A stretch of DNA of 34,460 nucleotides from a virus. Position numbers and translations under genes: made by a program. The notes under the pieces are model-generated. The model was not told the origin of the DNA, did no database searches, and worked only from the letters and a program-made list of their open reading frames with translations. Positions 1 to 34,460 of the stretch are shown here, piece after piece. Location: positions 1-34,460 of IMG/VR virus record IMGVR_UViG_3300027985_000063; one strand, given 5' to 3'. Within the stretch, counting starts at the first letter, position 1, and every line of letters starts with the position of its first letter.

Positions 1-2
1 AA

Positions 3-31
3 ATTATAACAGAAACGAAGTTTCTTGTCAA
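3..31 (-). promoter_or_regulatory. Leftward sigma70 promoter (perfect consensus)
   Basis: On the minus strand TTGACA (31-26) and TATAAT (8-3) are separated by exactly 17 nt, matching both hexamers of the bacterial housekeeping promoter. The spacer is filled by a perfect dyad, AGAAAC-GAA-GTTTCT (11-25), which could be an operator. Transcription would leave the window to the left. On a circular map this could feed the leftward replication operon that enters from the right edge; that link is inference. Confidence 0.8.
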
Positions 32-80
32 TAGTAATTCTCACTCTTCAAAAACATTACATTACTTCACTCTTTTCAAA

Positions 81-101
81 GAAATCTCTTGACAAGATTT
101 C
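81..101. promoter_or_regulatory. Operator-like dyads over the rightward -35 box
   Basis: Two nested inverted repeats cover the -35 hexamer: TCTTG-A-CAAGA (87-97) and GAAATC (81-86) with GATTTC (96-101). The leftward promoter also has a dyad, at 11-25. Between the promoters two similar strings beginning CACTCTT recur, near 42 and 68. This is an arrangement expected for a regulator-binding region, but no regulator gene is identified. Confidence 0.35.
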
Positions 102-117
102 TCTTTTAGTGTATAAT
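89..117 (+). promoter_or_regulatory. Rightward sigma70 promoter of the late operon (perfect consensus)
   Basis: TTGACA (89-94) and TATAAT (112-117) are separated by 17 nt, and the first late gene begins about 45 nt downstream. It shares the extended -35 string TTGACAAGA with the leftward promoter. A perfect consensus ahead of structural genes suggests use of unmodified host RNA polymerase. Timing would then have to come from a repressor or an anti-terminator; neither is visible here. Confidence 0.85.
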
Positions 118-163
118 ATATAGTAAGACAGTCGTATTAGACTTGTATTTTAGAGAGGAAAGA

Positions 164-844
164 ATGGCTTTAGATGATGAGAATAACTCCTACGGATTGG
201 TAGGAGAGGAGAAACGTACAGGATACTTCCACGAAGGGAAGGAAATTATTGCTGGTAGAAAGAAAGGTAGACCACCTTCTTATATCAGAAATCCTAAGTT
301 TTATCCTCAAGAAACTAAAGTTGATGCTGCTACTCTCTATGCAGTATATGGTGATATTAAGCAAGTTTCAGAACTTGCTAATGTACCTGAGTCAGTTATT
401 CGAGGTTGGAAACAAGAACCTTGGTGGATTGAATTACAGAAACAAGTTTACATTGAACAGAACGAAAAACTAGCTGCTCGTATTAGCAGTGTTCTAGATA
501 AGACTATCACTCATCTTGAGGATAGACTGGAGCACGGGGATGAAGTTCTGAATCAACGTACTGGTGAAGTTGTTACTAAAAAAGTAGATGCTTCTGTTCT
601 GGCTAAGATGTTTGAGAACATGGCTCACCAAAGAAGAATTACTCGTGGAGAACCTACCTCTATCTCTGCAAAGATTGGGGTTGATGATAGATTGAGAAAT
701 CTGGAACAAGCATTCATTAGATTCTCTCAAGCTAGAACAATTACTGAAGATGAGGTGGAGGAATTGACCAATGCGAAATCAGGTACCTGTCCTTCTGAGG
801 ACACAGAATTTGAAGATGTTCGAAGTTCCGAGGACGACGAATAA
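164..844 (+). CDS. terS: Terminase small subunit (putative)
   Basis: Probable small terminase subunit that recognises phage DNA and hands it to the large subunit. The 226-aa product has a basic segment (GRKKGR, about 31-36), a predicted helix-turn-helix at about 54-84 ending in a Trp-rich WKQEPWW, a helical central part suited to oligomerisation, and a very acidic C-terminus (EDDE). The start at 164 is preferred because GAGAGG lies 5 nt upstream; an in-frame TTG at 143 lacks this. It is the first gene after the rightward promoter, and terL follows four genes later. The assignment rests on domain layout and position rather than a diagnostic motif. Confidence 0.65.
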   Translation: MALDDENNSYGLVGEEKRTGYFHEGKEIIAGRKKGRPPSYIRNPKFYPQETKVDAATLYAVYGDIKQVSELANVPESVIRGWKQEPWWIELQKQVYIEQNEKLAARISSVLDKTITHLEDRLEHGDEVLNQRTGEVVTKKVDASVLAKMFENMAHQRRITRGEPTSISAKIGVDDRLRNLEQAFIRFSQARTITEDEVEELTNAKSGTCPSEDTEFEDVRSSEDDE

Positions 845-908
845 AGTTGAATCCTTGGCTTTAAAAGTATTTAGAAAATTACGAGAGGCCTCTAAACATG
901 GCAAGTAA
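771..908 (+). CDS. Possible small basic protein overlapping terS end
   Basis: A 45-aa reading frame overlaps the last 74 nt of terS in another frame and the first 11 nt of the next gene. It has a good Shine-Dalgarno (GGAGGA about 8 nt before its ATG). The product is basic, with a Lys/Arg-rich C-terminal half, and matches no family I recognise. It bridges the otherwise uncovered 53 nt between terS and the 898 gene, which favours it being translated. Its terS-overlapping part could be a by-product of terS coding. Confidence 0.4.
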   Translation: MRNQVPVLLRTQNLKMFEVPRTTNKVESLALKVFRKLREASKHGK

Positions 909-1059
909 ACATCCCGGATTTAAGGCAGTACAATCTAAGATTGCTTCTAAACAAGGAGTATCTAAAGAGTCTGCTGGTAAGATTTTAGCAGCAGCTACAA
1001 GGAGAGCTTCTCCAGCAGCTAAACGTAAAAATCCTGCTCTAAAGAAAGTAAAAGGTTAA
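898..1059 (+). CDS. Small Lys/Arg-rich protein (53 aa)
   Basis: The product begins MASKHPGFKAVQSKIA and ends in a highly basic tail (AKRKNPALKKVKG), with no acidic counterpart and no membrane segment. Proteins of this type are common beside packaging and structural genes of podoviruses, but I know of no assigned function; nucleic-acid binding is an inference from charge. Its stop overlaps the next start (TAATG). The preceding CGAGAGG may be its ribosome site, spaced about 8-10 nt. Confidence 0.75.
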   Translation: MASKHPGFKAVQSKIASKQGVSKESAGKILAAATRRASPAAKRKNPALKKVKG

Positions 1060-1241
1060 TGCCTACACAAAAACAACGTGATTTACCTCTCTCTGAACGT
1101 ATCCTTTTAGGAGTTGGAGAGTTGATGAAGTCTGACAAAGCTAAAAAATTTGAAGCTAAAGAACGTCAGAGAGTAGAACAAGAAACACGAGAGAACGAAG
1201 CATACAAAAGAATTTGGGGGATTGATAAACCCCGTAAGTGA
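1059..1241 (+). CDS. Hypothetical charged helical protein (60 aa)
   Basis: It starts inside the TAATG of the previous gene, so translation is probably coupled. The product is strongly charged and predicted helical in the middle, with alternating Lys/Glu/Arg between about residues 24 and 48 and no Cys. It ends 9 nt before the copy of the terL start at 1251, so before the HNH gene arrived it was probably directly upstream of terL. No family recognised. Confidence 0.65.
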   Translation: MPTQKQRDLPLSERILLGVGELMKSDKAKKFEAKERQRVEQETRENEAYKRIWGIDKPRK

Positions 1242-1250
1242 GAATACTAG

Positions 1251-1298
1251 ATGAAGATTACAGCTGACTTGATAGGACTATATGAAACCAATCTATAA
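1251..1298 (+). pseudogene. Relic of the original terL start (decoy start, 15 codons)
   Basis: Bases 1251-1274 encode M-K-I-T-A-D-L-I, almost the same as the true terL start at 1715-1738 (M-K-I-T-S-D-L-I). The two copies agree at 19 of 24 bases and 7 of 8 residues. The frame then diverges and stops at 1298. The two copies flank the HNH endonuclease gene. The simplest reading is that the endonuclease inserted at the beginning of terL and brought or rebuilt a start of its own, stranding the old one. Confidence 0.7.
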
Positions 1299-1731
1299 AG
1301 AATATAGAGATTATCCGAAATTTACTGAAGTCAGAACTTGCTCCAAGTGTGCATTAACTAAACACTATACTGAATTTTACTTATACAGACGTACAAAAAC
1401 TCATATCCAGATTGACCATCTATGCAAGCCATGTAGAAGAGAAGAATCTAGAGATAATAAATATAAACATCTCTACGGGATTTCTGTACAAGAGTTACAT
1501 AATAAGTTTAAAGAGACGTCTGGTAAATGTCAGATTTGCGGTACACAATTATCTCTTCCATTGTACGACAAACAAAAACAAAAAGACACAGTACACATAG
1601 ACCATAATCACGATACTGGAAAATTCAGAGGTCTTCTCTGTCATCATTGCAATATTGGGTTAGGAAGTTTTAGAGATAATTCAGAGTTATTGCAACAAGC
1701 TATAGAGTACTTACATGAAAATAACAAGTGA
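1282..1731 (+). CDS. HNH homing-type endonuclease (endonuclease VII fold)
   Basis: Predicted DNA endonuclease of the recombination endonuclease VII / HNH group. The 149-aa product has an N-terminal Cys4 zinc site (C20, C23, C48, C51). A second zinc site (C83, C86, C120, C123) frames the catalytic segment H105-I-D-H-N-H-D with a downstream N124. Its last 17 nt overlap the terL start, so its own C-terminal codons double as the terL beginning. It sits inside the packaging module between two copies of the terL 5' end, the usual position of a free-standing homing endonuclease. There is too little non-coding sequence for an intron. Confidence 0.85.
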   Translation: MKPIYKEYRDYPKFTEVRTCSKCALTKHYTEFYLYRRTKTHIQIDHLCKPCRREESRDNKYKHLYGISVQELHNKFKETSGKCQICGTQLSLPLYDKQKQKDTVHIDHNHDTGKFRGLLCHHCNIGLGSFRDNSELLQQAIEYLHENNK

Positions 1732-3217
1732 CTTGATTCATGGTTTTTGTGCATCTCTCTTAGCTAAACGCTTTGATAATGCTGTGAGAACTCCTCAGTT
1801 TCACTTGGATTTGTGGAATTACTTCTGTGACCCACATCCTCTTGTAGCTATTGCTGCTCCTCGTGGTCATGGTAAATCTACTGCTATGACACATGCATGT
1901 ACACTTGCTAGTGTACTCTTTAGAGATAGACGATTTGTTGTCATTGTCTCTGATACAGAATCTCAAGCTAGTAACTTCTTGAATGATATGAAAGAGGAGT
2001 TACGGAATAATGATGACTTGATTGAATTATTCCAAGTTAAGGGATTCAAGAAAGATACAGAAACTGATATTATTGTGGAACTAGCTGATGGGCACACGTT
2101 CCGTATTATGGTTCGAGGTGCTGAACAGCGTGTTCGTGGTCTTAAATGGATGCAAATGCGTCCTGATTTGATTATCTGTGATGATTTGGAAGGCGACGAA
2201 CAAGTTCAAAACAAGGATAGGCGAGAGAAATTTCGTAAATGGTTTAATGGCGCTTTACTTCCTTGTCGGTCTAAGCATGGAATTGTTAGAATTGTGGGCA
2301 CCGTTCTTCATTTGGACAGTCTTCTCAATCGTCTTCTTCCTGAAGATAGCCATCCGTCTACAGTAAATGAGCCATTAAAGTCTTGGAGTAAAGCTAGAAC
2401 TCCTTGGAAATCTGTGAGATACCGTGCTCATAATGAAGATTTCTCTAAAATCCTCTGGCCTGAGATGTACACACCTGATTTCTTCCGTTCCAAGAAGGAA
2501 GACCTTACAAATCAAGGTTTGGCTGATGTATATGCTCAAGAATACTTGAATTATCCTATTGATGAGTCCAGTGCTTTCTTCAAACGGGATGATTTCTTTG
2601 AAATCCCTGAATATACTCTGAGAAATATTGAAGAGGGTAAGCAAAGAGTCAACTATTATGCTGCTACTGACTTTGCTATCAGTACTCAAGAACGTTCAGA
2701 CTTTACTGTAATTGCTATTGCGGCAGTAGATGACAAAGGAATTTTAAATCTAGTTGATATTAGAAGAGGTAGATGGGATTCTCTTCAGATTCTAGATGAA
2801 ATGTTTGCAGTTCATAAGAAATACGACCCAGAACTGTTCGTTGTAGAACGAGGAGCTATTGAAAAGGCTCTTGGCCCTATGATTAGAGCAGAAATGGTCT
2901 CTCGTGGAATGTACATGAGACTGCATCCTATGACTCCTACCAAGGATAAGACAGCTCGTGCTAGAAGTATTCAAGCAAGATTGAGAGCTGGTGGTATTAA
3001 ATTCAATAAAGGGGCCTATTGGTACTCTGAGTTTGAAGATGAAATGGCTAGATTTCCTCGTGCTAGACACGATGACCAAGTTGATGCTGTTTCTTGGTTA
3101 GGTTTAGTCATTGACGAAATGCATAATGCTCTTTCTCCTGAAGAAATTGAAGAAGAAGAGTACTATTATGAAATGGGACAAGAGCCTGCTGGCAGGTCTT
3201 CTATAACAGGATATTGA
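1715..3217 (+). CDS. terL: Terminase large subunit
   Basis: ATP-driven packaging motor and headful/cos nuclease. The 500-aa product has Walker A APRGHGKST (48-56), Walker B LIICDDLE (152-159), a likely coupling segment around VGTVLH (194-199), and an RNase H-like nuclease domain with acidic residues D319, E378 and D453/D454/D457 (RHDDQVDA). Length is normal for the family. The start at 1715 lies within the end of the HNH gene. Only a weak GAG lies upstream, so translation may be coupled to the endonuclease. The N-terminus is a second copy of the sequence at 1251. Confidence 0.95.
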   Translation: MKITSDLIHGFCASLLAKRFDNAVRTPQFHLDLWNYFCDPHPLVAIAAPRGHGKSTAMTHACTLASVLFRDRRFVVIVSDTESQASNFLNDMKEELRNNDDLIELFQVKGFKKDTETDIIVELADGHTFRIMVRGAEQRVRGLKWMQMRPDLIICDDLEGDEQVQNKDRREKFRKWFNGALLPCRSKHGIVRIVGTVLHLDSLLNRLLPEDSHPSTVNEPLKSWSKARTPWKSVRYRAHNEDFSKILWPEMYTPDFFRSKKEDLTNQGLADVYAQEYLNYPIDESSAFFKRDDFFEIPEYTLRNIEEGKQRVNYYAATDFAISTQERSDFTVIAIAAVDDKGILNLVDIRRGRWDSLQILDEMFAVHKKYDPELFVVERGAIEKALGPMIRAEMVSRGMYMRLHPMTPTKDKTARARSIQARLRAGGIKFNKGAYWYSEFEDEMARFPRARHDDQVDAVSWLGLVIDEMHNALSPEEIEEEEYYYEMGQEPAGRSSITGY

Positions 3218-3224
3218 GATACTA

Positions 3225-5243
3225 ATGGAATTCGAAACTAAATTTAAACTCGCTGACATTCTTGCTTCGGATAACCTTGCAGAAGACCTATCTGATAGAG
3301 ACTTAGGAACTCTTGGCATGGAAGTAGTTAGAAACTACGAGATGGATAAGACTAGTCGTGTAGAATGGGAACGAAGAGTTAAAGATGCTCTTGACCTAGC
3401 CCTGCAGGTTGTTCAGAAGAAGTCTTTTCCTTGGCCTGATGCTTCTAATATTAAGTTTCCTTTGATTACAATCGCTGCTTTGCAGTATCATGCTAGGGCT
3501 TATCCAGCATTGATTCCGGGCAGCGATATTGTTAAATGTAAGGTTGTTGGAATTGATTCTGAAGGCAAAGAAGAACATCGTGCTATCAGAATTGAGAAGC
3601 ATATGTCTCACCAGATTCTCGAAGAAGATGAGAACTGGGAAGACCAAATGGATAAAGTTTTAATCACTCAGCCTATTGTAGGTTGTGCTTTTAAGAAATC
3701 TTATTACGACCCTACACTAAAATGTAATGTCAGTGAGAATATTCTTGCAAGTGATTTAGTTGTTGACTACTATACAAAATCATTCGAAACTGCAAGCAGA
3801 ATCAGTCATATTCTGTATTTGACAAAGAATGATGTGTATGAAAGAGTAGCTCGTGGTATCTTCCGTGATGTGCCGATATTTGAACCTAACGTCGTTCAAC
3901 AGGATACCTTAACACTAGCTAGAAATAAAGAACAAGGTTCTGAACCCGGACAACATGATGATTCTCGTCCCGGAATGTTCATTGAACAGCACTTATTTTT
4001 GGACTTAGACTGTGATGGATATGAAGAACCATATATTGCGGTAGTTCATAAAGAAAGTAAAACAGTAGTTCGTTTGGTAGCAAGATTCTTCCCTTCTAGT
4101 GTTGAGTTTTCTACAAAAGAAAAAGACAAGATTGTTTCTATTAAAGGTGAACAATACTTTACCAAGTATCCTTTTATCCCTTCTCCTGATGGTGGTTTCT
4201 ATGACTTAGGATTTGGTGCCTTACTAGGACCTCTGAATGAAAGTATTAATACTCTAATTAACCAGTTGGTTGATGCAGGTACCATGTCTAATACTGCCGG
4301 TGGTTTCTTGAGCCGTGGTATTAAAGTACGTGGTGGTGCAATGTCTTTTGCACCTAATGAGTGGAAACCTGTAGATTCTACTGGTGATGACCTACGTAAA
4401 GGTATCCTGCCTTTACCCGTCAGGGAACCAAGTAGTGTTCTATTTACACTTCTGTCGTTACTCATCAATTATGGTGAACGTATTGGAGGTGCAGTAGATA
4501 TTATGGTTGGAGAAAACCCGGGCCAAAACACTCCTGCTGAGACTAGCAGAACTATGGCCGAGCAAGGTATGAAGATTTTCAGTGGAATCTTTAAACGCAC
4601 CCACCGTAGTTTAAAAGCTGAGTTTAGAAAGCTGTATCGTCTGAATCAGTTGTATTTCGATAAGGCCGTTAAGTTTGGTGATTTCGAGATTACTCCTGCA
4701 GACTATATTGGAGAGGTTAGAAACATTGTTCCAGCCTCCGATGCTCATATGGTGTCTGATAACCAAAGAATTAATCAAGCAGCCATGCTGACTAGTTTAT
4801 CTCAGGCTCATGGAGGATACGACCAGTACCAAGTTCAGAAACGAGTTCTGGAAGCTTGGAGAGTTCCTGATATTGAGCAAGTGTTACCCGACCCGAAAGG
4901 ACCTAACGCTATCCAACAAGCACCTCATTACAAGGTACAGGAAGCTCAGGTTAAGGTTGAAGGTAAGATGAAGGAAATCGAAGCTAAGATGCAGATGCAC
5001 ATTATGAAGCTTCAGCAAGAAGCTGAAGTTAACAGAGCTAAGATTGAACTCATGGAATCTCAAGCATTGGCAGCATTGGAACAAGCTGATAGTATACAAG
5101 CTACTCAGCAAATTCAATTGTTGCAGACTCAGATTAGTGCAGCAAAGACACATCAAGATGGTATTCTTGAGTCTCTCAGATTGATGCATGATATGAAACA
5201 AGCATATCAAGTAAACTCTCTAGAGGCCACACCGAAGGAGTAA
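3225..5243 (+). CDS. Portal protein (head-tail connector)
   Basis: A 672-aa protein immediately after terL, with portal-like features. It has a central region with conserved packaging-neck elements (segments around YDLGFGALLGPLNE and NPGQNTPAETSRTM) and a long helical, Gln/Glu/Lys-rich C-terminal extension (about 565-660). Such extensions form the barrel that reaches into the head in P22-like portals. It would form the dodecameric ring through which DNA enters and leaves. Gene order (terL, portal, small protein, chaperonin-like, scaffold) supports the call. The start has no strong Shine-Dalgarno and is 7 nt after the terL stop. Confidence 0.88.
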   Translation: MEFETKFKLADILASDNLAEDLSDRDLGTLGMEVVRNYEMDKTSRVEWERRVKDALDLALQVVQKKSFPWPDASNIKFPLITIAALQYHARAYPALIPGSDIVKCKVVGIDSEGKEEHRAIRIEKHMSHQILEEDENWEDQMDKVLITQPIVGCAFKKSYYDPTLKCNVSENILASDLVVDYYTKSFETASRISHILYLTKNDVYERVARGIFRDVPIFEPNVVQQDTLTLARNKEQGSEPGQHDDSRPGMFIEQHLFLDLDCDGYEEPYIAVVHKESKTVVRLVARFFPSSVEFSTKEKDKIVSIKGEQYFTKYPFIPSPDGGFYDLGFGALLGPLNESINTLINQLVDAGTMSNTAGGFLSRGIKVRGGAMSFAPNEWKPVDSTGDDLRKGILPLPVREPSSVLFTLLSLLINYGERIGGAVDIMVGENPGQNTPAETSRTMAEQGMKIFSGIFKRTHRSLKAEFRKLYRLNQLYFDKAVKFGDFEITPADYIGEVRNIVPASDAHMVSDNQRINQAAMLTSLSQAHGGYDQYQVQKRVLEAWRVPDIEQVLPDPKGPNAIQQAPHYKVQEAQVKVEGKMKEIEAKMQMHIMKLQQEAEVNRAKIELMESQALAALEQADSIQATQQIQLLQTQISAAKTHQDGILESLRLMHDMKQAYQVNSLEATPKE

Positions 5244-5246
5244 AAG

Positions 5247-5459
5247 TTGTCACTCATCACAGAAGATGAATTTTTGAGATGGAAAGAGCTGGAGGAAACC
5301 AAATATTTCTTTGGTAAACTGAAGGCTCTTAGGGAGCAAATTAAGGAGGACTTAGTGCATCAATTGTATGATAATCCTGAGTTTGCTTGTGGTAAGGCTG
5401 GTCTTGCAGAAGACCTGATAGAAATGAAGTATAAAGAGTTCATGGAGAGAAACGATTGA
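5247..5459 (+). CDS. Hypothetical protein after portal (70 aa), TTG start
   Basis: It starts at TTG, with AAGGAG 6 nt upstream inside the portal stop region, so the non-ATG start is well supported. The product is helical and charged, rich in Glu/Lys/Leu, with one Cys. I recognise no family; small proteins are frequent between portal and scaffold in podoviruses. Its stop overlaps the next start. Confidence 0.7.
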   Translation: MSLITEDEFLRWKELEETKYFFGKLKALREQIKEDLVHQLYDNPEFACGKAGLAEDLIEMKYKEFMERND

Positions 5460-5776
5460 TTAATGAAAGTGGCATTCACCCGCTAGGACATAGGGTACTG
5501 GTTCTTCCTGAGATTGTTGAGGAGAAGTCAGAAGGAGGTATCATTCTTCATACAGGGCAAAACCTGATGAGGGAAGAGATGGCTCAAATCAAAGCCTTAG
5601 TGGTAGAAGTTGGCACAACAGCTTACAATGACCAAGATTCTGTTTGGTGTAAAGCTGGAGATAGAGTAGTTATAGGAAAGTATTCCGGTCTTTTATATAA
5701 AGGTAAAGATGAAAAATCTTACCGTATTATCAATGACCTAGACGTAGTAGCAATGATTGAAGAAGGAGTGAAATAA
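5456..5776 (+). CDS. GroES-like co-chaperonin
   Basis: The 106-aa product resembles bacterial GroES (about 97 aa). It has an N-terminal HPLGHRVLVLPE like the GroES start, a flexible-loop segment with EEKSEGGIIL (the mobile loop that docks on GroEL), a middle GDRVVIGKYSG, and a C-terminal strand DLDVVAMIEE. A phage copy next to portal and scaffold fits a role in steering host GroEL toward folding the capsid protein, as T4 gp31 does; that role is inference. The start is TTG overlapping the upstream TGA, with GGAG about 9 nt upstream. Its own stop overlaps the scaffold start (TAATG). Confidence 0.85.
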   Translation: MINESGIHPLGHRVLVLPEIVEEKSEGGIILHTGQNLMREEMAQIKALVVEVGTTAYNDQDSVWCKAGDRVVIGKYSGLLYKGKDEKSYRIINDLDVVAMIEEGVK

Positions 5777-6603
5777 TGTCTGAACAAGAACAAGGTACAC
5801 AAAACGATATTCCTGAAATTGAACTCGAAGCCCGTGCTCAAGGGTGGGTTCCTAAAGAAGAATTCCGTGGTAAAGAATCTGACTGGATTGATGCAGAAGT
5901 ATTCGTACAACGTGGTAAGGAAATTAATCCTATTCTGCGTAAGAATAACGAGCGTATTCAGAAAGAACTAGATGCTGCTAAAAAGCAGATGGAGGAACTC
6001 CGAGCCGCCACTGAAGAGTTCAAACAGTTTCAGAAAGAAGCTTTTGACCGTAAAGTTGAGAAGTATAAACAAGAACTCTCCGATTTACGGGAATTGAAAA
6101 AGAAAGCTGTATCTGATGGAGATGGTGACCTTGTAGTTGAGATTGATGACAGGATTGATGCTGTCAAAGAGTCTCAAGCTAAAGCCAAAGCAGACGCTGA
6201 GAAAACAGCAGAAACCAAGAAGAATAAATCTTCAGATGTGACAGCTCCTGAAGTTGCCGCATGGGTTGAAAAGAACACTTGGTATAAGTCTGATACTCGC
6301 ATGCAAGCAGTTACTAATGCTATTGCTCAAACTATCCGTGATACAAAACCGTATCTCAATGGAGCAGAGTTTTTAGCTGAACTGGATAAAGAACTGGAAG
6401 ATACGTTTACTCCTGAGAAACTTGGTAGACAAACTCAGAAACTACGCAATCCAGTTGAAGGAAGCAAACCTTCTGGTGGTAGTAAAAGTTCTACTTCTAA
6501 AGGATATGATAGTCTTCCTCCAGAGGCAAAATCAGCTTGTGACAAATTTGTTAAGCAGGGTATTCTCACTCGTGAACAATACATTGCAGATTATTACGCA
6601 TAA
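5776..6603 (+). CDS. Scaffolding protein
   Basis: The 275-aa, highly charged, mostly helical product has a long coiled-coil-like block (about 55-150), a Ser/Gly/Lys linker near 230-245, and a C-terminal helical segment ending in YIADYYA. This composition and the position before the capsid genes are typical of podovirus assembly scaffolds, which guide procapsid formation and then leave. No protease motif is visible. Start within TAATG of the previous gene; the 27-nt gap to the next gene carries AGGAAA. Confidence 0.78.
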   Translation: MSEQEQGTQNDIPEIELEARAQGWVPKEEFRGKESDWIDAEVFVQRGKEINPILRKNNERIQKELDAAKKQMEELRAATEEFKQFQKEAFDRKVEKYKQELSDLRELKKKAVSDGDGDLVVEIDDRIDAVKESQAKAKADAEKTAETKKNKSSDVTAPEVAAWVEKNTWYKSDTRMQAVTNAIAQTIRDTKPYLNGAEFLAELDKELEDTFTPEKLGRQTQKLRNPVEGSKPSGGSKSSTSKGYDSLPPEAKSACDKFVKQGILTREQYIADYYA

Positions 6604-6630
6604 ATTTAATTAAGATAGGAAATATAGAAA

Positions 6631-7146
6631 ATGGCAAAAGCACTTACACCAGAAGAAAAAGCAGCTAAGATTGAGGCTAAACGAGCAGAAGAGTCAAGTA
6701 CTGTTACTCGCTCTAGACCAACAGATGGTCGTGCTAGACGTAATGTGTTCAATGGCACATCTCAGAAACTAGCTGTACATGGTGACATTCCCGGCTACCA
6801 TATGCACATTTTTAATGATGTTCCGGGACGAATCGAAGAAGCTCTGTCTGCAGGTTATGAGTTTGTTAGTCCCTCAGAGATAGGTGGTGTTGCGTCCGGT
6901 GTTGTTTCTCGAAATTCTGCTCTTGATGATAAAGTTCGCTTCCTTGTTGGAAGTAACGGTGCAGGTGACGGTCTTTACGGTTATCTGATGAAAATCAAAA
7001 ATGAGTGGTTTGAAGAGGACCAAGCTGCGATTCAATCTAGAAATGATGTAGTTGACTCTGCTATTCGAGCAGGTCAAAATGTAAAAGCTGGTACTTCCAC
7101 AGAGGGGTTCTATACTCCTAAAGGTGGTATCAAACTATCTAACTAA
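6631..7146 (+). CDS. Head-module protein of unknown function (171 aa)
   Basis: The N-terminus is a charged helical stretch rich in Ala/Glu/Lys (1-25). A mixed domain follows (about 45-130) with segments such as HIFNDVPGRIEEALSAGYEF, then a helical stretch and a Gly/Ser/Thr-rich tail. It lies between scaffold and decoration-type genes, so a minor head or assembly role is likely. No diagnostic motif identifies it. AGGAAA precedes the ATG. Confidence 0.7.
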   Translation: MAKALTPEEKAAKIEAKRAEESSTVTRSRPTDGRARRNVFNGTSQKLAVHGDIPGYHMHIFNDVPGRIEEALSAGYEFVSPSEIGGVASGVVSRNSALDDKVRFLVGSNGAGDGLYGYLMKIKNEWFEEDQAAIQSRNDVVDSAIRAGQNVKAGTSTEGFYTPKGGIKLSN

Positions 7147-7168
7147 TTGTTAATTGGAGATTTAATTA

Positions 7169-7789
7169 ATGGCAAACGTGTCTAAACCGAGTGGACTGAA
7201 GCCTGTTGGAAACCTTTCTGGTGCTTCTTGGAACGGTCAAGCTCGACTTTATCATGTGCCCGCAACTAATGCTACTGCATTGTATGTGGGTGACCCTGTA
7301 ACACGCCTGACAGCTTCTGCTGACGCTAATGGTGTTCCTGATGTTGCAATCGGAGTAGCCGGTGCAGCTATTTGTGGAGTTATTGTTGGTGTTCTTCCGA
7401 CCTTCCCGGGTGTGTCTTTGCAAGGCACAACTATCGACCTGACTCGTCGTAGTCTCCCTGTCTCTACCGCAGGTTATGTTCTGGTCGCTGATGACCCGAA
7501 TACCCTGTTTGAGATTGAGGAAGGCACTACTGCAGGTGCCGCTGGTACAGCTCTGACTGCTGCTGCTATCGGTAACAATGCTAACTTCATCGTTCTGGCT
7601 GGAGCTGCTACATATGCTGATTCTGGTACTTTGCTGGATAATGCTACTGAAGCTACTACTGCTACTCTGAACCTGAAGATTATGGGTCTGGCTCAAAGAG
7701 AAGACAATGCATTTGGTGCTCGCGCTAAATGGATTGTAAAAATCAATAACCATCAATATGCTGCTGGTACTGGTACCGCTGGCGTATAA
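7169..7789 (+). CDS. Putative head decoration/stabilisation protein
   Basis: The 206-aa product is poor in charge and rich in Ala, Gly, Thr and Val, consistent with a compact beta-rich surface protein. Codons here and in the next gene are less AT-biased than in flanking genes, as expected for very highly expressed proteins. The position directly before the major capsid gene fits a decoration or cement protein. TTGGAGA precedes the ATG with good spacing. The first codons (MANV) match those of two later structural genes. Confidence 0.65.
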   Translation: MANVSKPSGLKPVGNLSGASWNGQARLYHVPATNATALYVGDPVTRLTASADANGVPDVAIGVAGAAICGVIVGVLPTFPGVSLQGTTIDLTRRSLPVSTAGYVLVADDPNTLFEIEEGTTAGAAGTALTAAAIGNNANFIVLAGAATYADSGTLLDNATEATTATLNLKIMGLAQREDNAFGARAKWIVKINNHQYAAGTGTAGV

Positions 7790-7804
7790 TCAGGAGAATA
7801 ATTA

Positions 7805-8719
7805 ATGTCTGGTATCATTACTACTGCATCGCATCCTAAAGCCCTTTGGCCCGGTATTAAAGCTTGGTGGGGACAGATATATGATGAGCATCAAACAGAG
7901 TATACCGACCTGTTTGATACTGACAGCTCTGACCGTAACTACGAAGAAGACGTACAACTGACAGGCTTCGGTCTTGCACCACGTAAGCCTGAAGGTGCTG
8001 GTACTTCCTACGATTCTGAAATTCAAGGCTTCACTACTCGCTACACTCACGTTGCATATGCACTGGGTTATGTAGTGACTAAGGAAGAGTTGGATGACAA
8101 TCTGTATGAACAAGTATCTAAACGTCGTTCTGCTTCGTTGGCTCAGTCGTTCCGTCAGACTAAAGAAAACGTAGCTGCTAACGTATATAACCGTGCGTTT
8201 AATGCTACTTATGTAGGTGGTGACGGTGTATCGCTGTGTTCCACAGCTCACCCGAATACGACTGGTGGTACTTTTGCAAACACTCCTACTGTTGGTGTGG
8301 ACTTGTCCGAAACAGCGTTGGAAGATGCAATCGTTGCTCTGATGGGTTACACAAATGACCGTGGTCTGCTCATCAATGTGATGCCTCGTAGTCTGCATGT
8401 GGCTCGTCAGAACTGGTTCAATGCGAACCGTATTCTGCAGTCTGTGTACACTCCGGGTACTGCAAACAACGACATCAACGTGCTGAAAGCAACTAATGCG
8501 TTGCCTGAAGGCATTAAGATGAACCACTACTTCACTGCTCCTAATGCTTGGTTCCTGCGTACCAACATCCAGAACGGTATGAAGTACTACGAGCGTGTTG
8601 GTATCCAATTCGACCAAGACAATGACTTCGACACCATGAATGCGAAAGCAAAGGGTTACGAACGTTATTCCTTCGGTTGGACTGACCCAAGAGCCATTTA
8701 TGGTGTGAACGGCCCGTAA
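7805..8719 (+). CDS. Major capsid protein
   Basis: The 304-aa product is probably HK97-fold. An N-terminal arm is followed by a long spine-like segment (about 75-120, EELDDNLYEQVSKRRSASLA), a P-domain-like region, and an A-domain-like C-terminal part. AGGAGA precedes the ATG by about 6 nt. Codon use shows high-expression bias. Position (scaffold, minor head protein, decoration, capsid) is standard. There is no cleaved delta-domain evidence and no nearby protease gene, so the scaffold probably leaves intact. A LAGLIDADG endonuclease follows. Confidence 0.88.
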   Translation: MSGIITTASHPKALWPGIKAWWGQIYDEHQTEYTDLFDTDSSDRNYEEDVQLTGFGLAPRKPEGAGTSYDSEIQGFTTRYTHVAYALGYVVTKEELDDNLYEQVSKRRSASLAQSFRQTKENVAANVYNRAFNATYVGGDGVSLCSTAHPNTTGGTFANTPTVGVDLSETALEDAIVALMGYTNDRGLLINVMPRSLHVARQNWFNANRILQSVYTPGTANNDINVLKATNALPEGIKMNHYFTAPNAWFLRTNIQNGMKYYERVGIQFDQDNDFDTMNAKAKGYERYSFGWTDPRAIYGVNGP

Positions 8720-8775
8720 CTACCAATGAATCTTTAAAGTAGTCTACACCCTGAATTTGAAGTAAGGAGATGAAA

Positions 8776-9237
8776 ATGATTTCTACTAATGTAGCAGATT
8801 TAGCTTGGCTTGCAGGTATCATAGATGGAGAGGGTTCTATCTTTGTGATGAAACAAAAACGGAATGACAGAGACAGAGATATTAATTTTATCCTACGAGT
8901 TTCTGTTGATAGTACAGACCCTTATATGACGCCTGCATGTCAAGAAATTGCTGGTGGTCCTTGTGTAACACAGAAAAGAGACAAACGTCCAGAATGTAGT
9001 GATGGCTTAAAATGGCAAGTTAACGGTAAATACGCTATCAAAGTATTAGAAGCTATTCTTCCATACTTGAGAGTGAAAAAACACCAAGCTCTGCTAGCCA
9101 TAGAATTTCAAAAAACTACTAAAAAACACTGGAAACGTATGACTCAATCCGACTATGAACAACAAGAGATTATCTACAATAAACTAAAAGAAGCTAAGAG
9201 AGATTTAAAGATTGGTAAACTAAAGGATAAGATATGA
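8776..9237 (+). CDS. LAGLIDADG homing endonuclease
   Basis: The 153-aa product has the signature LAWLAGIIDGEG (9-20) once, plus the paired downstream elements of a LAGLIDADG core (SVDSTD and a later LRVKKHQALLAIEFQ helix). Such single-motif enzymes act as dimers. The start at 8776 is chosen because AAGGAG ends 6 nt upstream; the in-frame ATG at 8770 abuts that site. It is AT-rich compared with the capsid gene before it, suggesting separate acquisition. Its stop overlaps the next start (ATGA). Confidence 0.85.
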   Translation: MISTNVADLAWLAGIIDGEGSIFVMKQKRNDRDRDINFILRVSVDSTDPYMTPACQEIAGGPCVTQKRDKRPECSDGLKWQVNGKYAIKVLEAILPYLRVKKHQALLAIEFQKTTKKHWKRMTQSDYEQQEIIYNKLKEAKRDLKIGKLKDKI

Positions 9238-9329
9238 GTTCCGCACCTATTGAAAAAATGAAGGGTAAACGTCCCGGTGCCCCTGCTGGCAAAGGTAAGA
9301 CTAAACCTAAAAAGAAAGGTAAATGCTAA
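9234..9329 (+). CDS. 31-aa Lys/Gly/Pro-rich microprotein
   Basis: This short frame starts in the ATGA overlap with the endonuclease and ends in TAATG, which also starts the next gene. AAGGA lies 6 nt before its ATG, within the end of the endonuclease gene. The product is extremely basic (tail GKTKPKKKGKC) with a single C-terminal Cys. The tight junctions argue that it is translated. Function unknown; electrostatic binding to DNA or an acidic capsid partner is a guess from charge. Confidence 0.65.
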   Translation: MSSAPIEKMKGKRPGAPAGKGKTKPKKKGKC

Positions 9330-9604
9330 TGGCTGCCCCTACAACTACTAACTTTACAGGTATTGGCATCAAAGCTACTGCATCCAACCCTAATGTTGGT
9401 ACAGCTACTTTGGTTGCTGGTTCTGCTACAGTTGCAAAGACTGACATTACTGCTGCCGACTTCGTTCTGGTGAGTGTCACCACTGCTGGTGGTACTCAAG
9501 GTAATTACAGTGTTGCTATCACCGCTGGTACTGGCTTTGTCATTACTAGCGACAGTGCTCTGGACACTAGCACGATTACCTACATGGTAGTCAAGGTAGT
9601 TTAA
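9329..9604 (+). CDS. Small virion-associated protein (91 aa)
   Basis: Start taken at 9329 (MAAPTT), within TAATG of the previous gene; an in-frame ATG at 9323 would overlap further. The product is Thr/Ala/Gly/Val-rich with few charges and reads like one beta-sandwich domain. It could be a head fibre or decoration protein. The hairpin at 9610-9629 follows directly. Confidence 0.65.
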   Translation: MAAPTTTNFTGIGIKATASNPNVGTATLVAGSATVAKTDITAADFVLVSVTTAGGTQGNYSVAITAGTGFVITSDSALDTSTITYMVVKVV

Positions 9605-9609
9605 TATCC

Positions 9610-9629
9610 GAGGGGGTTTATTCCCCCTC
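9610..9629 (+). terminator. GC-rich hairpin after head genes (no U-tract)
   Basis: GAGGGGG (9610-9616), a 6-nt loop TTTATT, and CCCCCTC (9623-9629) form a perfect 7-bp stem. No T-run follows, so it is not a standard intrinsic terminator. It may trim or stabilise the 3' end of the capsid mRNA, or cause partial attenuation between highly expressed head genes and the rest of the operon. Confidence 0.5.
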
Positions 9630-9650
9630 CCCTATTTATAGGAATCTAGA

Positions 9651-10061
9651 ATGGCAAATGTAACAAGTATTCAAATTCTACAAGATGGTCCTCGTAATGT
9701 CACAGTAAAGCTGACTGGTATTCTAGATACCTCTGATATAACAGCTACTGCTCTCATTACTCCAGCATCTTTAACTGCTATTGGTGAACGAGAAGGATTA
9801 GCTACTAAACTTATCATTGATAAGATTTCGTATAACGTTGAGTCTCCTCTTGCAGTTAATCTGTATTGGACTGCTACTACACCTATTCTGATTGCTTCTC
9901 TTGTTAACTCTGGAGATGATTTAGAGTTCAAGACTTTTGGTGGTGTATATAATCCTACCCCTGCTGCTGCAGGAGTTACTGGAGCAATTGAATATACTAC
10001 ATCTGGTTGGACAGGTGTAACTTCGTTTAATGTAATTTTAGAATGTCGTAAGAGCGTTTAA
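9651..10061 (+). CDS. Minor structural protein (136 aa)
   Basis: The product is a probable single beta-rich domain with few charges and a Cys near the C-terminus. It begins MANV like the proteins at 7169 and 10923. ATAGGAA precedes the ATG by about 6 nt. It lies between head genes and tail accessory genes, so a head-completion or neck role is possible. No family recognised. Confidence 0.65.
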   Translation: MANVTSIQILQDGPRNVTVKLTGILDTSDITATALITPASLTAIGEREGLATKLIIDKISYNVESPLAVNLYWTATTPILIASLVNSGDDLEFKTFGGVYNPTPAAAGVTGAIEYTTSGWTGVTSFNVILECRKSV

Positions 10062-10912
10062 TGTCTAGTCCTACCAGATATGTCAAAGGTGATTGGAAAG
10101 CCGTATGCGATGTATGCGGCTTCCGTTTTGATGCTTCTAAACTGAAGACTAGATGGGACGGTTTAAAGACATGTAGTAATTGTTTTGAGGAACGTCATCC
10201 TCAAGACTTTGTTAGAGCTAAAGTTGATATACAAGCAGTCCCGTGGACTCGTCCAGAATCAGAAGATTCTTTTGTAACTCCAACAACTGGAGGATTACTA
10301 TTTTTTGATTCCTGTGACACTGCAACTATATTAAGTTCTTATCCTACAGTAGATTTAGGAACTACTGAAATTGCAGGACCGGCAGAAACTGCTTACACAA
10401 TACCTGCAACTGAAGTTACAAGAAATAGAATAGGTATTACTCCATGTGGGCAAGTTCTATTGGAAACTAGAACTAAAACTTATTCTTCTAGGAATGCTCT
10501 GAATCAATGGAAAGCCTTCCTTTCAGGAGGAAGTGGTAATGAAGAGGTTCGTGGAAGCGACGTTGTTGGTTACGCCAACAGTGCTTGGTCTGCTGTTAAT
10601 TACCCACCAGAAAACTACTTAGTTGGATACGGCTCGACTGAAGCCGCTGCTAGAACTGCTGCTAGGGATAAATTAGGTGGTATTGGAACATATTCTATTA
10701 CAAGTGGTGGGTTTTTATTTGAGAGTGTAGTTGAGTCAATATCAGACCCTACTACGTCATCGAGAACATACACAGGCTCTAGGTATCGTGATTCCGTGCT
10801 TATTTCTGGACCGGGGGCTTTACTTTATACTGCAAATTCGTATAATACTTCCATACAATTAACATTATATTATTTAGATGTACATGAAGTGTGGACTTAT
10901 GAATTTATTTGA
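10061..10912 (+). CDS. Virion-associated protein with N-terminal zinc ribbon (283 aa)
   Basis: Residues 16-41 hold CDVC...CSNC (C16, C19, C38, C41), a Cys4 zinc ribbon followed by an acidic/His segment (FEERHPQDF). The remaining 230 residues are Ser/Thr/Gly-rich and probably beta-structured, with no recognised domain. The start overlaps the previous stop (TAATG). The zinc ribbon may bind DNA or a connector partner at the head vertex; that is inference. Similar zinc-ribbon proteins occur among podovirus structural genes. Confidence 0.65.
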   Translation: MSSPTRYVKGDWKAVCDVCGFRFDASKLKTRWDGLKTCSNCFEERHPQDFVRAKVDIQAVPWTRPESEDSFVTPTTGGLLFFDSCDTATILSSYPTVDLGTTEIAGPAETAYTIPATEVTRNRIGITPCGQVLLETRTKTYSSRNALNQWKAFLSGGSGNEEVRGSDVVGYANSAWSAVNYPPENYLVGYGSTEAAARTAARDKLGGIGTYSITSGGFLFESVVESISDPTTSSRTYTGSRYRDSVLISGPGALLYTANSYNTSIQLTLYYLDVHEVWTYEFI

Positions 10913-10922
10913 AGGATTTTAA

Positions 10923-11450
10923 ATGGCAAACGTAACTCTTCGTAATACACCTACAGATACTTTATCTACTGGTGCATCTGTAAAAGGCTCTGCTCTAACT
11001 ACGCTGGAGATGGATGACAATTTAAACAAAATTAACCAGCAATCTAATGATGTGGTTGCTGGTAATACTGCAATTGCTCTTAATACTGCCTCCACTGCAG
11101 TTACACAAGCTCCAGCAGACAATTCTACTAAAGTAGCTACAACTGCTTATGCAGACGCTGCTGCTGCTGCTGCCTCTTTTGTACCTTTAGACGTAGGAGT
11201 GTATGGCGTTGGAGTCATTATGATGGCTTTTGCTAATGTGGATACTACTTCTGGTAGCACAGTTGCTGGAACTAATTTAAGCATTATTGAAATAAAAAAT
11301 GGTGCTCCTGCTCCTTCTGCTACAGTTCAAGTAACTAGAGCTTTGACTTCTATTGGAGTAGGGACATGGAGAAATATATCTGGTCACACTGCTGTCGCTG
11401 GTACTGTTAGTATTGATGGTGTAGCAGCACTGTTCCAAAGAATTGCTTAA
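10923..11450 (+). CDS. Putative tail/fibre-related structural protein (175 aa)
   Basis: The segment APADNSTKVATTAYAD (about 61-76) is a signature of many tail-fibre and collar proteins, where it lies in a trimeric coiled-coil or beta stalk. It is followed by a poly-Ala helix and a C-terminal small beta domain ending in LFQRIA. AAGGA precedes the ATG by about 6 nt. It lies just before the P22 gp4-like gene and could be a neck fibre or an appendage attached there. Confidence 0.6.
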   Translation: MANVTLRNTPTDTLSTGASVKGSALTTLEMDDNLNKINQQSNDVVAGNTAIALNTASTAVTQAPADNSTKVATTAYADAAAAAASFVPLDVGVYGVGVIMMAFANVDTTSGSTVAGTNLSIIEIKNGAPAPSATVQVTRALTSIGVGTWRNISGHTAVAGTVSIDGVAALFQRIA

Positions 11451-11459
11451 AGGATAATT

Positions 11460-12203
11460 ATGGCTACTTCCGGTACAGCTTCGTTTACTTTATCTCGTGA
11501 TGAGATTATTCAATATGCTTTAAGAAAAACAGGTGTGTTAGCTCTTGGAGTAACTCCCGGTGCCACGGAAGTAACTAATGCTGCAATGGCTCTTGATATG
11601 ATGATTAAGAGTTGGATTACAAAAGGGATTAAGTTATGGACACTTCAAGAACTTACTCTTCCTCTTGTAGCAAACCAATCTAATTATGTCATTGGTCCTT
11701 CTGGAACTACCCCTACTCCTGATTTAGTAGAGGTTAAGCCAATGAAGCTGATGCAAGCATGGTTACGAAATGTAACTGTTACTCCTCAAAATGATATTCC
11801 TTTGCAGATTTTGGCACAGGAACAATATAATAAGTTTGGTTCTAAGTTTAGTACTGGCACATCTAATGCTGTCTATATGCAAGTAGGTAGAGACAACAGT
11901 ACTATAAAAACTTATTTGACTCCTAGTACTACTGCAGCAGGTTTGTATCAAATGCATCTGTTAGTCCAGCGTCCTTTACAAGATGCTGGTGTAGCTGCAA
12001 CCAATTTAGATTTTCCTTCTGAATGGCTGTATGCTTTAGGTTGGAATCTTGCTGCTGAACTTGCTACTGATTATGGTGTTGAGTCGGAAAGACTTCAATA
12101 CATCGAAGCAAAAGCTGCTAAATTCTTACAAGAAGTAGAGGACTTTGATACTGAGTATAACTCTGTGTACTTCTCTCCTTCGTTTAATCGTCCTAGTGTG
12201 TAA
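11460..12203 (+). CDS. P22 gp4-like tail accessory factor (head-to-tail adaptor)
   Basis: The 247-aa product has the N-terminal helical pattern of P22 gp4: SRDEIIQYALRKTGVL, then a segment corresponding to the gp4 helix with WITKGIKLWTL. A C-terminal part, rich in Tyr and Glu, resembles the gp4 beta extension. gp4 binds below the portal and starts tail assembly. Here it directly precedes a gp10-like gene, the same order as in P22. AAAGGA precedes the ATG by 5 nt. P22 gp4 also has reported muralytic activity; I see no direct evidence for that here. Confidence 0.78.
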   Translation: MATSGTASFTLSRDEIIQYALRKTGVLALGVTPGATEVTNAAMALDMMIKSWITKGIKLWTLQELTLPLVANQSNYVIGPSGTTPTPDLVEVKPMKLMQAWLRNVTVTPQNDIPLQILAQEQYNKFGSKFSTGTSNAVYMQVGRDNSTIKTYLTPSTTAAGLYQMHLLVQRPLQDAGVAATNLDFPSEWLYALGWNLAAELATDYGVESERLQYIEAKAAKFLQEVEDFDTEYNSVYFSPSFNRPSV

Positions 12204-12205
12204 AT

Positions 12206-13711
12206 ATGAAAACTGTTCGCTTTCCATTAGCCTTTTCTGTAGAGTCCCGTACCGCTAGTCCTGATAAGGATGCTAGGATTACTAATGGATATGTAGAAAC
12301 AGAAGGTTCTAAGAAGTGGGTATATAGAAGACCGGGGACAGCATCTATGTCTGTCTCCCCGTCTATTCCTTCTTTTATTAGCCAAGGTATGTATCCTTTT
12401 CAAGGAGCTTTATATAGTGTTGTTAATGGAACTCTGTATAAAGTTACACAAGCTGGAGTGTCTTCTGTTATAGGAACAGTGGGTGGAGGAATTCATTATT
12501 TCTCTCAAACTTCTCAGGCTCCTTATTTATTTTTACACAATACACATCAGGCTTGGACTTATAATTTAACAACTGGTGTTTTTGCTGAAGTTACTAACAG
12601 TGGCTTTCCTACAAACCAAGGAATGACCTTAGTTCCCGGTGCAGTATATTTGGATGACTATACATTTGTAATGACTACAAATGGAAGAATTTATGTATCT
12701 GACATTGAAGACCCTACTAAATGGGATGAATTAGGAACAAACCCTACTGGTGCGTATATCTCTAAGACCTCTGAGCCTGATAATGGCGTAGCTGTAGTCA
12801 AGCATCTTAACTATATCATTTCTTTTGGTCAATGGTCCAGTGAGTTCTTTTACAACTCTGGAGCTACTTCTGGTTCTCCTCTTCTTCGTAATGATACTGC
12901 TAAATGTGAAATTGGTTGTGTGAATGGGGACAGTGTAGTTCAATTCTCTCAAGTTGTTGCCTTCTTAGGACAAGCTAGAGAAACAGGAAAAGGTGTATTC
13001 ATTTTCCAAGGAGTCACACCTACAAAGGTGTCTACTCCTGCTGTAGATAGATATTTGAATGCTTCTAATGGAGCTTCTGTTCATGCAAGCGTAGTCACTA
13101 TTGCTGGACATACGTTTTATTTGTTGACCTTAGTTGACATTTCTGTTACTTTAGTGTATGATATTAGTGAGAAACTTTGGTATTTATGGAGTTCTAATAC
13201 TTCTGGATTAGACCCTAGATTCTATGTAGACCCTACTTATTTCACTCCTACACTAGCTATTGGAGATGCAAATAACTATATTGCTACAACTACTAGTACA
13301 ATAACTCCTTTTGAGTTTGTCAATCACTCAGCATTGAATGGAACATCTTACTTCCAGCATAAATTAACTGGAGCTATTGTTACACTTGATACTGGTATTT
13401 ACCAAGACATAACTCAAGACATGGAACTAAATATACGTACTCAGATTGTTGATGGTAATACTAACCATTATAAATTCTGGTTCATGTTAGAGATTATTGG
13501 TGATAGAGATGTAGCAACAGTAGATGTAAGTTGGTCTGATGATGACTATACTACATGGGAAACTCCTAGAAGTGTTTCTTTAAATCAGGCTAGACCTGTA
13601 TTGTGGCAGTTAGGGGCATCTAGACGTAGAGCATTTGAATTCTCTTCTGTCAGTAATTCTAAAATTCGTATTCAAGATATTGAAACTTCCATTCGTGAAG
13701 GTAATGTATAA
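12206..13711 (+). CDS. P22 gp10-like tail hub / DNA stabilisation protein
   Basis: The 501-aa, beta-rich product resembles P22 gp10 in its N-terminal pattern (FPLAFSVESRTASPDKDARITNGYVE) and in repeated Tyr/Phe/Gly-rich strands expected of its beta-propeller. gp10 closes the connector and provides the platform for the needle and tailspikes or fibres. It follows the gp4-like gene with a 2-nt gap and no strong Shine-Dalgarno, suggesting coupled translation. No needle gene (gp26-like) is recognisable downstream; ejection proteins follow directly. Confidence 0.78.
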   Translation: MKTVRFPLAFSVESRTASPDKDARITNGYVETEGSKKWVYRRPGTASMSVSPSIPSFISQGMYPFQGALYSVVNGTLYKVTQAGVSSVIGTVGGGIHYFSQTSQAPYLFLHNTHQAWTYNLTTGVFAEVTNSGFPTNQGMTLVPGAVYLDDYTFVMTTNGRIYVSDIEDPTKWDELGTNPTGAYISKTSEPDNGVAVVKHLNYIISFGQWSSEFFYNSGATSGSPLLRNDTAKCEIGCVNGDSVVQFSQVVAFLGQARETGKGVFIFQGVTPTKVSTPAVDRYLNASNGASVHASVVTIAGHTFYLLTLVDISVTLVYDISEKLWYLWSSNTSGLDPRFYVDPTYFTPTLAIGDANNYIATTTSTITPFEFVNHSALNGTSYFQHKLTGAIVTLDTGIYQDITQDMELNIRTQIVDGNTNHYKFWFMLEIIGDRDVATVDVSWSDDDYTTWETPRSVSLNQARPVLWQLGASRRRAFEFSSVSNSKIRIQDIETSIREGNV

Positions 13712-13725
13712 CATGGAGAAGTATA

Positions 13726-14355
13726 ATGGCACTTAATTTATCTGGAGCCGCCGCAGGTGCATCTACTGGTGCTCAGTTTGGGGGTATGTTTGGACCAACA
13801 GGAGCAACAGTTGGAGGAATTCTGGGAGGAGTCACAGGACTATTTGGTTTTGGAGGCTCTGATGCTTCTCAGGCTCAGACAATAGTAGACCCGTATGCTC
13901 CTTATAGAGCTGAAGCTGCTGCACAGTTGCATGCACTAGTTAATGACCCTTCCTCTGTAACTACTCTTCCCGGGTTTGAATTTATGCAGAGTAGAGGACA
14001 ACAAGGTGTTGAGAGAGCTATGTCTGCTCGTGGCTTGAGTATGTCAACAAACGAACTAGATGCTCTAAAACAGAAAGACCAAGAACTTGCTTATCAGATG
14101 TACACAGACCAGTTCAATAAGTTGTCTAAACTTGCTGGTACTGAATTCAGTCCGGGAACTGGAGGTTCTGCTTATCTCACTCAAGAGACAGCCAACCAAC
14201 AAGCTAATATGCAAGGTTTAGGTGGATTGGACACAATCTTTAAACAATTAACTAATGCCTCCACAGGAGTAACTCCTACAAATAATGTTGCCACAACTCC
14301 TGATTCGTGGGATGTGAACAAGACATTACAAACTGCTGCAACTGCAAGTATGTGA
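13726..14355 (+). CDS. Ejection/internal virion protein 1 (209 aa)
   Basis: An Ala/Gly-rich hydrophobic N-terminus (about 5-45) containing GxxxG-like repeats resembles a membrane-inserting segment. A helical, Gln-rich body (about 65-165) and a disordered Thr/Asn tail follow. P22 gp7 and T7 internal core proteins are similar in style, and the position after the tail hub supports an ejected protein that helps build a channel for DNA entry. GGAGAAG precedes the ATG. Confidence 0.65.
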   Translation: MALNLSGAAAGASTGAQFGGMFGPTGATVGGILGGVTGLFGFGGSDASQAQTIVDPYAPYRAEAAAQLHALVNDPSSVTTLPGFEFMQSRGQQGVERAMSARGLSMSTNELDALKQKDQELAYQMYTDQFNKLSKLAGTEFSPGTGGSAYLTQETANQQANMQGLGGLDTIFKQLTNASTGVTPTNNVATTPDSWDVNKTLQTAATASM

Positions 14356-14365
14356 TAGGAAAAAT

Positions 14366-15661
14366 ATGCCAGCAACTCTAAATGATTTCGCAACTGGAGC
14401 TAAGTCTATTGTAGCTCCTGAAGTTGCTCTTACCTCTCTTGCTAATGATAAAGCTATTGTTAGACAACGAGAACAAGAGAATGAGATTCGTCAGTTCGAG
14501 GTTGACCAAACTCGTAAACTATCAGATGTAGTGAATGCCTCTGAGAATGCTCCTGAATCTCCAAAAGGTATTGAACAATTCGCTTCTCCTAAAGAGGATT
14601 ACTTTGGAGATTATAAGCAAGTTGTGGAGGCTAATAAATCTGTACAAACTGGTCAAGAGGAACTCAAAAAGATTCAATCCCAGATGGATGCTGCTCGTGG
14701 CACTTCCTTCTTTGACCAGTATAAAAAGACATACGATGTGAAGAAAGCTCAAGTTGATGAGTCTAAAAAAGTTCAACAACAACTTGCAGAGAAGCATATT
14801 AACGGTATGCTTGCTACTGGTCTTAGTGTAGACCCGCAAACAGGAGAGGGCTATGATGTAGCTCGTAGTCTTTTTATTGAGCATGATTTAGCTGCAGCAA
14901 GAGCTTCTGGAGTTACTGACCCTACTCAATTAGCTCGTCGAAGAAAAGACATGGAATCCAGACTTCCTGCTAGTTGGTCTGACACCAATGCTAAATATGC
15001 TCTTAGTACTGTTATGAAAGAATTACAGGATTCTTCCAAAATTCTTGAGACACAGAGATTAGAGGATGCTCGAAGACTTAATGCGGAACGTTTAGCTAAT
15101 GAACAAGAACGTATTAAGAATGCTGAGAAGAAGGCGGATAGAGCTGCTGGTAAAGCAGACGGAATGGAAAATCTGAAACTTGCTGATATGTATGACGGAC
15201 AAATTCGTCGTGCAGAGAACCAGCAAAGTAAGCTGAGAAGAGATATTCTCTCTGCTCAACAAAAATTACAACTGGAACCTGAAGGTACTGGTCGTCAACG
15301 TCTGGAAGACTTGATTCAAGAGAGTGAAACTCAAATTAGCACTCTTCAAGATGAAATTGATGAGACAGTTCCAAAGATGAAACTAGCTCGTGATGTAGCT
15401 GCTGCGTCTAGTCCTGAACTTAAAGCAAGATTAGAAGCTCAAGAAAAAGCTACTGTAAAAGAGAAAGCACGTAAGAAAGAATTAAGAACACGTATCAATA
15501 GAATTGATTTTTCTGGATATTCTGTTGGTCCTAATGCCGCTGCTGGTATTACAGATGTGAAAGACTTAGTTCTGAGTGCTGCTGATTTATCTGGTGAAGA
15601 TATTGGTTCCAATGTTACAGCATTGATTGCTGAACTTCGTTCTGAAGGACTTATTAAATAA
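14366..15661 (+). CDS. Ejection/internal virion protein 2, coiled coil (431 aa)
   Basis: An almost entirely helical, charged protein with long heptad-like blocks (about 75-160 and 220-345), few aromatic residues and no Cys. It lies between two Gly-rich ejection proteins, the position of the middle ejection protein of P22 (gp20) and T7 (gp15), which forms a periplasmic tube; the assignment is by analogy. AGGAAA precedes the ATG, and the stop overlaps the next start (TAATG). Confidence 0.65.
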   Translation: MPATLNDFATGAKSIVAPEVALTSLANDKAIVRQREQENEIRQFEVDQTRKLSDVVNASENAPESPKGIEQFASPKEDYFGDYKQVVEANKSVQTGQEELKKIQSQMDAARGTSFFDQYKKTYDVKKAQVDESKKVQQQLAEKHINGMLATGLSVDPQTGEGYDVARSLFIEHDLAAARASGVTDPTQLARRRKDMESRLPASWSDTNAKYALSTVMKELQDSSKILETQRLEDARRLNAERLANEQERIKNAEKKADRAAGKADGMENLKLADMYDGQIRRAENQQSKLRRDILSAQQKLQLEPEGTGRQRLEDLIQESETQISTLQDEIDETVPKMKLARDVAAASSPELKARLEAQEKATVKEKARKKELRTRINRIDFSGYSVGPNAAAGITDVKDLVLSAADLSGEDIGSNVTALIAELRSEGLIK

Positions 15662-18600
15662 TGGGTAAATACTCCGCTTTAAAAAGAAGTGCATCTTCTC
15701 AAACTAGTTCCACCAAGTATGGTGAACTGGAAACAGGAGCAATGCATTTTGCAGCAGAGACTCCTGTGATGGCAGGAGCTGCTGTTGGTGCTGAATATGG
15801 AGCTGGTCTAGGTACTGCTGTAGCTCCCGGTGTTGGAACAGTAGTTGGCGGAGTAGTAGGTGGGTTAGTGGGAGCTGGTGTTGGTATGCTAGGTAAGTAC
15901 GCAGCATTATCTAAAATGCCAGAAACTAAAGCTGCCTTAGAAGAGGCTGAACGTCAAAATCCAACTTCTGCTTTCACTGGTCAAATTGTGTCACAAGGGG
16001 TTGGATTTGGTGTTGGTGCCGTAGGTAGAACTGGGGCAGAGAAACTTGCCTCTATGACTCTTGGTGGAGCTATCGGAGGCGGTGTTGAAGCAGGCTCTGA
16101 AATTATTGAAGGTAAAGACCTAGACCCTACTAGAATTGCTATTGCAACTGCTGGAGGCACTGTGTTTAGTGGTGCTGCTAGAGACATTTGGAAAAAGACT
16201 GCAGAAGGTGTCACTCATCCTAAGCAAGTTGCTAGGAACATCCGTCAAGGATTTACTCCAGTAACTTCTAAAGAAACTAAACCAGTTGACCCTGAGTTTG
16301 AGAAGTCGCGTATCCGTGAGGATGAGTCGATTAGTCAAGTTGTACAGCGTAAGTACGATGCTGAACGTCAATTAAAAAAGGATGTTGCTTCTGATGTTGA
16401 CCAATCTGTAACCGCTGAGACTAAAGTAGAAGAGCCTATTAAACCTCTTGCAAAAGGGCAATTAGCTGGTACAGATAAGAACAATAACATTCGTCTGAAT
16501 GATGATGCTATTGAAAAAGACTTTTCAGAAGACTTTAAGTACATTTTTGATGCCTCTACTCCTGCTGGAATACAGAAGGCAGCAGTATTTAAGGCTTTGA
16601 ACATTAACAAAGAAACTTTTAAGTCTCTTGTCAGAGATACTGACGACTACAAGTCATTACTTCATCTACATGAACAGAGTCATGTTCGTAATGGAGACCA
16701 TGCTAATTATCCACGAGATGCTAACGGTGAGTTGGACTTAATGAGTCCAGAAGCTATTGCTATTGAGACTCGTGCCACTAAAGAAGCATTTGATGAGTTG
16801 TATAAGTTGAAAGTAGCTACTGGAAAGTTAAGAACTGAAACTGCAGAAGAAGAAGCTTTAGATATTCTTCAAGGTGTTAATAATAACTTGAAAGCAGATG
16901 CTAGACAAACTCGTATCTGGGTAGATTTCATTAACTCTAATATTCCTAATGAGAAGTTAAGAACTCTTGTCACTAGAGCTATTGAAGGTGAGAAAGATTA
17001 TGACAGACTCTTAACCGTAGCCGAACGTAACAAACTTCTGTATGGAGATGGAAAAACTTCTAGAGGATTGAATGGTGCTCTGGAAGGTATGAGAAAGAAT
17101 CTGGATAAACCCGGGTTTGTTCCTCCTAGAGGAGAGTCTGTTGAGGCTTATAAAGCTAAGGCAGATAGACTTGAAATGGTCATCAAGCAACGAGAAACTA
17201 TACCTGCAGAAGAAGAAGCACATGCTCTATCTTTTCTGAAGGAAATTCAGAAAAGATTTGCAGACATTGGTAAGAACGCTCAATCGGCTGGGGTGATTGA
17301 CGGACTGAGAGATAACTATGTAGCTCACGTTCTTGACTTTAGTAAGTCCACATTGGACAAAAAAGGTCAACAAGCTCTCATGGATAAAATTTTTAATACT
17401 CCAAAAGAGAGTAAGCTTGTAAGAGATTTCGCACAACACCGTACTTACGAATTCCTTAGAGATTTAGAAGAGTTAGTTCAAGGGACAGGTGTTGTTGTTC
17501 ATACAGATATTGCTAAGATTGCAGAAGCATATGAGAAATCTATGCAAGCTGCTATCATTCATAAAAATATGATTAGCAAATTATCTCATATGAAAGGTCC
17601 TGACGGTAAAGCTTGGTTAGTTCCTTATTCTCGTGAAGCTATTAGAGATGGATATAGAGAATTTGTTGGTAAAGGTTCTCGTCCAATTGAAGGCTTAGTT
17701 GTGCATCCTGACCTTGTAGACGCTATGGGATTTCTGTTTAGACAGAATGACCCTAGTATGATTGTAAGAGGTCTAAGTGGTGTTACCCACTTAACTAAGG
17801 TAATCAACACTGTTGCATCTTTATTCCATGCTAAATCTTTGATTGAAGCTGGTGGCTTAACTTCTCCTAAACTTCTGTTAAAAGAAATTATGGCAGAAGG
17901 TAAGTATGCAGTAACTGGAGGAAAGTCTGTAGGTTCGGGTGCTCGTCAAGCTATGAATGCTTTACGTTATGGTACTGGAGATGACCAGATGGCTGACCAA
18001 TGGATGAGGGAAGGTCTTCAGATTGAAGTGGAAGATGTTCAAAGGTCTATTGTTGCTGATACTGGTAAGTTTATTGACGACCAAGTAAGTAGATTAGGAA
18101 AAGATTTAAAATTAGTTCAACATATCACTGACCCTTTAGATGAGAAAGTACTGCAGAAATTAAATGCTTTCACATGGGATTATATGCATGCTGGACAGAA
18201 GTTAAATATTGCTAATCACTTATACGCAAATATCAAAGCTAAGAATCCTCAATTCAATGAGGAGGAATTAGCTCAAGCACGTAAAGAGGTTATTAATTAT
18301 GTGAATCAGACTTTAGGTGGGTTAGATTGGCTTGGTGTAGCCAGACAAGTTCAGAACAAGTATGCCAAAGCTTTTGCTATGAAAGCAGCAGGTATTAATG
18401 GAAGAGAGTGGGCACAGATTATTTTGTTTGCCCCTGACTGGACTGTATCTACATTAAGAGCTTTTACTACTGCCCTTCCTAAAGAAATTCGCAAACCTCA
18501 AAACTGGGAACTGAGAAAAGGTGTTAAAGGATTAGCTAATCCAACTACTACTGGTGACTTTGCTAGACGTTATGTTATCTCAACTGCTATTGCATGGATG

Positions 18601-19092
18601 ACTATTCTCAATGGCTTTAATTATGCGTTTGCTAACAAACCTATCTGGGAAAATAATGACCCTACTCGTATTGACATGGGTGATGGAACTACTGTCCAAG
18701 GAGCTAAACATTCTATGGAGGCAGTTCACTGGTTGTCTAATCCAGATAAGACATTAGGTAATAAATTAGGTTTCTTTCCTAAAGCATTATTTGTGTCTAC
18801 AACTGGTGTAGCTTATCCTAGTCCTACTGCTCCTAAGTTAGAGGATACTTCTGTTGTGGGTAGAGCAAAAGCTGTAGCTATGCTTGCTGCTCCTTTCCAA
18901 GTGTCTAGTGCTATGCAAGCACCAGAAGGAGAAAAACTCAAGAGAGCTACTATGAGTACTCTTGGCGTACCTATTTATGGAAAAAGAAAAGACCAATATC
19001 TGAATCTTGAAGAATTACGTCAACGTAAATTAGAACGTAGACTGAAACGTCAAGAAAAGATAAAAGAAAAAATTGAACAACTAAGGAAATAA
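15661..19092 (+). CDS. Large ejection protein with HExxH motif (1143 aa)
   Basis: The largest protein of the window. Residues about 35-85 and 105-145 are Gly/Ala/Val-rich and could insert in membranes. At 337-347 there is HEQSHVRNGDH: an HExxH zinc-protease signature with a third His at the position used by metzincins. An alternative third ligand is E369 in a helix AIETRATKEAF, as in gluzincins. A long helical body follows, with a Lys/Arg/Glu-rich C-terminus. By position and size it matches the largest ejection protein of podoviruses (T7 gp16, P22 gp16), but no lysozyme-type Glu motif is recognised. A peptidase activity during entry is inferred, not shown. Confidence 0.75.
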   Translation: MGKYSALKRSASSQTSSTKYGELETGAMHFAAETPVMAGAAVGAEYGAGLGTAVAPGVGTVVGGVVGGLVGAGVGMLGKYAALSKMPETKAALEEAERQNPTSAFTGQIVSQGVGFGVGAVGRTGAEKLASMTLGGAIGGGVEAGSEIIEGKDLDPTRIAIATAGGTVFSGAARDIWKKTAEGVTHPKQVARNIRQGFTPVTSKETKPVDPEFEKSRIREDESISQVVQRKYDAERQLKKDVASDVDQSVTAETKVEEPIKPLAKGQLAGTDKNNNIRLNDDAIEKDFSEDFKYIFDASTPAGIQKAAVFKALNINKETFKSLVRDTDDYKSLLHLHEQSHVRNGDHANYPRDANGELDLMSPEAIAIETRATKEAFDELYKLKVATGKLRTETAEEEALDILQGVNNNLKADARQTRIWVDFINSNIPNEKLRTLVTRAIEGEKDYDRLLTVAERNKLLYGDGKTSRGLNGALEGMRKNLDKPGFVPPRGESVEAYKAKADRLEMVIKQRETIPAEEEAHALSFLKEIQKRFADIGKNAQSAGVIDGLRDNYVAHVLDFSKSTLDKKGQQALMDKIFNTPKESKLVRDFAQHRTYEFLRDLEELVQGTGVVVHTDIAKIAEAYEKSMQAAIIHKNMISKLSHMKGPDGKAWLVPYSREAIRDGYREFVGKGSRPIEGLVVHPDLVDAMGFLFRQNDPSMIVRGLSGVTHLTKVINTVASLFHAKSLIEAGGLTSPKLLLKEIMAEGKYAVTGGKSVGSGARQAMNALRYGTGDDQMADQWMREGLQIEVEDVQRSIVADTGKFIDDQVSRLGKDLKLVQHITDPLDEKVLQKLNAFTWDYMHAGQKLNIANHLYANIKAKNPQFNEEELAQARKEVINYVNQTLGGLDWLGVARQVQNKYAKAFAMKAAGINGREWAQIILFAPDWTVSTLRAFTTALPKEIRKPQNWELRKGVKGLANPTTTGDFARRYVISTAIAWMTILNGFNYAFANKPIWENNDPTRIDMGDGTTVQGAKHSMEAVHWLSNPDKTLGNKLGFFPKALFVSTTGVAYPSPTAPKLEDTSVVGRAKAVAMLAAPFQVSSAMQAPEGEKLKRATMSTLGVPIYGKRKDQYLNLEELRQRKLERRLKRQEKIKEKIEQLRK

Positions 19093-19094
19093 AA

Positions 19095-19466
19095 ATGTCT
19101 AAAAAAGATGTGGAAGTATTTATTAGTGTCGTGTTTGCAAGTAGAGATTTTGCACATAAGTCTCATTTAGGAACACATAGTTATGCCCAACATATAGCTT
19201 TAGGTTCTTTTTATGATGACATTGTTGGTTTAGGTGACTCCCTTGTTGAAGCATGGCAGGGGAGGCATTTTGAATTGCTTGGAGAGATTCCTGATTTCAA
19301 AACCTCTAATAAAGATGACCCTGTAAAAGTTCTGAAACAACATCTACAACTTTTAGAAGAGTCTAGAGATGATGTTGCAGGACATGACACAGCACTTCAA
19401 AACATTATTGATGAAATTGTTTCTCTTTATCTTTCTACTCTATATAAATTACACTTTTTGAAATAG
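19095..19466 (+). CDS. DUF5856-like helical protein (123 aa)
   Basis: The product looks like a four-helix protein, with the conserved-looking stretch THSYAQHIALGSFYDDIVGLGDSLVEAW followed by Gln-Gly. The His and Glu spacing is ferritin/Dps-like. I associate this pattern with the phage family DUF5856, from memory rather than a search. Function unknown. It begins 2 nt after the ejection protein stop and ends 1 nt before the fibre start. Confidence 0.6.
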   Translation: MSKKDVEVFISVVFASRDFAHKSHLGTHSYAQHIALGSFYDDIVGLGDSLVEAWQGRHFELLGEIPDFKTSNKDDPVKVLKQHLQLLEESRDDVAGHDTALQNIIDEIVSLYLSTLYKLHFLK

Positions 19467-19467
19467 T

Positions 19468-21477
19468 ATGTCGTTAAACTTACCACCAATTCCTACAGAC
19501 CCTATCCAAGAGTCTCCTATTTGGAGAAATTGGTTCTCTAGAGTACAACAATTATTTACTTCTAAAGTAAGTGGGTCTATTCCAGTCAGCCATAACGCCT
19601 TGTCTGACATTCAAGGGGGGACATCTGATGAGAGGAATCATTTATCTAATGCTCAGGTAACTAAACTTACTAATATTGAAGATGGAGCAGAAGTAAATAA
19701 TATTTCAGACACCGATGCTATTGATTTGACAGATGGTGGAGAAACTGTACTTCATTTACATGACTATGAGCATGTGACATGGCCCTCTTCTCTGATAGTT
19801 GGAGGCGCTACTCACGTTACAGAACTTCAAGGAGCAATCAATCATATGTGGTCTGCTGGTATGGTTGATGGTGGGGCATTGACAGACAACGGTGATGGCA
19901 CAGTTACGATTGCTGAAGGAACTGCGGTTATTCATGCAACATCTAACCCGCATACCGACCTTTATGAAGTAATCGTTCCTGCAAGCACACCTACGCTAAC
20001 AGATGGTTCAGCGAACTATATCTATGTTGATTACAACTCTGGTACTCCACAGTACGCTGTTAGCACTGACATAACATCCTTTAACTGTATTGACAAGTGC
20101 ATAATCTATTTGGCTCACAGAAGTGGAACCGTAGTCCATTGGATAGATGCCAGAGAGCAGAATGTAGATAGCAACAGAAAAATCCGCAGATTGTTTTTGG
20201 GTTTCTCAAAGTTCATCCATGATGAAAATGGCACTGCTATAGGTGCTAATGGTCTGGCTATTACAGTTACCGCAGGTAAGTTCAATTTCATGGTTCAAGA
20301 ACTTCCGCATGACGCATTCGATACGTCTGTTGCAGGAACAGCTAATGTAAACGTATTTACATTGTGGTATCAGGATGGCGTAGGTGGATGGACTGAGACA
20401 ATCAATAGCAAGACAATTACAACCACTACTTACGATGACGGTAGCGGGACTCCTGCGACTCTCAATAACAATAAGTATGGTGTGACTTGGTTCTACATAA
20501 TGAACAACTCCCCTAGTGAGCTTCATGCTGTGATGGGGCAGGTTGAATATGCCAACTTGTCAGACGCTGAGGTTGCCGCACCTCCTACTAATGTTCCGCC
20601 TATATTGTCTAGCCTTGGTTCTTTGATAGGATATGTCATATATGAGAAAAGTGCTGTAGCGTTTGACGATGTTAGGTCAGTATTTACTCAGCAATTCACA
20701 TCTTCTGCTGCGACTGTTCACAATGGATTGTCTGGATTGCAGGGTGGAACAGTTGCAGAGTATTACCATCTTACATCTGCCGAGTACACTGGCACAGGTT
20801 CAGGGAGCTTCGTCAGGGATACATCACCAACTTTAACAACACCACAAATATCTGGAACTCTAGGCATCGGTAATACTGCCATATCTTCAATAGGAGTCCG
20901 CATATCTTCGTTAGTGTTGCTGTCTGGCGCTGCTGCTCAGTACGGGAATAACAATAACGTTACTTTTGGAAGTGATTGTACAACTGCTGGATATAGCTTC
21001 TACGCAAGACCATCCACAACTGCTGCCACATACACAATGGGCAATCTGATTAACTATCGGGCGAATGGATTCATAAAAGGCGCAGGAAGCACAGTAACTA
21101 CATACACATCGTTTTGGGCTGATGATGAAACTGATGCGGGGACTCACTACGCTTTTTACGGTCAGCAAAGTGCTGTAAACGCCAGTGACAGAAACTGTTA
21201 CATTACAGGATCAGCTCCAAACTATTTTGCTGCTGCTGTTATGGTTGGAAGCAACACTAATGATGGCGTAAACTTGCTACAAGTAACTGGGTCAATAAAA
21301 TCTACAACAACTATTGAGACTGGCGGATATATCGTTTCGACTCTTCCTGCTGGGACTCAGGGACAGAGGGCATTTGTTACTGACGCAACTGCACCTACTT
21401 GGCTAGCGACGTTAACAGGTGGTGGGGCTGTAGTCTGTCCTGCATTTCATGATGGTGTAAATTGGGTATCTGCATAA
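19468..21477 (+). CDS. Tail fibre protein (669 aa)
   Basis: Probable receptor-binding fibre. Residues 1-70 form an attachment part with HNALSDIQGGTSDERNHLS (42-60). A related element, HNGLSGLQGGTVAEYYHLT, recurs near 417-435; this is a common phage-fibre spacer motif. The intervening and C-terminal parts are Thr/Ser/Gly/Asn-rich beta structure ending in a compact Trp/Phe/His tip (FHDGVNWVSA). From about 19860 onward the DNA is less AT-biased and uses GCG, CCG and ACG codons avoided elsewhere, suggesting that the distal fibre was acquired separately. No Shine-Dalgarno is visible; the start lies 1 nt after the previous stop. Confidence 0.8.
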   Translation: MSLNLPPIPTDPIQESPIWRNWFSRVQQLFTSKVSGSIPVSHNALSDIQGGTSDERNHLSNAQVTKLTNIEDGAEVNNISDTDAIDLTDGGETVLHLHDYEHVTWPSSLIVGGATHVTELQGAINHMWSAGMVDGGALTDNGDGTVTIAEGTAVIHATSNPHTDLYEVIVPASTPTLTDGSANYIYVDYNSGTPQYAVSTDITSFNCIDKCIIYLAHRSGTVVHWIDAREQNVDSNRKIRRLFLGFSKFIHDENGTAIGANGLAITVTAGKFNFMVQELPHDAFDTSVAGTANVNVFTLWYQDGVGGWTETINSKTITTTTYDDGSGTPATLNNNKYGVTWFYIMNNSPSELHAVMGQVEYANLSDAEVAAPPTNVPPILSSLGSLIGYVIYEKSAVAFDDVRSVFTQQFTSSAATVHNGLSGLQGGTVAEYYHLTSAEYTGTGSGSFVRDTSPTLTTPQISGTLGIGNTAISSIGVRISSLVLLSGAAAQYGNNNNVTFGSDCTTAGYSFYARPSTTAATYTMGNLINYRANGFIKGAGSTVTTYTSFWADDETDAGTHYAFYGQQSAVNASDRNCYITGSAPNYFAAAVMVGSNTNDGVNLLQVTGSIKSTTTIETGGYIVSTLPAGTQGQRAFVTDATAPTWLATLTGGGAVVCPAFHDGVNWVSA

Positions 21478-21489
21478 GGAGAAGTGAAA

Positions 21490-21831
21490 ATGGCATTAGT
21501 AATGTACGAACGACTTGAAAGATATGATCATAAAACTGGAGCTTATAAAGGGTCTCATGTAAAACTGTATGATACTGTTACACAGCGTGAAGGTAGTGCA
21601 ATGTCTTACGCTACGGCAGAAACATTAGGCTTTACGCAGACTGACATTCTTACGCAAGTGCAGCTTGGAGCCGTAACTGCTGCCGATGAGGTAATGTCTC
21701 AGCTTTCGATTGAACAGGCTTCGCACCTGTCAACACAAAAGGCACTACAGGCTGAAATAGATGCGCATACGGCTACTAAATCAGAATTATCTACATTGAA
21801 GACTATTGCAAAAATTGCTGGTTTGATATAA
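21490..21831 (+). CDS. Hypothetical fibre-associated protein (113 aa)
   Basis: The start at 21490 is supported by GGAG 8 nt upstream; a GTG at 21484 in the same frame is too close to it. The first half is probably beta (YERLERYDHKTGAYKGSHVKLYD) and the second half helical, rich in Ala/Gln/Thr. Codon use resembles the fibre distal part, so the two were probably acquired together. A fibre assembly or attachment role is inferred from position only. Confidence 0.6.
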   Translation: MALVMYERLERYDHKTGAYKGSHVKLYDTVTQREGSAMSYATAETLGFTQTDILTQVQLGAVTAADEVMSQLSIEQASHLSTQKALQAEIDAHTATKSELSTLKTIAKIAGLI

Positions 21832-21857
21832 TTCATATTGACAAATATGAGGTTATT

Positions 21858-21923
21858 ATGGATGCATACGGAAAAGTACCATCTCGCAGAAAAAAGATGA
21901 CATGGAACAAGACCGCAGAGTAA
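21858..21923 (+). CDS. Possible 21-aa microprotein
   Basis: A short frame, MDAYGKVPSRRKKMTWNKTAE, with GAGG 5 nt before the ATG. It fills the 70-nt gap between the 21490 gene and the holin-like gene and overlaps the latter by 22 nt. It is basic and has no membrane segment. It could instead be a leader that sets translation of the holin-like gene. Evidence is limited to the ribosome site and spacing. Confidence 0.35.
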   Translation: MDAYGKVPSRRKKMTWNKTAE

Positions 21924-22204
21924 ATGATAGTTGGCATGTGGGAAAGGAAATACCTCTTGCTATGTTGTTCGCTATTGTCATTCAGACATTAGCAGCAGTA
22001 TGGTGGGCAGCAAGTTTCTCTGCCACAGTTACAACTAAACTGGATGATCTATCTAATCAAGTAGCAGCTTTAACTGCTGATAAATATACGCAAGGGGATG
22101 CTGGTCGTGACCAAGCATTAATTAATGAGCGTATTGAAAACATTAAACAAAGAGTGGAGAATTTAGAATGGCAACAAGTACAAAGAAAACAGAAACCAAA
22201 GTAG
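21902..22204 (+). CDS. Holin-like membrane protein (100 aa)
   Basis: One strong membrane segment (about 18-40, PLAMLFAIVIQTLAAVWWAA) follows a polar N-terminus. The remainder is a coiled-coil-like helix (about 45-95) ending in a basic tail. It begins the lysis cassette, upstream of an M15-type peptidase. One transmembrane helix with a long cytoplasmic or periplasmic coiled coil is typical of several phage holin or antiholin families, but I cannot assign the exact class. Confidence 0.6.
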   Translation: MEQDRRVNDSWHVGKEIPLAMLFAIVIQTLAAVWWAASFSATVTTKLDDLSNQVAALTADKYTQGDAGRDQALINERIENIKQRVENLEWQQVQRKQKPK

Positions 22205-22299
22205 CACAACAACGTAAAATTAATAACGGTAAAGCCATTAGCAAAAATATTATTGATAAAGGCAAGAAGATAAATAAACAAAATAGTTGTAAGAAATGA
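22168..22299 (+). CDS. 43-aa Lys-rich microprotein
   Basis: This frame overlaps the end of the holin-like gene by 37 nt in another frame, has GGAGA about 8 nt before its ATG, and ends in an ATGA overlap with the endolysin start. About one third of residues are Lys; there is one Cys near the end and no membrane segment. Both junctions and the ribosome site argue that it is expressed. Function unknown. Confidence 0.6.
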   Translation: MATSTKKTETKVAQQRKINNGKAISKNIIDKGKKINKQNSCKK

Positions 22300-22706
22300 T
22301 TACAAAACGTCAATACTTTCTAGATAAGTCCTATCCCATTGAACATGAGGCCAATGCAGATTGGCTTCTTGCTCAAGTTAATTGTTTGCTCCATGAGGCA
22401 GCTAATGTTGGAGTATACGATTATGAGATTGATGCAGATACTAATTCTCAAATCAGTGGAAGCAAAAATGGTAGAGGAGACGGTGGATATAGACTACCTG
22501 ATAGTTCAACAGGTGTCCAACAGTCTTCTCATAAAGAAGGAAAAGGTGTTGATGTATATGACCCAATGAATAAACTAGATGACTGGATTACAGATGATAA
22601 ACTAGCTAAATATGGTTTATACAGAGAACATCCAGAGTGGACTCCTACATGGTGTCATCTTACAACAAGACCACCTAAATCTAATCGAAGGACATTCATA
22701 CCATGA
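22296..22706 (+). CDS. Endolysin, M15-type peptidase
   Basis: The 136-aa product matches the D-Ala-D-Ala carboxypeptidase / L-Ala-D-Glu endopeptidase (M15) pattern. SSHKEGKGVDVYDP (77-90) supplies zinc ligands H79 and D86, and WCHL (119-122) supplies H121. E114 is a candidate catalytic Glu. The length fits a single-domain phage endolysin without a cell-wall binding domain. There is no signal peptide, so release should depend on a holin. Start and stop both overlap neighbours by 4 nt. Confidence 0.82.
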   Translation: MITKRQYFLDKSYPIEHEANADWLLAQVNCLLHEAANVGVYDYEIDADTNSQISGSKNGRGDGGYRLPDSSTGVQQSSHKEGKGVDVYDPMNKLDDWITDDKLAKYGLYREHPEWTPTWCHLTTRPPKSNRRTFIP

Positions 22707-22906
22707 AAGTTGTAAAACATTGGATGACAGCTAGAGACAATGAGACTTACAGTTATACCAAATTAGCTTCTGCTGTTGGTGTGGCTGCTCTTGTTTATAA
22801 TTTTGTTACATCAGGTTCTACAGATTTTCAGGGTTTTGGTACTGCTCTAGGATTGATTATAGCTGCTCATGCTGCTAAACATTATACGGAGAAAGAAGAT
22901 GTCTGA
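22703..22906 (+). CDS. Small membrane protein, holin candidate (67 aa)
   Basis: Two hydrophobic stretches (about 20-35 and 44-58) are joined by a short polar Gly/Ser/Thr/Asp turn, with a charged end (HYTEKEDV). The start overlaps the endolysin stop by 4 nt. Two short helices and a position between endolysin and spanins fit a class II holin. With the 21902 gene, the cassette thus has two holin/antiholin candidates. Confidence 0.6.
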   Translation: MKVVKHWMTARDNETYSYTKLASAVGVAALVYNFVTSGSTDFQGFGTALGLIIAAHAAKHYTEKEDV

Positions 22907-23174
22907 TTATGTGAAACTTGCTGTTGCAGTTCTGTTAGTTTGTACTGGCTGGTTTGGAAGGAGTTGGTATGATGACAGCAGAGAAATTGCTATTAGAAAT
23001 GCTATTGATGGAGTTAATGTTACAATTGCTTCTTCTATTGCTGGTATCAAAGTAGAAAATAAGACTGTGTACAATAAAACTATTGAACATATGAATACTG
23101 AAACTCTCTACAAAGAATGTCAAGCTGACCAAGTAACTATGGATTTAACTAACCAAGCTATACTGGGGAAATGA
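22899..23174 (+). CDS. Inner-membrane spanin (Rz-like), putative
   Basis: Start taken at 22899 (MSDYVKL); an in-frame TTG at 22869 would overlap the previous gene more deeply. The 91-aa product has one N-terminal membrane anchor (about 5-20) followed by a helical periplasmic-type region (about 24-85), the layout of an i-spanin. It overlaps the previous gene by 8 nt and the next by 4 nt. The call depends on topology and neighbours. Confidence 0.6.
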   Translation: MSDYVKLAVAVLLVCTGWFGRSWYDDSREIAIRNAIDGVNVTIASSIAGIKVENKTVYNKTIEHMNTETLYKECQADQVTMDLTNQAILGK

Positions 23175-23392
23175 TGGAAATTATTCTTGCTATTGTTATT
23201 GGTTTTGGTGGTGGTTGGTTTTTTAAACCCGTAGATAAGGTAGATTGTATCGACCAAACTTTGGTTATTGCTTCCTGTCCTCCTCCTACTAAATTAACTG
23301 ACCCTTCTTTTGGTGGACATGTTCTGAAACTACAAGAAGTTGCTGGTCAATATAGAGAATGTAGAAAGGCGGTCCTTCCAGATGACGATTAA
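23171..23392 (+). CDS. Rz1-like/spanin-associated protein (73 aa)
   Basis: An N-terminal hydrophobic segment (3-18) is followed by a lipobox-like IASC (33-36), then CPPPTKLTDPSF and a C-terminal helix VLKLQEVAGQYRECRKA. A Pro-rich segment after a Cys and position after an i-spanin candidate are typical of outer-membrane spanins. The Cys lies unusually far from the hydrophobic segment for a normal lipoprotein signal, so it may instead be membrane-anchored. Start overlaps the previous stop (ATGA). Confidence 0.55.
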   Translation: MMEIILAIVIGFGGGWFFKPVDKVDCIDQTLVIASCPPPTKLTDPSFGGHVLKLQEVAGQYRECRKAVLPDDD

Positions 23393-23510
23393 TTTTGAAT
23401 TGATTTCAGGTGTGATGTGTGGTATTGAGTTCTTTGATGACTCAGAAACAGAATTGTCTGTGGTTATTTTGGACTTATTGATTTTCCGTATTATGATTTT
23501 CTATAAATAA
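23382..23510 (+). CDS. Small membrane-type protein, last late gene (42 aa)
   Basis: The frame MTINFELISGVMCGIEFF... overlaps the end of the spanin-like gene by 11 nt and stops at 23510, at the edge of the terminator A-run. It has hydrophobic ends around an acidic centre (DDSETE) and one Cys. Similar short proteins sit at late-operon ends in other podoviruses, as I recall without a search. The ribosome site is weak, so coupling to the upstream gene is likely. Confidence 0.6.
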   Translation: MTINFELISGVMCGIEFFDDSETELSVVILDLLIFRIMIFYK

Positions 23511-23543
23511 AAAAAGCCCCAATGATGATTTCTCAAAGGGGCT
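23509..23543 (-). terminator. Intrinsic terminator of the leftward operon
   Basis: On the minus strand AGCCCC (23543-23538), a 17-nt loop and GGGGCT (23520-23515) are followed by a run of seven T. It lies 19 nt after the thyX-like stop. On the plus strand the same stem has no following T-run, so the rightward late operon is not obviously terminated here. Confidence 0.8.
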
Positions 23544-23561
23544 AAAATACCACGGCAGGTA

Positions 23562-24122
23562 TTAGGTTACAACAAATTCTGGATGTTCTAATTGTTCTAG
23601 AGTTTCTCCAATAAATACTTCCCACAATTTATATCTGTGTCCAGTTCTCTGTGATATGATATTCTTCAAAGTCTTGTAATTGGTACACACGATACGTCTC
23701 TGCAGAAATCCTTCTGGTAGACAATGTTTTAAAGTAGTTACATCATTCTTATACAATTCCCACATTTCAATAAATGCTTTCACAATTTGTGGAGGTGTTC
23801 CTACTTCAAAGTCTCCTTGAGTTGGAGGACGTTTAGATAGAGTATGCATAGTAGACTCACTTTGCTTTGTTACTCCTGTTCTGTACGTATCAAACTCACT
23901 CCAAAAAGCTCTACTTGCTTCCACATCAATCCATACTTGGATTGACTCAAGGAATTTGTTATGTCCCCCATCCATGTGGGCAAGTAGTACAGCTCGTTTA
24001 TTCCCCTTTTCTTTTTGCCCTTTCCACCAAACTTCTGGTTCTAAAGACCTATCTTTGTAAGAATACGCCATACCACGGATGGCATGGTCGTATCCCGCCT
24101 CTTCTAGTACTTTTACATACAT
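23562..24122 (-). CDS. thyX: ThyX-like thymidylate synthase (divergent)
   Basis: A 186-aa product resembling flavin-dependent thymidylate synthases, which make dTMP from dUMP with FAD and methylene-THF. The region DTYRTGVTKQSEST (78-91) lies where ThyX has its RHRxxSxNExSxRY signature; only part of it is kept. LPEG (135-138) and a helix with TNYKTLKNIISQRTGHR (147-163) match the C-terminal nucleotide-binding part. It overlaps nrdA by 10 nt and ends the leftward operon, fitting dNTP supply. The divergence of the signature leaves open a related but different nucleotide activity. Confidence 0.65.
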   Translation of the reverse strand: MYVKVLEEAGYDHAIRGMAYSYKDRSLEPEVWWKGQKEKGNKRAVLLAHMDGGHNKFLESIQVWIDVEASRAFWSEFDTYRTGVTKQSESTMHTLSKRPPTQGDFEVGTPPQIVKAFIEMWELYKNDVTTLKHCLPEGFLQRRIVCTNYKTLKNIISQRTGHRYKLWEVFIGETLEQLEHPEFVVT

Positions 24123-25810
24123 GCTTCACATTCCCTGCTGGCATGAACACCAGCCATAGTTGTAATATAGTACAAGCTAATGATTTGTTCATCTTCAAAC
24201 GCCAGCTTATGAATATGACCAATCCACTCTTCATCCTCATTTGCAGAGAAGAACAGATTCAGAGATTGACTTTGGTCAACATACTTCTGACGTTGAGAAG
24301 CTAGACGAATTATAGCCTCTTGGTTGATTTCAAAAGCAGTTTTGAAGATTATCTTTTCTTCTTCTGTCAACCAATCTACACCTTGTACACTACCGAAAGC
24401 ATCAATTACTTCTTGAAGATGCTTCTTAGTGTGTACACCTTTGTCTTTCATCAATTGAAGAAGAACTGGATTAACTCGTGTTACTTCTCCTCCTGCTGTT
24501 AACTGAGTGTACACCATTGCTGGGTCAGGGTTGATACCTTCGCTGACTCCTCCCATGATAAGAGCTGTGGACTTAGTGGGAGCGATAGCTGTACAGTGAC
24601 TATTTCGATATCCTTCTTCCGCCCATTCTGTCTGTCCGAAGATGGACTGCAGATGCATAGAGGCATCATAGGCTTGTCGTTGAATAGAACTGAATACTTC
24701 AGTATTCCATTGGTGAGCGGCAAAGGACTCAAATGCAATTCCATTCTGTTGTAGATAAGTGTGGAAACCACATGCACCAAGACCAAGAGCACGAGACTTC
24801 TTAGTAAATTCTACAGCTTTGTGCAGTGCAGGAATTTTCTCAGCCTTCTCAATAAACTCAGAAGCCACACAATCAAGGAAGATTGTAGCCCAGAATACAG
24901 CATCAGTATCTTTCCATTCATCCCATTTAGCTAGATTCATAGAAGAAAGAATGCATGTAAATGTGTAGTCTTCACTAGAATGCAGACTGATTTCAGCGCA
25001 AAGGTTAGAAGCTTTTACATCCAGTCCAAGGTCTTTGTACGACTGAGGACGAAGGCGGTTAGCTGTGTCTACTTTGAAGTAATATCCACGTCCTGTAACC
25101 ATCTTAATCTTCAGTGTCTTTTGGTAACGTCGGATTGCTTCAGGTTCTTGTGCTTTTAGTCTAGAGATAAACTCCTCTGTTACAACCCATCCTACATTAG
25201 CATCATCAGGCTCAGAAAGAAGATAATCGGCAAGCTCATCAAAGTCACCATGCTCAATTGGTAAATATCCAGCCCATGCTCCACGCCTTGCTGTTCCTTG
25301 AGCAACATCCCGCATATCTTGCATGAATCCTTTAAATACTGGGAGAACTCCACTAGCTGTACCTCCAACTGAAATAGGAGTTCCGCGAGGGCGGATATCA
25401 CCAAGATAACCAGAAGTGCCGAAACCATACTTAGTAAGATTAGCAGTTTCCCTACGAGCACTGTAAAATCCATCAATAGAATCTTCAATATAACCTCCTG
25501 AACATGCTACCGGAAGCCCACGATTAGTCCCCATATTAGCAAGGATGGGAGTAGAAGGAGACAACCAACCATACCATAGAAGATTAAAGAACTTACTTTC
25601 TGATTCATCGTAGAGCGGCGTGTTTCGTAAATGATTTGCCGCTGTTTGAGCGATTCGTTTGTACTGTCCAAGCGCCGAATCTTCTGTGCCATACAAATAT
25701 TTTCCTTTGAAAAGTTGCCAGCCTGCCGTAGTAAACCAAGTAGGAACTTTACCATTCTCTTGTAGAGCTTTCCGCTCATCACTTAGTTTTTTATAGAGTG
25801 TGTCTGTCAT
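24113..25810 (-). CDS. nrdA: Ribonucleotide reductase class I, large subunit
   Basis: Reduces ribonucleotides to deoxyribonucleotides together with NrdB. The 565-aa product has the active-site triplet N269-L-C271-A-E273, the redox pair C103 and C286, the radical-transfer tyrosines Y547-Y548, and a C-terminal CEAC (561-564) that relays reducing power. It lacks the N-terminal ATP-cone of larger enzymes, so overall activity is probably not shut off by dATP, as is common in phage versions. It overlaps the MazG-like gene by 4 nt and thyX by 10 nt. Confidence 0.95.
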   Translation of the reverse strand: MTDTLYKKLSDERKALQENGKVPTWFTTAGWQLFKGKYLYGTEDSALGQYKRIAQTAANHLRNTPLYDESESKFFNLLWYGWLSPSTPILANMGTNRGLPVACSGGYIEDSIDGFYSARRETANLTKYGFGTSGYLGDIRPRGTPISVGGTASGVLPVFKGFMQDMRDVAQGTARRGAWAGYLPIEHGDFDELADYLLSEPDDANVGWVVTEEFISRLKAQEPEAIRRYQKTLKIKMVTGRGYYFKVDTANRLRPQSYKDLGLDVKASNLCAEISLHSSEDYTFTCILSSMNLAKWDEWKDTDAVFWATIFLDCVASEFIEKAEKIPALHKAVEFTKKSRALGLGACGFHTYLQQNGIAFESFAAHQWNTEVFSSIQRQAYDASMHLQSIFGQTEWAEEGYRNSHCTAIAPTKSTALIMGGVSEGINPDPAMVYTQLTAGGEVTRVNPVLLQLMKDKGVHTKKHLQEVIDAFGSVQGVDWLTEEEKIIFKTAFEINQEAIIRLASQRQKYVDQSQSLNLFFSANEDEEWIGHIHKLAFEDEQIISLYYITTMAGVHASRECEACM

Positions 25811-26103
25811 TTTTCTTTTACAAAAATTCCATTAATCATCTTGCCTTTACGGTCTTTGATTTCTTCCCATGCTGAGTCAATACAATACTCAACATTAACT
25901 CCATATTGAGATGAAAGAATAGTGAGAACCACAATCATGTCTCCAATTGCATCTTTAATCTCTGGAAGGTTATCTTTTCCAATAGCATTACCTAATTCTC
26001 CAAACTCTTCTGCTAGTTTCAAGAATTGTTTTTCTGCGCTAGTACCAGTAATTAAATTACGGTCCATAGCCCATTGGCGAATATCATTAAATCGTGATTG
26101 CAT
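25807..26103 (-). CDS. MazG-like nucleotide pyrophosphohydrolase
   Basis: A 98-aa single-domain product with the all-alpha NTP-PPase pattern: EEFGE (32-36) and EIKDAIGD (48-55) supply the EExxE and ExxD metal ligands. It would hydrolyse NTPs or dNTPs to monophosphates. Its place between nrdA and nrdB suggests removal of non-canonical nucleotides or provision of dUMP for thymidylate synthesis. Phage MazG has also been linked to lowering ppGpp, which cannot be judged here. It overlaps nrdB by 17 nt. Confidence 0.85.
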   Translation of the reverse strand: MQSRFNDIRQWAMDRNLITGTSAEKQFLKLAEEFGELGNAIGKDNLPEIKDAIGDMIVVLTILSSQYGVNVEYCIDSAWEEIKDRKGKMINGIFVKEK

Positions 26104-27073
26104 TTATGTCCTTATATGTGAAACTTGATTCATCCCATTGACGATGATAACTATTACCTACTCCTGAGAATTGGTCATTGAACATGAATCCATTGATTCC
26201 ATCATAAAACCATTTAGCAATAGGGTTATATGTTATCTCGAATATTGTAGGTAAACCCAGTTGGATTAAACAGATATTAATACGAGATTGTACAAAGTTC
26301 TTCATTTGATGAGCAGTGATTCCCTCAATGTCATCTTTTTCAAATACCATGTCAATGATTCTTTCTTCATGAGCATAGATATTTTTAGCAATTTCTACAA
26401 TATATTTATACAGATTTTCCAATTCTTCCTCATTTGGTTGGATTTCTAACAAATATTGTTTGAACATTGCTGCACCAGCTTGACTGTGCAGATTCTCATC
26501 TCGTACAGAAAAGTTAATTCCTCTTACTACATTAGTTAATTTGTTCTTTCCTGCTGATTGGAAATGTTTTAGGAAAGCAAAGCTACTGTAAAGTACAGCA
26601 CCTTCAATGAAAGAGAATCCAGCTAGACTCAAAAGGTCGTCAGGATGATTAATGATTTTGTCAATACTTTCCATGCGAGCAGACAGTACATCATCTTTTA
26701 CATATGAAAGATAGAATTCATCATTATCCAAATGAAGTAATTCGTTCAATTTAGAATAGAAAGGTTTATGAATTGCCAATTCCACCATGCTGAAAGTAGC
26801 AGCCATGCGTTGGAATTCTGGACGTTTAAACCTTTGCATAAAGTGATTACCCCAATACTCACTTCCAGCTCGAAGTTCATATAGAGAGAACAACTTCAAA
26901 GTAGTTATGACTCCGTGCTTTTCTCCTTCAGTCATATTGACGAGAATGTCTTGGATATCTTTCTCTACTTTGATTTCATCTGCTGTCCAGAATACTTTTA
27001 GTTGCTCATCCGCAAAGTTCACAGCCCACGGATAAATCGTTTCTAATGTCTCAACTGTGTCCGTCAGTCTCAT
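26087..27073 (-). CDS. nrdB: Ribonucleotide reductase class I, small subunit
   Basis: The 328-aa product is a ferritin-like R2 radical subunit. Candidate metal ligands are E66, E98, H102, E157, E193 and H196, and Y106 occupies the radical-tyrosine position relative to H102. The second half-site RDENLH (191-196) has the usual ExxH spacing, but the first site reads E-L-A-I-H, one residue longer. The C-terminus (FTYKDINAI) has the acidic/aromatic tail that docks on NrdA. It overlaps the upstream 80-aa gene by 23 nt. Confidence 0.92.
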   Translation of the reverse strand: MRLTDTVETLETIYPWAVNFADEQLKVFWTADEIKVEKDIQDILVNMTEGEKHGVITTLKLFSLYELRAGSEYWGNHFMQRFKRPEFQRMAATFSMVELAIHKPFYSKLNELLHLDNDEFYLSYVKDDVLSARMESIDKIINHPDDLLSLAGFSFIEGAVLYSSFAFLKHFQSAGKNKLTNVVRGINFSVRDENLHSQAGAAMFKQYLLEIQPNEEELENLYKYIVEIAKNIYAHEERIIDMVFEKDDIEGITAHQMKNFVQSRINICLIQLGLPTIFEITYNPIAKWFYDGINGFMFNDQFSGVGNSYHRQWDESSFTYKDINAITI

Positions 27074-27293
27074 TCTTGCGTTCTCTTTCTACAATCATAG
27101 CATCTGCAATCTTATAAGCCTTTGCTGCAATTACTTCAGCAGGAACGTTCTTAGTCCAAAAATCATTTGCCAAAATACTTAGTGCTGAAGTAGCGAAAAA
27201 ATCTCTAACTCCCGGCACACCATTATTTTCAATCTCTGAAATTCGTTGATTCAGATTATTGATAATCTCTTTCAAATGTTCCTCTGCTGTCAT
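27051..27293 (-). CDS. Hypothetical protein upstream of nrdB (80 aa)
   Basis: Helical product: a coiled-coil-like N-terminus (MTAEEHLKEIINNLNQRISEIE), then a Gly/Pro break, then an Ala-rich helical domain ending in charged residues. It overlaps nrdB by 23 nt and the zinc-ribbon gene by 4 nt. The pattern resembles small proteins that accompany nucleotide-metabolism genes in phages; no function is assigned. Confidence 0.65.
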   Translation of the reverse strand: MTAEEHLKEIINNLNQRISEIENNGVPGVRDFFATSALSILANDFWTKNVPAEVIAAKAYKIADAMIVERERKNETDGHS

Positions 27294-27499
27294 GATGGAA
27301 GGATAATTTCTTGAGGTGGAGTGATAATCCTTGATTCTTCTTTTGGTTCTTCTGGTCGTTCATAAAGAACAGCAACACCACAACAGAATGCTACTTGCAT
27401 ATCTCCTTGAGCAAGTACATCTACATTGTCTCCTTGGACACCAAAGATTGTACTTACATTGTATGGTGTAAGTTCTGAATTACATTTCGGACATTTCAT
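27290..27499 (-). CDS. Small zinc-ribbon protein (69 aa)
   Basis: Begins MKCPKCNSELTPYN, with a CxxC knuckle (C3, C6) and a second pair near CCG (about 39-40), forming one likely zinc ribbon. A Pro/Glu-rich tail follows. The start at 27499 is chosen because the product then begins directly with the knuckle; a longer frame opens at a TTG at 27541 without a good ribosome site. It overlaps the 58-aa gene by 20 nt. Confidence 0.65.
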   Translation of the reverse strand: MKCPKCNSELTPYNVSTIFGVQGDNVDVLAQGDMQVAFCCGVAVLYERPEEPKEESRIITPPQEIILPS

Positions 27500-27656
27500 C
27501 TTCTTCAAATTCCTCATTAAATATAGGGTATTTTTCTTCAATCAAATCAGCAAACCGTTCTACTAACATCTCAGAGTCAATGTTCAAACATTCCAGAATG
27601 GTTACCTCATCAAATTGTTTTAGCTTCTCCATAATTTCATTCAGTAACAGTGCCAT
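27480..27656 (-). CDS. Small acidic protein (58 aa)
   Basis: A short frame between the DUF3310 gene and the zinc-ribbon gene, overlapping each by 20 nt in a different frame. The product is helical and acidic, with LNIDSEMLVERFADLIEEKY in the centre and FEEDEMSEM at the end. Several phages carry small proteins with a similar S-E-x-L-V-x-R-F pattern, as far as I recall. It explains an otherwise empty 120-nt gap. Function unknown. Confidence 0.65.
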   Translation of the reverse strand: MALLLNEIMEKLKQFDEVTILECLNIDSEMLVERFADLIEEKYPIFNEEFEEDEMSEM

Positions 27657-27885
27657 TGTATTTACTTTCTAGTTCAATGATTAGTTCTAATGTATGGATA
27701 GCTTTTTGCAAATCCTTAATTCCTGCTTTATTTCTCCATCTTGTGATGTACTTAATTGCATTACTTTCCAAGAAAGGAAGGTTATTAGCAAAAGCATATT
27801 CTGCAGGTTGTATTTTTAAATGTTTATAGTGATTGCCGTCAACTTGGACGGCAAGAGCACTTGTTTTACTGGTCCCTTCAGACAC
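27637..27885 (-). CDS. DUF3310 protein (82 aa), GTG start
   Basis: The pattern VDGNHYKHLKIQPAEYAFAN...AIKYITRWRNKAGIKDLQKAIHTLELII is typical of DUF3310, a small helical family common in phage replication regions and sometimes fused to nucleotide-modifying domains. No enzymatic residues can be assigned. It starts at GTG (27885), overlapping the exonuclease stop by 8 nt. Confidence 0.78.
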   Translation of the reverse strand: MSEGTSKTSALAVQVDGNHYKHLKIQPAEYAFANNLPFLESNAIKYITRWRNKAGIKDLQKAIHTLELIIELESKYNGTVTE

Positions 27886-28621
27886 TAATATATCTTTCTT
27901 TCATTGACAATCCTTCATTTCTAACAGACCTGAACCAAGAACCGCAATCTTTACACTGATAACGTTGATACTTACCAGCTTTAGTAATTGCTGTTCCTCT
28001 TCGTTGATGTCTAGTAGAACCACAATGAGGACAACCACAAACAATATCATCGTGAACAGATACATTAGGATGATTAGTAATCCAAGGAAGTAACCTGTCA
28101 TAGACACGTTCAAGAAGAATAACATCATTGATATTATATTCTTCCATAATTACCCATGCCTCTTGGTCCTTATTCATACAATCAATCCAAAGTTGGTGTC
28201 CTTTGTGATGTGTCTTCTGTCCTAGACCAAGTACTTTAGCAATATAGTCTAGTTTGTTACTTGGAAATTTGAATTGTCGTCTTGTTGTTCTTAACAAATC
28301 AATTTGTTTCACAGGAGAAGGAGGATTTAATCCAAACATTAGAAACTCTTTGTTTAGTGTAGGCATATCAAACTTACTTCCATTGTAATGCACTACAGCA
28401 TCTGCTTCGTCAATGAGTTTATGAATAGATTTAATCATCTTCTTAGGCTTGCTACGATAAATAGAATCGAAAAATACTTCGTCTTCTCCATACCATTTAG
28501 CTGCCCAGCACATTACATAGCCACTGTCAATAATTTGATTAGTTCCTACATTTTGACCCCACAAACCCCATACATGTACAAGGTTTGGAGCAGTCTCAAT
28601 GTCTAATAACAATATCTTCAT
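27878..28621 (-). CDS. DnaQ-like 3'-5' exonuclease with C-terminal zinc ribbon
   Basis: An RNase H-fold exonuclease (247 aa). The DxE motif LLLDIET is at 4-10, a second acidic site is in VVHYNGSKFDMPTLN (about 76-90), and the third is YNINDVILLERVY (about 163-175). Residues about 195-235 form a zinc ribbon (CGCPHCG...CKDCG). It resembles stand-alone YprB-type or PolB-exonuclease proteins that process DNA ends or proofread. It overlaps the 62-aa gene by 26 nt and lies in the replication operon. Confidence 0.82.
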   Translation of the reverse strand: MKILLLDIETAPNLVHVWGLWGQNVGTNQIIDSGYVMCWAAKWYGEDEVFFDSIYRSKPKKMIKSIHKLIDEADAVVHYNGSKFDMPTLNKEFLMFGLNPPSPVKQIDLLRTTRRQFKFPSNKLDYIAKVLGLGQKTHHKGHQLWIDCMNKDQEAWVIMEEYNINDVILLERVYDRLLPWITNHPNVSVHDDIVCGCPHCGSTRHQRRGTAITKAGKYQRYQCKDCGSWFRSVRNEGLSMKERYISV

Positions 28622-28784
28622 CTAATTCAATTTCCTGTTCTTCTTGAGTAGTGTTGATAGCAATGATACCAGCTTTTAGCAAATCATCTACAGCATAATC
28701 TACTAACCAAGCAACTTCCTGATGACTAGCTTCAACATCAAAGGTTACACCATCTTCTGTGGGTTTGACATTCTTAAATTTCAT
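28596..28784 (-). CDS. Hypothetical small protein (62 aa)
   Basis: GGAG lies 8 nt before the ATG, so the start is firm. The product has an N-terminal strand (MKFKNVKPTEDGVTFDVEAS), a helix (HQEVAWLVDYAVDDLLKAG) and a very acidic C-terminus. It has no Cys and no membrane segment. No family recognised. Its end overlaps the exonuclease start by 26 nt. Confidence 0.65.
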   Translation of the reverse strand: MKFKNVKPTEDGVTFDVEASHQEVAWLVDYAVDDLLKAGIIAINTTQEEQEIELDEDIVIRH

Positions 28785-28789
28785 TGTTC

Positions 28790-29155
28790 TTATTCTCCTT
28801 TAGATGAAACTTTTAGCTCATGTAATTCTCTGAGTAATTGTATGAAGTGGTCAGCATCTACAATGGCTAAAGGTTTCTTGTGATTTGCTTTAATGATAAG
28901 CAAAGGTTCTGCTGTTCCGTGAGAAGAGGCTTGAGAATAATCCTTATATACTGAATACGTAGCTTTTGATTTGCATTCAATTTGATAGGGAAACTTTTGC
29001 CTAGCTGCAGGAGAAAGTTGAATATCTTCCCCTCCTGCTCCCATAGAAGTAGAGCGAACATCATCAAGTTCTAGGTCAGGATTATAGTGTAAGATTTTAT
29101 CTCTAACCCACTGTTGATGAATTCTCCCTTTATTTTTTGCACTACTAGGTTTCAA
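28790..29155 (-). CDS. PDDEXK resolvase-like nuclease, TTG start
   Basis: The 121-aa product matches phage resolvase-like PDDEXK nucleases. GAGGEDIQLSPAARQKFPYQIECKS (39-63) supplies the acidic D of GED and the IECK E-x-K of the active site, with a later Gln-containing helix and IIKANHKKPLAIVD strands. It could resolve branched DNA or trim ends in replication and packaging. The TTG at 29155 has GGAG about 11 nt upstream; no ATG exists before the conserved part. Confidence 0.75.
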   Translation of the reverse strand: MKPSSAKNKGRIHQQWVRDKILHYNPDLELDDVRSTSMGAGGEDIQLSPAARQKFPYQIECKSKATYSVYKDYSQASSHGTAEPLLIIKANHKKPLAIVDADHFIQLLRELHELKVSSKGE

Positions 29156-29408
29156 CTCTGGTTGGCTCCCATGTTAGGTTTAAGTCGAGAGGTGAACTTC
29201 CTCCAGTGGATTTGTATTCTCCAGAGGGTTTGTACCATTCACACACCTTCCATCCGTGGATGTCTCCAGAGTACCATACTCCAAAGAATCTTCGTTCTGT
29301 CTCTGCGAACACGATTGCACGTTCACCTCTTCTGGTAAAAGTGTCAATCCTAATCGGTGAGAGGAGAAGGTTCCCTGCGGGAAAGGCTTTTGAAGTATCC
29401 ATAAGCAT
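29145..29408 (-). CDS. Hypothetical aromatic-rich protein overlapping the exonuclease end (87 aa)
   Basis: This frame lies almost entirely under the last 229 nt of the 5'-3' exonuclease gene, in the -1 frame, and overlaps the nuclease start by 11 nt. The product reads like a small beta protein (FFGVWYSGDIHGWKVCEWYK, then GGSSPLDLNLTWEP). That is more protein-like than the Ser/Thr/Asn-rich tail the exonuclease frame encodes here. No Shine-Dalgarno with good spacing is seen. I favour it as a true gene, with the exonuclease tail as the less constrained partner. Confidence 0.55.
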   Translation of the reverse strand: MLMDTSKAFPAGNLLLSPIRIDTFTRRGERAIVFAETERRFFGVWYSGDIHGWKVCEWYKPSGEYKSTGGSSPLDLNLTWEPTRVET

Positions 29409-30031
29409 TCTCCATTCATAAGCATTTCTGCATCGTTTCCATAAGCTTCACGAACTACTCGGAACCACTCTTCTTCAGTAAAATCTTCTGCAGTATTGAG
29501 AATACGTTCAGCTTTCTTTTCACCAATACCATCAATTCCTTTGATGTTATCAGCTTTGTCTCCCATTAGTAATTGTTTATAGAAGAAATACAAACCTTCA
29601 TATTCATTTACTTCTTTAAATTCCCTTTTAACAAAATTGTAGTGTTTCCCCGGGATTTGGAGGAGGTCTTTGTCGATAGAGACAATAATACAATTGGGAG
29701 TATTGCGAGAATCAATCCCGATAGCATCGTCTGCCTCTATAGTTGTTGATATAGAAGCTCCGTGTACAGCAACTAGATACTCACGCAACTTCTCATAATG
29801 CACCGGCCTTGGTGCTTTTCGATTTCCTTTATATTCTGGATAGACCTGTTTCCTGAAAGCAGTGGTGTCATTTGATGCAGTAAGATAGATTTGGAATTCC
29901 GTTGCTTGAACTGCTTCAAGGATGTCTTTAAGTAACTCATCCATTCTCCATGCTGCAATGTTGAAATCCACATCTTCCGTTGTGAATCCTATCCGATATA
30001 CTAGTATATCTCCGTCGATGAGGGCTAGCAT
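29180..30031 (-). CDS. 5'-3' exonuclease (flap endonuclease/FEN-like)
   Basis: A 283-aa product with the FEN/T5-exonuclease layout. It has N-terminal LIDGDILVYR (D6 and D8 region), a central EADDAIGID acidic pair, VSIDKDLLQIPG, then GDKADNIKGIDGIGEKKAERIL, the helix-hairpin-helix with metal-binding Asp. It removes RNA primers or flaps. The conserved part ends near residue 215 (ECLWILQK). The last 68 residues are low-complexity and overlap another open frame, so the functional C-terminus may be shorter. Start overlaps the previous stop (TAATG). Confidence 0.88.
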   Translation of the reverse strand: MLALIDGDILVYRIGFTTEDVDFNIAAWRMDELLKDILEAVQATEFQIYLTASNDTTAFRKQVYPEYKGNRKAPRPVHYEKLREYLVAVHGASISTTIEADDAIGIDSRNTPNCIIVSIDKDLLQIPGKHYNFVKREFKEVNEYEGLYFFYKQLLMGDKADNIKGIDGIGEKKAERILNTAEDFTEEEWFRVVREAYGNDAEMLMNGECLWILQKPFPQGTFSSHRLGLTLLPEEVNVQSCSQRQNEDSLEYGTLETSTDGRCVNGTNPLENTNPLEEVHLST

Positions 30032-30291
30032 TATTTGTCCTCATACTTACTACCAGCTCCACAACAACCAAGAGTCCAAGTAGGACATTCACATTGTTTA
30101 GTATCAGTTCTTGGATGACCTCGTTCATGAACAGAACTACCACTTAACCCATCTAGTGAATGGTCAGCATATAAAGAGTCTTCATTTACCTTTACTTTAT
30201 TACCAAAGATACGGTCATATCCTTCAGAGTAAGCTTTACTCGTACCAACTTTAGTTTGGAGTTTATCTCCTGTGATATCGTTACGAGACAT
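30031..30291 (-). CDS. Hypothetical protein MSRNDITGDKL-type (86 aa)
   Basis: The start at 30291 (MSRNDITGDKLQTK) is preferred over an upstream non-ATG frame opening at 30312. The product has a polar N-terminal half with AYSEGYDRIFG and a Cys-rich end (CECPTWTLGCCGAG), which could bind a metal. Proteins with this N-terminus are widespread in phage replication regions, as I recall, without assigned function. It overlaps the exonuclease start (TAATG). Confidence 0.7.
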   Translation of the reverse strand: MSRNDITGDKLQTKVGTSKAYSEGYDRIFGNKVKVNEDSLYADHSLDGLSGSSVHERGHPRTDTKQCECPTWTLGCCGAGSKYEDK

Positions 30292-30292
30292 A

Positions 30293-30415
30293 TTACAATC
30301 CCAGTTTAGCAAATTGTTTTCGAAGCCAGTAAAGACTTAGAAAGAGTCCCATTAAGATGGGAAGTACAATATAATCTAGGAATAGTTCACCCATTCCTCG
30401 TGATTTCTGTTCCAT
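30293..30415 (-). CDS. 40-aa membrane microprotein
   Basis: AAGGA lies 6 nt before the ATG. The product has one hydrophobic segment (about 12-31, FLDYIVLPILMGLFLSLYWL) followed by a basic tail, so it is a single-pass inner-membrane protein. It ends 1 nt before the next gene start and begins just downstream of the tRNA cluster. Function unknown; its being in an early operon argues against lysis. Confidence 0.65.
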   Translation of the reverse strand: MEQKSRGMGELFLDYIVLPILMGLFLSLYWLRKQFAKLGL

Positions 30416-30431
30416 GAATTCCTTTCGTATT

Positions 30432-30508
30432 TGGTCTCCCTTAGTTGAGTCGAACAACTAACCTACTCCTTAGAAGGGAGTTGCTCTATCCAATTGAGCT
30501 AAAGGGAG
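30432..30508 (-). tRNA. tRNA-Arg (TCT)
   Basis: Full cloverleaf: acceptor CTCCCTT/AAGGGAG, D-arm GCTC...GAGC, anticodon loop CTTCTAA (anticodon TCT, reading AGA), T-arm AGTTG-TTCGACT-CAACT, discriminator A and encoded CCA. AGA is a common Arg codon in this window. Only 1 nt separates it from tRNA-Gly. Confidence 0.93.
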
Positions 30509-30509
30509 A

Positions 30510-30584
30510 TGGAGCGGGATAGGAGAATCGAACTCCTTCTAATTGCTTGGAAGGCAACTGCTCTACCAAATAAGCTAATCCCGC
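30510..30584 (-). tRNA. tRNA-Gly (TCC)
   Basis: Acceptor GCGGGAT/ATCCCGC, D-arm with GG in the loop, anticodon stem GTTGC/GCAAT with loop CTTCCAA (anticodon TCC, reading GGA), T-loop TTCGATT, discriminator T and encoded CCA. GGA is frequent in the late genes. Confidence 0.93.
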
Positions 30585-30588
30585 AATG

Positions 30589-30664
30589 TGGCTGGATAGA
30601 TAGGACTTGAACCTATGACCAACGGATTAACAGTCCGCTGCTCTACCTACTGAGCTACTATCCA
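30589..30664 (-). tRNA. tRNA-Asn (GTT)
   Basis: Acceptor TGGATAG/CTATCCA, D-arm GCTC...GAGC, anticodon stem GCGGA/TCCGT with loop CTGTTAA (anticodon GTT), T-arm ATAGG-TTCAAGT-CCTAT, discriminator G and encoded CCA. It lies 4 nt upstream of tRNA-Gly. Confidence 0.93.
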
Positions 30665-30669
30665 ATTGA

Positions 30670-30757
30670 AATAGGAAGTACGGATTCGAACCGTATTGCC
30701 AATGAAGGAATCGAACCTTCGACCGTATCCAGCCCCACTTCCAGCGGCCTTCCTATT
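30670..30757 (-). tRNA. tRNA-like element, non-standard cloverleaf
   Basis: An 88-nt segment closed by a 9-bp stem (AATAGGAAG with CTTCCTATT). A standard T-arm (TACGG-TTCGAAT-CCGTA, 30679-30695) sits next to the 3' side. A second hairpin upstream (GAAGG-TTCGATT-CCTTC, 30704-30720) also looks like a T-arm; if it is the anticodon arm, the anticodon is CGA (Ser). Length suits a long-variable-arm tRNA, but I cannot fold a normal D-arm, and no CCA is encoded, unlike its three neighbours. It may be a degenerate tRNA-Ser or a fusion of two tRNAs. Confidence 0.5.
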
Positions 30758-30771
30758 AACTGTTAAGTAGA

Positions 30772-30789
30772 CCTAGTACTAAGACTAGG
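30772..30789. other. Hairpin between ssb and tRNA cluster
   Basis: CCTAGT-ACTAAG-ACTAGG is a perfect 6-bp stem with a 6-nt loop and no T-run on either side. It may separate the ssb message from the tRNA transcript as a processing signal. Confidence 0.35.
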
Positions 30790-30800
30790 CCCACACATGC

Positions 30801-30823
30801 TATCCCAATATCAATATGGGATA
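30801..30823. other. Hairpin spanning the ssb stop codon
   Basis: TATCCCA (30801-30807) and TGGGATA (30817-30823) form a perfect 7-bp stem; the ssb stop codon (30813-30811) is in the loop. No T-run follows on the minus strand, so it is more likely an mRNA-stabilising element than a terminator. Confidence 0.4.
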
Positions 30824-31386
30824 TCGTCAGGGAAGTCATCATCTGCTACCTCTGGAGCAGAGTTTTTAGCTGCTGCTGGAGGAGTAGTGTCAAGTACATA
30901 CGATTCAAATGTACGAGCAGTTTGAATCACACTTTCAGCAGAAGCTTTCTTATCACTTGTTGCAGCAGCCAAAGCAACTGCATTAGCTAGTGAAGATTGT
31001 CGAACAATCATTACTTGTTTTTCTGCTCGTTCTTCTTTTGTTTCCCAGTTGCTTCCTGTCGATTTAGTAGCACCCCCTCCTGTAGAGGCTGTCGATGGAG
31101 TGGTATTTTGTGGAGCTGCTCCTGAAGTGTCGATTGCTTGCCATTGCCAGAAAGATTGTCCTTGGTTGTTTGGAGCAGACTTTTCTTGTGTGATTGTTAC
31201 AGATTGCCCTGCACTCAAATTTTGCAGAGACTTAAATACTGTAGGATTCACGAAATCCATAATCTTCTTACCTTCTACTTTACCATCTTTCTTGAAAACT
31301 ACTTCAATAAATTGATAAGATTTACCACCTTTGGTGGGGACTGTTTGTGGTGTTCCTACGGAGATAATATCTACTTGGATTTGCAT
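30811..31386 (-). CDS. ssb: Single-stranded DNA-binding protein
   Basis: The 191-aa product has an N-terminal beta-barrel-like part (about 1-80) with segments such as SYQFIEVVFKKDG and VTITQE. A Ser/Thr/Gly/Ala-rich linker follows (about 85-112), then a helical part, then an acidic tail ending DDDFPDDIPY. That tail matches the SSB C-terminal tip used to recruit replication proteins. It has its own strong promoter (31445-31473) and is the first gene after the polymerase C-terminal half. The ATG is preceded by AAAGG at a long spacing. Confidence 0.8.
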   Translation of the reverse strand: MQIQVDIISVGTPQTVPTKGGKSYQFIEVVFKKDGKVEGKKIMDFVNPTVFKSLQNLSAGQSVTITQEKSAPNNQGQSFWQWQAIDTSGAAPQNTTPSTASTGGGATKSTGSNWETKEERAEKQVMIVRQSSLANAVALAAATSDKKASAESVIQTARTFESYVLDTTPPAAAKNSAPEVADDDFPDDIPY

Positions 31387-31444
31387 ATGTTTTGTTACCT
31401 TTCTCGTTGTTTGTTTCTTTTAATTTATTTGTTTCTATGTATAT

Positions 31445-31473
31445 ATTGTAGCATGTATTTTTACTTCTGTCAA
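31445..31473 (-). promoter_or_regulatory. Internal leftward sigma70 promoter (extended -10) for ssb
   Basis: On the minus strand TTGACA (31473-31468), 17 nt, then TACAAT (31450-31445), preceded by TGC, which gives a TGn extended -10. It lies in the only clear intergenic gap of this operon (31387-31477), with a start expected about 50 nt before the ssb ATG. It would raise expression of ssb, the tRNAs and downstream genes relative to the polymerase. Confidence 0.8.
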
Positions 31474-31477
31474 ATTT

Positions 31478-32200
31478 TTAACCACATTTCATATTAACTT
31501 CCTCCATGTTTTTCCAGTCATTACCAATTTGAATTTCTCCACGATAAGGAAGATTAAAATCTTGTTTCCATAGACGTTTAAAATTCATAGGAACATCTTC
31601 GAATACAGAAGCAATAATGTCACACACCCATTGTACTTTATGGTCAGGACAATCAATCAAAATGGAATCGTGTACACTGTTAATCATAAGTATCTCATTG
31701 TCATGTTTGATACGATTGTATAAAGATACTCTTGTTAAAGCCATTAAATCAGCTTCTAGTCCTTGCACAACATAGTTCTTAATAGTAGTAACAGGCCAGA
31801 CTAGTTCACCTTTCTTATTTTTTACCATAGAGAATGCCCACTTACGTCCAGTAGGAATAGATAATTCTCTAGTAGTTGTGGCAGTTTTAATTAATTGTTC
31901 ATGCCACGCGTGTACTCCTTTATATTTTTTATAGAAGCGTTCAATTACTAATTCCCAGTCAGAAATAGAAAATCCACATTCATCAAAATCTGGGTCCATA
32001 GCAAACCCCGGGGCACTTCCTCCAAAAATAATACGAAAAAGGAAGATTTTAGCAAAGAGACGAGAAGGTAATCCAAATACCTTTTGGTTATCTGTATGAA
32101 GGTCGAAACCTTCTTCAATCTCTTTGATACCTACTGGGTCTTGAGACAGATATACAGCAGCTGTCCAATCAAGATGTTTTGCATCAACGTTTACTAATAT
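31478..32200 (-). CDS. polA: DNA polymerase family A, C-terminal half (palm/fingers), ATA start
   Basis: Carries the polymerase active site: motif A VNVDAKHLDW (D6), motif B R47, K51, F55, F59-G60, and motif C VHDS (H177, D178); numbering is from the ATA at 32200. Upstream the frame is open to a TGA at 32269-32267 without any ATG, GTG or TTG. AAAGGAG lies exactly 6 nt before the ATA, so this is the most likely start. The first ATG (31999) would lose motifs A and B. The N-terminal half is a separate gene at 33163-34311. The two proteins together (about 622 aa) equal one normal phage PolA. Confidence 0.8.
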   Translation of the reverse strand: MLVNVDAKHLDWTAAVYLSQDPVGIKEIEEGFDLHTDNQKVFGLPSRLFAKIFLFRIIFGGSAPGFAMDPDFDECGFSISDWELVIERFYKKYKGVHAWHEQLIKTATTTRELSIPTGRKWAFSMVKNKKGELVWPVTTIKNYVVQGLEADLMALTRVSLYNRIKHDNEILMINSVHDSILIDCPDHKVQWVCDIIASVFEDVPMNFKRLWKQDFNLPYRGEIQIGNDWKNMEEVNMKCG

Positions 32201-32206
32201 TGTTAT

Positions 32207-32213
32207 CTCCTTT
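32207..32213 (-). promoter_or_regulatory. Shine-Dalgarno deciding an ATA start
   Basis: AAAGGAG on the minus strand is complementary to the 16S rRNA 3' end, with 6 nt between it and the ATA at 32200. It overlaps the stop codon of the preceding 75-aa gene. Nothing else in its range could serve as an in-frame start, which makes this site the main evidence for an AUA-initiated polymerase half. Confidence 0.75.
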
Positions 32214-32439
32214 AATGATGACTCTCTACTACAGATTCTAATACACGATGACTTGATTTCATAATATCATACTTTCTTTTCAAAGTATCATAATGTTCAA
32301 CAAGTACGTGCCCCGCAAACAGCTCGGCACGGACTGAACCATCTAGGTAATTTACGAGAGCTTCCCGTCCTACTGCTTGGAGAGCCTCCTTGATTGCTTT
32401 CTTTGCTTCCCATAAGATTCGTTCTTGACATTCTGTCAT
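32212..32439 (-). CDS. Hypothetical 75-aa protein inside the polymerase locus
   Basis: A helical, mildly basic product with no Cys beyond residue 4. The N-terminal helix MTECQERILWEAKKAIKEALQAVG is amphipathic, and the end (KRKYDIMKSSHRVLESVV) could be a coiled coil. It overlaps the metallophosphoesterase by 4 nt, with AAGGA ahead of its ATG, and its stop overlaps the ribosome site of the polymerase C-terminal half, so it can couple translation of that half. No family recognised. Confidence 0.7.
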   Translation of the reverse strand: MTECQERILWEAKKAIKEALQAVGREALVNYLDGSVRAELFAGHVLVEHYDTLKRKYDIMKSSHRVLESVVESHH

Positions 32440-32942
32440 TGAAATTCCTTTCTGATTTCTTCAAAAGCGATAGGAGTATAGTTAATGTTTTCTACACTGA
32501 CATTAAAGTATCGGCTATCTTTTAGATTTTCATCATGAAGATGTCCGTGAATATTACCTTTCCACCTCTCTATACTATTCGGATGTATAGGAATATGAGA
32601 TAAGACCAATCTATCCAACACATGATAAGCTCTAATATCTTTAAAGCATTTTAAATATTGAGATGCTTTTAACTCATCATGGTTTCCTTTAATTAAAACT
32701 TTTTCTCCGTTCAGTCTTGAGAAGATAGAATCCATCTGAGTTATATTAAAGAATCCTACATCCCCTAAATGATAAACTTTATCAACTGGTCGAACTACAC
32801 TGTTCCAGTTACTAATCAACCATTCATCATGCTCCTCAATGGAATCGAAATATGGCCTAAGTCGTTCTCCATTTTTTCTTCCAAACTTTAGAATGTTTGC
32901 ATGTCTAAAGTGAGTGTCGGATATTAAAAAAATATTTGCCAT
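32436..32942 (-). CDS. Calcineurin-like metallophosphoesterase (168 aa)
   Basis: All five metal-binding motifs are present: SDTHFRH (8-14), GDVG (60-63), GNHDE (about 86-90), SHIPIHP (about 114-120) and GHLHDE (about 132-137). The product is a small single-domain phosphoesterase, close to bacterial YfcE/phage forms that hydrolyse phosphodiester or phosphomonoester bonds. The substrate is unknown; 2',3'-cyclic or capped nucleotides are possibilities. It is the central gene of the three-gene block that divides the polymerase, with overlapping junctions both sides. Confidence 0.9.
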   Translation of the reverse strand: MANIFLISDTHFRHANILKFGRKNGERLRPYFDSIEEHDEWLISNWNSVVRPVDKVYHLGDVGFFNITQMDSIFSRLNGEKVLIKGNHDELKASQYLKCFKDIRAYHVLDRLVLSHIPIHPNSIERWKGNIHGHLHDENLKDSRYFNVSVENINYTPIAFEEIRKEFQ

Positions 32943-33163
32943 TAATAATCCTCTTCTTCAGTTGTATTGTATCCTAATTTCTCCAAAATTTCTTGATAAA
33001 TTTGGTCCCTAGACCAATTAGAACCTCCACAACAATGTGCGATAGGAATATTAGAAAGTAAAACTTTATTATCTAATGTAACTGTAGCTCCTTCTGCGTA
33101 AGAGGGTCCACACGTTTCACAATCATTGTTATCGTATAACCATTTAATATGAAGTTTTTTCAT
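32942..33163 (-). CDS. Small Cys-containing protein following the polymerase N-half (73 aa)
   Basis: Starts in a TGATG overlap with the polymerase N-terminal half and ends in TAATG with the phosphoesterase. It has C15-C18 in DNNDCETCGPSYAEG and a C44-C45 pair in HCCGG, which could form one metal site. Similar small proteins occur in phage genomes, as far as I recall, with no function given. It is the first gene of the block between the polymerase halves. Confidence 0.7.
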   Translation of the reverse strand: MKKLHIKWLYDNNDCETCGPSYAEGATVTLDNKVLLSNIPIAHCCGGSNWSRDQIYQEILEKLGYNTTEEEDY

Positions 33164-34311
33164 CAGTACCTAGTAACAAATAAGTCTGCAATCTTCTTAT
33201 CGAAGTTTTGCATATTTGGTTGACTGCTAGATAAACGACCAGTGATAGCTACACATTGATTCAATTGACCATGAATTATATTCTCTTCCCAGTCTTTGTT
33301 TAGAATCAGTTTAGGAATTCCATGTAGGTAAGTTCCTCTTCGTTTTTCTAGTTCAGCTTGTTTCAGGATAAGTTCAACTAGTCGTTTAGCTTTTCCTCTT
33401 GGTCGAATAGATTTAAGAGTTGGTTCGTTTGTAGCGTAGTATCCTTCCTTTTTCAACTCTGAGCCTTTTAAAGGTGTGACTAATCGAGGCATCTCTTTCT
33501 GTACTATGATGTTCCTTGTTTTCTCTTTTGTTCGACCATCTTTGTATGTAAAAATGTAAGTTTCTTTGTCTGGATATTTTAAAATTCCTCCATAAAGAGC
33601 AGCACTAACATGGTCACCAGAACCCGGTGAGAATTGAGGACAATCAAGAATCTGTATCATCTCTTCATTGATAATGTCCAGTTCGCGCTGAATGTCATCT
33701 CCTAATTTAATAGAAGTTTCAGTGTCATATTTCATTCCATTTTGTTCAATCTCTACTAACGCTAGTAGGTCTTGGTTACATAAAGAGATTAAGATTTGTT
33801 GTTGAGGAGTAATCCTTTCTTTTTGTTTCATAAATAAATCATAAGTCTGTTCCACATCTTGACATAGATAATCTCGTAGAATTTGTTCTGGAATATCAGG
33901 AGTATCAATTCCATTATCCCAATATTCTGTTTTAACTACATCGAGCTTACCTTCCAATCCGTAACTGATAGCAGTATTATGGAGAGAAGGGTAAGGAATA
34001 GACTGATTCGATAACACAAATTCGACCACTTGGGCATCATAAACCCTTTTGTTAGAGAATGATAGGCCATAACGTATAAGCCAGTGTAAGTCGAACTTAG
34101 TATTAAAACCCACCAAGCAATCGTGCGCATCAATTAATTCCTGTATTTTAGTTAAGGATTCTCCATATGGATAGTTCCCATATTCGATAGGGAAATCATA
34201 ATAAATTCCATCGTGAGTGAGCATACCAACATAACATAGCCGATTTCTTTGAGAAAAAGGATTACCTTTTTCGTATGTTGTAGTTTCTACATCAAAGATT
34301 AGATATTTCAT
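33163..34311 (-). CDS. polA: DNA polymerase family A, N-terminal half (3'-5' exonuclease and thumb)
   Basis: Residues 1-190 form a DnaQ-like proofreading domain: D7-V-E9 (Exo I), N69 with D73 in GFNTKFDLHW (Exo II), and Y147-LCQ-D151 (Exo III). The thumb and start of the palm follow, ending in TGRLSSSQPNMQN and then LFVTRY and a stop. In intact PolA proteins two or three residues separate this point from motif A, which here begins the other gene. The half therefore lacks all catalytic polymerase residues. It follows a partial gene at the window edge. Confidence 0.9.
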   Translation of the reverse strand: MKYLIFDVETTTYEKGNPFSQRNRLCYVGMLTHDGIYYDFPIEYGNYPYGESLTKIQELIDAHDCLVGFNTKFDLHWLIRYGLSFSNKRVYDAQVVEFVLSNQSIPYPSLHNTAISYGLEGKLDVVKTEYWDNGIDTPDIPEQILRDYLCQDVEQTYDLFMKQKERITPQQQILISLCNQDLLALVEIEQNGMKYDTETSIKLGDDIQRELDIINEEMIQILDCPQFSPGSGDHVSAALYGGILKYPDKETYIFTYKDGRTKEKTRNIIVQKEMPRLVTPLKGSELKKEGYYATNEPTLKSIRPRGKAKRLVELILKQAELEKRRGTYLHGIPKLILNKDWEENIIHGQLNQCVAITGRLSSSQPNMQNFDKKIADLFVTRY

Positions 34312-34319
34312 TCCATTAA

Positions 34320-34460
34320 TTAGTACACCTCATATAAAATGTAATTGAATAAATCAATTCGTTGTTGTTTCTCACGAAGATTTAATTTCTTAGCTACTTG
34401 AGTAGCTTCATAAAATAGAGTGTAATAATGTAAATTATGAGTGATTATGTAATTAATGAT
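34320..34460 (-). CDS. C-terminal end of a gene cut by the window edge
   Basis: The frame is open from the window edge to a TAA at 34322-34320 (46 codons seen). The visible end is helical and polar-basic (EATQVAKKLNLREKQQRIDLF) and finishes FNYILYEVY. Its stop is 8 nt before the polymerase ATG. The part seen is too short to assign a family. Confidence 0.6.
   Translation of the reverse strand: MINYIITHNLHYYTLFYEATQVAKKLNLREKQQRIDLFNYILYEVY

Follow-up and report, generated by a model that had tools for sequence, protein, structure and literature searches.

Two-gene DNA polymerases have been described in phages before. In the OM43 phages MEP401 and MEP402, a split family A polymerase with a small gene between its halves was published in 2023; the split was reported for most group I genomes of that study, its nature was left open, and an intron was thought possible (PMC10580990). 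In Aeromonas T4-like phages, the replicative polymerase is encoded by two genes whose products, gp43A and gp43B, co-purify, are active and are linked to homing endonucleases (PMC2988022). The nearest fused relatives of the enzyme analysed here are the intact PolA proteins of HMO-2011-type phages, which are encoded in a similar primase-helicase-polymerase order. A further system of relevance is T4 gene 39/mobA/gene 60, in which ribosomes bypass a 50-nt gap between matched GGA codons, with a UAG following the take-off codon.

We analysed a stretch of 34,460 nucleotides of viral DNA (IMG/VR virus record IMGVR_UViG_3300027985_000063, positions 1 to 34,460), hereafter the window. An earlier note on this DNA had described a family A polymerase divided just before motif A into two minus-strand genes, and the open reading frames, together with Pfam matches to both halves, confirmed this description. 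The locus comprised the following features:

33163 to 34311, minus strand: PolA N-subunit (3'-5' exonuclease, thumb and first palm strand), 382 aa, with an ATG start and ending in LFVTRY before the stop
32942 to 33163, minus strand: 73-aa ORF with a weak phrog_8901 match and no assigned function
32436 to 32942, minus strand: 168-aa calcineurin-like phosphoesterase (phrog_547, E 3.7e-53)
32212 to 32439, minus strand: 75-aa ORF of no family
32207 to 32211, minus strand: Shine-Dalgarno AGGAG, 6 nt ahead of the presumed AUA start
32198 to 32200, minus strand: ATA codon, the C-half start inferred by comparison with homologues, at the consensus ATG position
31478 to 32200, minus strand: PolA C-subunit (palm and fingers, with motifs A, B and C), about 240 aa

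PF00476 matched both halves, at profile positions 52-133 in the N-half and 154-380 in the C-half, and the Exo family PF01612 matched the N-half at E 9e-5, slightly below the Pfam cut-off. The N-half carried Exo I-III, the thumb and the TGRLSSSxPN motif, while the stop-free C-half frame (32203 to 31478, minus strand) contained VNVDAK (motif A), RLFAKIFLFRIIFGG (motif B) and VHDSI (motif C), so that the full motif set claimed for the two halves was present. The split point lay 5-6 codons ahead of the motif A aspartate. The stop of the N-half overlapped the ATG of the next ORF, and the gap was filled, as the earlier note had stated, by three mutually overlapping same-strand ORFs of 73, 168 and 75 aa; the second of these also matched Pfam Metallophos_2 at E 7e-6, slightly below the cut-off. 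Elsewhere in the window, we observed three consecutive minus-strand tRNA genes (Arg, Gly, Asn; 30432-30664), genes for the large and small subunits of ribonucleotide reductase (24113-27073), and an RNase H-like/PolB-type exonuclease domain fused to a C-terminal zinc-finger-like region (27878-28621).

The window halves were about 50% (N) and 46% (C) identical to those of MEP401/402, a resemblance in both halves which argues that the split is not due to chance. The split site was the same as in MEP401, with homologous halves in separate genes, so the family A split, which had been thought new, was already on record (PMC10580990); the window differs from MEP401/402 in its gap content and its AUA start. 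The enzyme differs from gp43A/gp43B in its family (A rather than B), in the site of the split and in its occurrence across a whole clade rather than in a few T4-like phages. With the HMO-2011-type PolA the two halves aligned end to end, but that protein is one chain and has a DnaJ-like zinc motif N-terminal to the split region. A link between the split and this zinc motif was considered and rejected, as the motif does not lie at the split. In nine HMO-2011-type loci (L470, L471, L474, L476, L478, L479, L482, L487 and L443), the polymerase is seemingly cut elsewhere, upstream of the polymerase domain.

Related loci were collected by scanning viral contigs eight times and genomes once, and the named phages were added. 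The 294 clade loci obtained formed 151 clusters at 97% identity, and the results showed an identical split site in all of them and no fused gene. The OM43 paper left the site and its variation unmapped, whereas here the distance between the halves was found to range from -17 nt (an overlap) to 3.6 kb (3,598 nt), with some gaps of -1 or +1 nt, and a single origin was tested. The gap held from no gene (overlap) to about eight genes, with ORFs in unrelated families among lineages. Five named phages shared the split: MEP401 and MEP402 (Methylophilales; one 77-aa ORF between the halves), MW202796 (halves 3.6 kb apart, with a cytosine methyltransferase in between), MW202697 (a single R67-DHFR-like ORF) and Alcaligenes phage QDWS535 (halves overlapping by 1 nt). 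A host search of GTDB genomes returned only two contigs of one MAG. When 56 split and 12 fused polymerases were placed in one tree, a 100/100 branch separated the two groups, consistent with a single origin of the split, which is most likely; the window formed a long, lone branch within the split clade, with a nearest identity of 52%. Comparison of split and fused loci thus bore out a divided gene throughout the clade and fused genes in HMO-2011-type relatives, but not a split private to the window. Nor was the gene split by the three-gene block, as had been proposed: because the split is ancestral to the clade and the gap contents vary, the three window genes are later, replaceable passengers. 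The gap was also considered as the source of a third subunit, a candidate that we rejected; a small ORF family upstream of the C-half occurs in about 86 loci and is missing from most others, and its likeness to the 75-aa ORF of the window was not significant.

Group I introns are frequent in phage polymerase genes, and one is present in the relative L227 (6096-6770; Rfam E 2e-6), where it interrupts motif B of the C-half gene and is accompanied by an HNH-like ORF. The gap could accordingly be a self-splicing intron, as suggested for MEP401/402, with the mature polymerase a single chain. We consider this highly improbable. Searched with Rfam at a threshold as lax as E 1, the window gap gave no match to an intron core, while the same settings detected the L227 intron as a positive control. 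Many relatives have halves that overlap or directly adjoin each other (-17, -1, +1 nt), so that there is no room for an intron. A stop codon ends the N-half, a separate start codon opens nearly every C-half, and the gap contents are unrelated among lineages. Loci L418, L421, L435 and L512 are likewise interrupted at motif B. Protein trans-splicing by a split intein, for which phage PolB genes provide a precedent (PMC6892783), is scarcely conceivable here: the N-half stops right after LFVTRY, the C-half starts at motif A with intein sequence on neither side, and the two halves correspond to adjacent Pol I residues.

This last correspondence was obtained from AlphaFold2 single-chain models of each half (pLDDT 87.8 for the N-half and 92.8 for the C-half). 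The N-half model matched residues 313-643/644 of the Bacillus Pol I large fragment (Bst) with Z 16-17, and the C-half model matched residues 647-876 with Z 23. The two models tiled Bacillus Pol I without overlap and together gave the Pol I fold, the tiled segments being separated only by the two or three residues that form the hairpin turn preceding motif A. Since the halves flank this turn in the models, we infer that the palm would be built from both chains. In the N-half alone, the TGRLSSSxPN segment (355-370) was the sole stretch below pLDDT 50, as expected of an interface, because this surface would need its partner.

Taken with the clade-wide pattern, these models suggest that the replicative family A polymerase very probably consists of two separately translated polypeptides assembled non-covalently, the split having arisen once in the clade ancestor. 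Proofreading exonuclease and thumb would reside in the N-subunit, along with the palm strand preceding motif A, and the C-subunit would start one strand later and bear motifs A, B and C. With the split in the turn of the beta-hairpin right before motif A, each half would hold one hairpin strand and neither alone a complete palm; the genes between the halves would have been gained and lost over time. The proposal in the earlier note of a two-subunit enzyme made from separate proteins therefore gained support from the structural tiling, the clade-wide conservation, the conserved catalytic residues and the lack of any other polymerase in the records searched. The Exo I/II/III residues and motifs A, B and C were invariant in 42-43 aligned split homologues, and dN/dS of about 0.05-0.16 for both halves in intact control pairs indicated purifying selection. 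An ancient two-subunit enzyme is likely, its assembly and activity being deduced from these data.

The opposing view, that the halves are remnants of decay and another enzyme replicates the phage, is very unlikely given the invariant residues, the low dN/dS and the conservation of the split throughout the clade. A second intact polymerase, which the earlier note had named as evidence of decay, did not appear: no PolB or PolIII was found in the window, a 34-kb fragment beyond which this phage might encode another polymerase, or in the relatives searched, and the PolA content of five complete relatives and three large contigs consisted of these two pieces only. The one feature in favour of decay is that the window C-half lacks a standard start codon, a point the earlier note had missed. 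No ATG, GTG or TTG precedes motif A in this frame, whereas the other intact homologues listed have ATG, rarely GTG or TTG, at the consensus start position or the adjoining codon. Translation of the window C-half appears to initiate at AUA behind the strong Shine-Dalgarno sequence, although the AUA could be an artefact of sequencing or assembly, or else an inefficient start. Within the reach of sequence and predicted structure, the clade-wide two-subunit family A polymerase appears real, and a known but unexplained observation is resolved. The result settles a formerly suspected intron, and an enzyme that works as two chains, divided in the hairpin next to the catalytic aspartate, would be a natural split Pol I-type polymerase usable for conditional or reconstituted DNA synthesis.

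In 14 clusters of relatives (L111, L066, L273, L278, L112, L343, L345, L190, L191, L192, L194, L195, L364 and L433), an HNH endonuclease ORF lay between the halves, inserted in the motif A codons, with a frame break just downstream. The window has neither cassette nor break, there being no endonuclease among its gap ORFs and motif A being in frame; motif A is also in frame in L308, with an unusual residue. The cassette endonucleases were phrog_3322 and related, apart from that of L433, which belongs to a different HNH family (phrog_374), and the ORF of L278 was reduced to a remnant. To the left of each cassette lies a truncated C-gene start, such as ATGTTACTACAAGCAGA in L111, followed by new sequence; in L273 a near-consensus promoter (TTGACA/TATAAT about 17 bases apart, read by eye) comes after the truncated start. 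To the right of the cassette, a ribosome site is found together with a recoded second start that includes motif A, and then a frame break before the LEW/LEV residues. Comparison of the filled L111 locus (cassette at 3093-3660) with the empty L105 showed 97.4% identity over 3.1 kb of left flank and 97.3% over 1.8 kb of right flank. The polymerase split itself is likely to have originated when a homing-endonuclease cassette entered the motif A codons, given that such cassettes still insert there in relatives and supply the downstream half with a new ribosome site and start codon.

Endonuclease and break occurred together in 14 clusters, the endonuclease only in 2, the break only in 4 and neither in 133 (Fisher p = 1.5e-14). 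The four breaks with no gap endonuclease, in L032 (about 5055-5080), L344 (7690-7730), L429 (333-400) and L498 (4430-4470), were perhaps left behind after endonuclease loss. Measured against uninterrupted kin, the breaks were as follows:

-1 at AAG: L066, L273, L278
+4, CTT T CTT: L111, L112, L345
+6, CTG TAA CTG: L343
+6, CTT TAG CTC: L194
+6, CTT TAG CTA: L195, L344
+6, CTT TAG CCC: L191, L498
+2, CTC TAG: L364
+2, CTT TAG: L190
+8, CAA ATATG CAG: L192, L193
+1, AAAAA: L032
+1, CTT TGA: L429
about +7, ill-defined: L433

Many of these breaks look like short ribosome hops, to judge from their codons. Ribosomes would hop -1, +1, +2, +4, +6 over a stop, or +8 across the out-of-frame or stop-containing insertion of the cassette, following the same logic as T4 mobA/gene 60. 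The two systems differ in scale, with net shifts of -1 to +8 nt here against the 50-nt T4 gap, and the cassettes of the relatives target polymerase motif A and carry their own start region. We lean slightly towards the reading that the cassettes of these relatives re-supply the ribosome site, the start and motif A, some of them adding a promoter, and protect themselves from cleavage by a tiny break that ribosomes hop; this would also serve as a model for the origin of the split. It is possible, if rather doubtful, that the breaks beside the cassettes are instead dead alleles carried on a selfish element. Against dead alleles, all 14 cassette clusters were broken, and the break reappeared in distantly related lineages, the 230-codon ORF being otherwise intact; CTT TAG was kept between cassettes whose endonucleases were only 33-41% identical. 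Nine of the 14 distinct junction types were bridgeable by one tRNA between synonymous take-off and landing codons, the figure for size-matched random indels being 8-18%. A stop codon immediately followed the take-off codon in 9/14 junctions; seven of these nine are CTT or CTC + TAG and may share ancestry, so that the binomial values calculated for these junctions overstate independence. The landing codons were mismatched in L191, L498, L433, L190 and L429, which favours dead alleles. Between L111 and L112, moreover, the N-halves were nearly identical and the C-halves 27 synonymous changes apart, a contrast suggesting that recombination at the cassette may have brought in a fresh C-half, so that the clean dN/dS may predate the break. 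Matched codons could also partly reflect the joining of a copied gene start to the resident gene.

Because identical junctions were recovered from separate metagenomes, sequencing error is an unlikely source of the breaks. Splicing of the RNA from the truncated to the re-supplied copy of motif A was rejected, as it does not restore the frame. Stop readthrough was likewise rejected: in the in-frame-stop class it would insert two residues between the motif A leucine and glutamate, the latter being the steric-gate glutamate of Pol I, and it gives no account of the -1, +1, +2, +4 and +8 cases. Stop-hops have been demonstrated with synthetic constructs, but for natural ones a 2016 review states that "no occurrences are known" (PMC5009743). 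If the hop reading holds, the junctions would represent short stop-hops that occur naturally in an essential gene, and the T4 mobA/gene 60 strategy would have a second example among phages, and the cassettes would link homing endonucleases, gene splitting and ribosome bypassing in one recurring system. The recurring combination of endonuclease and frame break is the more novel part, compared to the split itself.

The two clusters with an endonuclease and no break were arranged differently. In L254 (3459-4150), the HNH cassette lies in the 3' end of the N-half gene, where a recoded duplicate keeps the gene whole, and in L227 the cassette directly follows the N-half. HNH ORFs were also observed in other genes of L235 (3522-4520) and L255 (3678-4480), flanked by recoded direct duplicates of about 70 nt, the same strategy of replacing the gene end as in L254.

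Follow-up and report, generated by a model that had tools for sequence, protein, structure and literature searches.

The window analysed here, IMG/VR record IMGVR_UViG_3300027985_000063, is linear and 34,460 bases long, and it carries on its minus strand two open reading frames that match complementary parts of the family-A DNA polymerase profile PF00476 (Table 1). The upstream ORF contains a 3'-5' exonuclease-like part, for which the exonuclease match is weak, and the first part of the polymerase domain (DNA_pol_A, 4.4e-16, profile positions 52-133), and it is 42-51% identical to its counterparts in five named phages. The downstream ORF contains the catalytic part of the domain (DNA_pol_A, 1.3e-21, profile positions 152-380 of 381). 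The two ORFs, which match complementary Pfam parts as well as phage polymerase families, are the halves of a split family-A polymerase. The polymerase is broken between the ...FVTRY end of the first half and the strand of motif A, which is the break point (...SRY / motif A) of the split in phage MEP401. In the alignment, the catalytic half retains an unbroken frame and all the invariant-type residues of motif A, the motif-B-like stretch, and motif C, which argues that this gene is probably used.

Three ORFs occupy the space between the two halves. For the last of them, of 75 aa, Pfam and PHROG profile searches gave no family match, and in a comparison with MEP402 it resembled the small ORF that relatives carry in this position only faintly and without significance. 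Downstream of the split polymerase lie three tRNA genes and a gene for a 5'-3' exonuclease. The tRNA genes (Arg-TCT, Gly-TCC, and Asn-GTT; 30432-30664, minus strand) are placed amid replication genes, and these being the only tRNAs of the window, a phage tRNA reading AUA at initiation was rejected as a candidate. Upstream of them, at 30665-30760 on the minus strand, a tRNA-like stretch with paired ends GGAAG/CTTCC and two T-arm-like loops was observed, which is not called a tRNA by ARAGORN or Rfam and is perhaps a decayed tRNA.

Table 1. Features of the split polymerase locus in the window (minus strand) and leucine-codon junctions within motif A of related loci
Feature	Position	Strand	Basis or sequence
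N-terminal half of split family-A DNA polymerase, 382 aa, ending in ...FVTRY and stop	33163..34311	-	Pfam DNA_pol_A, phrog_9556, phrog_17
73-aa ORF overlapping the stop of the N-terminal half, no assigned function	32942..33163	-	phrog_8901, 2.3e-5
Calcineurin-like phosphoesterase, 168 aa, between the polymerase halves	32436..32942	-	phrog_547, 3.7e-53; Metallophos_2 just under cutoff
75-aa ORF, TAA stop overlapping the Shine-Dalgarno site	32212..32439	-	ORF call
Shine-Dalgarno site AAAGGAG, 6 nt before ATA	32207..32213	-	sequence
Inferred ATA start codon, aligned with the ATG of relatives	32198..32200	-	sequence and comparison
C-terminal (catalytic) half, 240 codons, frame intact	31478..32200	-	Pfam DNA_pol_A, phrog_2573, phrog_17, alignment
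Motif A, Asp codon GAT (VNVDAKHLDW)	32183..32185	-	alignment of relatives
Motif-B-like stretch RLFAKIFLFRIIFGG	32018..32062	-	invariant R47, K51, F55, R56, G61 in alignment
Motif C, VHDS	31664..31675	-	invariant V176-S179 in alignment
L066 junction	site 3000-3060		CAA CTG TAA CTG GAG
L111 junction			GGC CTT TAG CTA GAG
L304 junction			AGC CTT TAG CTC GAA
L305 junction			TCG CTT TAA CTG GAA
L083/L186/L092/L302 junction			CAA CTT T CTT GAG
L251 junction			GCA CTT C CTT GAA
L301 junction			GGG CTT C CTA GAG
L313 junction			TCC CTT ATAAA CTC GAG

The catalytic frame is open from stop to stop between 32266 and 31478. According to the first-pass annotation it lacks a standard start codon, and this was borne out by direct reading: no ATG, GTG, or TTG occurs between the in-frame TGA (32269-32267) and motif A, and the first in-frame ATG, at 31999, lies past both motif A and the motif-B-like stretch, so that an ORF restricted to these three codons starts only there. 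The coordinates proposed for the start, with ATA at 32200-32198 separated by the spacer ATAACA from AAAGGAG at 32213-32207, all hold. This AAAGGAG is among the strongest Shine-Dalgarno sites of the window, in which a match of at least 6 nt at a distance of 4-10 nt precedes 16 of the 1394 ATA trinucleotides (1.1%), 533 of 68,878 positions of any kind, and 5 of the 37 listed gene starts; a site this good in front of the ATA would thus arise by chance at about 1%. By eye, the upstream in-frame near-cognate codons (ATC, ATT, and an ATA abutting the Shine-Dalgarno site) are without a spaced ribosome site, and RNA folding of the start site found no hairpin beyond chance (z 0.70).

The same split was found in five GenBank phages, the closest named ones (MEP401, MEP402, MW202796, MW202697, and OK172329), and at about 160 distinct IMG/VR loci, which were fetched using both halves as queries together with a DNA pattern for DNQ..FGLP. 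In four of the named phages (MEP401, MEP402, MW202796, and OK172329), an ATG aligns without gaps with the ATA of the window, exactly five codons before the motif-A aspartate, as is seen when OK172329 (ATG TTA GTA TCA ATT GAC) is set beside the window (ATA TTA GTA AAC GTT GAT); MW202697 starts with TTG one codon earlier. A first parse, covering 157 of 170 catalytic ORFs, found ATG at the aligned codon in 139; ATA was confined to the window and a copy of it, and the remaining 16 had ATG one codon earlier, GTG, or TTG, or were unsplit polymerases. After removal of duplicates, 175 of 200 loci were parsed, including a few unsplit rows, and a standard start was present upstream in all except the window and L292, a contig that ends at the start site. 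Our largest table held 166 rows without the motif-A lesions described below: 159 with ATG (152 at codon -5, 7 at codon -6), two with GTG, one with TTG, and four without a standard start, namely the window, the truncated L292, and the unsplit L189 and L031. Among split loci with a visible start, standard codons were present in 162 of 163 lesion-free loci and in all 12 lesion loci, that is, in 174 of 175, at the aligned codon or one earlier, and the exception was the window. An ATG about five codons before the motif-A aspartate is usual for the MEP401-type split and not strictly defining, GTG or TTG being found in 3 lesion-free and several lesion loci; the window has ATA instead.

Since relatives start there with ATG, the ATA site is, judging from the alignment, the inherited start of the catalytic half, and on this comparison either an AUG there has become AUA or the codon was misread. 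The window therefore has an AUA at the inherited start position, behind a spaced Shine-Dalgarno site. In the tree the window is the only tip of a long branch within the split group, so any AUG to AUA change is undatable. Among the relatives retrieved, none was closer than about 51% identity, and no close relative with the ATA codon was found. A scan with the pattern VDAKHLDW yielded no match in IMG/VR, and a scan of Genome_contigs yielded one match, an unsplit relative.

MEP401 and MEP402, which are Methylophilales phages (PMC10580990), are split at the same place as the window, at 45-51% identity, and like the window they have the exonuclease and the first polymerase part in one gene and the catalytic part in the next but one. 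They differ in that their catalytic half starts with ATG and one small ORF lies between the halves, whereas the window has an ATA start and three intervening ORFs including the phosphoesterase. The paper on these phages describes two polymerase ORFs and treats an intron as possible but undecided, and it notes that phage polymerase genes commonly harbour group I introns (PMC10580990). Halves joined as exons would require no start codon for the second one. We regard this explanation as extremely improbable for the window, as no Rfam intron was detected there, including in a relaxed search of 30580-33400, or in 11 relatives; moreover, the space between the halves is filled by overlapping ORFs, the stop of the N-terminal half keeps its place in relatives whether the two halves overlap or lie as much as 3.6 kb apart, and relatives retain the ATG. 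The open catalytic frame from 32266, which overlaps the 75-aa ORF, would also permit a -1 frameshift fusion with that ORF or initiation at an upstream near-cognate codon. Such an origin of the catalytic half is very unlikely, given that no slippery heptamer was seen by eye in the overlap, that in relatives the catalytic half has an ATG of its own at motif A and is not fused, and that homology in the best matches starts within two residues of the ATA.

We consider it probable, on the strength of the aligned start codons and the ribosome site, that the window encodes a two-subunit family-A replicative polymerase whose catalytic half starts at the AUA at 32200-32198, in place of an ancestral AUG. 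Of the first-pass claim that the catalytic half begins at AUA, the position stands, being the inherited start with ATG in relatives and a strong Shine-Dalgarno site. The main competing explanation holds that the virus has ATG and that the recorded ATA arose through faulty sequencing or assembly, or through a rare variant that entered the consensus. Relatives carry ATG at exactly the aligned codon, one base away, the window is known from a single metagenomic record, and stray lesions do occur in such records (about 200 distinct loci included one stop within the body of a catalytic half, in L089, and one within an N-terminal half, in L125); it also weighs against use of AUA that no other split relative has it and that one consensus error or minority variant would look identical. 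Stray lesions are, however, rare, by our estimate 2 in roughly 120,000 codons, and a strong Shine-Dalgarno site suits a weak start, although 5 of the 37 ordinary starts are equally strong, so we judge an error rather unlikely, though well worth weighing. Loss of the start codon would alone suffice to switch off the catalytic half in this genome, which could be a defective or minority variant, but the intact frame of 240 codons with all motif residues present makes this quite improbable.

If the AUA is used, fMet-tRNA would initiate the catalytic subunit at this codon, an ancestral AUG having been replaced in place, and the weak codon would be offset by the strong, well-spaced Shine-Dalgarno site. 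Ribosomes that end the 75-aa ORF on the Shine-Dalgarno site, 12 nt upstream, may also aid initiation. The catalytic half would then be made at a fraction of the yield of an AUG gene, perhaps around a tenth. Use of the AUA in the cell, a lower yield, and any regulatory purpose are what we infer from the recorded codon and its surroundings, and a deliberate limitation of the catalytic subunit by the weak start is plausible.

The first-pass annotation had presented AUA as a very rare start with the AUU of infC as the closest case. E. coli infC does start at AUU, and the near-cognate starts of infC and pcnB are thought to hold their proteins scarce, as might be the case in the window; they differ from it in having AUU and in being cellular genes. 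The wording on AUA was too strong, as AUA starts of infC, ccpN, and citZ of S. aureus have been mapped experimentally (PMC13009471). Extended Shine-Dalgarno sites precede the AUA starts of infC and ccpN, and AUA reporters of ccpN and citZ reached about 10% of AUG in poor medium and, for ccpN, up to 30% in rich medium (PMC13009471). The three S. aureus genes resemble the window in having AUA behind a strong Shine-Dalgarno site; they have been mapped and measured, whereas the AUA of the window is known from a single sequence and belongs to a phage replicase subunit. Because verified bacterial AUA starts exist, a real AUA start in the window is biologically credible, if unproven. It would provide a phage replicative polymerase subunit started at AUA, with the AUG changed in place behind a strong ribosome site, and the amount of an essential enzyme would be set by the strength of initiation.

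Frame-by-frame profile searches over the loci fetched by then revealed that breaks of the catalytic half in relatives of the window are nearly all confined to codons 7-12, within motif A (L066, L111, L083/L186/L092, L251, L004, and L143/L082), and about six branches of the tree route the catalytic half through a stop or frameshift there. Elsewhere, breaks were found at codon 116 of L089 (a stop), at the far C-terminal end of L243, and in the N-terminal half of L125 (a stop). Two scans with the pattern of a leucine codon, one base or a stop, and a second leucine codon added L301, L302, L304, and L305, which, having been found through the pattern, are not independent evidence of how common it is; the matches L298, L299, and L300 were discarded because they are not polymerase genes. 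At each of the junctions in Table 1, a hop from one leucine codon to the other yields exactly D-(A/V)-K-x-L-E. The lesions of L143 (=L265) and L082 (=L233) are not leucine hops: they need a -1 shift, which could take place at A_AAG, and they are found at the same place, with the same type of endonuclease, in both lineages, where they have been kept at a dS of 0.8. The frameshift of L004 (MW202697), at GACGCAAAAAGCTCTTGAATGG in motif A (about 3980-4010), is not a leucine hop either; it needs +1, follows a TTG start, and may be recoding or an error in a run of A. No motif-A lesion is present in the window, where GCA AAA CAT CTT GAT TGG reads in frame. Downstream of the lesion, close pairs show purifying selection (L186 vs L238, dS 0.21 and dN 0.004; L066 vs L186, dS 0.31 and dN 0.042; L233 vs L265, dS 0.80 and dN 0.086), which argues that the lesion-bearing polymerases are probably used despite the lesion.

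An endonuclease-like ORF ends at the start of the catalytic half in every locus with a motif-A lesion except L004. The six of these that were tested belong to the families phrog_3322/1035/3118, and that of L305 is of another, endonuclease-VII-like type; none of these seven reached the Pfam cutoffs, and only the endonuclease of L090 passed (HNH_3). An endonuclease of the phrog_3322/1035/3118 type adjoins the catalytic half at 10 of 12 lesion loci vs 0 of 152 lesion-free split loci (loci with at least 500 nt upstream; Fisher p 2e-14, an upper bound on the strength of the association since related loci are non-independent). In the reverse direction, a scan that started from the endonuclease retained 80 loci. 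A split catalytic half follows immediately in nine of them, and every one of the nine is lesioned, eight of these contigs being already in our set and L313 being new. Two loci count against a cassette as the source of the lesions, namely L004, with its frameshift and no endonuclease upstream, and L090, with a different HNH endonuclease directly upstream and no lesion. In the window, profile searches found no endonuclease directly upstream, only the 73-aa ORF, the phosphoesterase, and the 75-aa ORF.

The anatomy of the insert can be followed at several loci. The old beginning of the catalytic half persists upstream of the endonuclease in L304, L301, L111, and L305 and breaks off in motif A. L187 represents an empty site (ATG TTA CTA CAA GCA GAT GCT AAA CAA TTA GAG TGG), and in L066 and L186 an almost identical sequence is broken off after GCA GA and continues into TTGACT...TATACT, by eye a promoter-like pair; the endonuclease is followed by another copy of the gene start, altered by synonymous changes, and then by the lesion. 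In L305 (3325-3360), the endonuclease ORF itself was observed to open with MAIVNADAKS, the old start of the catalytic half, and the copy after the endonuclease specifies a nearly identical peptide through codons that almost all differ. In the proposed sequence of events, an endonuclease cassette would replace the 5' end of the gene, placing a stop or indel inside motif A, and a ribosome hop between two leucine codons would rescue the motif. From our analysis, the likeliest interpretation of the insert is a homing cassette that guards its own allele by an altered cut site, with recoding restoring the protein. A similar proposal has been made for T4 gene 60 together with the endonuclease gene beside it (PMC5009743, PMC3014915).

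The junctions in motif A are thus candidate natural stop-hops in a mobile cassette. T4 gene 60/mobA (PMC3014915, PMC5009743) is like the relatives, though not like the window, in that an endonuclease gene splits a replication gene; moreover, a stop follows the take-off codon and a matching landing codon lies downstream. T4 gene 60 skips 50 nt, whereas in the relatives the hop between leucine codons would span 1, 3, or 5 nt. In the relatives, unlike T4 gene 60, the 5' end of the gene also arrives with the insert as an altered copy. According to the 2016 recoding review, stop-hops had been demonstrated in synthetic constructs, and no natural case was known (PMC5009743). At abstract level, we found no report of a natural stop-hop in the open-access literature, a body that leaves most subscription journals outside. 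For this reading the relatives matter more than the AUA of the window, in that several phage lineages carry the sequence needed for a stop-hop inside an essential motif, beside an endonuclease gene. With the needed sequence, the endonuclease, and purifying selection in the tested pairs all present, natural stop-hopping becomes directly testable, and so does the connection of recoding with homing endonucleases that T4 gene 60 has exemplified.

The only likeness of the window to its lesion-bearing relatives is a poor decoding signal within the same twelve codons. That the sister-phage polymerases survive poor decoding of motif A makes a true AUA start more believable, without proving it. Natural stop-hops in the relatives together with real use of AUA in the window form a combination that we put forward tentatively. 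As parts of that combination, the first dozen codons of the catalytic half might be a recurrent site of inefficient decoding in the split family, a suggestion to be held with similar caution, and the polymerase could conceivably tolerate, or benefit from, a scarce catalytic subunit. A shared selective reason for the AUA and for the hops of the relatives is less likely than this joint reading, and in itself doubtful. As a separate observation on start codons, the catalytic half begins with TTG in the lesion lineages L301, L303, L304, L251, L313, and L004; ATG is the start in 159 of the 162 lesion-free relatives with a standard start, compared with TTG in several lesion lineages.
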